This document shows, piece after piece, positions 1 through 64,000 of a stretch of DNA of 64,000 nucleotides. Under the pieces are notes generated by a model that was not told the DNA's origin, ran no database searches, and saw only the letters and a program-made list of their open reading frames with translations. Origin of the DNA: Candidatus Cybelea sp. (GTDB taxonomy: Bacteria; Vulcanimicrobiota; Vulcanimicrobiia; Vulcanimicrobiales; Vulcanimicrobiaceae). How positions within the stretch are numbered: the first letter of the stretch is position 1; each line of letters begins with the position of its first letter. Both the position numbers and the translations under genes were made by a program. Location: NCBI GenBank assembly GCA_036489315.1, contig DASXFZ010000055.1:1-64000 (forward strand). The letters run 5' to 3'.

Positions 1-378
1 GGCAAGTTTGTTGAGCGGCGCGGCTTTTTCTACGAACCGACCGTCGTTTCGGACGTCGAGCCCGGAATGGCGATGTTCGAGGAAGAGGTCTTCGGGCCGG
101 CGGCCGCCGTGATTCGCGCGAGCGGCCGCGAGCGCGCGATCTCGCTGGCAAACGACTCGCGCTTTGGGTTGGGCGCGAACATCTGGTCGCGCGACGTCGC
201 ACTCGCCGAGCAGCTCGCCGCCCGGATGGAAGCGGGCAGCGTCTTCATCAACGGGATGGTAACAAGCGATCCTCGCCTGCCGTTCGGCGGCATCAAAAAG
301 AGCGGCTACGGCCGCGAGCTCTCCGCTTTCGGAATCCACGAGTTCGTCAACGTCCAGACCGTTTGGATCGGACCGTAA
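1..378 (+). CDS. NAD(P)-dependent aldehyde dehydrogenase, C-terminal part (5' end outside window)
   Basis: The open frame enters from the left edge and ends at TAA 376-378, giving 125 residues of an aldehyde dehydrogenase C-terminus. Visible family features are the EEVFGP box (cofactor-site glutamate), the AGSVFING segment and the closing [13 protein letters not shown] motif. The catalytic cysteine and NAD fold lie upstream and are not seen. The closing motif with '[14 protein letters not shown]' resembles succinate-semialdehyde dehydrogenase-type enzymes, but the substrate cannot be fixed from this fragment. Confidence 0.9.
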
Positions 379-467
379 CTCCGCACGCGACGCGTTAACG
401 TCCCACGGCCGGCCTCGCGAAAGCGTGCGCTCGATTAACGCGCGTTGAGCGCGGGTATAGGCGTAGG

Positions 468-707
468 ATGAGCAAAGACACGGTTGATAAAGCGGCAGAC
501 GCCGTTAAGCACGTCGTCGACGACGTACGCGACGCAACGCACGAAGCGCGGCATCGCTCGGTTGCCGACGTCGAAAAATCGAAACGTGAAACTCTCGGTA
601 ACGAGATGACGCCTTCGGAGAAAGCGGGCTCGGTACTCAACGAAACCAAGCACCGCACGCAAGCGGAGATCGACGCCGCGAAGCGTCACGTCCGCGACGA
701 GACCTAG
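468..707 (+). CDS. Small charged helical protein, unknown function
   Basis: The 79-residue product is rich in Asp, Glu, Lys, Arg and Ala and has no signal peptide or membrane segment. It is built of heptad-like helical stretches (for example DKAADAVKHVVDDVRDATHE). Such composition is seen in CsbD-like and LEA-like stress proteins, but no diagnostic motif fixes membership. It stands alone between the aldehyde dehydrogenase and the convergent aminotransferase gene, whose stop is 10 bp away. Codon use matches the neighbours, so I take it as a real gene of unknown role. Confidence 0.6.
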   Translation: MSKDTVDKAADAVKHVVDDVRDATHEARHRSVADVEKSKRETLGNEMTPSEKAGSVLNETKHRTQAEIDAAKRHVRDET

Positions 708-717
708 GTTCGCGCCG

Positions 718-1848
718 CTACCCGGCCGGGGCTCGCTGCGCGCAGTACTCCGCGATTCGCCCGATCCCGTCGCGCACGCGCTCGATCGGTGAAACCCAGC
801 TCAGGCGCAGCCAGCTCTCCATCTCTTTACCGAAGGCGATCCCGGGAATCGTCACAACGTCGAAACGCTCGATGAGCTCGTTTGCAGCCTCGAGCGACGA
901 CGTGTCTCCGGGAAGGCGAACGCACGCGTAAAAGCTCCCCTCCGGCTCGATGAAACGCAGACCGCTCTCTTGGAGTGCCGCAACGACCCGGTCGCGCTGC
1001 TCGCGGTACCACGGCGTGAACTCGGAGAGATTGCCGCGCGCCGAAAAGACGTCGAGCGCAACGTACTGTGAGAACGTGTCTGCACACGAGGCCAGCCACG
1101 CGTGAACTTTGGTCGCGGCTTCGATAAAATCGGCCGGTCCGAGGATCCACCCCAAGCGCAGGCCCGTCATCGAATTACTCTTGCTCAACGAGTTCACGAC
1201 GATCGTCTGGGGGTAGATCTGTGCGAGGTCCGCGGCGTTCTCGACGAAGATCTGTTCGCGGTAGATCTCGTCGTGGATCAGCCAGATCCCGCTGCGCTCG
1301 AGCCGGGCGCTCAACGCCTTCGCCGACCGGCCCGAGATGAGGCGCGCCGTTGGATTGCAGGGGGAGCAGATCACGATTGCCCGCGTGCGCTCGCCGACCG
1401 CGGCGAAGATCGCCTCCGGATCGAACGCAAAATCTTCATCCTCGCGCAGCGTCGCCGTGCGAACGGGCACGCCTTCGAGCGTCGCCATCTTCACGTAGGA
1501 CGGGAAGGCCGGCCCGACGACGAGCAGCTCGTCACGGCTCGGGTCGAGGAGCGTCTTCAGCGTTGCGTACATCGCCTCTTGGGAGCCGATCGTGACGCAG
1601 ACGTTTTCGCGACGGTCCATCTCCGGATACGCGTAGTGCCGCGCGATCGCTTCGCGCAAGGCGGGATCGCCGGCGTTGGGCGTGTACTTCACGCCCGCTT
1701 CCCGGACGCGGTCGATCGCCAGGTGAAAGTGATCCATCCTCGGCATGATCGTGGGCTCGCCTAAGCCGAGATCGATCGAGCTCGTCCGCTTCTTCGCGGC
1801 AATCTCGCGAATGAGCGAGGCGGAAATTTCAGCGACGCGCGGGTTCAC
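718..1848 (-). CDS. Class I/II PLP-dependent aminotransferase
   Basis: This 376-residue fold-type I aminotransferase carries the expected active-site residues: Asn165 in SPCNPTA, Asp193/Tyr196 in HDEIYRE, the Schiff-base Lys223 in NSLSKSNSMTG, and Arg in WLRLSW near the C-terminus that would bind the substrate carboxylate. It lies directly downstream of dapD (9 bp apart, same strand). A role in the succinyl branch of lysine/diaminopimelate synthesis, as N-succinyl-diaminopimelate aminotransferase (DapC type), is therefore likely. That assignment rests on context; the sequence alone supports an aspartate/aromatic-type aminotransferase. Confidence 0.9.
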   Translation of the reverse strand: MNPRVAEISASLIREIAAKKRTSSIDLGLGEPTIMPRMDHFHLAIDRVREAGVKYTPNAGDPALREAIARHYAYPEMDRRENVCVTIGSQEAMYATLKTLLDPSRDELLVVGPAFPSYVKMATLEGVPVRTATLREDEDFAFDPEAIFAAVGERTRAIVICSPCNPTARLISGRSAKALSARLERSGIWLIHDEIYREQIFVENAADLAQIYPQTIVVNSLSKSNSMTGLRLGWILGPADFIEAATKVHAWLASCADTFSQYVALDVFSARGNLSEFTPWYREQRDRVVAALQESGLRFIEPEGSFYACVRLPGDTSSLEAANELIERFDVVTIPGIAFGKEMESWLRLSWVSPIERVRDGIGRIAEYCAQRAPAG

Positions 1849-1857
1849 AGCCTATCC

Positions 1858-2685
1858 TCAGACGGCGAGCTCGTACTCGCGCAGCGCTGCGTTAAGCGAG
1901 GTTTTCAAATCGGTCGATTCGTTGCGCGTCCCGACGATCAGCGCGCAGGGCGTCCCGTACTCACCGGCGGGAAACTGCTTTGGGAGCGTCCCGGGAATCA
2001 TGACGGCGCGTGCGGGAACGACTCCCTTGCTGCGAACCGGCTCGGGTTGACGCACGTCGACGATCGGCGTGCTGGCCGTCAGCACGACGCCGGCGCCGAG
2101 GACCGCCTCGCGCTCCACGCGCACGCCTTCGACCACGACGCAGCGCGAGCCGATGAAGGCACCGTCCTCGACGATCACCGGGGCGGCTTGGGGCGGCTCG
2201 AGCACGCCGCCGATTCCCACACCGCCCGAGAGGTGTACCCGCTTGCCGATCTGCGCGCACGATCCGACCGTCGCCCAGGTGTCGATCATGCTGCCGGCGT
2301 CGACGTACGCGCCGATGTTGACGTAGCCCGGCATCAAGATCACGCTGCGTCCGAGAAAGCTGCCGTAGCGCGCGACCCCCGGGGGAACGCAGCGCACCCC
2401 GAGCCGCTTATAATTCCGTTTGACGGGAAGCTTATCGTAGTAGATGAGCGCATCCCGATCGCGATTGCCGATCCACTCCACCCCCCGTCGAGCAAAGTAG
2501 AGCAGAATTGCTCGCTTAAGCCATGCGTGCGTTACCCAATCGCCGTCACGCGGCTCGGCGACGCGCAGCTCGCCCTCGTCGAGCAACTCGATGACCCGAT
2601 CGACGGCGCGCCCCTCGCGGCCGCGCACGTCGCCGTCCCCGCGCGCCAGCGCCTCGATCCGCGATTGGAGTTCGTCGGTCGTCAC
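1858..2685 (-). CDS. dapD: 2,3,4,5-tetrahydropyridine-2,6-dicarboxylate N-succinyltransferase
   Basis: The 275-residue product has a helical N-terminus, then a left-handed beta-helix of hexapeptide repeats from about residue 110 to 215 (VILMPGYVNIGAYVDAGSMI, IGKRVHLSGGVGIGGVLEP, IEDG-like turns). The match to DapD includes the MIDTWATVGSCAQIG segment that forms the active-site groove. The enzyme transfers succinyl from succinyl-CoA to tetrahydrodipicolinate in the cytoplasm, giving N-succinyl-2-amino-6-oxopimelate. The downstream aminotransferase would take the next step. It starts divergently from the transketolase operon, with 76 bp between the two starts. Confidence 0.93.
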   Translation of the reverse strand: MTTDELQSRIEALARGDGDVRGREGRAVDRVIELLDEGELRVAEPRDGDWVTHAWLKRAILLYFARRGVEWIGNRDRDALIYYDKLPVKRNYKRLGVRCVPPGVARYGSFLGRSVILMPGYVNIGAYVDAGSMIDTWATVGSCAQIGKRVHLSGGVGIGGVLEPPQAAPVIVEDGAFIGSRCVVVEGVRVEREAVLGAGVVLTASTPIVDVRQPEPVRSKGVVPARAVMIPGTLPKQFPAGEYGTPCALIVGTRNESTDLKTSLNAALREYELAV

Positions 2686-2750
2686 CCGACGGTGCTACGG
2701 CACCAGGGAAGCGCGCCCCCGCCGCGCATTATCATAGCCCCACCGTGGGA

Positions 2751-2757
2751 AAGGAGA
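2751..2757 (+). promoter_or_regulatory. Ribosome binding site fixing the GTG start of transketolase
   Basis: AAGGAGA lies 4-5 bases before GTG 2762 and decides this non-ATG start; an upstream reading beginning near 2745 is in another frame. Confidence 0.75.
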
Positions 2758-2761
2758 TTTC

Positions 2762-4765
2762 GTGCCGAACTCGCCCGCCGACGAGCAACGAATCAACACC
2801 ATCCGCTTTCTGGCCGTTGACGCCGTACAGAAAGCAAACTCCGGCCACCCGGGCATGCCGATGGGAGCCGCGGCGATGGCGTATACGCTCTGGACGCGCC
2901 ATCTGCATTTCAATCCGAAAGACCCGCACTGGCTCAATCGCGACCGCTTCGTACTCTCCGCCGGTCACGGCTCGATGCTGCTCTACGCGCTGCTGTACCT
3001 CACCGGCTACGACCTGACGCTCGACGACATCAAGCACTTCCGCCAGCTCGGCAGCAAGACGCCGGGGCATCCCGAAGCCGAACGAACTCCCGGCGTCGAA
3101 GCGACGACCGGGCCGTTGGGTCAGGGCCTCGGCGACGCGGTCGGCATGGCGATCGCAGAAGCGCACATGGGCGCCGTCTACAACCGGGACGATCAAGCCA
3201 TCGTCGACCACTTTACGTACTGCATCTGCGGCGACGGCGACCTGATGGAGGGCATCAGCCAAGAAGCGGTCTCGCTCGCCGGCCATCTCAAACTCGGCAA
3301 GCTGATCGTCTTCTACGACGACAACCACGTCTCGCTCGCCGGCCCTACCGACATCACGCTCACCGACGATTCGCTCGCGCGCTTCGACGCGAGCGGCTGG
3401 CACACGCAGATCGTCGGCATCGACAAGGGCAACGACGTCGCGACGATCGACCAGGCGATCACGGTTGCCAAGAACGTCACCGATCGGCCGTCGTTTATCG
3501 CGGTGCGCACCCATATCGGCTACGGCTCCCCGCGCCAAGATAACTACCTGGCGCACGGCGAGGCCCTCGGCCCCGAAAACGTTCGCAAATCAAAGGAGGA
3601 ACTGGGCTGGCCGCTCGAGCCGGACTTCTACGTTCCCGACGACGTGTTGAAGTTTTTCCGTGAGACCGGCGCCAAGGGCGACGAGCTGGAAGCCCGGTGG
3701 CGGGTGACGTTCGATGCCTGGAAGACCGCCAACACCGATCTGGGTCAACAGCTCGAGCGCGCATTGCGTGGCGACCTCCCGGCCGATCTGCCCTGGCCGA
3801 CGTTCAACGCCGAAAACGGCGCCGTCGCGACGCGCGACGCCGGCGGTACGGTGATGAACGCCGTCGCCCTCAGCGTTCCGGAACTCGTCGGAGGTTCGGC
3901 TGACCTCGACCCGTCGACGAAGACCTATCTCAAGAACTGCGGCGACTTCGAGCCGGGCAACTACGCCGGGCGTAACATTCACTACGGCGTGCGCGAGCAC
4001 GTCATGGCTGCGGCCAGCAACGGCATCGCGCTTCATGGGGGACTGCTGCCGTTTGCGGCGACGTTCTTCAACTTCGTGGACTACTTGAAGCCGGCGTTGC
4101 GGTTGGGCTGCATTACCGGCATTCACACGATCTACGTCTTTACCCACGATTCCGTCTTTCTCGGCGAGGACGGCCCGACGCACGAGCCGATCGAACAACT
4201 TGCCACACTGCGGGCGACCCCCAACTGCTACGTCGTACGGCCGGCCGACTCGCTCGAGACCCTCGAGGCCTGGAAGCTCGCGCTTGCACGCAAGGGTGCT
4301 CCCTGGGTGCTCGTATTAACCCGCCAGAAGGTGCCGTTCCTCGGCGAGCGCGACGCCGCGGTCAGCCGCGGCGCCTACGTGCTTTCCGACGCGCTGGGCG
4401 GCAAACCGGACCTGATTGAGATCGCGACGGGCTCGGAAGTCTCGCTTGCCATGGACGCGAAGAAGATTCTCGAAGGGAAGGGCGTCCGAACCCGCGTGGT
4501 TTCGATGCCGTGCTGGGAGCTCTTCGACGCCCAGCCGCAGGCCTATCGCGACAGCGTACTGCCGCCGTCGGTCGACGCCCGGATCTCGGTTGAAGCCGCG
4601 GCGACGCTGGGGTGGTCAAAGTATGTGGGAGACCGCGGCTACGCCTTCGGCATCGACCGCTTCGGCGCGTCGGCGCCGATGGCTGAGATCGCCAAAGCAT
4701 ACGGATTTACACCCGAGAATCTTGCGAACGTCGCCCTCGAACATTTTGCATTCGCCGCCCGTTAG
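2762..4765 (+). CDS. tkt: Transketolase
   Basis: The 667-residue enzyme has the family's usual length. It shows NSGHPGMPMGAA at residues 27-36, GPLGQGLGDAVG near 117, and the thiamine-diphosphate motif GDGD at 157-160 followed by EGISQEAVSLAGHL. In the second half, EDGPTHEPIEQLA (the conserved catalytic region) is also clear. It moves two-carbon ketol units between sugar phosphates in the non-oxidative pentose phosphate pathway, in the cytoplasm. It heads an operon with tal-pgi, zwf, opcA and pgl; the next gene begins 9 bp after its stop. Confidence 0.97.
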   Translation: MPNSPADEQRINTIRFLAVDAVQKANSGHPGMPMGAAAMAYTLWTRHLHFNPKDPHWLNRDRFVLSAGHGSMLLYALLYLTGYDLTLDDIKHFRQLGSKTPGHPEAERTPGVEATTGPLGQGLGDAVGMAIAEAHMGAVYNRDDQAIVDHFTYCICGDGDLMEGISQEAVSLAGHLKLGKLIVFYDDNHVSLAGPTDITLTDDSLARFDASGWHTQIVGIDKGNDVATIDQAITVAKNVTDRPSFIAVRTHIGYGSPRQDNYLAHGEALGPENVRKSKEELGWPLEPDFYVPDDVLKFFRETGAKGDELEARWRVTFDAWKTANTDLGQQLERALRGDLPADLPWPTFNAENGAVATRDAGGTVMNAVALSVPELVGGSADLDPSTKTYLKNCGDFEPGNYAGRNIHYGVREHVMAAASNGIALHGGLLPFAATFFNFVDYLKPALRLGCITGIHTIYVFTHDSVFLGEDGPTHEPIEQLATLRATPNCYVVRPADSLETLEAWKLALARKGAPWVLVLTRQKVPFLGERDAAVSRGAYVLSDALGGKPDLIEIATGSEVSLAMDAKKILEGKGVRTRVVSMPCWELFDAQPQAYRDSVLPPSVDARISVEAAATLGWSKYVGDRGYAFGIDRFGASAPMAEIAKAYGFTPENLANVALEHFAFAAR

Positions 4766-4774
4766 GAGAGACCG

Positions 4775-7615
4775 ATGAAGAACCAAATCCAGCAACTGCT
4801 CGACGACGGGCAAAGCGTCTGGCTCGACAACCTTCGCCGAAGCATGTTCGCATCGGGCGAGCTCAAGCGTCTCATCGATCAGGGACTGCGCGGAATGACG
4901 AGCAACCCGACGATCTTTGAAAAAGCGATCGGCGCCGGCAACGATTACGACGAGCAGCTCGCTGCGCTGATCGGCTCGGAGAAGAATGCCGACGCCCTCT
5001 TCTGGGATCTCGCGATCCAAGATATTCAAGCCGCCTGCGACGCCTTCTCCGGCGTGCACGAATCGTCGGGCGGCAACGACGGCTTCGTTAGCCTCGAGGT
5101 CTCACCGCTGCTGGCCAACGACACGGCCGGCACGATCGCCATGGTCGAAGAGCTCTGGAACCGCGTCGACCGGCCCAACGTCATGATCAAGATCCCCGGC
5201 ACGCGCGCCGGTATCCCGGCGATCGAAGAGTCGATCTATCGCGGGTACAACATCAACGTAACGCTGATCTTCTCGATCGAGATGTACGAAAAAGCGGCGA
5301 TGGCCTACGTGAAGGGGCTGCAGCGCCGCGCGATCGAGGGGAAGCCCGTCGACCGCATCCGTTCCGTCAACTCGGTCTTTGTCAGCCGGATCGATACCGC
5401 CGTCGACAAGCTGCTGCAAGACAGGATCGCCAAGGGCGAAAAGCTCGACAACCTGCTCGGAAAGACCGGTATTGCGAACCTGAAGCTCACCTATCAGCAA
5501 TTCAAAGAGATCTTTTCTGGTGAGGAATTCGCCCCGCTGCGCGCCAAAGGCGCGGCGGCGCAGCGCCCGCTTTGGGCTTCGACCTCGACGAAAAACCCGC
5601 ACTATCCGGACCTAATGTACGTCGAGAGCGTCGTCGGTCCCGAGACGGTGAACACGATGCCGCCGGCGACCCTCGACGCGCTGCTCGATCACGGCACGAT
5701 CGTCGCCGATACCGTCGAGAGCGACCTCGCGGGCGCGCGCGACGTGATGCGAGCGCTGCAAGACGCGAAGATCTCGCTCTTCGAGGTCACCCACGATTTG
5801 CAGGTCGAGGGCGTTACGCTCTTCTCAGACTCGTTCGCGGCGCTGATCGGTGCGATCGTCTACAAACAGAAGCTGCTGGAGTCGGGCGGCGCGCAGCGCG
5901 TGATGATCGCGATGGGCCCGTCTGCGGCGAGCTACGATGCAGCCATCGACCGGCTCGCTTCGGCCGACTACCTGAAGCGCCTCTGGGCACACGACGCGAC
6001 GCTGTGGTCGTCGAAGCCGGAAGACGTCGCCGTCATCAAAAAGTCGCTTGGATGGCTGGATATCCAGCAGCACATGCTCGAGGAGGTTCCGGGGCTGCGC
6101 AAGTTCGCGCGCGACAGCAAGGATCAGTTCGACGCCGCAGTCGTCTGCGGCATGGGCGGGAGCTCGCTCGCGCCGGATATCCTCGCCGATACGTTCGGAG
6201 ATACCCCAGGGTCCCCGAAGCTCTACGTGCTCGACTCGACCTGCCCGCAGCAGATCAAAGAGCTCGAAGAGAAGATCCCGCTCGCGCGGACGCTCTTCAT
6301 CATTTCGAGCAAAAGCGGCACGACGACCGAGCCCAACGCCTTCTACGCCTACTTCCACGACAAGGTGGCAAAGCAGGTCGGGGCGAGTTCGGCCGGGCGC
6401 AACTTCGCGGCGATCACCGATCCCGGTACGACGCTCGACAAGGAGGCGCGCGAGGTCGGCTTCCGCGCCGATTTCGAGAACGATCCGAACATTGGCGGCC
6501 GCTACTCGGCGCTCTCGTTCGTCGGCATCGCGCCGTCGGCGATCGCCGGATTCAACATCAACCTGCTGCTCGATCGGGCGCTCGGCGCGATGCACGCCGA
6601 CGATCGCACGGTCGAGCCGCACAGCGCACCGGGCGTGCGCTTCGGCGCGAGCATCGGCGGAGCGGCTAAGAACGGACGCGACAAGCTGACGATCGTCACG
6701 CACCCGGCGGTGAAGGCCTTCGGAGCGTGGGCCGAACAGCTGGTCGCGGAATCGACCGGGAAACTCGGGCGCGGAATCGTGCCCATCGAAGGCGAGCCGC
6801 TGGGCGAGCCCTCCGTCTACTCCGACGATCGTGTCTTCGCCTACGTCGGCTCGAACCTCCCCGACCCGGATCCCGATACCGAGGGAAAACTCAAGGCGCT
6901 CGAAGCCGCGGGGCACCCCGTCGTTCGCTTGGCGATGAACGACCCGTACGACGTCGGCGAACAGTTCTACCTATGGGAGATCGCCGTTGCCGCCGCGGGC
7001 GTCATTCTGGAGATCAACGCATTCGACCAGCCCAACGTCCAGGAGTCGAAAGATAACACCGTCGCGCTCTTAGAAGAGTACGCGCGCAACGGCAAGTTCG
7101 AAGAGCCGAAGCCAAACGTCGAAGGCGAAAACTTCGACATCACCTATCTCTCCGGCAGCACATCGATCTCGGCGCAAAACCCCACGCAGGCGCTGGCCGA
7201 GCTCTTTGCGCAGCTTCGCCCGCACGACTACAACGCAATCACCGCGTACATCGCGCGCAACGCGACCCACGCCGAACTGCTGCAAGAGCTTCGGCTGAAG
7301 ATTCGTAATGCCGCGCACGTCGCAACGACGGTCGGATTCGGCCCACGCTTCCTCCATTCGACCGGACAACTCCACAAAGGCGGTCCGGATACGTGCGTCG
7401 TGCTGCAGATCACGGCCGACGATCCCGACGATCCGGCGATCCCGGGAATGAAAGTCGGCTTCCGGACGCTGCTCGCCGCGCAAGCACTCGGCGACTGGAT
7501 GTCGCTGGACAAGCGCAACCGGCGCGGCGTGCGGGTGCATCTCAAGGGCACGGTCGAGCCCGCGCTGCGCGCCCTCGTCGCGGCGGCGGACGAAGCCCTA
7601 GCGGCGCGCGTCTAG
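4775..7615 (+). CDS. tal-pgi: Bifunctional transaldolase / glucose-6-phosphate isomerase
   Basis: A single 946-residue chain joins two enzymes. Residues 1 to about 365 are transaldolase: GMTSNPTIFEKA, the Schiff-base lysine Lys139 in NVMIKIPGT, NVTLIFS, and WASTSTKNPHYPDLMYV. From about residue 370 to the end it is phosphoglucose isomerase: GMGGSSLAPDIL near 459, ISSKSGTTTEPNAF near 512, GGRYSALSFVG, and a late HKGGPDT motif. Such fusions are known in some alphaproteobacteria and related lineages. It starts after an AGGAGA site directly behind the tkt stop. Fusing the enzymes couples sedoheptulose-7-phosphate/fructose-6-phosphate exchange with entry to glucose-6-phosphate for the next gene, zwf. 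Confidence 0.96.
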   Translation: MKNQIQQLLDDGQSVWLDNLRRSMFASGELKRLIDQGLRGMTSNPTIFEKAIGAGNDYDEQLAALIGSEKNADALFWDLAIQDIQAACDAFSGVHESSGGNDGFVSLEVSPLLANDTAGTIAMVEELWNRVDRPNVMIKIPGTRAGIPAIEESIYRGYNINVTLIFSIEMYEKAAMAYVKGLQRRAIEGKPVDRIRSVNSVFVSRIDTAVDKLLQDRIAKGEKLDNLLGKTGIANLKLTYQQFKEIFSGEEFAPLRAKGAAAQRPLWASTSTKNPHYPDLMYVESVVGPETVNTMPPATLDALLDHGTIVADTVESDLAGARDVMRALQDAKISLFEVTHDLQVEGVTLFSDSFAALIGAIVYKQKLLESGGAQRVMIAMGPSAASYDAAIDRLASADYLKRLWAHDATLWSSKPEDVAVIKKSLGWLDIQQHMLEEVPGLRKFARDSKDQFDAAVVCGMGGSSLAPDILADTFGDTPGSPKLYVLDSTCPQQIKELEEKIPLARTLFIISSKSGTTTEPNAFYAYFHDKVAKQVGASSAGRNFAAITDPGTTLDKEAREVGFRADFENDPNIGGRYSALSFVGIAPSAIAGFNINLLLDRALGAMHADDRTVEPHSAPGVRFGASIGGAAKNGRDKLTIVTHPAVKAFGAWAEQLVAESTGKLGRGIVPIEGEPLGEPSVYSDDRVFAYVGSNLPDPDPDTEGKLKALEAAGHPVVRLAMNDPYDVGEQFYLWEIAVAAAGVILEINAFDQPNVQESKDNTVALLEEYARNGKFEEPKPNVEGENFDITYLSGSTSISAQNPTQALAELFAQLRPHDYNAITAYIARNATHAELLQELRLKIRNAAHVATTVGFGPRFLHSTGQLHKGGPDTCVVLQITADDPDDPAIPGMKVGFRTLLAAQALGDWMSLDKRNRRGVRVHLKGTVEPALRALVAAADEALAARV

Positions 7616-7619
7616 GGTT

Positions 7620-9179
7620 ATGCCCGACGATATCGCCGTAACCGCGCCGGTTACCGTCGACGGTGCCGCGGCCAATCCCTTACGCGCCGGATTGCCGGAC
7701 GAGCGGATTACCAACCCATGCACCGCCGTCTTTTTCGGCGCGAGCGGCGATCTGTTCAAGCGCATGCTGCTGCCGGCCGTCTACGCGATGCGGCTGGGCG
7801 GCACGCTGCCCAGCGATTTCGCGCTGCTCGGTTTTGCGCGAACCCCGTACGACGACGACGGCTTCCGGCAATACTGTAAAGAGCAGCTCGACGAGTTCAT
7901 GCCCGAGGGCCAGAAGCCGCAGGGCCCGATCTGGGATGACTTCGCCAAACGGATCGGCTACGTCACTGCCGATTTCAACGACAAGCGCCATTTCGTCATA
8001 CTCAAGGAGCGCCTCGCCCAGAACGACAAAGACTTCGCGACGGCGGGCAACCACCTGTTCTATCTTGCGACGCCGCCGCCGGTCTTTCCCGAGATCATCA
8101 AGCACCTTAAAGAGGCCGGCCTCGACAAGAACGATGTCGGCTGGACGCGCGTCGTCGTCGAGAAGCCGTTCGGCACGGACCTCGAATCGGCGCGGAGACT
8201 GCAGAAGGCAATCGAGTCGGTCTTTCCCGAGAACGAGATTTACCGCATCGACCACTATCTCGGCAAGGAGCCGGTGCAGGACATCATCGCACTGCGCTTC
8301 GCGAACACGATCTTCGAACCGATCTGGAACCGAAACTACGTAGCAAACGTGCAGATCACGTCGGCCGAGTCACTCGGGGTGGAACAGCGCGGCGGCTACT
8401 ACGAGAGCGCCGGCGCGCTGCGCGACATGATTCAAAATCACGTCATCAACCTGTTGGCCCTCGTCGCGATGGAGCCGCCGATCAGCGCGCACGCCGACGA
8501 CATCCGCAACGAAAAGTATAAGGTGCTCTCGGCAATTCAGCCGCCGGCGCACAAGGACGTTTGGTCGGTCTCGGCACGCGGCCAGTACGGCCCCGGCGCG
8601 ATCGACGGGGTGCCCGTCAAGGGCTACCGGCAAGAATCCGACGTTTCCCCCGACTCCAATACGGACACGTTCGCGGCGGTGAAGCTCTTCGTCGAGAACT
8701 GGCGCTGGGCGGGCGTGCCGTTCTATCTGCGCTCCGGCAAACGCTTGCCGCGCAAAGTCGCCGAGATCGCCGTCACGTTCCGCCCGATTCCGCATCGTTT
8801 TTACGGCGAGTCGACCGACCACATCGAACCGAACGTGCTGGTCATCAAAATCGAACCGGACGAAGGCATCTCGATGCGTTTCGAGGCGAAGGTTCCGGGG
8901 CCGAAGGAACACATCCGCAGCGTCTACATGGATTTCAGTTATGGCACCGGCTTTGGCGTGGAGTCGCCGCCCGCGTACGAGCGGCTCATCGGCGACGCAA
9001 TCCAGGGCGACCAAACGCTTTTCACGCGCTGGGATGCCGTCGAGCGCGCTTGGGAGATCGTTACCCCGATCCTCGACGTCTGGCACAACACCAAAGACTT
9101 CTCGTTTCCGAACTACGCGGCCGGCAGCCAAGGACCGCCCAGCGCGCACGAGCTGTTCGGGGATTGGCGCCGGCTGTGA
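7620..9179 (+). CDS. zwf: Glucose-6-phosphate 1-dehydrogenase
   Basis: The 519-residue product has the NADP-binding start FGASGDLFKRMLLPA (residues 39-53), the linker VVVEKPFGTDLESA and the catalytic RIDHYLGKEPVQD with Asp211/His212. It oxidises glucose-6-phosphate to 6-phosphogluconolactone and makes NADPH. The start lies 4 bp after the tal-pgi stop. The stop TGA overlaps the GTG of opcA, so translation is probably coupled. The order zwf-opcA-pgl resembles Actinobacteria and Cyanobacteria, where OpcA activates this enzyme. Confidence 0.97.
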   Translation: MPDDIAVTAPVTVDGAAANPLRAGLPDERITNPCTAVFFGASGDLFKRMLLPAVYAMRLGGTLPSDFALLGFARTPYDDDGFRQYCKEQLDEFMPEGQKPQGPIWDDFAKRIGYVTADFNDKRHFVILKERLAQNDKDFATAGNHLFYLATPPPVFPEIIKHLKEAGLDKNDVGWTRVVVEKPFGTDLESARRLQKAIESVFPENEIYRIDHYLGKEPVQDIIALRFANTIFEPIWNRNYVANVQITSAESLGVEQRGGYYESAGALRDMIQNHVINLLALVAMEPPISAHADDIRNEKYKVLSAIQPPAHKDVWSVSARGQYGPGAIDGVPVKGYRQESDVSPDSNTDTFAAVKLFVENWRWAGVPFYLRSGKRLPRKVAEIAVTFRPIPHRFYGESTDHIEPNVLVIKIEPDEGISMRFEAKVPGPKEHIRSVYMDFSYGTGFGVESPPAYERLIGDAIQGDQTLFTRWDAVERAWEIVTPILDVWHNTKDFSFPNYAAGSQGPPSAHELFGDWRRL

Positions 9180-10141
9180 CGCTGGCCGTCCAGACGATCC
9201 TCGACGAACTCACGCAGCTTCACCGCGAGCGCGGCAACGAAGCCAGCGCAGCCACGATGACGATCGTCGTCTTCTTTGAAGACGCGACGATCGGCTCGTT
9301 AGCGCGCGACCGCATTCACGCGCTCGCGTCGAAGCATCCGTCGCGCGTCATCGTGCTCGACGCAGCCGCGGCGCAGACGGTGCAGCGCGTGGAGCACGGA
9401 GACTGGATCGAGCTGGGCGTCAAGTCGGCGGACGCAGAGGTGGTCCGCTCGGCGGTTGCCGCGTTGCGGCTGCAAGAGGCGCCGGTCATCTTGCTGTGGA
9501 TCGCTCCGGGCATCGGCGACGACGACCGCTTCTGCGAACTTTCACCCGAGGCGCAGACCATCGTCTACAACAGTTCGCTCGTGCACGAAGGCGGAGAGTC
9601 GTTGGGCGAGCTGGCCGCGTACTCGCAGCGGCACCCCGAACTCGCGCTCGCCGACATCGCCTACTTGCGGCTCGCGCCGTGGCAAGAGAGCGTCGCGATC
9701 TTTTTCGACGGCCGCGTCGAGGAGTTGGCGGAGGTGCGGCGCGTCGAGATCGCATGCGGCTCGGATCCAGAAGGTTTCTATCTGCTGGGCTGGCTGGCAA
9801 GCCGTTTGCGGTGGCGGCCGGAGAACCGCGGCGGTCTGATCGACGAGGCCGGAAATCGCATCGAGTTCGCGATCGTGCGTCAAGGCGAGCCGCGCCGAAT
9901 TCAGCGCGTCGCGCTTACCGCGCAACGTGCGACTTTTGTCGCGGAGGTCGACCCGCGGGGCGAGACGATCTCGCTGAGCGTCAGCGGGCACGGGGGACAA
10001 CCGCGTTACCGTGCCGTCAACAATCCGGGAATCGCGGCCCTCGTGGAGCGCGCGATTCTCTGGGGGCATAACGATCGTGTCTTCCAAGACGCGCTTGCAG
10101 CAGCGGGTGAAATCCTCGCGCGTCGAAGCCCGCAGGCATGA
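9176..10141 (+). CDS. opcA: Glucose-6-phosphate dehydrogenase assembly protein OpcA
   Basis: The 321-residue product matches OpcA in position, length and motifs: SAATMTIVVFFED near the N-terminus, the WIEL segment, and a central LADIAYLRLAPWQESVAIFFD block typical of the family. The frame stays open far upstream, inside zwf, but the start is placed at GTG 9176, which overlaps the zwf stop (GTGA). OpcA has no known catalytic activity; it promotes assembly or redox activation of G6P dehydrogenase. Its stop overlaps the pgl start (ATGA). Confidence 0.88.
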   Translation: MTLAVQTILDELTQLHRERGNEASAATMTIVVFFEDATIGSLARDRIHALASKHPSRVIVLDAAAAQTVQRVEHGDWIELGVKSADAEVVRSAVAALRLQEAPVILLWIAPGIGDDDRFCELSPEAQTIVYNSSLVHEGGESLGELAAYSQRHPELALADIAYLRLAPWQESVAIFFDGRVEELAEVRRVEIACGSDPEGFYLLGWLASRLRWRPENRGGLIDEAGNRIEFAIVRQGEPRRIQRVALTAQRATFVAEVDPRGETISLSVSGHGGQPRYRAVNNPGIAALVERAILWGHNDRVFQDALAAAGEILARRSPQA

Positions 10142-10872
10142 GCGAACGAGGCGATCTTCAAGTCTGCGCCGATAGCGCCGATCTCGCGCAGACGCTGGCA
10201 AATCTCATCGTTACAAGCGCAAACACGGCCGTCGCTAATCGTGGCGGGTTTCTTATCGCACTCTCCGGCGGCAGCACGCCCAAGGCTGCGTACGAGCTGC
10301 TCGCAGGCAACGCCCTGTGCAAGGCCGTACCCTGGGACAGGGTCTCCGTTTACTTCGGCGACGAACGCTGCGTGCCGCCGGACGACGAACGCTCGAACTA
10401 CCGGATGGCGGAACGCGCGTTCCTCGACGCGGTGCCGATTCCGCACGGCAACGTTCACCGCATCCGCGGTGAGATCGACCCGGGGCTGGCCGCCAACGAG
10501 TACGCCTCCACGCTGCGCGCCAATTTCGGGAGCGCCCCGCAGCTCGACCTCATACTGCTGGGACTCGGTGAGGACGGACACACCGCCTCGCTCTTTCCGG
10601 GATCGGACCCCGACCTCGACGACGGAGCGCTCGTGCGTGCGGTCTACGCCCAAGCACAGCAGATGTGGCGCGTCACGGTCACGCCGGCCGTCATCAACGC
10701 AGCGCAGCGGGTCGTTTTTGCGGTCGAGGGTATCGCCAAAGCGCCGGTGCTGGCGGCCGTTTACGAAGGGCCGCGCGACCCGATCAAATATCCCGCGCAG
10801 ATCGTCTCGCCCGCCTCGGGCGGGTTGACGTGGCTGGTCGACGAGGCCGCCGCGAGCCTGCTTCATATTTGA
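10138..10872 (+). CDS. pgl: 6-phosphogluconolactonase
   Basis: The 244-residue hydrolase has the sugar-phosphate motif ALSGGSTPKAAYELL (residues 41-55), FGDERCVPPDDERSNYRM, and GLGEDGHTASLFPG near the centre, all characteristic of Pgl/DevB. It opens the lactone made by Zwf to 6-phosphogluconate. The ATG overlaps the opcA stop by 4 bp and its own TGA overlaps the next TTG start, continuing the coupled run. Confidence 0.96.
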   Translation: MSERGDLQVCADSADLAQTLANLIVTSANTAVANRGGFLIALSGGSTPKAAYELLAGNALCKAVPWDRVSVYFGDERCVPPDDERSNYRMAERAFLDAVPIPHGNVHRIRGEIDPGLAANEYASTLRANFGSAPQLDLILLGLGEDGHTASLFPGSDPDLDDGALVRAVYAQAQQMWRVTVTPAVINAAQRVVFAVEGIAKAPVLAAVYEGPRDPIKYPAQIVSPASGGLTWLVDEAAASLLHI

Positions 10873-11681
10873 AGCGGGTGATCCTCACGGCCGACGATTT
10901 CGGAGCCGCGCCGGAGGTCAATGAAGCGGTGGAGCGCGCGCATCGCAACGGCGTCCTGCGGGCCGCGAGCCTGATGGTCGGCGCGCCGGCCAGCGTCGAC
11001 GCCATCGAGCGCGCCCGCACGATGCCGCGCCTTGCAGTGGGCCTTCACGTCGTCCTCGTCCACGGCCGCCCGGTCTTGCCGGCGAGCAAAATACCCGATC
11101 TCGTCGACGAGCGCGGCGACTTTCAAACCGACCTGGTCAAGGCCGGAGTTCGTTTTTTCTTTCGTCCCGGAATACGCGCGCAGCTTTCGGCAGAGATTCG
11201 CGCGCAGTTCGAACGGTTCGCGCAGACGGGCCTCGCGCTCGACCACGCCGACGCGCAATCGCACATGCACGTTCACCCGACGATATTCGGTCTGATCGTC
11301 CGCATCGGCCGTGAATACGGTCTGCGCGCGGTCCGCATTCCGCGCGAGCCGGGCGGCCGCACGCGCAGCATCGCCCCGTGGCTGGCGCTGATGCGGGCGA
11401 AGGCCGCGCGCGCCGGCCTTATCTGTAACGATTACGCCTTCGGCGTGACCGAGGCCGGCGGGCTGACCGAAGAGCGGGTCTTGCAGATCCTGCGCGAGCT
11501 GCCCGACGGCGTCACCGAGATCTTCTTCCACCCGGCGGTCGGGGCGTTTGCCGGCGCCGATGCGGGAACGGAAAGCTTCCACTGGTCGGGGGAGCTTGCG
11601 GCGCTCCAGAGCCCGGCCGTACGTTCGGCGATCGAGCGCGGCGCAATCGAGAGCGTCACCTACGGCGAGCTGGCGTGCTAG
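10869..11681 (+). CDS. hpnK: Hopanoid-associated ChbG/YdjC-type deacetylase HpnK
   Basis: The 270-residue YdjC/ChbG-fold protein begins with KRVILTADDFG, the metal-binding Asp pair at residues 9-10, and has DAQSHMHVHP with the expected histidines and a late EIFFHPAVG. The start is taken as TTG 10869 overlapping the pgl stop, because known HpnK proteins begin MKRLIVTADDFG; GTG 10878 would cut this motif. In the hopanoid pathway HpnK removes the N-acetyl group from the glucosamine side chain added by HpnI. Adjacency to hpnI supports HpnK over a chitooligosaccharide deacetylase. Confidence 0.85.
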   Translation: MKRVILTADDFGAAPEVNEAVERAHRNGVLRAASLMVGAPASVDAIERARTMPRLAVGLHVVLVHGRPVLPASKIPDLVDERGDFQTDLVKAGVRFFFRPGIRAQLSAEIRAQFERFAQTGLALDHADAQSHMHVHPTIFGLIVRIGREYGLRAVRIPREPGGRTRSIAPWLALMRAKAARAGLICNDYAFGVTEAGGLTEERVLQILRELPDGVTEIFFHPAVGAFAGADAGTESFHWSGELAALQSPAVRSAIERGAIESVTYGELAC

Positions 11682-12760
11682 GCTTCATCTTTTTGCCGGC
11701 AACCGGAATCGCGGCGATCTACCTCGCAACCGCGTGCCGCCGCCTGGTCGCGTTCGCGCGGCGCCCGTTAACGTTTTCCTGTGAATTTCTTCCGACTTTC
11801 ACGATTCTGAAGCCGATCGCCGGGCTCGAGCCGGACCTGCACGAGAACCTGGCCTCGTTCTGCGATCAGGACTATCCGGGATTTTACGAGGTCGTCTTCT
11901 GCCTGCACGCGGAGAATGACCCCGCGTTGGAGGTCGTGGAGCGCATCATGCGCGAATTCCCAAACTGCCACGCGCAAATCGCGCTCGGTGAGAACGCCGA
12001 TTTGATGAATCCCAAAATCGCAAATATTGCGAAGCCGGGCGTTGCCGCACGCAGCGACGTCATCGTCATCGCCGACAGCGATATACGCGTCGGGCACGAC
12101 TATTTACGCGCGCTGGCTTCATCGTTCGAAAGCGCGAAGGTGGGGGCGGTCACCTGCCTCTACTCGGGGAGCCCGAGCGATACGATCGTCTCGCGGCTGG
12201 GAGCGCTTGGAATCGACGACGGCTTCGCTCCGTCGGTGCTCGTGGCACTGGCGATCGGGGAGCTGCGCTTCTGCTTGGGCGCGACGATGGCGGTCCGCCG
12301 CAGCGTACTCGAAGCGTTCGGCGGCCTAGCGGCCCTCGGGCACACGTTTGCCGACGATCACGAGCTGGGCCAATTGGTGACGAAGCAAGGGCGTGCTGTC
12401 GAGCTTTCGCGATACGTCGTCGCCACGACGATCCCGGAGACCAGACTAGTCGAGCTCTTCTCGCACGAGCTGCGCTGGGCGCGCAACGGCTTCGAGATCG
12501 CGCCCGCCGGTTATCTCTTCTCGTTTCTCGCCTACGGGCTGCCGCTGGCGATCATCTACCTCGCGGTCACGCGTAACGCGGCGATCGGTCTGCCGCTGCT
12601 CGCTGCAATCGTCGTGCTGCGCGTCACGCTGCACTATCTCGCCCGTCACGCGCTGGGCGTCAAGAGCCGCGACGACGTTTTGCTGATCCCCCTGCGCGAT
12701 TTCTTGAGCCTGGGCGTCTGGGCGGCGAGCTTCTTCGGCCGCCGGCGGAGCTTCCGATGA
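11675..12760 (+). CDS. hpnI: Hopanoid glycosyltransferase HpnI (GT21/ceramide glucosyltransferase-like)
   Basis: The 361-residue membrane glycosyltransferase opens with an N-terminal hydrophobic segment (LGFIFLPATGIAAIYLA). The catalytic domain follows with ILKPIAGLEPDLHENL, VIVIADSDIRV (DxD-like) and an ELRWARN motif equal to the (Q/R)xxRW acceptor site. The last 110 residues hold two or three membrane helices. HpnI adds N-acetylglucosamine to bacteriohopanetetrol. The GTG start lies within the end of hpnK (7-bp overlap). The third enzyme of this branch, the radical-SAM protein HpnJ, is not in this window. Confidence 0.85.
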   Translation: MLGFIFLPATGIAAIYLATACRRLVAFARRPLTFSCEFLPTFTILKPIAGLEPDLHENLASFCDQDYPGFYEVVFCLHAENDPALEVVERIMREFPNCHAQIALGENADLMNPKIANIAKPGVAARSDVIVIADSDIRVGHDYLRALASSFESAKVGAVTCLYSGSPSDTIVSRLGALGIDDGFAPSVLVALAIGELRFCLGATMAVRRSVLEAFGGLAALGHTFADDHELGQLVTKQGRAVELSRYVVATTIPETRLVELFSHELRWARNGFEIAPAGYLFSFLAYGLPLAIIYLAVTRNAAIGLPLLAAIVVLRVTLHYLARHALGVKSRDDVLLIPLRDFLSLGVWAASFFGRRRSFR

Positions 12761-12999
12761 ACATGGTCGTTCCGATCGTCATCGTCGGCGGCGTCGCCGT
12801 CTGTTGGCAAGTCTTCGCCCAGACCAGAGAAGTGCCGTGGCCGTTCCGGTTTCTGCTGATCGTGCTCTACGGACTGCTCGTCGTCGCGTGGTCGATCGGC
12901 GCGTACATCCATACCGGCCCGATCGCCGTCGTGATCTTCATCCTCGGCTTCATCTTCGTGCTGGGCCTGGGGATGATCTCGAGCTCCCCCAAGCGATAG
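12757..12999 (+). CDS. Small two-helix membrane protein, unknown function
   Basis: The 80-residue product has an N-terminal hydrophobic stretch (VVPIVIVGGVAVCW), a second around residues 30-50 (FLLIVLYGLLVVAWSIGAYI), and a third from about 54 to 72. It overlaps the hpnI stop by ATGA and closes the operon, so it is probably co-translated with hpnI. I recognise no family. Its place suggests a membrane accessory to hopanoid glycosylation or simply a passenger; nothing in the sequence decides. Confidence 0.7.
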   Translation: MNMVVPIVIVGGVAVCWQVFAQTREVPWPFRFLLIVLYGLLVVAWSIGAYIHTGPIAVVIFILGFIFVLGLGMISSSPKR

Positions 13000-13003
13000 C
13001 GGG

Positions 13004-14815
13004 TCAGCCCTTCGAGGTTGGGCTCGGGCTCGGACTTGGCATCGGAACGGGCGAGGCACTGGCGAGCGCCTTCGTTCCGATCGTCTGAAGATCGACGTTG
13101 TTGGTCGCCAAAATCGTCCCTTGAACGCGCTGCAGTTCGATGACCGCCTTGTTGAGATCGGTCTGTGCTTGCAGCTCCCGGCCGCGAGCTTGCGCGAGTT
13201 CGGTCTGCCGCTGCAGGACGAGGAACGTCGTCGACTCCCCGGCATGGAACTTGCGAACCTCACTGGCATAAACCGACTCGGCGGATTCTCGCGACGTCCG
13301 CGCCGCATAAAGGCGCGAGAGCGCCGACTGGTAGGTTTGCAGCCCGTTGCGTGCCTCGACCGTAATGCGTTCTTCCACACCTTGAATGCCGATCGCTGCC
13401 TGGTGCTGCTCTTGTTCCGCAGACCGCTTCAAGCCCCGGGCAAAGTCGTTCTGAAGCGGAAAGTTAACCGTCAACGCAAGATTAAAGGCTGGGTAACGAA
13501 ACGCCCACATATTGGCCGTCGCCTTGCCCATCTTGCCTTGTGTCTCCGGCGGCGGCGTCGGGCACATGTCATTCGGGATGAAGCTGCACGACTCTGCCTC
13601 GAAGTTGGGAACGGGTGCCAGAACGCCTGCAAAGCCGTTGCTTTGCAGTTGGACGAACAAATTCGCCTGGGGCAGCATTTGATTCTTTGCGTACGCGCGA
13701 TCGAGATCGGCTTGCCGGCGGCGATCCTGCGCGGCGCGCATCTCCGGGCGGTTCTGTTCGCCGAGCGCAATAATCTGCGAAAGCTCTCCCGCCGATGGCA
13801 GCTGCTGAACCGGCGACGACGGAACCAGATTCGCGCTCCAGATCTGATCCTTTGGATTGGCTACGATCAGGCCTTTGAGTTGATTCTGCGTGTCGGAAAC
13901 GGTACGCAAGGAGGCGAAAACGGCGTCCTGAAAATTTGCGACCTGCGTTTGGACCTCGGTCGCTTCGATCGGGGCCGCAGCACCTCTTCGCGCAAGACGC
14001 ACGACGCTGCGCTCTTGCAAGATCGCTTCCTGCAGCGCCTCTTCCTGAATGGCGACGTTACGCCAAGCCGCCACCAGATCCCAGTAGGAGTCCTCGACTT
14101 GATTGATGAGGTTCGACGTGTCGACGAGCGTTTGCGCGGCAGACGCGTCGGCGTTGATCAGCGACAACTTCAACTCCCGCTTTGCCGCATTCATGCCGAG
14201 GTCCTTAAGCAGCGGCTGCGTCACGGATAAATTGAGAGAGGACTGATAGTATGGATTAAACGAGTTGATAATGGTGTTATTGTAGGTTCGCGTACGCGTG
14301 ATGCCGGCGCTCCACAACATTCCGTTGACCGTTTGCCCTTGGACGCCGCCCTGAAAGTTGTACTGGTGCTGGAGAATGTCTCCGGGACCGTTCGTGCCGC
14401 ACGTATAGGTCCTTCCGAAGAAAAAGCATCGATAGTAGCCGAAGCCGCCTGGCCCGGCGAAGAAGATGTTCTCCGGCGGCTCATCCGAAAAGTTCGACGA
14501 AGGCTGGAGATGGAGTTGAACGTCAAAAGCGCCTTTCGTCTGGGCGATGACGTACCGTGCAATCTTGTAGTTCGAGGCCGAAACGGCAAGGTTCGGGTTC
14601 TGCAAAATCGCCATCGTAATGGCGTCCTGCAGGGTTATACTAACGAACGGCTTCGCAGCGACGCCGACGATCTCGGCGCTCGGCTGCGTTGCCGGAGCAC
14701 GATACGTGGGCGCAACGGCCGGTACGGCCGTCTGTGCCGACGTACGGACTACTGGGAGTGTGGCCACGAAGACCGCCACGCCCGCCACCAATACGGGAAG
14801 CTTGGGAGCTCTCAC
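13004..14815 (-). CDS. TolC-family outer-membrane efflux protein (second paralogue)
   Basis: The 603-residue product has a signal peptide (about residues 1-28), an SITLQDAITMAILQNPNL segment that opens the TolC fold, and two repeats of long helices (SYWDLVAAWRNVAIQEEAL; VRKFHAGESTTFLVLQRQ). A Pro/Ser-rich tail (SPSPSPTSKG) ends the chain. It would form an outer-membrane channel trimer for the EmrAB-like pump encoded upstream. It closely resembles the preceding gene throughout, so the pair is a tandem duplication. It carries a 'CFFFGRTYTCG' insertion in its first extracellular region that the neighbour lacks. Confidence 0.9.
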   Translation of the reverse strand: MRAPKLPVLVAGVAVFVATLPVVRTSAQTAVPAVAPTYRAPATQPSAEIVGVAAKPFVSITLQDAITMAILQNPNLAVSASNYKIARYVIAQTKGAFDVQLHLQPSSNFSDEPPENIFFAGPGGFGYYRCFFFGRTYTCGTNGPGDILQHQYNFQGGVQGQTVNGMLWSAGITRTRTYNNTIINSFNPYYQSSLNLSVTQPLLKDLGMNAAKRELKLSLINADASAAQTLVDTSNLINQVEDSYWDLVAAWRNVAIQEEALQEAILQERSVVRLARRGAAAPIEATEVQTQVANFQDAVFASLRTVSDTQNQLKGLIVANPKDQIWSANLVPSSPVQQLPSAGELSQIIALGEQNRPEMRAAQDRRRQADLDRAYAKNQMLPQANLFVQLQSNGFAGVLAPVPNFEAESCSFIPNDMCPTPPPETQGKMGKATANMWAFRYPAFNLALTVNFPLQNDFARGLKRSAEQEQHQAAIGIQGVEERITVEARNGLQTYQSALSRLYAARTSRESAESVYASEVRKFHAGESTTFLVLQRQTELAQARGRELQAQTDLNKAVIELQRVQGTILATNNVDLQTIGTKALASASPVPMPSPSPSPTSKG

Positions 14816-14827
14816 GCGATGGCGATC

Positions 14828-16651
14828 CTAGTTCTGCGGCAGCGCTTGCGTGCCGAGCGTTTGAAGATTCACACCGTTGATCTTGAATGTGGTTCCTTCG
14901 ACACGCTGGAGCTCGGCAACCGATTCGTTAAGATCCGTCTGAGCACGGAGTTCGAGTCCCCGAGCTTGAGCCAACTGTACCTGCCGCTGCAGGACCAGGA
15001 ACGTCGTCGACTCACCATTGTGGAACTTGCGGACCTCACTTGCATATACGGCTTCCGCAGACTCGCGCGCGCTGCGCGCCGCGGAGAGACGGCTCAGAGA
15101 TGACTGATAGCGTTGCAGTGCGTTGCGCGCCTCGACGCCGATTCGCTCCTCGACGCCTTGCAGCAGCAGGGACGCCTGCCGCGTCTCCTCGGCAGCCGCG
15201 CCCTGCAGACCACGTGCGTACCGGTTTTGGATCGGATAATTCACGACCAACGCGATGTTGAAAGTCGGAAAGTAGCCCGCCCACATATTGTGATAGGCGA
15301 AAGCCATCTTACCTTGAGTGTTCGCCGGCGGCGTTGGACAGGCCGTTACGCCCGGCAGCTGGTCCGCGCAGATACCCAGCAGGAAGGCCGGCGTAGGTGC
15401 AAGGAGCCCGGCGAAACCGTTACTCAGGTAGAGCGCCTGCACGTCCGCCTGCGGAAGCATTTGGTTTTTCGCGAACGCTCGGTCGAGGTCGGCTTGGAGC
15501 CGTTTATCCTCCGCTTGGCGATACTCGGGACGATTGACGCGCGCCTCGGCCTCGATCGCGGCAAGGTCTCCCGGGGTCGGAAGCTCGGCGACCGCCGAAG
15601 ACGGCACGAGGTTTGCTTGCCAGATCGGATCGCCCGGATCGGCAACGATCAGGCTCTTTAACTGATTCTGAAGCAGCGAAACCGTCTGAAGTGCAGCGAA
15701 GACGTTGTCCTGAAAGGTCGCCACCTGCGTCTGCGACTCGACGACGGCGATCGACGCAACTGCCCCTCGCTTCGCGAGCCGCGTCGTACTCTCTCGCTGC
15801 AGCACCGCTTGGTGCAGCGCCTCCTCTTGGATTGCAACGTTTCGCCAAGCCGCGACCAAATTCCAATAGGCGTTTTGGACCTGCGAAATGGTGTTCGATG
15901 AGTCGACTAGCGCCTGAGCAGAGGTAGCGTCTTGGTTGATAAACGCGAGCTTGAGCAGCCGCTTGCCGGCGTTCATCCCTGCATTCTTGAGCAGCGGCTG
16001 CGTTACGCCGAGATTCAGAGTCGCCAGGTAATACGGGTTATATCCGTCAAAGATCGTGTTGTTGTAGGTACGCTGCTGCTGGATTCCGGCTTGATACTGC
16101 GTACCATTTTCGGTCTGACCTCCGAGGCCGTATTGAAACGTCGATTGATGTTGAATCACATCTCCGGGACCAGTCGTGAAAACGGGTCCGGGCGTGTATC
16201 TGCCGACGTCGCCGGGGCCGGCTTCGAAGAGGTTCTCCGGCGGCGTTACCGAGTAACTCGACGAGGGTTCCAAGTGGAGCTGAACGTCGTATTGACCCTT
16301 CGCCTGCGTTATCTGGTAACGTGCGACCTTAACGTTCGAGGCCGACACCGCGAGGTTGGGGTTCTTGAGCAACGACATCGCGATCGCATCCTGCAGCGAA
16401 ATATTGACGAATCGTGACTGGGTAACGCCCACGATCAGCGCGGCGCTGGGCGCGACCTGCGGCGCCGCGTATCCGGGCGCGACGCTCGGCACGACCGGCA
16501 TCGCCACGGTCGGCATCGCGGTGGGAATTGTCGCGCGGGCCGGCAGCGCGTCGTCGGGCTCGGCGGAAATCCGCTGCACCGGCACGACGGCCGCAACGAG
16601 CGCGGCCAGCGCGATTCCCGCGGAAAGCGTGCGAGTTCTAAGCATTGTCAT
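14828..16651 (-). CDS. TolC-family outer-membrane efflux protein (first paralogue)
   Basis: The 607-residue product has a signal peptide, the NISLQDAIAMSLLKNPNLAVSASN helix that starts the TolC fold, and the paired long helices (NAYWNLVAAWRNVAIQEEAL; VRKFHNGESTTFLVLQRQ). It overlaps the upstream pump gene by ATGA, tying it to the EmrA/EmrB pair as the outer-membrane exit duct. A near copy follows 12 bp downstream. No lipobox cysteine is present, unlike OprM-type channels. Confidence 0.92.
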   Translation of the reverse strand: MTMLRTRTLSAGIALAALVAAVVPVQRISAEPDDALPARATIPTAMPTVAMPVVPSVAPGYAAPQVAPSAALIVGVTQSRFVNISLQDAIAMSLLKNPNLAVSASNVKVARYQITQAKGQYDVQLHLEPSSSYSVTPPENLFEAGPGDVGRYTPGPVFTTGPGDVIQHQSTFQYGLGGQTENGTQYQAGIQQQRTYNNTIFDGYNPYYLATLNLGVTQPLLKNAGMNAGKRLLKLAFINQDATSAQALVDSSNTISQVQNAYWNLVAAWRNVAIQEEALHQAVLQRESTTRLAKRGAVASIAVVESQTQVATFQDNVFAALQTVSLLQNQLKSLIVADPGDPIWQANLVPSSAVAELPTPGDLAAIEAEARVNRPEYRQAEDKRLQADLDRAFAKNQMLPQADVQALYLSNGFAGLLAPTPAFLLGICADQLPGVTACPTPPANTQGKMAFAYHNMWAGYFPTFNIALVVNYPIQNRYARGLQGAAAEETRQASLLLQGVEERIGVEARNALQRYQSSLSRLSAARSARESAEAVYASEVRKFHNGESTTFLVLQRQVQLAQARGLELRAQTDLNESVAELQRVEGTTFKINGVNLQTLGTQALPQN

Positions 16652-18189
16652 TCCTCTATGGCCACGCCGATGCGCGGCCTTCTCAGCAAGAAAACCAAGG
16701 GCATGAGGCCGATCGTAATTACCGCGACCCAGCGTGACGTATCGGCGTACGACTGCACCGCCGATTGCGCCGAGACCAGGATTCGCAGACGATCCATCGA
16801 GGCGACGTTGTGAAGGCCGCCTTGCAGCTGCACGTACCGCGCGGTCGGTAGACGATCGAGGGTTTGCGTGCTCGCGAGCTCGGTTTGATGGATCGTAAAG
16901 CCGCGCACGAGCAGGGTGATCAGGATCGCGGCCGCGACGCTCCCTCCGATCTGGCGTGAGAGGTTGAAGAAAGCCGCCGTGGCCGGTACCTCTTTATCGG
17001 GAACGCTGCCGATGACCGAGACCGAGAGCGGCACGAAGATCTGCGAGAGGCCGATGCCGCTGATGATCAGCGGTAGGATGAGCGCGTGGAAGTCCGACTC
17101 GGGCGTGGTGATGCTCCCAAGCATCCAGTTGGAGAGCGCGAGCAGAATGAAGCCGATCGCCGCCGAGATCCGCGGATCGATGAGACCGCGCTGCGTGATG
17201 ATTGCAGTAAGCGGCGTAAAGAGCAGCACCGCTCCGGCGCGAATCATGACGGTCGCTCCGGAGAGCGTGGCGGTGAAACCGAGCGAGTTGATCAGATACT
17301 GCGGTAAAACGATGATGGAGCCGTAGAGACTGACGCCCAGCACCGCGCCGAGGATGCTGCCGGCTGCGACCTGGCGCATCCGCAGCACCCGCAGATCGAC
17401 GATCGGAATCGTCGAGCGTAGCGTCCACCACACGAACGAAACGAGCCCGGCGACCGAAAAGAACGTAAACCAGCGGATGCGCGCGTCGTCGAACCAGTCG
17501 TACTGCTGCCCGTTCTCGAGCACGAACTGCATCGAGCCCAAGCCGACGCACATAAGGATCAGCCCGATCCAGTCGAGACGGCGGTGCTCAGGTTGCGTCG
17601 GATTGCGCAGGAAGTTCCAGATCAGCGTCGCCGCGGTGATGCCGACCGGGATGTTGATAAAGAAAATCCAGTGCCAGTTCCAGTTGTCGGTGATCCAGCC
17701 GCCGATCACCGGGCCGAGCGCCGGCCCAACGATGACGCCCAGTGCGAAAACGCCTTGTGCCTTCCCCTGCTCTTTGATTCCGTAGGTATCGCGCAGAATC
17801 GCCTGAGAGGTCGAAATCAAACCGCCGCCGCCGAGACCTTGGATCAAGCGCCAGAAGACGAGCGAGCCAAAACTGTTCGAGAAGCCGCACATCAGTGACG
17901 CGATCGTAAAGATAACGATCGAAGCGAAGAAGTACTGTCGCCGCCCGAAGCGTGCGGCGAACCATGGATTGAGCGGAATTACGACGACGTTGGCGATCAG
18001 GTAGGCCGTTACGACCCAGGCACCGAGATCGACGCCGACGCCGAAGTTACCCTGGATGTTCGGCAGCGAGACGTTGACGATCGTGACGTCGATGATTTCG
18101 AGCAGCGTCGCCGTAATCACGGCAATGCTGATGATGACCCGCCGCCACCCGTGCTCGACGACAGGGCTTTCGTAGGTGCTCCGCATCAT
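16648..18189 (-). CDS. DHA2-family (EmrB/QacA) multidrug MFS transporter
   Basis: The 513-residue protein has about 14 predicted membrane helices. It shows the DHA2 features DVTIVNVSLPNI in helix 1 (conserved Asp), RFGRRQYF in loop 2-3 and the drug/H+ antiporter motif C as GVIVGPALGPVIGGW. It would drive proton-coupled export of hydrophobic compounds through the inner membrane with the EmrA-like adaptor upstream and a TolC channel downstream. The start is 6 bp after the adaptor's stop region and its stop overlaps the tolC start. Confidence 0.95.
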   Translation of the reverse strand: MMRSTYESPVVEHGWRRVIISIAVITATLLEIIDVTIVNVSLPNIQGNFGVGVDLGAWVVTAYLIANVVVIPLNPWFAARFGRRQYFFASIVIFTIASLMCGFSNSFGSLVFWRLIQGLGGGGLISTSQAILRDTYGIKEQGKAQGVFALGVIVGPALGPVIGGWITDNWNWHWIFFINIPVGITAATLIWNFLRNPTQPEHRRLDWIGLILMCVGLGSMQFVLENGQQYDWFDDARIRWFTFFSVAGLVSFVWWTLRSTIPIVDLRVLRMRQVAAGSILGAVLGVSLYGSIIVLPQYLINSLGFTATLSGATVMIRAGAVLLFTPLTAIITQRGLIDPRISAAIGFILLALSNWMLGSITTPESDFHALILPLIISGIGLSQIFVPLSVSVIGSVPDKEVPATAAFFNLSRQIGGSVAAAILITLLVRGFTIHQTELASTQTLDRLPTARYVQLQGGLHNVASMDRLRILVSAQSAVQSYADTSRWVAVITIGLMPLVFLLRRPRIGVAIEE

Positions 18190-18195
18190 GGCTTT

Positions 18196-19470
18196 TTACT
18201 TCACGCGGACGTATGTCTCGACGCTCATGCCGGGGCGTAGCGGATAGTCGGCGGGCGGATTGTCGACCTCGACACGCACGGGTATACGTTGCGTCACCTT
18301 CACGAAGTTGCCGCTCGCGTTCTGCGCCGGCACCAAGGCGTAGGTATTTTCCGAAGCTGGGTTGATGGAGGCGACGTGGCCGTGGAACGTCAGGCCGCGA
18401 TAGGCGTCGACTTTTATATCCACGGGCTGGCCGACTCGCATCTTGCCCATCTGAGTTTCTTTGTAGTTTGCGGTGATGTAGATCTTGTGCGGTACGATCG
18501 TCAGCAGCGTGATGCCGGCGCCGACCGTCTGCCCGACTTCCGCGCTCTTCTCACCGATGTAGCCATCGGTCGAAGCGTAGATGTGGGTGTAGTTGAGATT
18601 CTGCTTGGCGAGGTTGAGCTGCGCCTTTGCGGCTTCGACTTGGCTGGGATCGGAGGCTTGGGCGAGTTTACCCTGTGCCGTTGTGAGGCCGCCGGAGGCC
18701 TCTGCGACGCCGGCCTGCGCTGCCGAGACGCGGCTCTGCGCGGCATAGACCGCCGCCTCCGCGACGTTGACCTGATCCTGCGCGCCCCGCAGCTGCGCCG
18801 CCGCGCCTGCGCTCTGGGCGCGGGCCGCGTCGAGCGTCTGCGAAGCCACGTCGCCGGTGCTTACCAGCGACTGCGCACGATCGAGATCGGCCTGCGCTTT
18901 ATCGTAGGATTGGCGCGCGGCGGGGACCTGCGCCTGTGCGGCGCGCAGCTGCGCCGTCGCCTGTTCCACGCCGGCCTGGGCCGCCGGGACCTGCGCTTGC
19001 ACGTTGCCAATCGCGCCGCTCGCCTGCGCCACGGCGCCCTGCCCCTGGGTGGTCGTCGCGTGCTGGTTTGCGACCGCGAGGTCGTACTGCGCTTGCGCCG
19101 CGCGCAACCGCGCGATCTCGTCCTTGTTGTCGAGAACGATCAGGAGCTGCCCGCGATGGACCTGCTGGTTCGTATCGACCAAGATCTGGTTGATGCGCTC
19201 GGGGATCTTACTCGTGACCGCAACCTCGTCGGCGGCGACGTGCGCGTCGTCGGTGCCTTCGTGCGAAAGCATGAAGTTCAACCACGGCAGACCCCAGATC
19301 AAGGCGACGGCAATCACGACGACCGCGCCGATGATGAAGAATATCCGCTTGCGCGGCCGCCCCCGCGACTCGCCGGCGTCGTCGGCGCGAACCTCTTGGG
19401 GCGCGGCCCTTCCGGTGCCGTTCCCCTTGCGTTCGATCGTCTTTTGCTGATCAGCTTCTCTCGTATCCAT
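18196..19470 (-). CDS. EmrA-like periplasmic adaptor (HlyD/membrane fusion protein)
   Basis: The 424-residue protein has one membrane segment (about residues 43-65, IFFIIGAVVVIAVALIWGL) and a biotinyl-lipoyl-like half (AADEVAVTSKIPERINQILV). A very long Ala/Gln-rich coiled coil runs from roughly 100 to 275, and the beta-barrel end carries NASGNFVKVTQRIPVRV, the EmrA signature. It links the DHA2 pump to TolC across the periplasm. The coiled coil has repeated AQAQVPAA-type heptads, longer than in E. coli EmrA. It lies 1 bp after the TetR stop, in one operon. Confidence 0.93.
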   Translation of the reverse strand: MDTREADQQKTIERKGNGTGRAAPQEVRADDAGESRGRPRKRIFFIIGAVVVIAVALIWGLPWLNFMLSHEGTDDAHVAADEVAVTSKIPERINQILVDTNQQVHRGQLLIVLDNKDEIARLRAAQAQYDLAVANQHATTTQGQGAVAQASGAIGNVQAQVPAAQAGVEQATAQLRAAQAQVPAARQSYDKAQADLDRAQSLVSTGDVASQTLDAARAQSAGAAAQLRGAQDQVNVAEAAVYAAQSRVSAAQAGVAEASGGLTTAQGKLAQASDPSQVEAAKAQLNLAKQNLNYTHIYASTDGYIGEKSAEVGQTVGAGITLLTIVPHKIYITANYKETQMGKMRVGQPVDIKVDAYRGLTFHGHVASINPASENTYALVPAQNASGNFVKVTQRIPVRVEVDNPPADYPLRPGMSVETYVRVK

Positions 19471-19471
19471 T

Positions 19472-20092
19472 TTACGAGTTCTTTACCCCATTGAGAAAAA
19501 CGTCGATATAAAAACGCAGCGCGTTATCCGGGTCCCCGCCGTGGAGCGGCGAACCGGGAAACTTCTTTCGCCCGAGCGCATGCATGAACACCAGGCCCAA
19601 AAATACCATCGCGAGCTTCTGCGGCTCGCCTCGCAGTTCGCCGCCCTCGATACGGCGCTTCATGAACTCCGTCAGCACGGCGAGGATTGCGAGCTGCGGC
19701 CGCCAGGCCGTCTCGGCAAAGATATCTTGTTCGTACTCCTGCTCGACCAGCGACCAGCGAATCATATCGCCGAGCGCGACGAAACGAGCGAACATCAGGC
19801 GCGCGAGCGCCAGCAAGTCCTGCGCAAGGTCGCCGCTGCGCGTTGCGGCAGCGCCGGCGAGTTCGAGGTGTCCGCAAAAGTGCTGCGCGCAGGCGACCAG
19901 CAGCGATTCCTTGGTTCCAAAGTGACGAAAGAGGGTCGCTTCGTTGACGCCGGCGACGTCGGCGATCTCGCGCGTGGTCGCCCCGCGCTTGCCCTTGCGG
20001 CCGATCACTTCACGCGTCGCGACGAGGATGCGCTCGCGCGTCTCTTCCGGCGAGGCCGAACGGCCGAGATCTAGTTTGCGGGTCTCGATCAT
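19472..20092 (-). CDS. TetR/AcrR-family transcriptional regulator
   Basis: The 206-residue protein has a classical N-terminal helix-turn-helix at about residues 39-60 (TTREIADVAGVNEATLFRHF) followed by the variable helical ligand domain. It is the third gene of the efflux operon, overlapping the LolA-like gene by ATGA and preceding the adaptor by 1 bp. By analogy with many efflux loci it probably represses its own operon and releases on binding a pump substrate. The perfect 6+6 bp palindrome at 21076-21091 is its best candidate operator. Confidence 0.93.
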   Translation of the reverse strand: MIETRKLDLGRSASPEETRERILVATREVIGRKGKRGATTREIADVAGVNEATLFRHFGTKESLLVACAQHFCGHLELAGAAATRSGDLAQDLLALARLMFARFVALGDMIRWSLVEQEYEQDIFAETAWRPQLAILAVLTEFMKRRIEGGELRGEPQKLAMVFLGLVFMHALGRKKFPGSPLHGGDPDNALRFYIDVFLNGVKNS

Positions 20093-20757
20093 TGCGGCAC
20101 TTTAGAGCCGAGGCGCACCGGGACGTTCGTCTGGTAGACGCCGTACGCGGCGTCGGCGACCGCGCGCACGTGCGGGATCGCAATCGTCGCGTGCTGCTGC
20201 GAGAGGACGACGTAGCTATTCTCGATGCGATACTGCTGCGACATCGTGATCTTGCCGCCGCTGGTGTAGTACCACTCCATTCGCACGAGCACCCAGCTTT
20301 CGGTGTCGACGTAGGCCAGCGTGTGATCGAGAATGTCGCTGTGAATCTTCTTGGTCAGGCGCAAGACGACCGTCGGGCGGCCGTTGAGCAGCGTCGTCCC
20401 CTCCGTAGAGACGTATTGGTCGCGCTGCCAGGCCAGCGGGTTGCCGACGTCGTTGAAGAGCGTCCCGAAATTGCGCGCGTATCCGGGCATTCGGTCGAAG
20501 ACGACGACGTAGAGGTTCGGCCGCTTATAATACGAGGTTCCGTCGAGCTTCGGGGCCAGATACGGAAAGCTGAGCATGCGCACGTCGACGTGGACGCGCG
20601 ATTTGTAGCTCTGCAGGGTAGGGTTGCGATCGGCCAGGCGCTGGATCACCGCCCGAGCATCGAGCGGGGCCCCGGCGCCCTCGCTGCCCGCAGAAAGGGC
20701 TGGAGCCGTGCCGAGCAGTACGGCAGCGATGAGCGCGAACGGCAGCGATCTCACCAT
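20089..20757 (-). CDS. Secreted LolA/outer-membrane lipoprotein-sorting-like protein
   Basis: The 222-residue product has a signal peptide (MVRSLPFALIAAVLLGTAPALSA). A single beta-rich domain follows, with TLQSYKSRVHVDVRM, a mid-chain RPTVVLRLTKK and DTESWVLVRMEWYY. This is the pattern of LolA/LppX-type half-barrels and sigmaE-regulator-like MucB/RseB folds. It would act in the periplasm, possibly carrying a lipid or lipoprotein or checking envelope state. Its position in an efflux operon is unusual. Family assignment rests on pattern, not on a diagnostic residue. Confidence 0.7.
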   Translation of the reverse strand: MVRSLPFALIAAVLLGTAPALSAGSEGAGAPLDARAVIQRLADRNPTLQSYKSRVHVDVRMLSFPYLAPKLDGTSYYKRPNLYVVVFDRMPGYARNFGTLFNDVGNPLAWQRDQYVSTEGTTLLNGRPTVVLRLTKKIHSDILDHTLAYVDTESWVLVRMEWYYTSGGKITMSQQYRIENSYVVLSQQHATIAIPHVRAVADAAYGVYQTNVPVRLGSKVPQ

Positions 20758-21060
20758 CTACACCGCCTCTCCTTCGAGTGAAAAGACACGGTCCAGCCCG
20801 GTCGCGGAAAGCGTACGGAGCACTTCGGGGTTGGTCGATCGCAGCGCCAGGTCGCCCCCGATGGAGCGGACGCGCCGCAGCAGGGAGATCACCTCGCGGA
20901 CGCCGCCCGAATCGAGCCGGTCGAGCTTGTCGAGATCGAGAACGACGCGGTCGGCGCCGTCCTCTTGGATAGCCGCGAGCACCTCGGCCTCAAGGGCCGC
21001 ATAGACCCCAGGCCGGTACTCGATAAGAACGGAATTCGTGCTCAGCCCTGTACTCCTCAC
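20758..21060 (-). CDS. STAS-domain protein (anti-sigma factor antagonist type)
   Basis: The product is one STAS domain: a beta strand, then DRVVLDLDKLDRLDSGGVRE, where the phosphorylatable serine of SpoIIAA/RsbV sits (DSxG), then RRVRSIGGDLALRSTNPEV and the C-terminal helix. It leads the efflux operon, 0 bp before the LolA-like gene. The start is uncertain. GTG 21093 lies inside the palindrome at 21076-21091. GTG 21060 gives 100 residues and is used here. A CTG at 21045, 7 bases after GAGGAG, fits the ribosome site best but would be a rare start. No partner kinase or sigma gene is adjacent. Confidence 0.75.
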   Translation of the reverse strand: MRSTGLSTNSVLIEYRPGVYAALEAEVLAAIQEDGADRVVLDLDKLDRLDSGGVREVISLLRRVRSIGGDLALRSTNPEVLRTLSATGLDRVFSLEGEAV

Positions 21061-21075
21061 CGGTAAATTAGCATT

Positions 21076-21091
21076 GCAAGTGGGTACTTGC
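21076..21091. promoter_or_regulatory. Palindromic candidate operator of the efflux operon
   Basis: GCAAGT-GGGT-ACTTGC is a perfect 6+6 bp inverted repeat. It lies between the predicted promoter and the first gene of the operon that encodes a TetR regulator, where a repressor site would be expected. A half-site-like CAAGTG recurs at 21124-21129. Confidence 0.55.
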
Positions 21092-21098
21092 ACGCAGA

Positions 21099-21129
21099 TG
21101 CTATCACACGGGCGGGGCTAATGCAAGTG
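21099..21129 (-). promoter_or_regulatory. Candidate sigma70-type promoter of the efflux operon
   Basis: On the - strand TTGCAT, a 17-base gap and TAGCAT form a recognisable -35/-10 pair immediately upstream of the palindrome at 21076-21091. The boxes match the consensus at 4 and 4 of 6 bases. Position and spacing are the support; the start of transcription is not known. Confidence 0.45.
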
Positions 21130-21150
21130 CTTACACGCACCTCGCGAAGG

Positions 21151-21558
21151 CTATATCGAGCTCTCGCCTCCCGCGCTGCCGGCACCCTCGGAGCGGCGAT
21201 GATGCTTGCCCGCCATCGCGCCCCCCGCGGGACGGAAGCCTTGTGCCTTGGCTGCTGACGGGCAGAGATACTCGCCGTGCTTGGTCTTGCCGTACATCGG
21301 GTCGTCCGACTCGTGGTAAACCTTCGTTTTGAGGTTCACCCAGACGGCCGAGACCGCGCCGCAGTTGGGTGGTGTCTGGCTGCCGGTAGCCGCTTGGCCG
21401 GCTGAGTGCATGGCGTTGGAAGCCGCGTTCCCCGCGTCGCTCGCGGCGGTCGCGGCCGCGTTGGCGGCGTTCGACGCGGCGTTGCTCGCCTTATTGCCGC
21501 TACATCCCGTGAGGGCCACTAACCCGATTAGGAAAACCGCGAGAATCGTCGTGCGCAT
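21151..21558 (-). CDS. Lipoprotein with Ala/Asn-rich repeat and Ada-like/sunset C-terminal domain
   Basis: The 135-residue protein has a lipoprotein signal ending LVALTGC (Cys19). A low-complexity AASNAANAAATAASDAGNA stretch follows that would form a helix like Lpp-type spacers. The end resembles a small zinc/Ada-type or 'sunset' domain (VWVNLKTKVYHESDDPMYG, KHGEYLCPSAAKAQGFRPA). The ATG at 21558 is chosen because AGGAGG lies 9 bases upstream and the signal peptide then has normal length; ATG 21576 overlaps the preceding stop (ATGA). It is the last gene of the hutU-hutI-amidohydrolase run. Its role is unknown. Confidence 0.7.
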   Translation of the reverse strand: MRTTILAVFLIGLVALTGCSGNKASNAASNAANAAATAASDAGNAASNAMHSAGQAATGSQTPPNCGAVSAVWVNLKTKVYHESDDPMYGKTKHGEYLCPSAAKAQGFRPAGGAMAGKHHRRSEGAGSAGGESSI

Positions 21559-21572
21559 TTCCATCGACCTCC

Positions 21573-22865
21573 TCATTGAACTCGGTGCTTCGCGATTTTG
21601 TCGACCTCGTCCCGGGCTCGGCGCGCCAGCGGCGAGGCTTCACCGACGTAGACGCGGCGCCCGTCCACGAAGGTCGCCTGCACCCACGAATCTTCGCCGC
21701 GATAGACGAGCGCATTGAGCGGCGGCGACCACCGATCGATCCCCGATGCGTCGAGCACGACGTAATCGGCCGGCAGTCCTTCGCGCAGATCCCCGGCATC
21801 GAGACGCAGCGCACTCGCACCCTGCGCGGTGCCGAGCGCGAACGCATTGTGCGCGCCGAATGCCGCGCCGTCCAGCCGCCGCAGCTTTTGCAAGAGCGTC
21901 GCCGCGCGCATCTCGTCGATCACCGAGGGCTTGACGTCGGCGTCGCATCCCAATCCCATCACGACTCCGAGTGAGCGCAGACCGACGACGTCGCAGATGC
22001 CGTCGCCGAGGTACTGATTGGTCATCGGGTTGTGGATGACGCGAGCGCCGGCCCGCGCGATCATCTCCTTCTCCTGCTCGGAGAGGTAGATGGCGTGAAT
22101 TGCCACCGTGCGCTGCGTCAGCGCCCCGAGGCGGTCGAGCAATGCAACCGGCGTGGCACCGAAACGCGCAAGCGTCTCTTCGCCTTCATACGGAGCCTCC
22201 GCAACGTGGATGTGCAGCATGCAGTCGCGATCGCTCGCAAACTCCGCGGCGCTGCGGATCATATCGTGCGAGGCGGCGTGCAGCGAGTGCGGCGCCACGC
22301 AGACGTTCGCCTCCGGATACCGTTCCATCAACTCGCGCGTTCGTTCGGCGGCGAGATCGATGCTCTCGCGAAACTGCGCTGGAGCATACTCGGCGTCCAT
22401 CCACGTGCGGGCGAAGACCAAGCGGATTCCCGTCTCCCGCGCGGCGCGGATCGCGGCCTCGGCGTGCGCGTTTCCCTCTCCGTTGAGATAGAAGAACTCC
22501 GCGACCGTCGTGATGCCGGCGGCGAGCATTTCGGAGAAGGCCAGCGCAAACGTCCAATAGATGTCGTCGGCAGTCAGATGCGGGACGACGCGATAGAGCG
22601 CGTCGCTGCGCCACTTCGCAAAAGGCAGGTCATCGGCCCAGCCGCGTAAGAGAATCTGATACGCGTGGCTGTGGCCGTTGATGAATCCGGGGACGATCAG
22701 GCGATCGACCGGGAAGGAGCGAGCCTCCAGGTCGCCTGCCGTGTCGCGGACGTCGAGGAAGTTACCGGCAGCCGCGATCCGCCCCTCGCGCACCGCGAAC
22801 GCATAGTCCTCACGCAGCTCGCCGCCGACGAGCGCGCGCGCACAGCGGACCAGCTCGCTGGTCAC
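21573..22865 (-). CDS. Amidohydrolase, probable formimidoylglutamate deiminase (HutF)
   Basis: The 430-residue metal-dependent deaminase has GFINGHSHAYQ (first metal His pair), CVAPHSLHA, HIHVAEAPYE and GLGCDADVKPSV, the usual TRZ/ATZ/HutF metal and catalytic sites. It starts at GTG 22865 overlapping the hutI stop (GTGA). Histidine breakdown through hutH, hutU and hutI gives formimidoylglutamate, and no hutG is visible, so HutF is the natural step here. Sequence alone does not separate HutF from related guanine- or S-adenosylhomocysteine-type deaminases. Confidence 0.75.
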   Translation of the reverse strand: MTSELVRCARALVGGELREDYAFAVREGRIAAAGNFLDVRDTAGDLEARSFPVDRLIVPGFINGHSHAYQILLRGWADDLPFAKWRSDALYRVVPHLTADDIYWTFALAFSEMLAAGITTVAEFFYLNGEGNAHAEAAIRAARETGIRLVFARTWMDAEYAPAQFRESIDLAAERTRELMERYPEANVCVAPHSLHAASHDMIRSAAEFASDRDCMLHIHVAEAPYEGEETLARFGATPVALLDRLGALTQRTVAIHAIYLSEQEKEMIARAGARVIHNPMTNQYLGDGICDVVGLRSLGVVMGLGCDADVKPSVIDEMRAATLLQKLRRLDGAAFGAHNAFALGTAQGASALRLDAGDLREGLPADYVVLDASGIDRWSPPLNALVYRGEDSWVQATFVDGRRVYVGEASPLARRARDEVDKIAKHRVQ

Positions 22866-24100
22866 ACGATCGCGCCGTTTTTGACGACGGTGCTTGCCAG
22901 ATTGCCGCCGAACTGCCAGCCGAACTCCTCGGGCGAAGCGATCTGCATCGCGACGAAGTCGGCCGGCCCGCCGACGCGCAGCGAGCCGCCATCCGCCCGC
23001 AGCGAGTGCGCGGCCGCGCGCGTCACGCCGTAGAGCGCTTCGGCTGCCGAGAGCCCGAAATATTTCCGCCCGAAATAGGCGACGGTCTGCAGGTTGAAGC
23101 AGGGCGAGGTGCCGGGATTGTAGTCGCTGGCGAGTGCAACCGTCGCACCGGCTTCAAGCAGCGCGCGTACCGGCGCTCTCTGCGGGAGGTTGAGAAACTC
23201 GATCGTCGCCGGGCAGGCGACGGTGACGATGCCGCGCTGCGCGATCGCCTTCACGTCGTCGTCGCGGATGTAGTTGCAGTGGTCGACGGCATCGACTTCG
23301 AGCGTGGTCGCCATCGCGGCGGCGGCACCGTAGGACATTTCGTCGCAGTGTACGCGAAGGCGCATGCCGTGCAGCCGCGCGGCATCGAGATAGCGGCGCG
23401 CCTGCTCGGGCGAAAAGAAGCCCGGTTCGCAAAATGCATCCGCGTACACCGCACCGTGCATTGCCGCGAGCGGAATCACTTGATCGATCAGATAGTCGAC
23501 GAATCCATCTTCGCGTTCGAAGTCGAACTCGGGCGGCAGCGCGTGCGCACCGAGAAAGGTTGCAACCAGACGCGGGACGCCGGGATCGTTGCGATGCGCG
23601 GCCATCAGATCGAGCAGCGCCAGTTCGCCCGGACGATGCAGCGCGTAGCCGGTCTTCGTCTCGAGCGTCGTCGTGCCGTGGCGCAGCATCGTTTGGAGGC
23701 GCGGACGAACCGTCGTATCGTAGAACCGCTCGGGGTCGAGCAGCGCTTCGCGCGTACGGTCGATCGTGTAGCGCATCCCCAGCGCCGGCGTTTCGCCGCG
23801 CTGGCGCGCCGCAAAATCGGGCTCCCGATCGCCCGCATATAGCGGGTGCGCGTGCGCGTCGACGAACCCGGGGAAAATTACGTGATCGTTTAGATCCAGA
23901 GCTCGCCCTTCGTCCTTCGACTCGGCGCTACGCGCCTTGCTCAGGATGACAGTCTTGGGGCCGATTGCGGCAATGGTGCCGTCGTCGATCAGCATTGCAG
24001 CGTCGTCGATGCGCCCGAGCGCGGCGAAGTCGATGCCGCATTGCGCAGCCTGCGTATCGCACGTGACGATCGTCTTCGCGCAGACGGTCAGAGACGCCAA
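22862..24100 (-). CDS. hutI: Imidazolonepropionase
   Basis: The 412-residue amidohydrolase has [16 protein letters not shown] (metal site), [17 protein letters not shown] and [11 protein letters not shown], the last being diagnostic of HutI. It opens the imidazolone ring to N-formimidoyl-L-glutamate. The frame is open far upstream inside hutU, but TTG 24100 is taken as start: GAGAAGGGA lies just before it and the length is then normal. It overlaps hutU by 13 bp. Residues about 51-66 ([16 protein letters not shown]) are a foreign-looking in-frame insert encoded by a palindromic repeat. Confidence 0.92.
23906..23950 (-). repeat. Palindromic repeat element inserted in frame in hutI
   Basis: On the - strand the element starts GTCATCCTGAGC, has a GGCGC-GTA-GCGCC hairpin at its centre and ends TCGAAGGACGAAGGG. 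It is 45 bp (15 codons) and keeps the hutI frame. The CCTGAGC...TCGAAGG core is a form widely seen as dispersed repeats in GC-rich bacteria, and it recurs at 36217-36266. Confidence 0.65.
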
Positions 24101-25746
24101 TCGATCCCTTCTCGATCGGCCGTTTCGATTGCGATCTCGTAGCCGGCGTCGGCGTGACGCACGACGCCCATGCCGGGGTCGGTCGTCAGCACGCAGCCGA
24201 GCCGCTCGCGCGCGTCGTCGCTCCCATCGGCAACGACGACCATGCCCGCGTGCAGGCTGTAGCCAATGCCGACGCCGCCGCCGTGATGGAAGCTGACCCA
24301 GTGCGCGCCCGCCGCGGTATTGAGCAGCGCATTGAGGATTGGCCAGTCGGCGATCGCATCGCTGCCGTCCCGCATCGCTTCGGTCTCGCGATAGGGCGAC
24401 GCGACGCTGCCGGTATCGAGGTGATCGCGCCCGATGACAATCGGCGCTTTCACCGCGCCGCTCCCAACGAGCTCGTTGAAGGCGAGCCCCGCAATCGCGC
24501 GCCGCCCATACGGCAGCCAGCAGATTCGCGACGGTAATCCTTGGAAGGAGATGCGTTCGCGCGCCATGTGAATCCAGCGCGTCAGCGACTCGTCGTCGGA
24601 AAACAGCTCGAGCAGTTTTGCGTCGCAAGCCGCGATGTCGTCGGGGTCACCCGAGAGTGCGGCGAAGCGGAACGGCCCGGAGCCGCGGCAGAAGAGCGGG
24701 CGAATAAAGGCCGGCACGAATCCCGGGAAGGCAAACGCGCGCTCGAAACCGGCCCGCTGCGCCTGCGCGCGGATATTGTTGCCGTAGTCGAAGACGACCG
24801 ATCCCGCGTCAAGGAACCGAACCATCGCGCGCACCTGCTCGCCGCAGCCCACGAGCGCGCGGCGCTGATACTCTTCCGGATCTCGCCGCCGCAGCTCGGC
24901 TGCTTGTGCGAGAGAAAGACCGGCCGGCACGTAACCGTCGAGCAGGTCGTGCGCGGAGGTTTGATCGGTTACCGCGTCTGGCCGCAGCCCCAAATCGTAG
25001 AGCAGCGCGAACTCCTCGGCTGCATTGCCTTCGTACCCGATCGAGACGGCCTCGCCGCGGCCGCACGCCGCTTCCACTTGGCGCAGCGCCTCCTCGCGCG
25101 AATCAACGACGCGGTCGAGATAGCGCAGCTCACGACGGCGCTCCAAACGCGCCCGGTCGACGTCGACGATCAGACAGATTCCGTCGTTCATCGTCACGGC
25201 CAGCGGTTGCGCGCCGCCCATTCCGCCGACACCGGCCGTCAACGTTACGCGGCGGGCAAGCGAGCCGCCGAAGTGGCGCCGCGCCAACTCGGCAAAGGTC
25301 TCGTACGTCCCTTGCAGGATGCCTTGCGTACCGATGTAGATCCACGAGCCGGCCGTCATCTGGCCGTACATCGTCAGCCCTTGCGCTTCCAGCTCGCGAA
25401 AGGTGTTCCAGTCGGCCCACTTGGGCACGAGGTTCGCGTTGGCGATCAGCACGCGCGGAGCGCGAGCGTGAGTTTTGAAGACCGCGACCGGCTTGCCGCT
25501 CTGAACGATCATCGTCTCGTCGGATCGCAGCCGCCGTAGAGTCCGGACGATCGCATCGAAGGCCTCCCACGAACGTGCGGCGCGCCCGTTTCCGCCGTAG
25601 ACCACCAGGTCGTCGGGGCGTTCGGCAACCTCGGGGTCGAGGTTGTTCATCAGCATGCGCAGCGCGGCTTCTTGCGGCCATCCAAGACAACTGAGCTCGG
25701 CTCCGTGCGGCGCTCGAACGGTCCGCGGTCCGGCGATAACGCTCAT
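24088..25746 (-). CDS. hutU: Urocanate hydratase
   Basis: From ATG 25746 the product is 552 residues, the family's usual length; the longer reading to 25929 lacks family similarity. Visible features are [55 protein letters not shown], the [13 protein letters not shown]-binding loop and SYPF-like C-terminal turns. It hydrates urocanate to imidazolonepropionate using bound NAD as electrophile. It leads the hutU-hutI-amidohydrolase operon and is divergent from the TonB-dependent receptor, 66 bp away. Confidence 0.95.
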
Positions 25747-25812
25747 AACGCGCCAGAATTCTTGGAGGTATGGACAAGACCTCTCGAACGCAGCAGAGAA
25801 TGCACGACACGC

Positions 25813-28800
25813 ATGTGCAGACAGCGTAATTTTGTCGTACTCATTTTGACGAGCATCCTCGGATTTGCGTTTTCCGCCGGCACCGGGCTCGCCGGAACGA
25901 CGGGCTCGCTGACCGGAACGGTGGCCCACAGTGCCACCGGTGCGCCGGTCGCCGGCGCGAGAGTCGCGGTCGTCAGTCCATCGCAGACGACGACCGTAAC
26001 GACGGATGCCGCGGGGCGATTCTCGATACTCTCGCTGGCGCCCGATACCTACACGATCACGGTCTCGAAGGACGGTTTCGAAACCTCGACGATTACGGGC
26101 ATCTCCGTCTTCGCCGACCAGGTGCAGGCGTTACGCGTTCCGCTTGCGCCTTCGATGCGGACGATCGCCCACGTTACCTCGCGCTCCAGCATGGATGTAG
26201 TCAAATCGGGCACGACGACCGACGTTTATTCGGTCAACTCGACGATGACCGCGGCCGCGGCCGGCCTCGGCGGCGGCGGCAACTTGAACAACGCCTACTC
26301 GGCGATCGCTGCGGTACCGGGTGCGTTCGTGCCGCCCAACCAGCAGGGCTGGGATCAGACCGTCTACATTCGCGGCGGCAACTACGACCAGGTGGGCTAC
26401 GAGTTCGACGGCGTCCCGGTCAATCGTTCGTTCGATAACTATCCCGGCGGGACGGCCGGCACGCTGGGACAACAGGAACTGCAGGTGTATACCGGCGGGG
26501 GAACCGCCGGCGAGAGCGCGACCGGCCTCGCCGGCTTCATCAACCAGGTCATCAAGACCGGAACCTTCCCAGGATATGCCAACGTCAACGCCGGTTTGGG
26601 CACGCCGACCTATTACCACAACCTGCAGGTCGAGGCCGGCGGCGCGACGCCGGACCGGATGTTCTCCTACTACGTCGGAATCGGCGGCTACAATCAAGAT
26701 TACCGATATCTCGACCAGTTCAACGGTTCGAATCTCGGCGACGTCTGGGGCTATCCGGCGATCGCCTACAACACGATCAATCTGCCTTTCGGCGGCGTTT
26801 TCCCGGAGTGCTCGTACAAGCCGCCCAGCGGCTCGGGCTGGTACGGCGGCCCGAACGCATCGCCGGTCTACAACCCGTACGGCTATAAGGACTTCGGACT
26901 TGCGGGCACGATGAGTCTGCCGGTCGGCACGCATCGGAACCCGGGCTGCTATCAGACGCTCTCCCCGGCCTATGCGAGCTACTCGAACATCGGCGATCGC
27001 GAGAACGTCCTCAACCTGCACATCGGCGTTCCGCACCGCCGCGACGCCGGCCGCGACGACATCCAGATCCTATACAACGTCACCTCGTTGCTCAGCTCGT
27101 TCTACAGCTCGCAGAACGACCTCGGACCCCACGTCATCAATCAGCTCAGCCAGGCGATCTACGGTGAAAACGTGCCGGAGGTCTGGGGCGACTTCGTTAC
27201 CTGGCCGTCCCACACGCAATTCGGCCAAAACCCGACCGGCATCGCGCCGGTCCCCTACTTCGACCCGGGCTCGCCCGGCAACCGCTGCGCGAACGTCGAT
27301 CCGTACGGCTTCTACGCCGGCGTGACGCTCAAGGGCCAGTGCGCCGCGGGAACGTTCTCGGCGGTTCCGGCCGACGCGCGCGACACGTTCTGGAACAACG
27401 CGTCGATCTTCAAACTACAGTACCAGCACAACATCGGCTCAAACGCCTACTTCCGTATCTACGGCTACACGTTCTACTCCGATTGGCTGCAGACCAGCCC
27501 GCTCAGTTACGGCACGCCGTTCTACGGTTTCGGCGTCACCAGTTACGACTACGAGCTCGAGTCCCACACCCGCGGGCTCGCCTTTACCTTCGCCGATCAG
27601 CTCAGCACGCAGCACCTGCTCAACGTCGACGCCAACTATACGACGGCGACGACCAATCGCTATAACAACACGAACTTCAACAACTTCCTCAGTACGAGCG
27701 CGACCAATCTCACCAACGGTAAGCAGTGCTTTGCCTATGCTGCCGGCAGCTTCGAAGGTGAGTCGTATAAAGCGGGGCAGCCGGCGCCGTGCAACAGCCC
27801 CGTAACGAGCGGCTCGTTCCTCTATCCCGAGCCCGGCTCGCCGAAGGTTCCCGGCGCGAACTGGCAGGTCACGTTCACCGGCGACTCCGGATTCCTCAAC
27901 AACGTCACTCCGAACTTTACCTCGGTCGCGCTCGAAGATCACTGGACGCCGACCGACAAGCTCAACGTCGATCTCGGGCTGCGTGGGGAAGAGTACGCGT
28001 ACAATCTCGCCAACACGTCGAGCAACGGCCAGAACTTCTGGTTTCTCGCCGGTCAGAACGAGTTCTGTTACAATCCTCAGACGCTTCAGCCGTACTTCAT
28101 CCCCTCGCCGCCCGCGAGCGGACGGCCGGCGACGCCTTTTATCGGTTTCAACTGCCCGCTGGATAACTCGATTCCCGCGCACCCGGTGCAGACCGTGCAT
28201 CCCGACGGAAAAAGCGGCCATCTGCTGCTGAGCAACAGCTACAGCCCGACGCTGGCGGACTACGCCCTGACACCGCGCATCGGTGCCACCTATACGGTCA
28301 ATCCCGACACGGTACTACGCTTCTCGGCCGGGCGCTACGCGCAGGAGCCCGAGACTTATCAGGTCCAGTACAACGCGAAGGACAACAACCTCGCCTACGA
28401 TCTCTTCCAGGCCTTCTGGCAATACGGGTATACGACGCCCAAACACGACCCGGCGGTGCAGTACTCCGATAACTACGACGCGTCGTACGAGCGCCGTTTC
28501 AAAGGCACGGACATGTCGATCAAGCTGACGCCGTACTATCGTTACGCTACCAATCAGGTCTATAACATCAGCCTTCCTTTCGGTTTGACCGGCGGTCTCA
28601 ACTCCGGCGTCGAGCGCGTCGACGGTGTCGAGTTCGAGTTTACGAAGGGCGACTTCGACAAGAACGGCCTCTCCTTCTTACTTTCGTACACCTACACGAA
28701 CGCGGCGGAGCGCTGGGCCAACTATCCCGGCACCTCGCTCAACCCGATCGATCCGTACAACCAGAACATCGCGAACTTCAACGGGCTCACACGCGCCGGC

Positions 28801-29607
28801 GGCGGATCGCAGTGCTATGAAAACGACAAGGCCGGGAACGTGTATCCCGATCCGCGCTGCATCCGGCTCAACCCGAACTACAACGGGGTGATCTTAAATC
28901 CGTACTACAAGATGGCGCCGCAGCCGCTGCTCGACCGCAACGGCTGGTATCCCGTCGGCCTGGATTTCGCCTACCTTTCACCCAACGTCGTCAGCGCGAT
29001 CGTCAACTACAAGCACAACAAGTTTGCGATTTCGCCGGCGCTGACGTTCAACGAAGGCCAACCCTACGGCAATCCCGCGGATGTCAACGGTTTGGATCCG
29101 CGTACCTGTGCGCGCAACTCGACCCACATCCCCACTGCGCCGAACAAGTTCCAGGCCGACTACACGACCTGCGGCCTGGCGGCGACCCAGAACGGAACGG
29201 AGCCCGGAATTTTGGCGATTCCGAATCCGCAGACCGGCGTCTTCGACAGCTTTGGCCAGTTCCGGCAGCCGGATCAGCTGAATTTCAGCCTGCAGATGTC
29301 CTATCAAGTCACCCCGCGGGTCAAGGTCAACGCGCTCTTGGCCAATCTGGTCAACGCCTGCTTCGGCGGCTCGTCGGAGCCGTGGACCAAGCAGTATCCG
29401 CCCAACAGTTACACCTGCGGTTACATCGCCAACTACTATTACACTGCGAACTTCTATAACGGCGCCTCGCCCAACGACAAGTTCGCCAACGGGGTGCCGC
29501 TCAATCCCGCCTTTGCGAACTCCTACATACCGGCCTATGCCGATACGAACGCGTTCACACTGCCAAACCCGTTCAACGCCTACTTCTCGGTGAACGTCAC
29601 CCTATAG
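25813..29607 (+). CDS. TonB-dependent receptor with N-terminal carboxypeptidase-regulatory domain
   Basis: The 1264-residue protein has a signal peptide (about 1-27), then a carboxypeptidase-regulatory-like beta-sandwich (about 30-110, [40 protein letters not shown]). A plug domain follows with [19 protein letters not shown] and a very long Tyr/Asn-rich beta barrel ending [11 protein letters not shown]. It would import a nutrient across the outer membrane with TonB-ExbBD energy. ATG 25813 is preferred since the signal peptide follows at once; readings from 25672 lack one. It sits between hutU and hutH, facing both, which suggests uptake of histidine-containing peptides or a related nitrogen source. 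Confidence 0.9.
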
Positions 29608-31131
29608 GCGGCGGCCGATCGCGGCTTCGGCCGCGCCGGCGAACGCGCGGGAGGCAATCAGCTCGCGCGCGGCGGCGATGTCGGGCGCAGGGCTGCGATC
29701 GGCGATAAACGGCGCGATGCGTTCGTGCGTGATCTCATGTGCCGCCGCGGTGCCCCGCCCCGGGTGCAGCGGTTTGCGGAAGTCCGCGGCCGCCATCGCA
29801 CCGAGCAGCTCGCATGCAAGCGCACCCTCGACGTTCTCCAGAACGCGCATCAGATTGTTAGCCGAGGTCATGCCCATGCTGACGTGGTCCTCTTGACCGG
29901 CCGAGGTTGGGATCGAGTCGACGCTCGAGGGCCACGCGTAGCCTTTGTTCTCGTTGACTAGCGCCGCGGCGGTGTACTGCACGATCATCAGGCCCGACTG
30001 CAGCCCGAGACGGTGCGCGAGGAAGAGCGGCAAGCCGCGGTCCTCCGCATTGAGCAGCAGGTAGAGCCGCCGCTCGGCAATCGAGGCCAATTCGGAGATG
30101 GCGATCTTCAGAAGATCCAGCACGATTGCAACCGGCTCGCCGTGAAAGTTGCCGCCCGAGACGAAGTCGCCGTCTTCGGGAAAGACGAGCGGATTGTCGG
30201 TAACCGAGTTGCTTTCGATCTCGGTGACGCGCCGCACGTGAGCGATCGAGTCGCGCACCGCCCCATGCACGACCGGGACGCAGCGAAACGAGTAGGGATC
30301 CTGCACTCGCTCGCACTCGACGTGCGAGTGGACGATCTCCGAATCGGCCAGCAACTCGCGGAGATTGCCCGCAACGCGTTCCTGACCGGGATGGGGCCTC
30401 AGGTCGTTGAGGCGGCGATCGAAGACGCGATCGCTCGCCAGATAGGCTTCCAGCGACATCGCCGCGATCACGTCGGCTGCAGCCGCAAGCCGTTCCGCGC
30501 GCAACACGCCGAGCGCCGCCACCGCGGTCATGACCTGCGTACCGTTGACGAGGGCGAGCCCCTCCTTTGCCCCAAGTGCAATCGGTTCGAGGCCGGCGCG
30601 CTCGAGCGCTACGGCACTTGGCATGCGCTCGCCGCCGTAGTAGCATTCGCCCTCGCCGATCAGCGCGAGCGTCATGTGCGCGAGCGGCGCGAGATCACCG
30701 CTGGCGCCGACCGAACCTTGGCAGGGCACGACTGGCGTAACGCCGCGCGCGAGCATACCAAGGATCAGGTCGAGCGTCTCAAGCTTGACGCCGGAATGAC
30801 CGGCCGAGAGCGAGTTCGCGCGAAGGACGCTCGCAGCGCGCACGATCGGAATCGGCAACGGCTCGCCGGTGCCCGCCGCGTGGCTGCGGACGAGGTTGAG
30901 CTGCAGCTCGGCGGCGTCTTCGGGCGCGACGGCGATGTTCGCAAGCCGGCCGAAGCCGGTCGTTACACCGTAGATGCGATCGCCCGCGGCGAACTTGCGG
31001 TCGACGAAATCGCGGGCGCGCCGCACGCGCTCGCGCGCCGCCGAGGTGATCCCGACGCGCGCCCCGAGCGCCGCCGCCTCAACCGCCTCGAGCGTCAGAT
31101 GGCGCCCGTCGAGCTCTAGAGTTTCGACCAA
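29602..31131 (-). CDS. hutH: Histidine ammonia-lyase
   Basis: The 509-residue enzyme has CQGSVGASGDLAPLAHM with Ala143-Ser144-Gly145, which cyclise to the MIO electrophile, plus YGVTTGFGRLAN and EDHVSMGMTSANNLM. These match HutH, including lengths on both sides of the MIO loop. It removes ammonia from L-histidine to give urocanate. Its 3' end overlaps the convergent receptor stop by 6 bp. Its start lies inside the end of the upstream secreted-protein gene. It is separated from hutU by the receptor gene and read from the same strand as hutU. Confidence 0.96.
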   Translation of the reverse strand: MVETLELDGRHLTLEAVEAAALGARVGITSAARERVRRARDFVDRKFAAGDRIYGVTTGFGRLANIAVAPEDAAELQLNLVRSHAAGTGEPLPIPIVRAASVLRANSLSAGHSGVKLETLDLILGMLARGVTPVVPCQGSVGASGDLAPLAHMTLALIGEGECYYGGERMPSAVALERAGLEPIALGAKEGLALVNGTQVMTAVAALGVLRAERLAAAADVIAAMSLEAYLASDRVFDRRLNDLRPHPGQERVAGNLRELLADSEIVHSHVECERVQDPYSFRCVPVVHGAVRDSIAHVRRVTEIESNSVTDNPLVFPEDGDFVSGGNFHGEPVAIVLDLLKIAISELASIAERRLYLLLNAEDRGLPLFLAHRLGLQSGLMIVQYTAAALVNENKGYAWPSSVDSIPTSAGQEDHVSMGMTSANNLMRVLENVEGALACELLGAMAAADFRKPLHPGRGTAAAHEITHERIAPFIADRSPAPDIAAARELIASRAFAGAAEAAIGRRL

Positions 31132-31634
31132 TCCGAGGGTGCCGGTTTAGCGAAGGGCGGCCCGTTCTGGATGACGATCGTTTCGCGATCGCGCAGCGCG
31201 ATCTCGCGCGGATCCTTACCGTGCCAGAGCGTGCCGTTGAGCCAAATACTCAAGCGTTTGCCATGCGGAGCCTGCACGTCGGAGGCCTTCGTCCAACTCA
31301 GGTCTTCGCCCCAAATATCGAAGAACTGGCCGAGCGTGAAGGTACGCACGACCGGCGATTCGATGTGAATGTAGCCGTCGCCGCTGTGGGTGTGAACCCA
31401 ATACAGACAGGTGCCTTGGCGCGGGATGCCGATCATCGCCGGAATCGTGAGCGACTTGCCGCGATTGAATATCTGCAGGCGGGTATGAATGTGCTCGACC
31501 GTACCTTCTTGCGCATCGCAGTGGATCCCGTCGATCGGAAGCCCGCCGAAAAGGCTCTGCGCGACCGTCGCCGGGCCGCTCGCATGAATCAATAGAGCAA
31601 GGAGCAACGGTATGGGCTGCATGGCAATTTCCAT
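31116..31634 (-). CDS. Secreted protein of unknown function upstream of hutH
   Basis: From ATG 31634 the product is 172 residues; ATG 31622 is also possible. It has a short signal peptide (IPLLLALLIHASGPATVAQS) and a domain with IDGIHCDAQEGTVEHIHTRLQI, CLYWVHTHSGDGYIHIESP and FTLGQFFDIWGE. The repeated His motifs suggest metal binding or a cupin-like fold. It resembles proteins I recall as uncharacterised in acidobacterial and WPS-2 genomes. The stop lies 16 bp inside hutH, so the two are likely co-transcribed, but a link to histidine use is only inferred from this. Confidence 0.65.
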   Translation of the reverse strand: MEIAMQPIPLLLALLIHASGPATVAQSLFGGLPIDGIHCDAQEGTVEHIHTRLQIFNRGKSLTIPAMIGIPRQGTCLYWVHTHSGDGYIHIESPVVRTFTLGQFFDIWGEDLSWTKASDVQAPHGKRLSIWLNGTLWHGKDPREIALRDRETIVIQNGPPFAKPAPSDWSKL

Positions 31635-31899
31635 TCTATGTGCATAACGGAAAAAACCTGTGGACAGCTTGTGAATTGCAGGCTGCGACACTTGTCGACC
31701 CAAGCTTGCGCGTGCTACGCTTTTCGAGCTTCGAATCCAATCCGAAGTGCGACGAACGCATCGCTCGCGACCAATGCATTTAGGTGTGAAACGCCGTGAT
31801 GAACGTCGATTCCACTGCAGCGGTCAAACCGCTTGTCCGGCGTCGGTGGGGCTCTCCGACCAGGTAGCCAAACAGGCGAGGCAAGTGCGTGAATGCGTC
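31635..31899. other. Gene-free region leading into the tandem repeats
   Basis: No credible gene is seen. On the + strand the stretch holds two perfect hairpins: AGCGGT-CAA-ACCGCT at 31819-31833 and GTCGG...CCGAC at 31842-31860. GGGCTCTCCGAC near 31849-31860 can instead pair with GTCGGAGCCC at 31898-31907, which overlaps the first terminator-like stem. The alternative pairing looks like an attenuator but is unproven. Confidence 0.35.
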
Positions 31900-32211
31900 G
31901 GAGCCCGTTGAGGCCTCGCTTCAACGGGTTCTGTTTTTTTCTCGCTTCGTCACCCGTTGGGCCGGGTTATGCCCGGACGACTCGGACGCTCGTCGTGGCG
32001 CATCCGGCGCCACTCCTGCTCGCGCGCTCGTCCGCTCCGGCATCCGTGCCTGCGCGAACTCGTCTCGACGCCTCGCTGTCCGGGCATAACCCGGCCCAAC
32101 TCACCATCAAGATAAAAGGGCCCGTCGGTGTGGGGCTAGCAGGTTCCGAAGCACATTCGGCGCGTGCTCTCGCTTCTTGGCGACCTGGTCATCGCGGCTT
32201 GCGTGGAGGTT
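31900..32211. repeat. Tandem REPIN-like element, unit 1
   Basis: The unit starts at GGAGCCCGTTGAGGCC. It holds a terminator-like hairpin, then a pair of perfect 23-bp inverted arms at 31956-31978 and 32078-32100 (left arm begins GTTGGGCCGGGTTATG). Each arm has an internal CCGGG-TTATG-CCCGG hairpin, and the 99-bp spacer contains GGCGC-ATCCG-GCGCC. The tail runs to GCGTGGAGGTT. Almost the whole unit recurs 319 bp downstream. Paired hairpin arms around a ~0.1-kb spacer is REPIN/BIME architecture; no RAYT transposase is in this window. Confidence 0.75.
31904..31940 (+). terminator. Terminator-like hairpin of repeat unit 1
   Basis: CCCGTTGA (31904-31911) pairs with TCAACGGG, with a 9-base loop, and is followed by TTCTGTTTTTTT. 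This is the form of a rho-independent terminator for + strand transcripts. No obvious gene upstream needs it, so it may be part of the repeat itself. Confidence 0.6.
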
Positions 32212-32218
32212 TGTTGTT

Positions 32219-32556
32219 GGAGCCCGTTGAGGCCTCGCTTCAACGGGTTCTGTTTTTTTCTCGCTTCGTTACCCGTTGGGCCGGGTTATGCCCGGACGAC
32301 TCGGACGCTCGTCGCGGCGCATCCGGCGCCACTCCTGCTCGCGCGCTCGTCCGCTCCGGCATCCGTGCGTGCCTGCGCGAACTCGTCTCGACGCCTCCCT
32401 GTCCGGGCATAACCCGGCCCAACTCACCATCAGGATAAAAAGATCCGTCGGTTTGGGATCCCGGCGGCCTCGAAGTTTCGGCTAGCAGGTTCCGAAGCAC
32501 ATCTGCGCGTGCTCTCGCTTCTTGGCGAACTGGTCATCGCGGCTTGCGTGGAGGTT
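32219..32556. repeat. Tandem REPIN-like element, unit 2
   Basis: This near copy of unit 1 has the same terminator-like hairpin and the same 23-bp arms, at 32275-32297 and 32401-32423. Compared with unit 1 it carries a 4-bp insertion (GTGC) in the spacer and about 22 extra bases before the shared GCTAGCAGGTTCCGAAGCAC tail. The arms have not diverged at all, while the tail has, so the arms appear to be under constraint or recently copied. Confidence 0.75.
32223..32259 (+). terminator. Terminator-like hairpin of repeat unit 2
   Basis: Same stem (CCCGTTGA with TCAACGGG) and same T-run (seven T after TTCTG) as in unit 1. Confidence 0.6.
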
Positions 32557-32577
32557 GAGGTGCGTGGTGTTTTTGGT

Positions 32578-33633
32578 TTATGGGGCGATGCTGACTGATT
32601 CGCCGAAGGGTTGGGTTGGGGGCGATTGCAGCCTGCTAAGCGGGCCGCCGCCGGCCGGATAGTGCCAGAGGTTGAAAAGGCTAAGGCACTGCAAGTTGCC
32701 GCCGACGATGGCGGTGCCCTGGGTTTGATTGAGCGGCGTGTTCTTGGCGCCGACGACGAAGGGCTGCGGAACGCGCACGCCGCCGTCGCAGGAGGCATCC
32801 TTCAGAACGGTCGAGCCCGCTTTCTGAAGATTGCCCGACTGCTCTTCGGTTACTTGGTAGACCGCGGTGATCGTCTGGCCGCCGTAATACTGATCGGTAA
32901 GGATGAGGTGCGTGCCATCCCACATGACACCGCCTCCCAGGCCGATTGTAAAGTTCAGCAGTTTGACGGGACCGCGAAGCGTCGTTCCGTCGTGCTCGAG
33001 CTCGCAGACGGTCACGATCGACGCGTTGCTCCCCTCCACGTAGAGGTTGCCTTTCTTGCCGTAGCCGGGCGACCACATATCCTCATCGCAAGCCGAGCTT
33101 TTGAAGACGTTCGCGCTGCCCGCGGCCTTTTTGTAGATCTGCAGCTCGGCAGGGAGGTCGAGGTTGGCGACGGCGAGGTTTCCGGTCGTCGGATCGACCG
33201 AGCATCCCGCGGAGTGGCCGGCTCCATGTAGGGTTTTCAGCCGGGTGACACCGCCATGGGCGAACTCTACGACCGCCGTGGAATCGAGATTGGTGATCCA
33301 GACGTTGCCGCCCTTATCCACACACTGGCCGTAAGGCTTGGCGAAACCCGTCAGCCGTCCGACCAGCGCGCGGGTTCTGTAGTTGTAAATGAAGACGTCG
33401 TCGGTTCCCCAGTCGGAGACGTAGAGCAGTTCCTTTACCTTCGCCGCGTCGGGCAACATCCACGAATGGCCGCGATCGGGATGGCTCGGCGCCGGCTGCG
33501 TCAAGAGCATCGCGGTCAGCCGTGCCGACGAGAGAGCCGTCAAGCCGCTCTCCTGGCCGCCCGGCAGCGCCTGTGCGCAGGCTGTAAGAAGGGCGGCGCC
33601 GATCGCGCCAATTGCAAATACCCAGCGGCTCAT
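32578..33633 (-). CDS. Lipoprotein with NHL/SMP-30-like beta-propeller
   Basis: The 351-residue product has a lipobox LLTAC (Cys19). A repeat-rich body follows with LLYVSDWGTDDVFIYNY, GQCVDKGGNVWITN, VVEFAHGGVTRLKTL and DPTTGNLAVANLDL, the blades of a six-bladed propeller like SMP-30/virginiamycin-B-lyase folds. It would sit on the membrane facing the periplasm or outside. No catalytic metal site can be pinned. A paralogue with the same order of motifs lies at 53845-54924. It overlaps the WYL regulator gene upstream (ATGA). Confidence 0.8.
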   Translation of the reverse strand: MSRWVFAIGAIGAALLTACAQALPGGQESGLTALSSARLTAMLLTQPAPSHPDRGHSWMLPDAAKVKELLYVSDWGTDDVFIYNYRTRALVGRLTGFAKPYGQCVDKGGNVWITNLDSTAVVEFAHGGVTRLKTLHGAGHSAGCSVDPTTGNLAVANLDLPAELQIYKKAAGSANVFKSSACDEDMWSPGYGKKGNLYVEGSNASIVTVCELEHDGTTLRGPVKLLNFTIGLGGGVMWDGTHLILTDQYYGGQTITAVYQVTEEQSGNLQKAGSTVLKDASCDGGVRVPQPFVVGAKNTPLNQTQGTAIVGGNLQCLSLFNLWHYPAGGGPLSRLQSPPTQPFGESVSIAP

Positions 33634-34613
33634 TGGGCGTACTTCTTCGCTACTTCTTGGGCCAACGCTGCAATGCGCGCGCGCACGGCCTCGGGCGCGA
33701 CCACCTCTGCCTGCGCTCCCCAGCCGAGAACCCAGCGGACCAGCTCGTCGACGTCGGCAACGCGATACGTGATCTCAGCCGTTCCGTCGCGCCGCTGTGC
33801 GATCCTGCGATCGGCAACGATGTGCGCCGCCGCCGCAGCCTTGGCGACGCGCGGCGCGAACCGGACGCGGACGTCGGTCGTCTCGTCGCTGTGAAGCACT
33901 CCGCTGATCGACGCCGCCGCGTAGGCCTCCACGTTGAAGCCGTTCGGGCGCACGAACGTCTTTGCGAGCACTCGCGGCTCGCTGACGCTGTCCACCGCGA
34001 AGGTGCGCTTGTCGTTGCGAGTGTGATCGTGCGCCACACAATAGACTCGCCCGGCGTTGATGATGAAGCCGTACGGGTCGACCGTGCGCGAGCTGCTGCG
34101 TCCCTCCTTATCGCGATATTTGAAGCGAACGCTCCGTGACGAGCGCTCTGCCGACGAGAGCAATGCGAAGGCACGCTCGCCGCGTTTGTCGAGCGAGACT
34201 TCGGAGAGACGAAAGGCGACGGGCGTAGCCGCGTCGACGCGGTCCCGCGCGCCGCGTCCCGCGCTTCCGACGAGCTTTTCCGCGACGTCGTCGATCGAGG
34301 CACCGATCGTGCCGCCGATGCTTGCGCCCAACGACCGCAGCGCGACCAAGCCGAACAGCTCGCCGTTGCTGAGATCGAGCCGCTTGAGACTGTAGCCTTG
34401 GGCGAACCGGTAGACGTTTGCCGCGCGATCGAAGTAGAGCGGGAAGCCGGCGTTGGTAAGGATCGCAAGATAGCGCCGCAGGCTGCGCGTGCTGGGCGCG
34501 CGGCCGCTCTCGGCAATCTTCTCTTTGAGCGCTTCGAACGAGTGACGGCCCTGATCGATCGCATTGAGCAAGCGCACCAGCAGAATGACCTTCGATTCGC
34601 CCTCAGCGCTCAT
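33630..34613 (-). CDS. WYL-domain transcriptional regulator
   Basis: The 327-residue protein has an N-terminal winged helix (RLLNAIDQGRHSFEALKEKI, SRRSLRRYL-like recognition region). The middle and C-terminal WYL domain has VRFKYRDKEGRSSSRTVDPYGFIINAGRVYCVAHDH, where Tyr/Leu in the 'GRVYCVAH' strand correspond to the WYL-type ligand strand. A WCX-like tail ends the chain. Such YafY-type proteins sense nucleic acids or small ligands and repress nearby genes. It lies between a surface protein gene and the propeller lipoprotein gene with ATGA overlaps at both ends, so it probably governs this three-gene operon. Confidence 0.85.
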   Translation of the reverse strand: MSAEGESKVILLVRLLNAIDQGRHSFEALKEKIAESGRAPSTRSLRRYLAILTNAGFPLYFDRAANVYRFAQGYSLKRLDLSNGELFGLVALRSLGASIGGTIGASIDDVAEKLVGSAGRGARDRVDAATPVAFRLSEVSLDKRGERAFALLSSAERSSRSVRFKYRDKEGRSSSRTVDPYGFIINAGRVYCVAHDHTRNDKRTFAVDSVSEPRVLAKTFVRPNGFNVEAYAAASISGVLHSDETTDVRVRFAPRVAKAAAAAHIVADRRIAQRRDGTAEITYRVADVDELVRWVLGWGAQAEVVAPEAVRARIAALAQEVAKKYAQ

Positions 34614-36214
34614 GGGCTCTGGGAAGCCTGCGGCTTCGGGAAGCAGCCGTCCGGGGCGTTGATCGGCGGAGCGCTCGGCTGCGGAGCGCTTGCCGTAACG
34701 CCGAGGCGCACGGGATAGAACGAACCTCCGTCGGTCATCGTCTGCACGACGTGCGTCGATTGACCCGGGGGCAGATCGAAGGCGGTGACCTGGTATTTCG
34801 AGGGAACGCGCACGCAGCCGATGTCGACCACGCTGCCGTCGACCAGGAAGCTTCCGCGCGCCGGCCCCGCAAGGGGCTGAAGGTACAGGTACGCGGCCGC
34901 CGGTGCTGCGGTGGGATTATCGAGCGTCACTGCGATCGTGTGTACGACCCCGTAGTCGCCGTAGTCGTGTCCGGCAGCCGACGGCGTAACGTTGGGCGGC
35001 GTTGGATCGGTATCGCCCAACACGACGCTTGCGTCCTCGCTGCCGACTGCATACCGAAGATTATCCGAGCCGAAGCCCGCGATCGAAAACACTCCGGTTC
35101 GATGATGCCCGTCGCCGGGCAAGACGGGACCGGCTAGCAGCGTGCGCGGGTCCACGCCCGGCGAGACGCCGATCACCGTCAATTCGACCGGGCCGCCCGA
35201 CAGAACGCGGATATCCGCGGTGCCCGCGACGAGTTGACGCGAGGTCATCGCTAGGTCGGTCATCAGATACGGCTGATCGGCGGAGAGATCGAGCACGACC
35301 CCTTCGTGCTGATTCTTCGTCAGCAAGAACTTCTTCGTAATGGCTTGTCCAACGGTCATCACATCGATGTTGGGGCCGGCCGAAGCCTGTATCAGCTGAA
35401 CCGACGCAGGACTCTGGCCGGTCGCCTGCAGCGCGACGACGAGCCGCCGCGGGTCGATCGTAGCGTCGTGGTAGTAGTAGATGCGCGCCGGCTGCGCGGC
35501 CGAGACGGCTCCGCGAAAGAGCACGCCGTCTTGTGTGATGTGCTCCGGATCGTCATCGTAAAAAAGCAACCCGGGCGTGAAGGGCTGCATCGGCGTGTTC
35601 TGCACGTCGACCGTTGTCGTGCCCGTCTGGTCGAAGTACTGCCCGTTTCCCGAGATTTGGATCGGGACGGTGACCTGCGCGGTCCCGCCGGGCCCCAGCG
35701 GCGCCGACGGCGGCGTGACGGTGCCGATCGTAATGCTGGCGCCCGGCAACGCCTGCGTGAGGCGGGTCACCCACTGGGTGATTTGCTGGGCGAGCCAATC
35801 GGGCAGCGCGGGATCGCCCGTGATCGTCAGCGTGGTCTGCCCGACGATCGTGCCGGCGTTGAAGGCAACGCGGATCCCAACGTCGGCGCTCGCTCCGTTC
35901 GCGTCGGTAACGTGCAGGATGTCCGTGCCAGTTGCTTGCGACGCCGTGATCGTCACGCTCGTACCGGCGGAATCCGCCGTCGCGGTGACAAGTCGCCGAT
36001 CCTGGGTCAGCTGCAGCGGCGGGGCAGCGCCGCTGACCGTGACGATGCTCTGCTGCGCCGGATTGAGGTCGACGCTGGTCGTCGAAAGCGTCAGCGGCGC
36101 TCCGGGCGAGGCCGAGGGCGACGCGCCCGGGGACGTAAGCGGTGAGACTGATGGTGAGGCAGACGGCGCGGGGCTGACTTGCGCGAGAACGACGGCAAGA
36201 ATCGTTGCTAACAT
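34610..36214 (-). CDS. Large secreted/surface protein with Ig-like N-terminal repeats, unknown function
   Basis: The 534-residue product has a short signal (MLATILAVVLAQ), a Pro/Ser/Ala-rich linker (SPAPSASPSVSPLTSPG), and a beta-rich body with LNPAQQSIVTVSG, ILHVTDANGASADVGIRVAF and FYDDDPEHITQDGVLF. It looks like a chain of immunoglobulin-like and galactose-binding-like sandwiches. Cysteines occur only in the last domain. It is likely exported and held at or beyond the outer membrane. The 5' end abuts the palindrome at 36217-36266, which would lie in its leader. Confidence 0.65.
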   Translation of the reverse strand: MLATILAVVLAQVSPAPSASPSVSPLTSPGASPSASPGAPLTLSTTSVDLNPAQQSIVTVSGAAPPLQLTQDRRLVTATADSAGTSVTITASQATGTDILHVTDANGASADVGIRVAFNAGTIVGQTTLTITGDPALPDWLAQQITQWVTRLTQALPGASITIGTVTPPSAPLGPGGTAQVTVPIQISGNGQYFDQTGTTTVDVQNTPMQPFTPGLLFYDDDPEHITQDGVLFRGAVSAAQPARIYYYHDATIDPRRLVVALQATGQSPASVQLIQASAGPNIDVMTVGQAITKKFLLTKNQHEGVVLDLSADQPYLMTDLAMTSRQLVAGTADIRVLSGGPVELTVIGVSPGVDPRTLLAGPVLPGDGHHRTGVFSIAGFGSDNLRYAVGSEDASVVLGDTDPTPPNVTPSAAGHDYGDYGVVHTIAVTLDNPTAAPAAAYLYLQPLAGPARGSFLVDGSVVDIGCVRVPSKYQVTAFDLPPGQSTHVVQTMTDGGSFYPVRLGVTASAPQPSAPPINAPDGCFPKPQASQSP

Positions 36215-36216
36215 TT

Positions 36217-36266
36217 AGTGCCACCCTTCGACGAAGTCTATCCTGAGCTTGTCGAAGGGTGGCACT
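36217..36266. repeat. Long palindrome with CCTGAGC...TCGAAGG core
   Basis: AGTGCCACCCTTCGAC (36217-36232) is perfectly inverted at 36251-36266 around an 18-base loop. The loop and right arm read TCCTGAGCTTGTCGAAGGG, the same core as the element in hutI. There is no T-run, so a simple terminator is unlikely. It lies between clpC and the surface-protein operon, 2 bp before the latter's ATG. Confidence 0.7.
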
Positions 36267-36305
36267 GGGAGTTTCCCTGCGCGCAGTCCGCTGGAGGACG
36301 ACGCG

Positions 36306-38807
<2,502 letters not shown>

Positions 38808-38948
38808 CGCTCTGGTAATCCTCCTGTCCTATAAACTCAATCCGCTTACGCGAAGTTTCGCGGCATCCGTGACCGGGCCGCCCGCAGAGGCCCTTGACAC
38901 CACATTCTAACCGAAGGTTTGCCCTACGGCCCGAGGAACCTCGCAGGC

Positions 38949-39260
38949 ATGCCAACCGTCGAACAAGTTCGTGAGGCGCTCGTCGAGGTGAAAGACCCCG
39001 AGCTCAACCTCGGTATCCTCGAGCTCGGGCTGGTCTACGATATCACGGCCGAGGGCGAGAACGGCGAAGAGGTGAGCGTCATGATGACCTTGACCTCTCC
39101 GATGTGTCCGGTCGGCCCGATGTTCGTCCAGTCAGTAAAGGACCACGTGATGGCCCTCGACGGCGTCAAGAACGCCAATGTCGAAATCACGTTCACGCCG
39201 CCCTGGGATCCTAAGACTATGGCCTCCGACGACGTGAAGGCCATGCTCGGCATCTGGTAA
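38949..39260 (+). CDS. DUF59/MIP18-family metal-sulfur cluster assembly factor
   Basis: The 103-residue protein has EVKDPELNLGILELGLVYDI at the start of its fold and SPMCPVGPMF, with the cysteine that marks SufT/PaaD-like factors. These help deliver Fe-S clusters to target proteins, with the SUF machinery as partner. ATG 38949 is taken as start; the frame opens earlier (38919) but that part has no family similarity. No suf gene is nearby. Its divergence from clpC may share a promoter region. Confidence 0.88.
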   Translation: MPTVEQVREALVEVKDPELNLGILELGLVYDITAEGENGEEVSVMMTLTSPMCPVGPMFVQSVKDHVMALDGVKNANVEITFTPPWDPKTMASDDVKAMLGIW

Positions 39261-39297
39261 TTTAGCCCGCCTCTACGCTCTGGGTGCTAGCGCGCCG

Positions 39298-39906
39298 TCA
39301 CATAGAAAGCTTGTACGCGCGGGCGAGATCTTTCATCGCGGTCGTGAGAATCGCGTGATACTGCGCGTCGACGCCGAGCCCGTACTTCGCGTCGATATCC
39401 TTCATCACTTGAAGATGAATCGGATGCGAAACGAGGCGATCGAGCAGAACCTCAACGTTGAAGCCTTCACCACTCTGTCCGGCGCTCCACAGTGCGGCTG
39501 CAAGCGCGGCCGCGTCCGAAGGATCGGGGCTGGGCGAATCCGGCAGCGCAACCTTCTTCTCGGCTACGATCTTCAGCGAGTCGCTGACGACAAAGTCGAA
39601 CGTCTTGAGAAACTGGCCGACTTGATCCTTACCGTATTGCTTCGTGAGCTTGGCGACTTCGGCATCGAAGAGTTTGCCGGTCAGCACTTTGATCAACGTC
39701 GCAGTCTGGAAGCTCTTTGGGCCGCCGCCGGCCACGATCATCGAGAGGGTGAGCTGCAGATCGGGCGCGCCCGTATAGACACAGCACGATCCGGAGAAAC
39801 GCGTGGGTTCGTTGCTCATGTTCGGCATGAGGGCCGCCGCGGCGACGGCCGGAGTGCCTATCGCGGCCGCCAGAGCAAGCGCGCCGAGACGAGTCGAATT
39901 CCGCAT
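39298..39906 (-). CDS. Secreted protein of unknown function
   Basis: The 202-residue product has a signal peptide (STRLGALALAAAIGTPAVAAA). A helical body follows with GSCCVYTGAPDLQLTLSMIVAGG, KVLTGKLFDAEVAKLTKQYG and VLLDRLVSHPIHLQVMKDIDAKYG. Two adjacent cysteines near residue 40 may form part of a metal site or a disulfide. I recognise no family. It lies 94 bp downstream of the anti-sigma gene on the same strand and could be part of the sigma regulon. Confidence 0.65.
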   Translation of the reverse strand: MRNSTRLGALALAAAIGTPAVAAAALMPNMSNEPTRFSGSCCVYTGAPDLQLTLSMIVAGGGPKSFQTATLIKVLTGKLFDAEVAKLTKQYGKDQVGQFLKTFDFVVSDSLKIVAEKKVALPDSPSPDPSDAAALAAALWSAGQSGEGFNVEVLLDRLVSHPIHLQVMKDIDAKYGLGVDAQYHAILTTAMKDLARAYKLSM

Positions 39907-40000
39907 GGGGTTCCTTTCTCGAGCCAGGGAGCTCGACGACGAAAAACGATTTTCGCCTGAGGAAACGGAGCGGACGCGGCTTTGGATTTACCCGGGTGCG

Positions 40001-40696
40001 CTAAAGCGTGGCGAGGGCGATTGGTTTGCTGGTTGGCTGCTTGGAGCCGCCGGCGGGCTCGACGCTGACCGCGACTGCCGCCACCTCTAGAGCCGACTCG
40101 GGGAGGCGCACGACGGTTACGTCGCGCTCGTTGGGCGTAAAGGTGACCGAGGGCGCCATCGTCTTGGATCCCTTGGGCAGCGTCCACGCTTGGTAGACTT
40201 TGCCCGCCGGCGGCTCGGCGAGGCGCGGCAGCGTGACGTATAGGTGGCTGCCCCGAACGAAAACCTGGCCATCGCCGAAGGGATAGCGTTTCGCATCGGG
40301 CGCGGCCAGCGCGGCCGATTGCGCGGCCATCAGGGCGGTTTGTCTGACGATATGGCGGTCCATCGTTGTGTACAAGAGCAATGCGCCGACGGTCAGAACG
40401 AACGCAGCGGCGATTGCCGCAAACGTTTCCCAGCGATACGCCTTCGCGTTCGAGCGTTGCGAACCGCGCACTTCCCGCATGATCCGCGCTTTGAGCATCG
40501 GCCCGGGGCAAGCCTCGTCGTTGTAATCCCCGGCCGAGGAACCGACTGCCGTGACCGCCGGGCGCAGCAGCTCGTATTCGGCACGGCAGGACTCGCACGT
40601 CTTTAGGTGCGCGGCGACCTCGGAAGCTTCGTCGGCGGGCAGTGCGCCGAGCGCGTAGACGGCGACGTTGTCGAGCATCTCGTCGTGCGAGATCAT
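40001..40696 (-). CDS. Anti-sigma factor (RskA-type, zinc-finger N-terminus)
   Basis: The 231-residue protein has [15 protein letters not shown] near residues 29-43, the HxxxCxxC of the ZAS anti-sigma fold. One membrane helix (about 92-112, [20 protein letters not shown]) and a periplasmic RskA domain with [20 protein letters not shown] follow. It would hold the neighbouring ECF sigma factor inactive until a periplasmic signal causes its cleavage. It overlaps the sigma gene end (ATGA at 40693-40696). The ZAS motif is complete, so loss of the sigma factor would leave it without a partner. Confidence 0.9.
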
Positions 40697-41220
40697 AAGG
40701 CTACGACCCCGTCGAGCGCGCTGCGCAACCGGCGCAGCCCCGCGCGAATACGCGTCTTGACCGTCCCCAGCGGCAAGCCCGTCCTTTTTGCTATCTCGTG
40801 ATGCGTCACTCCGCCAAAAAATCCCAGCTCAATCAACTCCGCTGCTCGGACGGAAGTTGCGCCAGGGCGTTACGAACCGATTCGGCGTTCAATGCCCCCA
40901 GCGCCGTCTCTTCGAGCGAGTCGCGCTCGGCCAGCGCTTCGGGGACCTCGTCTTGCGGCGGCACGCGCGCGAAGCGCGTCGAAGGCGCGGTTGCGCGCCA
41001 CGCGAACGATCCACGCCCCGAAGTTGCCCGAGACGAACGACGCCGGGTTGCTCCACAGCTTTAAAAAGACGCTCTGGGCAACGTCTTCGGCGCCGGGAGC
41101 GTCGGCGAGCACGCGCAGTGCTACGCCGTAGACCAATCGATGGTACTCGTCATACAAGGTTTCGAAAGCGCCGGCATCGCCGCGCCTTACGCGCTCCATG
41201 AGCCTAACCGCGTCACCCAC
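40693..41220 (-). pseudogene. ECF sigma factor (RpoE/SigK type) with two compensating frameshifts
   Basis: From GTG 41220 (or ATG 41199) the product reads region 2: DEYHRLVYGVALRVL, GAEDVAQSVFLKLW, WIVRVARNRAFDALR. The frame then fails with a stop at 40870-40872. The +1 frame next carries QDEVPEALAERDSLEETALG and [15 protein letters not shown] up to a stop at 40833. The first frame resumes with [10 protein letters not shown] and region 4, [20 protein letters not shown], to the TGA overlapping the anti-sigma gene. One inserted base near 40970-40985 and one lost base near 40840-40850 explain it. It may be a real broken gene or consensus error in the assembly. Confidence 0.85.
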
Positions 41221-41258
41221 CTAAAACGAGCGTCACCGTCGCCTGGATTGCAAGGCGC

Positions 41259-43463
41259 CTACGACGGATGCCGCGGGTAGATTCGGGTCGGGATTCCGGC
41301 GAAGGCCGGGTCACCGCACTGCCAGAGCAAGAACGCGTACTCGTCGGTGAGCAGCTGCTCGCTCTGCTCGCGCGAAGCGGCGAGGAAGCCGTGGCCCGCG
41401 TCGTAGTCGACGCGCAGCAGAATCGGGCGGCCGCTGCTGGTGGAGGCCGAGAGCCGCGCGGTGAACTTGGCGAGCTCCCACGACGAAACCCGTGGATCGT
41501 TGTAGCCCGTAATCAGCATGACGGCGGGATACGCCGTCCCCGGAACGACGTGCTCGTAGGCGTCCATCGCGTAGAGCGCGCGGAAACCCGTTTCGTTCTT
41601 CACCGTGCCGAACTCCGGAATATTCGGCGGCCCGTTGGGCGTAAACTCGGAGCGCAGCGCGTTGCTCTCGCCGACGACGTCGAGCGCGGCCGCGAAGAGC
41701 TGCGGCTCGGAGGTTATCGCGCGGCCGATCGTAATGCCGCCGGCGCTGGTTCCTTCGCCCGCCAAGTGAGCGGAGCGCGTGTACTTATGCGCGATCAGCC
41801 AACGGCCGCACGCGATAAAGTCTTGCCAGGTGTGCGGCTTCGTCGCGATCATGCCGGCGCGATGCCACGCCTCACCGTACCATCCGCCGCCGCGCACGTG
41901 GCAGACGGCGAAGACGCCGCCGCGCTCCATCCAGGCAACGCGCGTCGCGCTAAAGGCCGGCGCCAGCGTAATTCCGTACGAGCCGTATCCCTCCAGGTAG
42001 GCCGGATGGGTGCCGTTGAGCGGAAGTCCCCGGCGATAGACGATCGAGAGCGGCACCATCGTGCCGTCGGCGCTGCGTGCCTGCACTTCCGACGACGTGT
42101 ACGGGGACATGTCGACGTTCGCAAGCGGCTTGAGATGCGTATCGGCGACCGCGCCGTTTGCGTCGGCTTGAAAATAGAGCAGCGAATGCGTCCAGCCGGT
42201 CAGCCCGAAGACGACGCCGGGCTCACGCGAGTCCGTCGCGATCGCATTGATCGCTCCCTGGTACGGCAGATCGATGTCGCGCGAGCCGCCGGGCGTGCCG
42301 TCGCCGGCGAGCGAAACCCTCGTAATCGCTCCAAATCCGCCCGTGCGCGAAAGGACGTAGAGGCCGTCCGACGCCACTTGCAAATCCTCGAGCACGTTTT
42401 TCCCGGCGGGCACGACCGTCGGCGCGCCGGCTACGTTCGGCGATTCGAGCGAGGTGCTGACGATCTTGAACGTCGGCGCGTCTTTATGCGTCAAGAGAAA
42501 GATCGTCGAGCCTTTGAAATCCTGGCCGACGACGTCGTCGTCGGTCTTCGCGATCTGCGACCAGGTCACGTTCGCCGAGTCGACGGGTCCGCGCGCAGCA
42601 TAGACCTCGTGCTCGTTCTGGACGCCGTGTACGACGAGGCCTAGGACGTACGGCGACGCCGGCGAGTAGACTACGAAGGGGAAATCGGTCGAGGCGAACG
42701 GCACCTTCGGATTGACGCCATAGCCGAAGACCGGAACGTCGCGGTCGGGATCCCGGCCCAGCACGTGAAGGTAGGCGACGGCACGCGTTTCCTTATCCGT
42801 CTCCGGCTCACCCGGCTTCAGCTCCGGGAATCGCACGTAGTAGAACGATTTTCCGTCGGCCAGCCAGCTGGTGGCTCCGATGTAATAACAGCGGCTGATC
42901 GCATCGGGCAATACCTGCGCGGTCGCGGTCTCGACGACGTGAATCACCGAGGCTTCGGAGCCGCCTTCGGAGATGCCGTAGGCAACGAGCTTTCCGTCGG
43001 GCGACGGTAAGAAATAGTTAATCGTGTAGTGTTTGCCGGCGCTGGCAAGGCTCTGCGGATCGATCAAGACGCGTTCGCCGCTGCCGTCGACGTCGCGAAC
43101 GTAGAGCTTGGGCGAGTTGTCTCCCGGGTTGAGCTTCTCGTAGAAGTAGTACGCACCGTCGCGCGTCACGCCGCTGACGGAGACGCCCGAGTTATCGAGC
43201 TCCTTGATCCGATTGAAGAGCTTCGCGCGCGCCGGGCCGAGGCGACCGAGCACCTCGCGCGTATAGGCGTTCTGCTCTTTGAAAAACTGTTGTACGACCG
43301 GGTCCTTCATGTCCTCGAAGTAGCGGTACGCATCGGTCACCGAGGTTCCGTAAATCGTCTCCGCGACCGGTTTCTCGGCCGGCAGCGGCGGCGGAGTGGG
43401 GAAACCGGAGGGGACGGCTCCGACGACGGCAAGGGCGAAAACGCAGCAAAAAGCTCGTAGCAT
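41259..43463 (-). CDS. Prolyl oligopeptidase-family serine peptidase (S9)
   Basis: From ATG 43463 the product is 734 residues with a signal peptide (MLRAFCCVFALAVVGAVPSG). A long beta-propeller N-terminal half begins with AYRYFEDMKDPVVQQFFKEQN, the S9A opening. The alpha/beta-hydrolase domain has the nucleophile elbow GEGTSAGGI, then GYNDPRV with the acid and DAGHG with the base. It cuts small proline-containing peptides, here in the periplasm. The open frame upstream of 43463 lacks similarity. It is divergent from the carboxyltransferase gene. Confidence 0.92.
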   Translation of the reverse strand: MLRAFCCVFALAVVGAVPSGFPTPPPLPAEKPVAETIYGTSVTDAYRYFEDMKDPVVQQFFKEQNAYTREVLGRLGPARAKLFNRIKELDNSGVSVSGVTRDGAYYFYEKLNPGDNSPKLYVRDVDGSGERVLIDPQSLASAGKHYTINYFLPSPDGKLVAYGISEGGSEASVIHVVETATAQVLPDAISRCYYIGATSWLADGKSFYYVRFPELKPGEPETDKETRAVAYLHVLGRDPDRDVPVFGYGVNPKVPFASTDFPFVVYSPASPYVLGLVVHGVQNEHEVYAARGPVDSANVTWSQIAKTDDDVVGQDFKGSTIFLLTHKDAPTFKIVSTSLESPNVAGAPTVVPAGKNVLEDLQVASDGLYVLSRTGGFGAITRVSLAGDGTPGGSRDIDLPYQGAINAIATDSREPGVVFGLTGWTHSLLYFQADANGAVADTHLKPLANVDMSPYTSSEVQARSADGTMVPLSIVYRRGLPLNGTHPAYLEGYGSYGITLAPAFSATRVAWMERGGVFAVCHVRGGGWYGEAWHRAGMIATKPHTWQDFIACGRWLIAHKYTRSAHLAGEGTSAGGITIGRAITSEPQLFAAALDVVGESNALRSEFTPNGPPNIPEFGTVKNETGFRALYAMDAYEHVVPGTAYPAVMLITGYNDPRVSSWELAKFTARLSASTSSGRPILLRVDYDAGHGFLAASREQSEQLLTDEYAFLLWQCGDPAFAGIPTRIYPRHPS

Positions 43464-43555
43464 GAGCCCAGTATTCTCGGATGGCCGCCGAGCGCCTCGC
43501 GCCCTTCGACACGATGACAAAGGGACAACCCGAGCGTGCCGTGCAAGGTGACGGT

Positions 43556-45109
43556 GTGAAAAGCCGCGCGCAACGCTACGGCGAGCTCGAACGCAAGCGC
43601 GCCGAGTCGGCCGTTCCCGCCGGCCCCGACGCGCTCGAACGCCAGCACGCGCGGGGAAAACGATCGGCACGAGAACGCGTCGAGTCGCTCGTCGACGACG
43701 GTTCGTTCGTCGAGTTCGACCGCTTCGTCGTTCATCGCGCCAACGCGTTCGGCCTCGACGAAAAGGAGTTCCTGGGCGACGGCGTCATCACCGGACGCGC
43801 GACGATCGACGGGCGCCAAGTCTTCCTCTTCTCGCAGGATTTCTCGGTGCTCGGCGGATCGCTGGGAGAAGCCTTCGCCGAGAAGATCTGCAAGATGATG
43901 GACCTGGCGATCCGCACCGGCTCGCCGCTGATCGGAATCAACGACTCCGGCGGCGCCCGCATTCAAGAGGGCGTCGTCTCACTGGGGGGCTACGCCGAGA
44001 TCTTCTGGCGCAATGTCCAGGCGAGCGGCGTGATTCCGCAGATCAGCCTGATCGCCGGACCCTGCGCGGGCGGTGCGGTCTACTCGCCCGCGATCACCGA
44101 CTTCATCATCATGACCGAGAAGATCTCACAGATGTTCATCACCGGCCCCGAGATCATCAAAACGGTCACCGGCGAAGAGGTTACCTTCGAAGAGCTCGGC
44201 GGAGCGCACACGCACGCGACGCGCAGCGGCGTGGCTCAGCTCGTCGCCGGCGATGAGGAACATCTCTTCGAACTGACGCGCGAGCTTTTTTCGTTTCTCC
44301 CACAGAACAATCGCGAGGCGCCGCCGGAGTTTGCCTGTGACGACGACCCTCAGCGCGAGGTGCCCCAGCTCGACGACCTCGTGCCGGACTCCCCGAACAA
44401 ACCGTACGACATGCGCGCGGTCATCGAAGGTGTCGTCGACTACGGCGACTTCTTCGAGATTGCGGCTCTCTACGCGCCCAACGTCATCTGTGGTTTCGGG
44501 CGGGTCAACGGCCGGAGCGTCGGCATCGTCGGCAATCAACCCAACGTCCTGGCCGGCGTTCTCGATACGCACTCGTCGGTGAAGGCGGCCCGGTTCGTAC
44601 GCTTTTGCGACGCCTTCAACATCCCGTTGGTCACCTTCGTCGACGTGCCGGGCTTTCTGCCGGGTACCGATCAGGAGTACGGTGGTATAATTTTGCACGG
44701 CGCAAAGCTGCTCTACGCCTTCGCCGAAGCGACGGTGCCGAAAATCACGGTCATTACGCGCAAGGCGTACGGCGGTGCCTACGACGTCATGGCCAGCAAA
44801 CACATCCGCGCCGATCTCAATCTTGCCTGGCCGACGGCGGAGATCGCCGTTATGGGCGCGGAGAGTGCGGTGAAGACGATCTTCCGCCGCGAAATCGCGG
44901 CAGCACAAAATCCGGCCGCAAAGATGGCCGAGCTGATCGCCGAGTACCAAGAGCGTTTCTCGCACCCGTACATTGCCGCCGGGCGCGGCTATGTCGACGA
45001 TGTCATCGAGGCGCGAAAGACGCGCAGCGCAATCGCCGGCGCCCTTGAGATGCTGCGCGACAAACGCGTGCCCCGGCCGCAGCGAAAGCACGGCAACATC
45101 CCGCTATAA
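43556..45109 (+). CDS. pccB: Propionyl/acyl-CoA carboxylase, carboxyltransferase (beta) subunit
   Basis: The 517-residue product has [15 protein letters not shown]-type opening text ([12 protein letters not shown]), [26 protein letters not shown] and [16 protein letters not shown]. These are hallmarks of propionyl/methylcrotonyl CoA carboxyltransferases. It moves CO2 from carboxybiotin on the alpha chain to propionyl-CoA. GTG 43556 is chosen because AAGGTG lies 5 bases upstream and because it leaves room for two divergent promoters; ATG 43481 and 43514 are in frame. The biotin chain is at 47289. Confidence 0.93.
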
Positions 45110-45112
45110 AAA

Positions 45113-45140
45113 AAGCGAGCCCGCCGGTGCGGGCTCGCTT
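45113..45140. terminator. Bidirectional terminator between pccB and the S53 peptidase gene
   Basis: AAGCGAGCCCGC (45113-45124) pairs perfectly with 45129-45140 around CGGT. It is preceded by an A-run (TAAAAAAAG) and followed by CGCTTCTTTT. It would stop pccB transcripts and, from the other strand, the peptidase gene's. Confidence 0.88.
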
Positions 45141-45161
45141 CGCTTCTTTTGAGCTTCTGTT

Positions 45162-46370
45162 CTAGAGAGCTCCGATGCCGTTGGGCGTTCCCCAGCCGGG
45201 GCCGGCCGAGTAGTTGCCAAACTGCTTGGTGCCTGCGTTGCACAGGTAGGTGCCCATCAGACTCTGCGGACAGCCGCCGAGTTCGCCCGTCTTGATGTAG
45301 TGCAGGTCTTTTTTCAACTGCGCCTTCGTGAGCTTCCAGAGATTCTCTCCGGCGGTGAGCTTCGAGGCGTTACCGGCGAGACCGTACATGCCGGCGACCA
45401 ACGGTGAAGAGACGCTGGTACCGCTAATCACGCCAAACCCGCCGCTCTGATAGCTGTCGTAGATCTCGACATTCAAGGAGACGGCTGAGATATCGTTCAT
45501 CGTCCGCCCCTTACACTTCGGATCCTTTTGCCACGACGGCTTGGCGACGATCGAGCATCCGCCGCCGCTGCCGGCCCAAACGATTTCAGTGAAGCCTTTG
45601 CTGGCTTGCTCCAGAACCGTACCGCCGACAGAGACGACGTTGCCGTAGTCGGCCGGGTCCTGCGCGCCGTATCCACTATCACCGGCGCTGGCGAGATAGA
45701 GAACGCCCTTTTGATCGAACGCGCCGCCGGACGCGCTCCCTTGGCCGCCGCCCCAACTGTTGCTGATGACTGTGGCGCCAAGCTTCGCAGCCGTCTTCTC
45801 GGCGGTGTAGAGGTCGTTGCCATTGTTTGTCGTGGCCTCGACCAGATAGATCGTGCACTTCGGGCACGAGGTAGATACCATCTGAACGTCAAGATCGATC
45901 TCACCGCCCCAGTCGGGGTTGCCCGCGGGGTAGTCCTTCTGTTGCCCTTGCTGATTGAACTTCTTGAAGTTTGCCTTGCCCAGCTTGAATGCCGAACGGA
46001 ACATCGCAAGGTCGGAAGCCACGTTTGGGTTGTCGAAAGCGTCGACGATCGCAACGATCGTCTTCTTGCTGCCCTGAGTGACGGGAAGGTTATAGGCCTT
46101 TTGAAGGGTCGGCGGAGTCCAACCGTTGTACTGGTCAGGACGGTCGCTCGGCCAGTTTTCGATCAACAGATCGCAGTTCATGTAACCTGGACGGGTGTCG
46201 TTGCAGGCTCGCCTCGCGTGATGTTGGTCTTCCCATTGCGGCACGTAGCGCGTCTGGGCCGTCGCCGAGAGGCCGCCAGTACCCGGCAGGCTCGAGTTGC
46301 CGCCGGCGCTGCAGGCGGCAACGGCAAGCGCCGCCGCTGCAGAAACAAATAGTTTGAACGGGGTTTTCAC
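45162..46370 (-). CDS. S53 (sedolisin) peptidase, lipoprotein
   Basis: The 402-residue product has a lipobox AVAAC (Cys20). Glu157 and Asp161 in GGEIDLDVQ (the E-x3-D of sedolisins), oxyanion Asp231 in SAGDSGYG and the nucleophile Ser319 in SGTSVSSP are all present. The large pro-kumamolisin prodomain is missing: only about 90 residues precede the catalytic domain. GTG 46370 is fixed by AGAAGGAGC 6-7 bases upstream. S53 peptidases work at low pH, which fits an acid soil organism. The leader is strongly structured. Confidence 0.88.
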   Translation of the reverse strand: MKTPFKLFVSAAAALAVAACSAGGNSSLPGTGGLSATAQTRYVPQWEDQHHARRACNDTRPGYMNCDLLIENWPSDRPDQYNGWTPPTLQKAYNLPVTQGSKKTIVAIVDAFDNPNVASDLAMFRSAFKLGKANFKKFNQQGQQKDYPAGNPDWGGEIDLDVQMVSTSCPKCTIYLVEATTNNGNDLYTAEKTAAKLGATVISNSWGGGQGSASGGAFDQKGVLYLASAGDSGYGAQDPADYGNVVSVGGTVLEQASKGFTEIVWAGSGGGCSIVAKPSWQKDPKCKGRTMNDISAVSLNVEIYDSYQSGGFGVISGTSVSSPLVAGMYGLAGNASKLTAGENLWKLTKAQLKKDLHYIKTGELGGCPQSLMGTYLCNAGTKQFGNYSAGPGWGTPNGIGAL

Positions 46371-46505
46371 AAGTGCTCCTTCTGTTTCGCGGTTTTTTCC
46401 GCGGGGGACTGCGGAACTCTCGGACTTAGACCGCGAGAGACCCGGCGCCTCCTGCCATAGCAAGCAATGGAGGACGGGGGTCCTAGCGATGGTATGTAGG
46501 TTTTT
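46371..46505. promoter_or_regulatory. Divergent promoter region with a structured leader
   Basis: This 135-bp gap between the S53 gene and fabI holds four hairpins: TTCCGC...GCGGAA at 46397-46416, CTCTCG...CGAGAG at 46417-46439, CCAT...ATGG at 46455-46470 and GGAC-GGGG-GTCC at 46472-46483. They lie just upstream of the peptidase's ribosome site. fabI has no visible ribosome site. Confidence 0.5.
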
Positions 46506-47285
46506 GTGAAATTATTAGATGGAAAGCGCATTCTGGTAACCGGAGTCGCAAACCGCTGGTCGATCGCGACGGGGGTCGCCCGCCGGCTGCACGATAACGG
46601 GGCCTCGATCGCGCTTACGTACCAGGGCGACCGCGTGAAAGACGAGGTCGAGAAGCTCGCCGCGGAGCTGGGCGGCGGGCCGGTCCTCGAGTGTGACGTT
46701 TCGAGCGATGCCTCCCTCGCGGCGCTCCGCACCGAACTCGCCGAAGGCTTTGGCGGACTCGACGGCCTCGTACACTCGATCGCCTTTGCCAATAAAGAGG
46801 ATCTGGCCGGAAAGGTCTTCGACACGTCGCGATCGGGATTCGCGCTGGCGCTCGACGTCTCGGCGTACTCCTTGATCGCGCTGGTCGGCGCGCTGCGCGA
46901 GTCCTTCAACGAGGGCGCGTCGATCATGGCGCTGACCTACCTCGGCGCGACCCAGATCGTGCCCAACTATAACTTAATGGGCATCGCGAAAGCGGCGCTC
47001 GAGGCAACGGTTCGCTACATCGCCTTCGATCTAGGCGATCGCAGCATTCGCGTCAACGCGATTTCGGCCGGCCCGATCAAAACGGCGAGCTCGCGGCAGG
47101 TCGGCGGTTTCTCGAAGATTCTCGAGGTCGTTCCCAAAGTCGCGCCGCTGCGCCGCAACGTTACCCCCGACGACATAGGCAACATGGCCGTCTTTCTTGC
47201 ATCGGATCTTGCCTCGGCGGTTACGGCCGACGTCCATTTCGTCGACGCCGGATACCATGCAATGGGAATGTATCCGCCGCAGTGA
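46506..47285 (+). CDS. fabI: Enoyl-ACP reductase (NADH)
   Basis: The 259-residue short-chain dehydrogenase-fold protein has LVTGVANRWSIATGVA, the variant glycine-rich loop of FabI. The active-site residues Tyr145, Tyr155 and Lys162 keep the FabI spacing (Tyr-x9-Tyr-x6-Lys), which separates it from FabG. It makes the last reduction of each fatty-acid elongation cycle. It starts at GTG 46506 and stops 3 bp before the biotin carboxylase gene. Pairing with an acyl-CoA carboxylase chain ties lipid synthesis to the propionate genes. Confidence 0.95.
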   Translation: MKLLDGKRILVTGVANRWSIATGVARRLHDNGASIALTYQGDRVKDEVEKLAAELGGGPVLECDVSSDASLAALRTELAEGFGGLDGLVHSIAFANKEDLAGKVFDTSRSGFALALDVSAYSLIALVGALRESFNEGASIMALTYLGATQIVPNYNLMGIAKAALEATVRYIAFDLGDRSIRVNAISAGPIKTASSRQVGGFSKILEVVPKVAPLRRNVTPDDIGNMAVFLASDLASAVTADVHFVDAGYHAMGMYPPQ

Positions 47286-47288
47286 TGC

Positions 47289-48965
47289 GTGTTTCGTAGG
47301 ATTCTGATCGCGAACCGCGGCGAGATCGCGGTTCGCGTCATTCGGACGGCACGCGAGATGGGCATCGAAAGCATCGCCGTCTACTCCGACGCCGACCGCG
47401 ACGCGTTGCACGTTAGCCTCGCCGACGAAGCGCACGGCATCGGCCCGGCATCGCCGGCACAGAGTTATTTAAACGCCGAGAAGCTGATCGCCGTCGCGCT
47501 GCGGTCCGGAGCGCAGGCCGTGCATCCGGGATACGGCTTTCTCGCCGAGAACGCGGAGTTCGCCCGCCGCGTCGTCGACGCCGGTTTAGTGTGGATCGGC
47601 CCGCACGCCGACGCGATTTTCACCATGGGCGACAAGCTGCGCGCGCGCAACGCGATGCGAGCGGCAAACGTTCCTTCAGTCCCGGGCGGACTCGAGGCGA
47701 TCGCCGACGTAGCGGCCGCGCGAGCCGCCGCCGAACGGTACGGACTTCCACTTGCGCTCAAAGCCGCCGCAGGCGGCGGCGGAAAAGGGCTCAAGGTCGC
47801 GCACCGCGCCGAAGAGATCGAATCCGCGTTTGAAACGGCGCGCCGCGAGGCGCGCGCCTATTTCAAGGACGATACGATCTACGCCGAGCGGTATTTGGAG
47901 AATCCCAAACACGTGGAGCTGCAAATCCTGGCGGACAAACACGGTAGCGTCGTACACGTCGGCGAGCGCGACTGTTCGCTGCAGCGCCGCCACCAAAAGC
48001 TGTGGGAGGAGACGCCCGCGCAGATTCCCGACGCCGTGCGGGCAGAAATGCGCGAAGCGGGCCTACGCGCCGCCAAAGCGATCGGCTACGACTCGGCCGG
48101 CACGATCGAATGCCTCGTCTCCGGCGGCGAGTTTTACTTTCTCGAGATGAACACGCGCATTCAGGTCGAGCACACGGTGAGCGAGATGATCTCCGGGCTC
48201 GATCTCGTGCGCGAGCAGATTCGGGTGGCGGCCGGCGAAGCGCTCGGCTTTACCCAGAGCGATCTCTCCTTTCGCGGCTTTTCGATCGAAGGACGGATCA
48301 ACGCCGAGGACCCCGCAGCGGGCTTCCAGCCGTCGCCGGGAAGGATCGCCGCGTATCGCGAGCCGGGCGGCCTCGGCGTACGTATCGACTCGGCGGCGTA
48401 TCCGGGATGGACGATACCGCCGGACTACGATTCGCTGATCGCCAAACTCATCGTCTGGGCGCCGACGCGCGACCAAGCCCTGGCGCGGCTGCGGCGCGCG
48501 ATCGACGAGTACGTCGTCGACGGCGTACCGACGACGCTTCCGCTGCTGCGCGCGCTCTGCGATCTGCCCGCCGTCGGCGACGCATCGTACGGTACGGCGA
48601 CGCTCGAACGATTCGCGGCGACCTTCACGCCGGCGGCGCGTAATGGCCTGCGGTTGCCCGCGGCAACTCCGCGCGCCGCCCAACGCCGGCTTGCGCCGCG
48701 GCTGGGCGGGATGCGCAAGGGCGCGAACGCGTCGAGCGGCAACGACGTGCGCTCGCCGATGCACGGGCTGGTCGTCGAGATCAACGTCGCGCCGGGTGAC
48801 GACGTAGCCGAAGGCCAGGTCGTCGCGGTCATCGAGGCGATGAAGATGATGAACGAGATTCGCGCGCATCGCGCAGGCCGCGTCAATTCGGTGCACGCGA
48901 GTGCCGGCTCGACGGTCGAGAGCGGCTCGGCGCTGGTGACGCTCGGCCACCCCTCGGCGGCGTAG
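47289..48965 (+). CDS. pccA: Acetyl/propionyl-CoA carboxylase, biotin carboxylase-BCCP (alpha) subunit
   Basis: The 558-residue product has a biotin carboxylase part (MFRRILIANRGEIAVRVIRTA, KAAAGGGGKGLKVAH, EMNTRIQVEHTVSEMI) and a C-terminal BCCP with the biotinyl lysine Lys519 in EAMKM. The ~60-residue link between them is short, without the usual BT domain of propionyl-CoA carboxylase, so it is closer to the acetyl-CoA type found in Actinobacteria. Its partner is probably the beta chain at 43556. It is transcribed with fabI. Confidence 0.93.
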   Translation: MFRRILIANRGEIAVRVIRTAREMGIESIAVYSDADRDALHVSLADEAHGIGPASPAQSYLNAEKLIAVALRSGAQAVHPGYGFLAENAEFARRVVDAGLVWIGPHADAIFTMGDKLRARNAMRAANVPSVPGGLEAIADVAAARAAAERYGLPLALKAAAGGGGKGLKVAHRAEEIESAFETARREARAYFKDDTIYAERYLENPKHVELQILADKHGSVVHVGERDCSLQRRHQKLWEETPAQIPDAVRAEMREAGLRAAKAIGYDSAGTIECLVSGGEFYFLEMNTRIQVEHTVSEMISGLDLVREQIRVAAGEALGFTQSDLSFRGFSIEGRINAEDPAAGFQPSPGRIAAYREPGGLGVRIDSAAYPGWTIPPDYDSLIAKLIVWAPTRDQALARLRRAIDEYVVDGVPTTLPLLRALCDLPAVGDASYGTATLERFAATFTPAARNGLRLPAATPRAAQRRLAPRLGGMRKGANASSGNDVRSPMHGLVVEINVAPGDDVAEGQVVAVIEAMKMMNEIRAHRAGRVNSVHASAGSTVESGSALVTLGHPSAA

Positions 48966-49023
48966 CCACGGCAAGCCTCGTTTCGCTGGGTCACGACGTG
49001 TTGTCGTAAGGGGCTCGAGCGGA

Positions 49024-49053
49024 GCCGCGGCGGGCGCCCTGCTGCGCCGCGGC
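49024..49053 (+). promoter_or_regulatory. GC-rich hairpin before the mutase start
   Basis: GCCGCGGCG (49024-49032) is perfectly inverted at 49045-49053, 13 bp before the ATG at 49067, with an outer GAGCCG...CGGCTC pair. There is no T-run. It would sit at or beside the ribosome entry region. No cobalamin-riboswitch box is seen. Confidence 0.45.
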
Positions 49054-49066
49054 GTAGTACGGCTCG

Positions 49067-50644
49067 ATGCCTCGCGACCTCAACGCCTCGGGAATTCCGA
49101 TCGGTCCCGCCTACGATACGGTCGAAGGAACGCCGCACGACCTCGGCGAGCCCGGCCATTTCCCGTTCGGCCGCGGAATTCGCAAGGACATGTATCGTGG
49201 ACGCCTCTGGACGATGCGCCAGTACGCCGGCTTCGGCACCGCCGCCGAATCGAACGCGCGCTATCGCTACCTTTTAGAGCGCGGCCAGACCGGGCTTTCG
49301 GTCGCCTTCGATTTGCCGACGCAGCTCGGCTACGACTCCGACGCGCCGCAGGCGCGCGGCGAGGTCGGCAAAGTCGGCGTTGCAATCGACTCGATTGCCG
49401 ACATGGAGACGCTGCTCGACGGCGTGCCGCTCGACCGAGTTACCGTCTCGATGACGATCAACGCGCCGGCGGCCGTTCTCTTGGCGCTGCTGCTGGCCGT
49501 CGCGCGCCGGCGCGGCACTCCGTTCGAGAAACTCGGGGGCACCGTGCAGAACGACGTACTCAAAGAGTACGTCGCGCGCGGAACCTACATCTATCCTCCG
49601 GCGCCCTCGATGCGCCTGGTGACCGACGTGATGTCTTACTGCGCCCACGAAGTGCCGCAGTGGAACGCGATCTCGGTCTCGGGTTACCACATCCGCGAGG
49701 CGGGATCGACCGCCGTCGAAGAGATCGCCTTTACGCTCTCCAACGGAAAGGCCTATCTACGCGCCGCTCGAGAGGCGGGCATCCCGCTCGAGGAGGTCGC
49801 GCCCCGCATCTCCTTCTTCTGGAATGCGCACAACGACTTTTTCGAAGAGATCGCCAAGTTTCGCGCCGCCCGCTATCTTTGGGCAGTAATCGTGCGCGAC
49901 GACTTCGGCTGCCGCGATCCGCGTTCGCAGATGCTTCGCTTTCACACCCAGACCGGCGGCTCGACGCTCACCGCGCAGGAGCCCGACAACAACGTCGTGC
50001 GCGTCACGCTGCAGGCGCTCGCCGCAGTGTTGGGCGGTACCCAATCGCTGCATACCAACGGGAAGGACGAAGCTCTCGCGCTGCCGACCGCGCAGAGCGC
50101 GAAGCTCGCGCTGAGGACGCAACAGATCATCGCGTACGAATCCGGCGTTGCGGACGTCGTCGATCCCATGGCCGGATCCTACTATCTCGAAACGCTTACC
50201 AACGACTTGATCGCCCGCGCCGCGGGCATCATCGGCGAGGTCGACGCGATGGGCGGCAGCATGGCCGCAATCGAGAGCGGCTGGATGCAGGCGCGGATCG
50301 CCGACTCTTCGTACGCCGCGCAGCAGGCCGTCGAACGCGGCGACCAGGTCGTGGTGGGAGTCAACAAATTTGCCGAGGAGTCCGGCGACGCGCCGATTCC
50401 GCTGCAGCAGGTCGACGATCGCCCGGAGCGCGAGCAGGTCGCGCGGCTGCGCGCGCTGCGCGAGTCGCGCGATGCGCAAACCGTCGCGCGGCGTTTGGGC
50501 GACGTGCGCGCCGCGGCAGCCGGCGGTGAGAACCTCATGCCGTTCTTCGTCGACGCCGTCGACGACGGCGCGACGCTCGGCGAAATCTGCAACGTGCTGC
50601 GGGACGTCTTCGGGACCTATCGCGCCAAGGAAGTCGTTGCGTAG
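49067..50644 (+). CDS. Methylmalonyl-CoA mutase, catalytic (large) chain without B12 domain
   Basis: The 525-residue chain matches the substrate-binding TIM barrel of methylmalonyl-CoA mutase: [59 protein letters not shown] and [20 protein letters not shown]. It ends after the barrel linker, so the C-terminal cobalamin domain (DxHxxG) is absent. Such two-gene mutases exist in Archaea and some bacteria. The small B12-binding chain is not in this window. With pccA, pccB and the epimerase downstream it completes the conversion of propionyl-CoA to succinyl-CoA. Confidence 0.92.
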
Positions 50645-50679
50645 CCTGGTGACACGCCAACGGGGGGATGCGATAGGCT

Positions 50680-51084
50680 ATGGAGATTGACCACGTCGCC
50701 ATCGTCGTCAAGGATCTGGAGACCACGCTGCGGCTTTACACGGAGACGCTGGGTTTCACGGAAGGTTATCGCGAGATCGTCTTCGACCAGGGCGTCGAAG
50801 CGGTCGGCCTGGAGGCCGGCTCCTCCGTCATCGAGCTCCTCCTTCCTCTCGACGAAAACTCAGCAATCGCACGCTATCGTGGAGATTCCGCGACGAAACT
50901 CCATCACACGGCCTACCGCGTGGCGGACATCGAAGCGGCACTAGCGGAACTCAAGGCCAAGGGCGTACGCCTAATCGACGAGCACGCGCGGCGCGGCGCC
51001 AACGGAAGCTTGATCGCTTTTCTGCATCCGAAGGCGACCGGCGGTGTGCTCATCGAACTCTGCCAGCCGCATCCCCTTAAATAA
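50680..51084 (+). CDS. mce: Methylmalonyl-CoA epimerase
   Basis: The 134-residue glyoxalase-fold protein starts MEIDHVAIVVKDLETTLRLY, with metal ligand His5. KLHHTAYRVADIEAAL holds the second histidine and LIELCQP the metal/catalytic glutamate. It inverts C2 of (S)-methylmalonyl-CoA to the (R) form used by the mutase. It follows the mutase gene by 35 bp on the same strand. Confidence 0.93.
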   Translation: MEIDHVAIVVKDLETTLRLYTETLGFTEGYREIVFDQGVEAVGLEAGSSVIELLLPLDENSAIARYRGDSATKLHHTAYRVADIEAALAELKAKGVRLIDEHARRGANGSLIAFLHPKATGGVLIELCQPHPLK

Positions 51085-51102
51085 GAAAACGCTAACGACC
51101 AC

Positions 51103-51885
51103 TTGATCTCGGGAAGGTACCAAAATCGCCGGCGTGCCCTGGCATGGTCGACGCTCGCTTCGGCCGCGTTCCATCTCATTTTTTTGACGCTGCTCTTCTA
51201 CGAGCTGGCGCACCTGATCGTGCCGCGCGGCTCGAAGGAGAGGGTCTCGGAGACGACGACGATTACGATTCATCGCCAAGCCCCTTCACCGCCTCCGCCG
51301 GCACCCAAGCACGTGAGCCGCGTGCGCGTCGTGCGGCACGCCGCGGCGCCTCCGGCCCGCGCGCCCAGACGCGAACTGGCAAAGGCCGTTGCCTACCGCG
51401 CCCCGCCGCTGCCCCAACACCACCCCGAGATTCCAACCAAGATCGAGCGCGATCAGGCCGGATTCGAGAAAGAAGTCGCGCAGCTCAACAAGCAGAACGA
51501 CATTCACGCGATCCCGACGATCGATCCCGGTACGCAGGAGTCGGCTACCAAAGATTACGGCTTCGCCGTGCCTTCGTCGTTACGCGGCGAAGAGCACGGC
51601 AACGGCATCATTACGCCGACCCGGCGCTGGCACGATAACGGAAACGACTGCTACTACGGCCGCTACGAGTTCACGTATCCCGACGGCGCGATGGAGTACG
51701 GCGACATCGAGTGGCCCTTCTGCTACGACCCGGACTCCGACCCGTTCAAAGAATCGCCGCACGAGATTCCGTTTCCGTTGCCGCTGCCCGGGTATAAGCT
51801 CCCGCCCGGTACGCAGCTTCCTCCGATCGAAAAGTCGGTCTACGACCACTGGGCGCCGGCGGCCGGCGTTAATTCATCGCCGTAG
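51103..51885 (+). CDS. TonB-like protein: N-terminal anchor and proline-rich region, unusual C-terminus
   Basis: The 260-residue product has one N-terminal membrane helix (about 14-38, WSTLASAAFHLIFLTLLFYELAHLI) and a Pro/Ala/Arg-rich periplasmic stretch (APSPPPPAPK, APPARAPRRELAKAV). These match the N-terminal half of energy-transducing TonB proteins. The rest (YGRYEFTYPDGAMEYGDIEW, FPLPLPGYKLPPGT) is acidic and lacks the usual TonB C-terminal motif. TTG 51103 is the likely start, 18 bp after the epimerase stop. Its C-terminal half may be a distinct fold; function unproven. Confidence 0.6.
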   Translation: MISGRYQNRRRALAWSTLASAAFHLIFLTLLFYELAHLIVPRGSKERVSETTTITIHRQAPSPPPPAPKHVSRVRVVRHAAAPPARAPRRELAKAVAYRAPPLPQHHPEIPTKIERDQAGFEKEVAQLNKQNDIHAIPTIDPGTQESATKDYGFAVPSSLRGEEHGNGIITPTRRWHDNGNDCYYGRYEFTYPDGAMEYGDIEWPFCYDPDSDPFKESPHEIPFPLPLPGYKLPPGTQLPPIEKSVYDHWAPAAGVNSSP

Positions 51886-52503
51886 GATCGATTGCGATAG
51901 GCCGTTGAGCACGAACTGGACCGCGAGGGCGGCCAGAATAATTCCGAGTAGCCGGCTGATCACGTGGATGCCCGTCGTACCGATCACTCGCAGCAAAATC
52001 GAGGACGCTCGCATGCACAGCCACGTAACGGCGAGCGCGACGACATACGCGAGCACGACGATCGAAAGCTCGAGGCGATCGCCGTGCGAGAGATTCACCA
52101 GCAGCAGCACCGTCGCGATCGTCCCGGGACCGGCGATCATCGGTACGGCCAAAGGAAAGACGGCAGGGTTCTCGGTCTGCGCCGCTTCGCGTTCCTCGGC
52201 CTCAGTGCGCTTGGCACCGGTCGGGCGTGCGAAGAGCATATCGATCGCGATGAGGAAGAGCAGGATGCCGCCGGCAATCGTGAACGCCGGCAGTGTAATA
52301 CCGAGCGAGTTGAGGATCAGTCGCCCGACGACGCCCATGAAAAGGATGACGCCCGCGCCGACGAGCACGGCTTGATCGACGATTTGATTTCGGCGCTCCG
52401 GCGCCAGACGCGCGGTCGCGGCGATCGTCATCGGAATCATTCCGATCGGATCGATGATCGTGAATGCGGTGGCAAATGCGGTAGCGACGAAAGCGGCGTC
52501 CAT
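51874..52503 (-). CDS. MarC-family inner-membrane protein
   Basis: From ATG 52503 the product is 209 residues, the family length, with about six membrane helices. It has the MarC signatures FTIIDPIGMIPMTIAAT and FPLAVPMIAGPGTI, repeated in each half as an inverted-topology pair. The upstream reading to 52581 has no similarity. MarC proteins are membrane proteins of unsettled transport function; the old link to antibiotic resistance is not supported. It overlaps the end of the convergent TonB-like gene by 12 bp. Confidence 0.92.
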   Translation of the reverse strand: MDAAFVATAFATAFTIIDPIGMIPMTIAATARLAPERRNQIVDQAVLVGAGVILFMGVVGRLILNSLGITLPAFTIAGGILLFLIAIDMLFARPTGAKRTEAEEREAAQTENPAVFPLAVPMIAGPGTIATVLLLVNLSHGDRLELSIVVLAYVVALAVTWLCMRASSILLRVIGTTGIHVISRLLGIILAALAVQFVLNGLSQSILRR

Positions 52504-52551
52504 GCTGCGACGACAGGGTATCCTTTCCTCGAGGCAAACGTCAAGGGCTCC

Positions 52552-52647
52552 ATGCGTACGGCGCGCCTTCTCTGCGGCCACCTGCCGATCGTCGACGCGC
52601 CGGAGGGCGTTGTCGCCGCCGTCCGCGGTTATCTGCGCTCGATATGA
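52552..52647 (+). CDS. Possible 31-residue leader or gene remnant before the hydroxyacid oxidase
   Basis: The ORF (MRTARLLCGHLPIVDAPEGV...) ends in ATGA overlap with the start at 52644. The text GHLPIVDAPEGVVAAVRGYL resembles the C-terminal tail of alpha/beta hydrolases (GH-x-P-x-E-x-PE). It may be a remnant of a lost hydrolase gene or a coupling leader. The hydroxyacid oxidase has no clear ribosome site, which fits coupling. Confidence 0.3.
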   Translation: MRTARLLCGHLPIVDAPEGVVAAVRGYLRSI

Positions 52648-53792
52648 AGAACGCCCACACGATCGAGGATCTGCGCAGGGCGGCGAAGCGACGCCTCCCG
52701 CGCGTCGTCTTCGACTATATCGACGGCGGCGCCGATGGCGAGATCACGTTGCGCGAGAACTGCACGGTCTTCGATCGCGTGCGCTTTCGTCCGCGCAACG
52801 CCGAAGCGATGGGCAGCGTCGACCTGCACACGACCCTGCTCGGCACGACGATCGACCTGCCGTTCTTGCTCGCGCCGGTCGGCAGCAGCCGTCTTTTTTT
52901 CCCGCGCGGCGAGTGCGTCGCGGCGAAGCAGGCCGGAAAAGCCGGCACCGGTTACGTTCTGTCGACGCTCTCCGGCTGCCGGCTCGAAGAGGTGAAGATC
53001 TCGACGAAAGGGCCGGCGTGGTATCAGCTGTATCTCTTGGGCGGGCGCGAGGCCGCCGAAGCGGCAATCCGCCGCGCTCGCGCTGCCGGATACTCCGCGC
53101 TCGTCGTGACGATCGATACGGCGGTCGCCGGGCAGCGAGAGCGCGATCTGCGCAACGGCGGCCGCGAACTCGTCAGTGGACAGCTGCTGCAGATGCTGCC
53201 GTACGCGTGGCAGATGCTCGTGCGGCCCGCGTGGGTGGTCGACTTCTTGCGCGACGGCGGAATGATGAAGTTTCCCAACGTCGTTATCCCCGGTAAGGGG
53301 CCGCTGCCCTACGAAGACGTCGGCGCCGCGCTCGAACGCTCGACCGTCACCTGGGCGGATCTCGGCTGGATCCGCGAGGTATGGAGCGGCCCGATCGTGA
53401 TCAAGGGCGTGTTGACGGCGCAGGACGCTGCGCGCAGCATCGACGCCGGCGCGGAGGCGGTCGTGGTTTCGAATCACGGCGGGCGACAACTCGACTGCGT
53501 CGCACCGACGCTCGCGGCGCTTCCCGAGGTCGTCGATGCCGTCGCCGGGCGCGCCGAAGTATATCTCGACGGCGGCATACGCCGCGGCAGCGACGTCGTC
53601 AAGGCGCTCTGTTTGGGGGCGCGCGCGGTTATGGTCGGCCGAGCGTATGCCTACGGGCTGGGCGCCGCCGGCGGTCCCGGCGTTTTGCGCGCCATCGAGA
53701 TCCTTCGCAGCGGCATCGTTCGCACATTGCGTTTGCTTGGATGCCGCGATGTCGCTGAGTTGGATCGCTCGTACGTCGAAGTTTTGTGGTAG
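52644..53792 (+). CDS. FMN-dependent alpha-hydroxyacid oxidase/dehydrogenase (LldD/lactate oxidase family)
   Basis: The 382-residue TIM-barrel flavoprotein has FDYIDGGADGEITLREN near the N-terminus, the FMN-binding LLAPVGSSRLF, YQLYLLGGRE and the catalytic SNHGGRQLD with His278 as base. It then has LDGGIRRGSDVVKAL. It oxidises L-lactate or a related 2-hydroxyacid; lactate 2-monooxygenase is an alternative. Substrate cannot be fixed. It may be translationally coupled to the short ORF upstream. Confidence 0.93.
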   Translation: MKNAHTIEDLRRAAKRRLPRVVFDYIDGGADGEITLRENCTVFDRVRFRPRNAEAMGSVDLHTTLLGTTIDLPFLLAPVGSSRLFFPRGECVAAKQAGKAGTGYVLSTLSGCRLEEVKISTKGPAWYQLYLLGGREAAEAAIRRARAAGYSALVVTIDTAVAGQRERDLRNGGRELVSGQLLQMLPYAWQMLVRPAWVVDFLRDGGMMKFPNVVIPGKGPLPYEDVGAALERSTVTWADLGWIREVWSGPIVIKGVLTAQDAARSIDAGAEAVVVSNHGGRQLDCVAPTLAALPEVVDAVAGRAEVYLDGGIRRGSDVVKALCLGARAVMVGRAYAYGLGAAGGPGVLRAIEILRSGIVRTLRLLGCRDVAELDRSYVEVLW

Positions 53793-53844
53793 TTGCGCTG
53801 AGATCGCCGAAACGCGTCAGGTGTTAGGCCGTCCGCTACTGGGA

Positions 53845-54924
53845 CTACTCGCTGATGGCCGCGCCGTGTGGGTCTGCAAAGCCCTTGGTGAGCGACTTCG
53901 TCGGATTATTTCCGGCCGGGTACTTGTAGAAATACACATCTCCGCCGGAGCTATACCCCAAGTTGTTTGGTGCGATGAGGGTGTTGCCTTCGATCCAGTA
54001 ATTTTCAACGACGTCTGAATCTGCGAGCGCGGTCACACCCACGATCTTTCCCCCCGCGCCAGTCGTCTGGTAAACAGCCGAGTAGTCCTGATAGAGGTAG
54101 TCTTCATCGCCAACGGTTACATACTTTCCGTCCCAGGCAATGGCGCCGGGTAAGAGAATCGTGCCGCCACTCAAGGTAATGTTTTTCATCACCTTAGCGC
54201 CCTTGGGGAGTTCGGCGAAGCGGAATTGGAATTGGCTGGAGTCGTTCGGCTGGCCATCGACGAAGAGATCGCCCTTGCCGTCGTAGCCACAGAAACCCAC
54301 GTTATTGATTTTAGAATCTCTGTAGATCTTCGGGACGCCCCTTGCTTTAGCGTATATCGCAACGTTGCCATTGTTCGTTCTTTTTGGTCCATAGAAATTC
54401 GAGACGGCGAGATCGCCTGTCGTGCGGTCGATCGAGCATGAAACCGCAAACCTAGAGGAATCGGCAAGCGTAGCGATTGGAGTCTTTCCGCCATGTGCAT
54501 ATTCTACGATGCTCGCAGGATAGCTGTTCACAATCCAGATGTCCTGTTTCTCGTCGACGCACATGCCGTCCGGATGAAAAAAGCCGGTCAGGTCTCCAAC
54601 CTGCTTACCCTGCGGGTAGGAGTAAACGTCAACGTCGCCGCCACCGTAATTCGAGATGTAAAGCAGGTCCTTCGTCTTGGCCGCGTCGGGCGACATCCAG
54701 GACCGACGCAAATCGGGATGGAGGTCCGGTACGCCGAGGTTCTGCGCGGCGCGGCTCGCATCGATTACGTCGGGCAGCGATTGAGGCAGCCGTGACTGCA
54801 CACCGCTTTGCTGGAACGAGCCGGGCGACGCTAGTGGTGATTGGTACCCCCCGCTGCACGCGGCGAGTAGAAATGCGGGTACGCAAAAGCTAAACCCGCA
54901 ACGGCTAAAATCTGAAGCCTTCAT
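53845..54924 (-). CDS. Lipoprotein with NHL/SMP-30-like beta-propeller (paralogue)
   Basis: The 359-residue product has a lipobox FLLAAC (Cys23). It repeats the same sequence of motifs as the protein at 32578: LLYISNYGGGDVDVYSYPQG, GMCVDEKQDIWIVN, VEYAHGGKTPIATL and DRTTGDLAVSNF. The two differ in the last two blades. Lower GC and fewer C/G third positions here than in neighbours hint at separate ancestry or lower expression. It stands alone on the - strand, convergent with the oxidase gene. Confidence 0.8.
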   Translation of the reverse strand: MKASDFSRCGFSFCVPAFLLAACSGGYQSPLASPGSFQQSGVQSRLPQSLPDVIDASRAAQNLGVPDLHPDLRRSWMSPDAAKTKDLLYISNYGGGDVDVYSYPQGKQVGDLTGFFHPDGMCVDEKQDIWIVNSYPASIVEYAHGGKTPIATLADSSRFAVSCSIDRTTGDLAVSNFYGPKRTNNGNVAIYAKARGVPKIYRDSKINNVGFCGYDGKGDLFVDGQPNDSSQFQFRFAELPKGAKVMKNITLSGGTILLPGAIAWDGKYVTVGDEDYLYQDYSAVYQTTGAGGKIVGVTALADSDVVENYWIEGNTLIAPNNLGYSSGGDVYFYKYPAGNNPTKSLTKGFADPHGAAISE

Positions 54925-55123
54925 CTGGCTTGCTCCTTGCGCGAACGCATCGGCGACTCAGGACCGCTCTATTGCCTGGCCTCGGTTCCATTGCAGCCGC
55001 GACGGCCGGGCTCCTCGTCGCCGTACCGGATGCCCGGGCGCCGAGAGGCGCGGTGCCGACGACGAGGGCAGCATTTCCCGGGCCTCTCCGCGTTCCGGCA
55101 GTCCGTGCTATTCTTGTTCGAAA

Positions 55124-55708
55124 GTGAGCCTGTTCGTACAAGGGAAGATTCCCCCAGACGGCGTCGCGATCGTCGGCAGCCGTACGCCGCCGCTCGAAGC
55201 ATGGACGTTCGCCTACGAGCTCGCGAAGCATCTGGGTGAACCGGTCGTCGCCGGACTCGCGCCGGGAATCGACGCCGCCGCGCATCGCGGCGCGCTCGCC
55301 GCCGGCGTTCCCACCGTCGCGTTCGTCGGGTACGGTTTCGGCGCGACCGATCCCCCGGAGTACGCGGTGCTCGAGGCCGAGATCGTCGCGTCCGGCGGCG
55401 CGGTCGCCACGCTGCTCCCGCCCGGGACGCCGGCCTCGCCGCAATCGCGAATCGAGCGCGATCGGCTGCAGGCGGAGTACTCGCGCGCCGTCGTGCTCGT
55501 CTGCAGCGAGATCGACGGCGGCGCGATGTACGCGATGCGCTTCGCGCAAGAGTTGCGCAAACCGAGATTCGCGCTCGAACCGCCGGGCGACGACCCGCGC
55601 TGGGCCGGCAACCGCGCCTGTTTGGAAGCGGGTGCGCGCCCGCTGCCGTTCGACGTCGAAGAAGCGCGGCGTGCGCTACAGGTTCGGGGCGATCGCGATA
55701 TCGAGTGA
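55124..55708 (+). CDS. DprA/LOG-like Rossmann-fold protein (DNA-processing protein A domain)
   Basis: The 194-residue product is a single Rossmann domain with VAIVGSRTPPLE, VVAGLAPGIDAAAHRGAL and RDRLQAEYSRAVVLV, the DprA/Smf fold. The N-terminal SAM-like and C-terminal winged-helix domains of full DprA are absent. Its role may be single-strand DNA binding or, as in LOG proteins, nucleotide hydrolysis. It starts at GTG 55124. It overlaps the convergent DUF4127 gene by 33 bp at the 3' end. Confidence 0.8.
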   Translation: MSLFVQGKIPPDGVAIVGSRTPPLEAWTFAYELAKHLGEPVVAGLAPGIDAAAHRGALAAGVPTVAFVGYGFGATDPPEYAVLEAEIVASGGAVATLLPPGTPASPQSRIERDRLQAEYSRAVVLVCSEIDGGAMYAMRFAQELRKPRFALEPPGDDPRWAGNRACLEAGARPLPFDVEEARRALQVRGDRDIE

Positions 55709-57184
55709 GGTCTCGAACGTACGGCTCCACGGCAGCCCGATCGAGATCGCCGCGATGTGATATCCGGGATAGAGCCGATCGAGAATTTGCGCGGCGTCGT
55801 TCCAGAGCAGCGTTCGATCGAGCTGCGCGATCGGCTCGGCAACCCCTGGCGCGAGCAGCGTGTGATCGGCGACGCCTTGTGCGGCCAGCGTCGCATTTAG
55901 GCGCGGACGAACCTCATCGTGGAAGGCGTAGTCGTCGACGAAGCGCGTCAGCGTAAAAGCGCGATGCGCGAGCGCATCGTACGTGTGAAGCCGCCGGCCC
56001 GCGCCGGCGGCGATCGCTTCGGCGAGCGCCGTGCCCACCGTATTCGCATTGGTATTCCACGAGGAGTAGGCATCGAGCCGCGTGGCCAGCCCGGAAGACA
56101 GCAGCTGCTGCGCGAAGCGCGCCTGATCCTCGTAGGAGGCTAGATACGAAAGGTCGGCGAGCGCAACGGAGTGCGTCTGCGCGTCGGCCTGCATCCGCGC
56201 GCGCAGCGCGTCGTCGAGCGCCGGCGTCGTACCGGGCACACGCACGTAGAGCACGATATCCGGGGCGTTGTCGTCGCGAACGCCGCCGCAGACGCCGATT
56301 AGCGCGTCGATCGCGACCGAGATCGGCGCGTATTCGATCTTATCCTGGTACGAGGCACCGGCCGGCGTCGAGTAACGCACCGCGATGCGCGGCGTCCAGC
56401 GCGCCGCGCGTGCCAGCGCGTGCGCCACGAGCGCCATCCCCAGTTCGTCCGCGCCCGGCTCGATCGAGGCGCGCCGCGAGAGACCCTGCGCCGCGAGCTC
56501 GGATTGGAGCAGCGCCACATCGCGAACGTGGAGCCCGATCGGTCCGGCGTCGTCCTGTCCGAGCACGAGCCGGTCGATCGTTGCGTTTGCGGTGAGCTTC
56601 AGCAGCAGCCGGTCCACTGCGAGATTGCGGGCGCGCGTCGCAAGATACGCGTCGAGCGTCGCTTCGCCGACCAGCTCGCGCAGATGCCGCGCTCTCGCCG
56701 CTTCGCTGGGCAGCGGCGGATCGTGCAGATTCGCATACTCTTGCAGGTACGACCACGTTGGATAGGCGGCGAAGTACGGCGTGCCGGACGGAATGCCGGT
56801 CGGCGCGAGCCGCATAACGGTACCGAATGCCCCGATCCAAGAAGTCGGGTACTCTTGCCGAAGATGCGCGAATTCGCGAAAGCGCGAGTACGCATCGGCG
56901 TAGGAAGGGCCGGGAACGCGGGAGGGAATGAGCCCGCCGTATGCCAGCATGTCGGTCGAGATCACGAACGCGCCCGGCCGTTCCCGCGCGGCCGTTTGGT
57001 TGAGCCAGGCGATCAGCGCGTCGGGCTGCCCGGCGACCAGAAAGTTCCCGGCCAGTGTGTTCGGCGGCGCGGCGACTCTTATGCCGGCTATGCGTCCGAG
57101 CATTACCGGCAGCATATAGGTGACCGGACGATCGTCCATCGGCAGAAAGACGATCGCGGCGAGCAGCACGGCGGCGAGATTCAT
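55676..57184 (-). CDS. DUF4127-family secreted protein
   Basis: From ATG 57184 the product is 502 residues with a short N-terminal hydrophobic signal and IVFLPMDDRPVTYMLPVMLG, the DUF4127 opening. PNTLAGNFLVAGQPDALIAWL, TDMLAYGGLIPSR and QDDAGPIGLHVRD follow, all conserved in this family of unknown function. It overlaps murQ by ATGA and so is coupled to peptidoglycan recycling. The conserved Asp pairs suggest a hydrolase or epimerase, but no reaction is known. The frame is open further upstream inside murQ, without similarity. Confidence 0.88.
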   Translation of the reverse strand: MNLAAVLLAAIVFLPMDDRPVTYMLPVMLGRIAGIRVAAPPNTLAGNFLVAGQPDALIAWLNQTAARERPGAFVISTDMLAYGGLIPSRVPGPSYADAYSRFREFAHLRQEYPTSWIGAFGTVMRLAPTGIPSGTPYFAAYPTWSYLQEYANLHDPPLPSEAARARHLRELVGEATLDAYLATRARNLAVDRLLLKLTANATIDRLVLGQDDAGPIGLHVRDVALLQSELAAQGLSRRASIEPGADELGMALVAHALARAARWTPRIAVRYSTPAGASYQDKIEYAPISVAIDALIGVCGGVRDDNAPDIVLYVRVPGTTPALDDALRARMQADAQTHSVALADLSYLASYEDQARFAQQLLSSGLATRLDAYSSWNTNANTVGTALAEAIAAGAGRRLHTYDALAHRAFTLTRFVDDYAFHDEVRPRLNATLAAQGVADHTLLAPGVAEPIAQLDRTLLWNDAAQILDRLYPGYHIAAISIGLPWSRTFETSLDIAIAPNL

Positions 57185-58065
57185 GGAAGGAGCGGCCGCA
57201 GCGCTCCGTCGCACCGCTCGAGGAGCGACCGCGCCTCGGCGGCATCGACGTGCCGGCGCTCCATGACGACCGCGACCTTCACCCGTCCTTCCGCTGCAGC
57301 GAGGAGCTCGCGTGCCTGGCGCTCGTCGACGCGCGCGAGGCGCTCGACCAAACGCAGCGCGCGGGCGCGCAGCTTCCGATTGCCGGCGACGACGTCGACC
57401 ATCAAATTGTCGTAGACCTTCCCGAGCCGGATCATGACTCCGGTCGAGATCGCGTTGAGCGCGATCTTCTGCGCGGTGCCGGCCTTCAACCGCGTGCTCC
57501 CAGTGAGGACCTCCGGGCCGGTATCGAGCACGATCGCACGACATGCGGCGAGCGCGAGCGGCGAGCCGGCAACGCTCGTTAGAGCGACCGTGAATGCGCC
57601 GCGCTCTTTCGCGCGCTCGAGCGCGGTAACGACGAACGCCGCCGAACCCGAGGCGGAGAGGCCGACGACTGCGTCATGCGGACGGATGAAATCGCGAACC
57701 ACCGCAGCGCCGGCCTCCGAATCGTCCTCGCCGCCCTCCATCGAGCGTACGAGCGCCGCCTCGCCGCCCGCGACGTGCGACCGCACGAGTTCCGGCGGCG
57801 TTCCGAAGGTCGGCGCCATCTCGGAGGCATCCAGCGTAGCGATTCGTCCGCTGCTTCCCGCGCCGACGTAGTGCAGCGCCCCGCCGTTGCGCAAGCGCCG
57901 GGCGATCTCGTCGATTGCGTCGGCAATCGCAGGCGTCTGCGCGAGCACCGCGGCGACGGCATCTCGCTGATCGGCTGCAATCAGAGCGACGATCTGCTCC
58001 GTACTCAAACAATCGAGTCCGCCGCTCTTCGAACTCTCGCGTTCGGTCGGCGGAAGGTGCGTCAC
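57181..58065 (-). CDS. murQ: N-acetylmuramic acid 6-phosphate etherase
   Basis: The 294-residue SIS-domain enzyme has YVGAGSSGRIATLDASEMAPTFG, with the catalytic glutamate in the DASE turn. VVGLSASGSAAFVVTAL and STRLKAGTAQKIALNAIS follow, the MurQ signature. It removes the lactyl ether from MurNAc-6-phosphate to give GlcNAc-6-phosphate. GTG 58065 overlaps the kinase stop (GTGA) and the product then has the family length. Confidence 0.95.
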   Translation of the reverse strand: MTHLPPTERESSKSGGLDCLSTEQIVALIAADQRDAVAAVLAQTPAIADAIDEIARRLRNGGALHYVGAGSSGRIATLDASEMAPTFGTPPELVRSHVAGGEAALVRSMEGGEDDSEAGAAVVRDFIRPHDAVVGLSASGSAAFVVTALERAKERGAFTVALTSVAGSPLALAACRAIVLDTGPEVLTGSTRLKAGTAQKIALNAISTGVMIRLGKVYDNLMVDVVAGNRKLRARALRLVERLARVDERQARELLAAAEGRVKVAVVMERRHVDAAEARSLLERCDGALRPLLP

Positions 58066-58937
58066 GATACGGCCCCCAGCCCGCGAGCGAGCGCGAGTGC
58101 GCCGGTATACGGCTCGGTTCGCTTCTCGACGACGGTCACGTCCAGCCACTCCTCGGCGATGCGCTGCTCCAACCGCTGCGAGAGCACGTTGGGCTCGCGA
58201 AGCAGGCCGCCGGAGAACGCCAACGGCAATGCCGGCCGGCCGCACTTTTCAACGATCGACGCAATCAGTTCCAGTAAGTCTTCGGCAGCCTCGTGCACGA
58301 TCCGCAGCGCGTAGTCGTCGCCGGCGGCGGCCTGTTCGAGAACGATACGCGCGTGGCCGGCGATCTCGACGACCGGCGACGGCAAACGATAAAGGCGCAC
58401 CAGCAGCTCTCGATCGCCGGCGTCGACCTGCTCGCGCAATCCGGCCGCGCCGATTGCGTACCCCGAGCCGCGGTCACCCAGCAGATAACCGTAGCCCCCC
58501 GCAAACAGGCCGCTGCCGTCGAGCTCCGCGTACGCGATCGAACCCGTACCGGCGATCAACACGATCCCGTCACCCTCGGGCACCGCTGCACGCAGCGCAA
58601 CGCGCGCGTCGTGCGTCACCGCAACGGGTACGCCGGGGAATCGCGTTTCGAGCAAACGGCGAAGCCGCTCTTGCACGTCGTCCGAGCCGGCGCCCGCGAC
58701 GCCGGCGACGATCGCAGCGGCGCAAACGCCCGCAAGAACGCTCTCGATCGCACTCGCGATAATCTGCGCGGCGCCGTCGAGGCCGACGACGTTCGGATTT
58801 GCGGGCTTCGCTTCGAACGTACGCACGATCTCTCGCCCGCGGGCCAGCGCTGCAACGGTACGGCTGCCGCCCGCATCGACCCCGACGAAGAGATTGGGCT
58901 TCGCAACGTCCAATAGGGGCCCGGGTGCGTTTGGCAT
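58062..58937 (-). CDS. BadF/NagK-type N-acetylglucosamine kinase
   Basis: The 291-residue kinase of the BadF/BadG ASKHA fold has LFVGVDAGGSRTVAAL (phosphate 1 loop), VLIAGTGSIAYAEL and YLLGDRGSGYAIGAAGL. These are typical of N-acetylglucosamine/glucosamine kinases. Linked with murQ, it most likely phosphorylates GlcNAc released by NagZ so it can re-enter amino-sugar metabolism. Substrate choice between GlcNAc and other amino sugars is inferred from the neighbourhood. Confidence 0.88.
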   Translation of the reverse strand: MPNAPGPLLDVAKPNLFVGVDAGGSRTVAALARGREIVRTFEAKPANPNVVGLDGAAQIIASAIESVLAGVCAAAIVAGVAGAGSDDVQERLRRLLETRFPGVPVAVTHDARVALRAAVPEGDGIVLIAGTGSIAYAELDGSGLFAGGYGYLLGDRGSGYAIGAAGLREQVDAGDRELLVRLYRLPSPVVEIAGHARIVLEQAAAGDDYALRIVHEAAEDLLELIASIVEKCGRPALPLAFSGGLLREPNVLSQRLEQRIAEEWLDVTVVEKRTEPYTGALALARGLGAVS

Positions 58938-59683
58938 TGGTGCTTCTTTATGCGCTCGCGCAGGCCGGTTCCCCGTCGCGTTCGCAGCTGCCGCCGGCGT
59001 GGTTCGATCCGTTCTGCGCCGTGTCGGTGCAAGCGGTGCCGTGGGACGTCAGGAGCAACGCTCCGGCGAGCGATGCCACGGCCGACGGCCTCGCGGTCGA
59101 GCTTTCCGCGGAGAACGCAAACCGGCTCGACGCGCACCTCACGCTGATCGGCGACACAAACGCCTACGACCTCTTGCTGCAGCGGGTCTCGCTTTCGGGT
59201 AGCCCGCCCGGACTGCGCTCCCGCCCGTATCTCGCGCAACTGCCGAAGGCCGAGGCGATTCGCTATGCGTTCGTCGACTCGTACACCGTCGGCTCGTCGA
59301 CGACCAACTGTCCCTCCGAGCCGGTCAAGGTCGAGGCCGCCGGCGCCCGTCCGCAACGCCCGAATCCAGCCGACCGCGTCGTGGCCGTCTACAAACAAGC
59401 GATCGGGCCGCTGAAATGCGGCAAAGAGTTCGAGGCCCCGGCGCTCGCGGGCGCCTCGGTAGCCGAAGCGAGCGGCGTCGACAAACCGCGCACGAGCTTC
59501 ATCATGGCCTTCGTCAACGCCAACGGTGACGTCGTGAAGACGTACGTGTGGCAGTCCAGCGGCATCGACTATCTCGACACCGCTGCGGCGGTCGCGGCCA
59601 GGCGTTCGCGATACGCGCCGGGCACGCTGCTATGCACGCCCGTGGTCGGCACCTATCTCTTCCGCGCCGACTTCAAGCCGTAG
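58925..59683 (+). CDS. Secreted protein with TonB C-terminal-like domain
   Basis: From GTG 58925 the product is 252 residues: a short signal (VRLALVLLYALAQAGS), a beta-rich middle, then RTSFIMAFVNANGDVVKTYV, SGIDYLDTAAAVAARRSRYAPG, the pattern of the TonB/TolA C-terminal domain (V-x-NADG-x-V, A-x-AAR-x-x-x-Y-x-P). There is no Pro-rich linker or clear anchor. It is read against the recycling genes and overlaps anmK by 54 bp at the 3' end and the kinase gene by 13 bp at the 5' end. Confidence 0.65.
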   Translation: MRLALVLLYALAQAGSPSRSQLPPAWFDPFCAVSVQAVPWDVRSNAPASDATADGLAVELSAENANRLDAHLTLIGDTNAYDLLLQRVSLSGSPPGLRSRPYLAQLPKAEAIRYAFVDSYTVGSSTTNCPSEPVKVEAAGARPQRPNPADRVVAVYKQAIGPLKCGKEFEAPALAGASVAEASGVDKPRTSFIMAFVNANGDVVKTYVWQSSGIDYLDTAAAVAARRSRYAPGTLLCTPVVGTYLFRADFKP

Positions 59684-60808
59684 CCTTTCGAATAGATCCG
59701 GGAGATCGTAGGGTGCGAGCGCGCCCAGCACGACGCGGCGCCGCGCGCCTGTTGCCGCCGGAACGTTCGCGGCGCGCCCGCGCAGTGTTTCGTACCCCAG
59801 CACCGCAAACGCGATCGCCTCTTTTGCGTCTGCCGGCAAGCTAAACGCATCGCTGCGTTCGAGGCGGCCGGGCGCGATGCGCGCCGCCAGCCGCTCGAGC
59901 AAAAACGAATTGCGCGCGCCGCCGCCGCTGACGACGAGCGCCGCGCCGGCAAAGCCGGCGCGGCGGATAGCGAACGCGACCGCGACGGCCGTCAGCTCGG
60001 TCAGCGTCGCCGCGCCGTCTTCGAGCGTCAGCGTATCGAGCCGGGCCGCGTGCTTGGAGAGATACTGCCGTCCGAAGCGCTCGCGTCCGGTCGTCTTCGG
60101 CGGCGGCGCGAGGAAGAACTCGTCGCCAAGCATCGCTTCCAGCGTGCCCTCGTGGGTGCGGCCCTTTCGCCCAAGCGCGCCGTCGGCGTCAAAGCACTTT
60201 CGGCCGGCGGTGCGCTGCGTTAGGAATGCATCGAGCAGCATGTTGCCAGGACCGGTATCGAACGCGATTGCATCGTTGGCAGCCGCGCCCTTGCGCAAGA
60301 GCGTCACGTTTGCGATACCGCCGAGATTGAGGGCGACGCGATCCTCACCGGCGGAACCCAGCAGCAGCGCGTCGACGTAGGAGACGAGCGGCGCGCCGTG
60401 TCCGCCGGCCGCCGTATCGGCGCTGCGGAAATCGTAGCAGACGGTCGCAGCGACGGCTTCGCGGATGACGAATGCGTCGCCGATCTGCAGCGTCACGTGC
60501 GCGGGACCGTCGTGCCAGATCGTCTGCCCGTGCGAGGCCACGAAGTCGACTCGCTCGCCGCGGCGTATCTCGCCGGTCGCGCGCGCGTAGGCCCGTCCGA
60601 GCGCGTTGTGCAGGTTCGCAAGGGCGGCGACGCTCCCGGGGTTGGGCGGCAGCGCGGCGACGAGGTCCCTTTTCAGCGCTGCGGCATACGCGAACGTCTC
60701 GAAGCGCAAGAGCTCGAGCGCATAGCTTCCCGCGCGCGGCTCGATGCGCACCAACGCCGCATCGATACCGTCGAGCGAGGTGCCGCTCATGAGGCCAACG
60801 GCGATCAC
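59630..60808 (-). CDS. anmK: Anhydro-N-acetylmuramic acid kinase
   Basis: From GTG 60808 the product is 392 residues with AVGLMSGTSLDGIDAALVRI, DFVASHGQTIWHDG, LNLGGIANVTLL and FDTGPGNMLLDAFL, all AnmK hallmarks. It phosphorylates and opens 1,6-anhydro-MurNAc to MurNAc-6-phosphate, the MurQ substrate. The start overlaps the stop of the upstream hydrolase gene (GTGA). The C-terminal 54 bp overlap the convergent TonB-like gene. Confidence 0.95.
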   Translation of the reverse strand: MIAVGLMSGTSLDGIDAALVRIEPRAGSYALELLRFETFAYAAALKRDLVAALPPNPGSVAALANLHNALGRAYARATGEIRRGERVDFVASHGQTIWHDGPAHVTLQIGDAFVIREAVAATVCYDFRSADTAAGGHGAPLVSYVDALLLGSAGEDRVALNLGGIANVTLLRKGAAANDAIAFDTGPGNMLLDAFLTQRTAGRKCFDADGALGRKGRTHEGTLEAMLGDEFFLAPPPKTTGRERFGRQYLSKHAARLDTLTLEDGAATLTELTAVAVAFAIRRAGFAGAALVVSGGGARNSFLLERLAARIAPGRLERSDAFSLPADAKEAIAFAVLGYETLRGRAANVPAATGARRRVVLGALAPYDLPDLFERLRLEVGAEEIGADHGRA

Positions 60809-61863
60809 TTCAGGCCGAGGTCCTGGATCATCGCTTCGTAGAAGCGCAGCCGCAGGCTCCGCTCCGCGCTCGGCGTCGCGTCGCGCCCGAAGTAGACGCC
60901 GTTGGTCAGCAGCACGCCCTGCACGTCGCGCACCGGATCGGCCCAGACGCACGTGCCGACGAAGCCGGTGTGCCCGAACGACGATGCGTCCATCCAACGG
61001 CCGCACGAGTTTTCGTCGTTGGTTTTGAGCGCCCAGCCCAGCGCGCGACGGAGCGTAGAATCGTAGGCCTGTTCGCTCACCGCTTCCCGCGCGAGCGGCT
61101 CCGGCAGCAGCGCACAGACGCGGCCGGCAAACGGGGCGAGATACGACTCGGTCATCGCGGCGACGGCCGCCGCCGATCCGAAGAGCCCCGCGTGGCCGGC
61201 GGCGCCGCCCATCAGGTGGGCTTTCTCGTCGTGGACGAGTCCCTGCACGCGCCCGCGCCACGAGTCTTCTTCGGTGGCCGGGATCACGAGACGCTCGCGA
61301 GGTGATGGGCGGTAGGCTACGGTGCCGCCAAACGCTGCGCGAACGAGCGAATCGAGCGAACGGGCGGCGATCCGTTCGATCGCGACGCCGAGCGCGATGA
61401 ACCCGAGGTCACTGTAGATCACGCGGTCGCCGGGCGCGCGCAGGAGTGGCGTTGTGAGCGCGAAGCGCTCGACGTTCTCGTTGAGGATCGCGCGGTAGTC
61501 GGCGCCCGAGTTCATCCCGGAGTCGTGCGCGAGCAGCATCCGCGCCGTAATGGCGGCGTGCCGCCCGATCTTCCATTCCGGCAGAACCGCCCAGAGCGGA
61601 TCGTCGAGCGACAACCGATTCTGCGCGACGAGCTGCAGCGCGAGCGTGGCGACGAATAACTTCGTCAGCGATGCGAGATCGAAGCGGGTGTCGCAGTAGA
61701 CCTGCCGCGCCTGGGCGTCATCGCGCGTCGTGCCGTACGCGCCCTCGAAGACGACGCGACCGCGATGCTCGATCCGCGCGACCGCGCCGGTGAACTCGTC
61801 ACCGTGGCCGGGGCGCAGCGCCGCCTCGACGCGTGCGAACGGTTCTCGCGCGGTTTGAACCAT
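60805..61863 (-). CDS. Serine beta-lactamase-like hydrolase (class C/penicillin-binding type)
   Basis: The 352-residue protein has RFDLASLTKLFVATLAL with the SxxK nucleophile, VIYSDLGFIALG with the Tyr-x-Asn-equivalent (YSD), and HTGFVGTCVWADP in place of KTG. This is the serine beta-lactamase/EstB/DD-peptidase fold. No signal peptide is visible, so it may be cytoplasmic, as are the AmpC-like muropeptide hydrolases linked to anmK and nagZ elsewhere. It would cut or deacylate peptidoglycan fragments. Confidence 0.88.
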   Translation of the reverse strand: MVQTAREPFARVEAALRPGHGDEFTGAVARIEHRGRVVFEGAYGTTRDDAQARQVYCDTRFDLASLTKLFVATLALQLVAQNRLSLDDPLWAVLPEWKIGRHAAITARMLLAHDSGMNSGADYRAILNENVERFALTTPLLRAPGDRVIYSDLGFIALGVAIERIAARSLDSLVRAAFGGTVAYRPSPRERLVIPATEEDSWRGRVQGLVHDEKAHLMGGAAGHAGLFGSAAAVAAMTESYLAPFAGRVCALLPEPLAREAVSEQAYDSTLRRALGWALKTNDENSCGRWMDASSFGHTGFVGTCVWADPVRDVQGVLLTNGVYFGRDATPSAERSLRLRFYEAMIQDLGLK

Positions 61864-61867
61864 CTTA

Positions 61868-63307
61868 TTAAAGCGTCAAGTCGACGGGGAGTGTGCCGGT
61901 AGGCATGCTGTTGCCGAAGAGCACGTCGGCGAGGCCGCCGATCGACGCGGCGTCGTCTCCATAGGCCGCAAGCAGGTGCCGCGCGCCGGCAAACAGCGGC
62001 AGGTCGTACGGCTCGAGCAGCGAGACGACGAGCGCGTCGGGAAAGCGAGCGACGAGGGCGGCGATCGCTTCAGCCTGCCGCGCGTGAAGATGCGCGCGGC
62101 GCGCGAGCAGAATGGGACGACGATCGCTTTGCGCGAGCGAAGCAAATGCTCGTTCCACTTCCGCCGCGCTGGGATCGACCGCGAGCGTAACCTGCGCGAG
62201 TGCCGGCGCCTCGCGCTTTAAGGACGCGGGCTCGCTACCGAAGGAGACGGCGAGCGACGTGAGTGGGCTCGCTTCGGGCACGCCGCGCAATACGGTGATC
62301 GCACGTCGCGCGATCTCTCGCCCGACATTGGGGTGCGGCGGAAAGGCGTCGAGCGGCACCGGCGGATTCGCTGCTTCGCGCAGTCGTGCGACGCGGTCGT
62401 GTGCCTCCTCCAGGCGCGCGAGCGGCAGACGCCGCTGTGCAACCGCCGCCTCGATCTCCGCGGCGGCGGCCAAGGCGAGCTCGACGCTATGGCTGAAGAT
62501 CAGCAGATCCGAACCCGCGTTGAGCGCGTCGACCGGCGGCGCGGGAGCGATCGCCTTCATCTCGAGACAATCGGTGACCAGCGCGCCGCGAAAGCCGAGT
62601 TCGGAGCGCAAGAGTTCCGTCGCGATGCGCGGGGAAAGCGTCGCCGGCTCTTCGCGATCGAGGCACGCAACGACGACGTGCGCGCTCATAATTGCCGCGG
62701 CGTCGCGCGCAACCGCGGCAAACGGCGCGATGTCGCGCGCGAACAGCGTCGCCTCGTCGACGTCGAGTGAGGGGCGCGCGTCGTGCGAATCGACGGCAGT
62801 CGCACCATGCCCAGGAAAGTGCTTGTAGCACGGCAGTATGCCGCCGCGCGTCAAGCCGCGCGCGAAAGCTGCTCCCAGCGCAGCGACGCGTTGCGGATTG
62901 GATCCGAAAGAGCGCGTGCCGATCACCGTGTTCGCCGGATCGAGCGCCAGATCGAGCACCGGCGCAAAATCGAGCGTGCACCCGGCGCGGCGCAGGTCGA
63001 AGGCGGTCTGCTCGCCGGCGCGCTGTGCGAGCTCGGCGTCGCCCACGGCGCCCAGCGCCATCATCGAGGGCATCGTCTCGACGCCACGCTCTAGCCGTGC
63101 GACGCGCCCGCCTTCTTGATCGATGGCGATCAGCGAACGGTCGCCGTATCGCTCGCGAATCGCGTCGGTGAAGGCGCGCAGCTCGGCGGCCGAGGCACCG
63201 TTGCGCGAAAACATGAGGTATCCCGCGAAACCCGCCCACTGCGGTTTCGGGGCCTCGGTCAAGCCGGTGAGGATGACGCCGCGAGCCAGAGCAGCGATGT
63301 CACTCAC
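61868..63307 (-). CDS. nagZ: Glycoside hydrolase family 3, NagZ-like beta-N-acetylglucosaminidase
   Basis: The 479-residue GH3 enzyme has GYLMFSRNGASAAELRAFTD, LIAIDQEGGRVARL, CYKHFPGHGATAVDSHDARP with the flexible acid/base loop, and ALVTDCLEMKAI holding the Asp nucleophile. NagZ releases GlcNAc from muropeptides. It carries about 130 residues of a second C-terminal domain beyond E. coli NagZ, like Firmicute NagZ. No signal peptide is seen, so it probably acts in the cytoplasm. It overlaps the ABC ATPase gene by ATGA. Confidence 0.93.
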   Translation of the reverse strand: MSDIAALARGVILTGLTEAPKPQWAGFAGYLMFSRNGASAAELRAFTDAIRERYGDRSLIAIDQEGGRVARLERGVETMPSMMALGAVGDAELAQRAGEQTAFDLRRAGCTLDFAPVLDLALDPANTVIGTRSFGSNPQRVAALGAAFARGLTRGGILPCYKHFPGHGATAVDSHDARPSLDVDEATLFARDIAPFAAVARDAAAIMSAHVVVACLDREEPATLSPRIATELLRSELGFRGALVTDCLEMKAIAPAPPVDALNAGSDLLIFSHSVELALAAAAEIEAAVAQRRLPLARLEEAHDRVARLREAANPPVPLDAFPPHPNVGREIARRAITVLRGVPEASPLTSLAVSFGSEPASLKREAPALAQVTLAVDPSAAEVERAFASLAQSDRRPILLARRAHLHARQAEAIAALVARFPDALVVSLLEPYDLPLFAGARHLLAAYGDDAASIGGLADVLFGNSMPTGTLPVDLTL

Positions 63308-64000
63308 CGGCGCGCCGCTCCGTTTGCATCAAAGTGACGAATCCAAGCTGCCGGGAGGTCGAGCGCCACGCGGTCGCCTGGTTGCGTGCAATCGTCGCCC
63401 GGGACGCGCGCGACGATCGAGCCGCGAGCGGTCTCGACCTCGAGGTAAAGGTCGGCGCCCGTCCGTTCGCGGCGGGCCACGCGACCGTCGAGCGCACCCT
63501 CGGGCGCGAGGCGAACGCGCTCGGCGCGAATTCCCGCCAACGCGCCGTCGTGCTCGAAGAGATTCATCGGCCGCTCACCGAGAAAGCGCGCGACCGAAGT
63601 GGTGCGCGGCGCATCGTAGACGCGCTGCGGCTCGCCGATATCTTCGAGCCGGCCGCCGATGAGCACGGCGAGGCGGTCGCCGACGCTCATTGCGTCGACA
63701 TGATCGTGCGTCACATAGAGAACGGGACCGCCGAAGCGTTCGTGCACCCCGAGTATCTCGTCGCGAACGCTGCGCCGCAACGAGGGATCGAGGTGCGCGA
63801 GCGGCTCGTCCAGGAGCAGCACCGCAGGATCGGAGAGGAGTGCCCGGGCGATCGAGGCACGCTGGCGTTCGCCGCCGGAGAGCTGGTTCGGCCGCCGTTC
63901 GAGACGATCGCCGACGTGCAGTGCCTGCGCCGCAGCAGTAACACGCGCGTCTCGCTGCTCGAAATCGCGCGCCGCAAAGCGCAGGTTCTGGCGAACCGTC
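63304..64000 (-). CDS. ABC transporter ATP-binding protein (MalK/UgpC type), N-terminal end outside window
   Basis: The 232 visible codons enter from the right edge. They show LSGGERQRASIARALL (signature), AVLLLDEPLAHLDPSLR (Walker B/D-loop), a THDHVDAM His switch and then a TOBE-like C-terminal beta domain (RTGADLYLEVETARGSIVARV). This is the CUT1 sugar importer ATPase form. Beside nagZ it suggests import of amino sugars or muropeptides. Walker A and the permeases lie past the edge. Confidence 0.92.
   Translation of the reverse strand, partial: TVRQNLRFAARDFEQRDARVTAAAQALHVGDRLERRPNQLSGGERQRASIARALLSDPAVLLLDEPLAHLDPSLRRSVRDEILGVHERFGGPVLYVTHDHVDAMSVGDRLAVLIGGRLEDIGEPQRVYDAPRTTSVARFLGERPMNLFEHDGALAGIRAERVRLAPEGALDGRVARRERTGADLYLEVETARGSIVARVPGDDCTQPGDRVALDLPAAWIRHFDANGAARR

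Follow-up and report, generated by a model that had tools for sequence, protein, structure and literature searches.

In the window (the whole stretch of 64,000 nucleotides of Candidatus Cybelea sp. DNA analysed here), a small mobile palindrome is present in two tandem copies, each consisting of a core of about 100 nt between long, perfectly paired arms. For the most part, the arms are not conserved with the element: the core is dispersed, is present or absent at orthologous sites, is decoupled from its arms, and lies between arms whose mismatches are strand-biased. The reading favoured here, with a probability of roughly 0.55, is that a non-autonomous mobile hairpin core is inserted and that polymerase template switching adds an inverted copy of the adjoining DNA. 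The carriers are soil bacteria of the group Eremiobacterota, and a literature search found no description of such elements.

The tandem units of the window and the dispersed core

The two units (Table 1) are spaced 319 bp start to start, and unit 2, with a tail longer than that of unit 1, measures 341 bp in total. The preliminary description of two tandem units of ~0.32 kb, with 23-bp inverted arms that are themselves hairpins and are unchanged between copies, and with a spacer of ~0.1 kb, is borne out: the arms are 100% complementary and the same in both units, each contains CCGGG-TTATG-CCCGG, and the cores between them measure 99 nt (element 1) and 103 nt (element 2). The arm pattern has four matches in the window, which is far above chance (at least four in 0 of 100 shuffles), and folding of the unit gives z = -5.1. 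The hairpin with a T-run that had been counted as a part of each unit is present, but it does not belong to the element; it is the 3' end of a conserved upstream sRNA-like gene, caught in the 319-bp tandem duplication. This gene (~125 nt) has a covarying fold and is conserved across most relatives in the genus and also seen in three other genera of the family (G019, G026, and G030), and the Rfam covariance models matched neither the window element nor the gene. A terminator role for the element, earlier suggested as a transcription stop cassette, was rejected, as the terminator is that of the neighbouring sRNA and a T-run stands beside the arms in 0 of 77 element copies on either strand.

Table 1. 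Features of the window at and around the two elements
Feature	Position	Strand	Remark
Aromatic amino acid lyase gene	29602-31131	-	
Conserved sRNA-like gene	31811-31938	+	Terminator 31900-31938 at its end; neighbour, outside the element
Tandem duplication unit 1	31897-32215	.	sRNA terminator + element 1 + tail
Left arm, element 1 (GTTGGGCCGGGTTATGCCCGGAC)	31956-31978	+	
Core, element 1	31979-32077	+	Drawn core-plus, inferred folding strand minus; covariance model R1 match 31968-32088, E 1.5e-16
Core hairpin 1, element 1	31995-32013	+	Loop TCC (minus strand: GGA); stem covariation between copies
Core hairpin 2, element 1	32039-32050	+	Loop ATCC (minus strand: GGAT)
Right arm, element 1	32078-32100	+	Exact reverse complement of left arm
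Tandem duplication unit 2	32216-32556	.	Copied terminator + element 2 + tail
Left arm, element 2	32275-32297	+	
Core, element 2	32298-32400	+	R1 match 32287-32411, E 8.7e-13
Right arm, element 2	32401-32423	+	
ORF	32578-33633	-	3' end toward element; no Pfam match
WYL-domain gene	33630-34613	-	

Genome searches with the window arm and with the whole ~0.32-kb unit, the two probes that had been proposed, match nowhere beyond the window locus; the core, however, is dispersed. This was recognised because the copies in relatives, which are flanked by other inverted arms, showed that the core and not the arm recurs, and the repeated entity of the genome is thus the ~100-nt core, neither the arm nor the 0.32-kb unit. 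With a covariance model of the core, the genome of the window contains 18 copies at E < 1e-8, two of which are cut by contig ends; at position 1 of contigs C13 and C50 of G000, the contig end lies inside an element copy, and copy numbers from the assemblies are therefore lower bounds. Copies were detected in 36 of 60 relatives, at 1-20 per genome across the class Eremiobacteria, with all three class-level families (f1, f2, and f3) positive, and in 0 of 5 genomes outside the class; the genomes are public assemblies, mostly metagenomic, and the counts take related copies as independent. The named relatives with copies are Candidatus Eremiobacterota MAGs. Matches to a core pattern outside Eremiobacterota were dismissed as chance, their arm scores never exceeding 11.

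Within the core are a covarying hairpin 1 (e.g., AATCGTCCATGATT and GCGCGTCCATGCGC), the conserved sequence GCTCCTGCT, and a second hairpin (hairpin 2), of which one subfamily has a long form; the short inner ends of the core pair with each other. The short cores of L159 and L160 have a single hairpin. An attC-like reading of GTTGGGC...GCCCAAC was rejected, the order being inverse and the motif absent from other copies. Paired elements in inverted or mixed orientation occupy a single intergenic region in some cases (G007:C69:7916 and 8092; L048; L086), and a further palindromic repeat, TGTCATCCTGAGC...GTCGAAGGA, distinct from the element and likewise dispersed, is found at L024, L057, and L058 (G010 and G013).

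Insertion sites and locus-specific arms

Orthologous sites whose flanks are 92-94% identical lack the element in some relatives, and for copies of the window's own genome the corresponding site is empty in 2-6 tested relatives each; this demonstrates that the element inserts. Arms are held in common at orthologous sites in separate assemblies (e.g., L145/L152 and L181/L182), and copies are also found in genomes of five and nine contigs, both of which argue against an assembly artefact. Runs of NN lie within the palindromes of L043, L157, L168, and L177 in the G003 and G009 assemblies.

The copies lie 3' of genes; with genes called by a simple codon model, 24 are co-directional in the ++ arrangement and 13 in the -- arrangement, 19 are convergent, and 2 of 58 are divergent. 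Some sites are used recurrently by elements with differing cores and arms, including atpG-atpD, scpB-rluB, and the end of a sigma-factor gene (names taken from reading the translations rather than from a family search). At atpG-atpD, the outer arms are similar, and the core in G003, G014, and G016 is reversed relative to that in G009, with cores also of different subfamilies.

In 79 aligned copies, the median arm measures 25 bp, and the perfectly paired run reaches at least 20 in 29 of the 79 and at least 30 in nine, with a maximum of 46, against a maximum of 10 at control places in the same loci. The arms differ at every locus in these 79 copies, and cores that are 97-99% identical carry unrelated outer arms; for example, L330, L332, and L335 in the window's own genome have a common core and arms that are different right up to the core. 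Arms are nevertheless shared within some groups, namely L053/54/57/58 (G013), the AGGAACCTCTGATTAATCCGATGT group (G009/G014), and several f2 copies, indicating that a part of the arm can travel with the core. Local rearrangement is seen in the right flanks of L328 and L330, which show a core-deleted partial copy and a tandemly duplicated stretch of arm and coding sequence.

These observations bear on two established kinds of repeat. REPINs consist of two conserved REP sequences and are associated with a RAYT transposase. The preliminary description placed the element in an undescribed REPIN family of this lineage, of which the undescribed, dispersed, extragenic, and hairpin-forming family stands and the REPIN identity does not. 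Mobilisation of a REPIN/BIME by a RAYT (Y1) transposase would fit short, extragenic, dispersed hairpins that are depleted between divergent genes (2/58), and it is highly improbable given arms that are unconserved between copies, a window arm unique in its genome, only ~18 copies, and the Y1/RAYT profile PF01797, which has no match in the window's own genome or in 12 further genomes of the same genus (0/13), although the model does match control genomes. That the element is a MITE bounded by long terminal inverted repeats and mobilised in trans by a DD(E/D) transposase is very improbable in a similar way: non-coding elements with inverted-repeat flanks and polymorphic insertion sites would be expected of a MITE, whereas near-identical cores without common arms would not, and a target-site duplication of at least 4 bp was found in 1 of 77 copies, with a control rate of 1.6%.

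Host-derived arms, mismatch bias, and the folded strand

At the queD-queE locus (L145), the first bases of queE, ATGCTTCAACTAGCTG, serve as the right arm and are repeated in inverted form as the left arm; this sequence has a single occurrence in three element-free relatives. Against a null formed by the arms of other loci, the host-arm scores are 14-16 at L145 (null maximum 9), 21 at L123, at the end of the sigma-factor gene (null maximum 10), and 11 at L044, the G016:C196 locus (null maximum 7). The 50-bp arm that G003 carries at the sigma-factor locus corresponds to native sequence in the element-free G016; similarly, in G016:C196 the outer arm is formed by the neighbouring gene's native end, and G003:C41 contains a 21-nt inverted copy of native sequence, with the core lost in an NN gap. 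A host-derived arm is clear at 3 of 19 tested loci (L145, L123, and L044) and weak at a fourth (L146); elsewhere the outcome was negative or the empty site of little use, since most such sites do not reach arm length or have diverged too far. Own-genome copies were left out of this test, the intergenic DNA of the relatives being too short or diverged. At some loci only, therefore, one arm is shown by these sequence comparisons to be pre-existing host DNA, and the other appears to be a new inverted copy, with the side of the native arm relative to the core orientation varying between loci. At L049 and L147, neither arm is present in close relatives, and arms can thus also be carried in.

The core may alternatively insert into long palindromes that already exist, such as terminator hairpins, so that the arms would be the old palindrome. 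Two empty sites with a short palindrome (G003, TAGGAGCCTGCAGGCTCCTA; G016, CCGCTGCAGCAGCGG) and the recurrent hot spots are consistent with this, but the empty-site palindromes measure 7-10 bp against arms of 36-50 bp, the queD-queE empty sites of the three relatives have no palindrome, and T-runs do not accompany the arms, which makes such an origin improbable.

The mismatches within the arms, read in the orientation of the core, are mostly A.C (79, against 17 G.T and 37 others; 38 vs. 7 loci, p = 3e-6). The bias is seen both where genes run in the direction of the core (20:7) and where they run opposite to it (20:3) and is therefore linked to the core rather than to host transcription; family f2 (24:10) and the window's own genome (16:4, loci partly overlapping) show it as well. 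Seen on the opposite strand, the mismatches are G.T/G.U; either wobble is tolerated in this strand when it folds, or a polymerase made G.T errors there in copying one arm from the other. The same minus strand is rich in hairpins with GGA in the loop, at 1.84 per core compared with 0.57 in shuffles (maximum 0.85) and 0.29 on the plus strand.

The elements may instead be functional structured RNAs, possibly GGA-loop decoys or 3'-UTR sites that bind CsrA/RsmA, with selection on the minus-core RNA keeping the arms paired. Such selection would be in line with the enriched GGA loops, with core stems that covary, and with arm mismatches that would be G.U on the GGA-loop strand; moreover, a CsrA gene is present in 17 of 21 genomes, and its presence is concordant with that of the element in 19 of 21 (16/1/1/3, Fisher p 0.01, phylogeny uncontrolled). 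However, the co-directional contexts favour the other strand (24 vs. 13), leaving the minus-core strand antisense at many loci, the mismatch bias is independent of transcription direction, and G.U intermediates are nearly absent from the core stems. Selection also cannot yield arms built of the sequence of a neighbouring gene. RNA function as the source of the paired arms is accordingly considered unlikely, and binding of CsrA to the folded, GGA-looped strand, as a rival or additional role, may be taken as a post hoc lead.

Template switching and related systems

Template switching is proposed since it explains why the arms are perfect and locus-specific, why some are host-derived, and why the mismatches favour one strand; it probably also explains the two core orientations at atpG-atpD. 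In this mechanism, a core of ~60-120 nt with one or two hairpins, and with GGA loops on the folded strand, would be inserted downstream of genes, presumably by a mobilising enzyme, and template switching would act at or soon after insertion. The nascent strand would fold back upon the short inner stem of the core, copy the flank as its reverse complement, and return to the template, leaving a long, perfect, and locus-specific stem. Later switching could keep the arms identical, lengthen them, and flip the core, and new copies may bring part of the arms of their donor. Elsewhere, template switching makes inverted copies, homogenises arms, and inverts spacers (PMC8794818; PMC8604942). A stronger and more tentative version, which is possible though somewhat doubtful, is that the act of insertion places an inverted duplicate of the target beside the conserved hairpin core, so that the stem would be built from host, even protein-coding, DNA, and the elements would form a new class of bacterial mobile DNA. 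A retroelement (group II intron, retron, or DGR) was rejected as a candidate, the reverse transcriptase profile PF00078 being absent in 20 of 21 genomes, including that of the window.

Each of the readings as REPIN, MITE, terminator, or retroelement lacks a defining feature, and the element behaves as a small mobile palindrome that belongs to none of the families tested. We know of no repeat family that pairs an arm of host DNA with a new inverted copy, and of no enzyme for the mitochondrial double-hairpin elements (RHE). In the excerpted account of the latter (PMC2800124), these are likewise mobile short hairpin elements, and that excerpt reports no host-derived locus-specific arms, whereas the elements here reside in bacterial chromosomes. 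REPINs/BIMEs (PMC3116915) are also short, extragenic, non-coding mobile hairpins of bacteria in many copies, and the elements here differ in having locus-unique arms, fewer copies, no RAYT, and a host-derived arm at some loci. Similarly, MITEs, Correia (NEMIS), and ERIC-type repeats are small, non-autonomous, dispersed palindromes, but the present elements lack conserved terminal inverted repeats and target-site duplication. Quasipalindrome template-switch mutations resemble them in their inverted nearby copies, arm homogenisation, and spacer inversion (PMC8794818; PMC8604942), yet those events are sporadic and short-armed, in contrast to a conserved dispersed core with 20-50-bp arms at many loci. 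CsrB/RsmZ-type RNAs share GGA in hairpin loops, here on the inferred folded strand, whereas the elements described here are dispersed, mobile, and set inside long locus-specific stems.

The origin, spread, and perfect pairing of the small palindromes that are common in bacteria are an old question, which becomes directly testable here because sites with and without the element, perfect arms that are unrelated although their cores are nearly identical, and gene-derived arms occur together. The elements suggest that stems can be written at the target rather than inherited, and if the GGA-loop strand is transcribed, a mobile repeat would be linked to a global RNA regulator.
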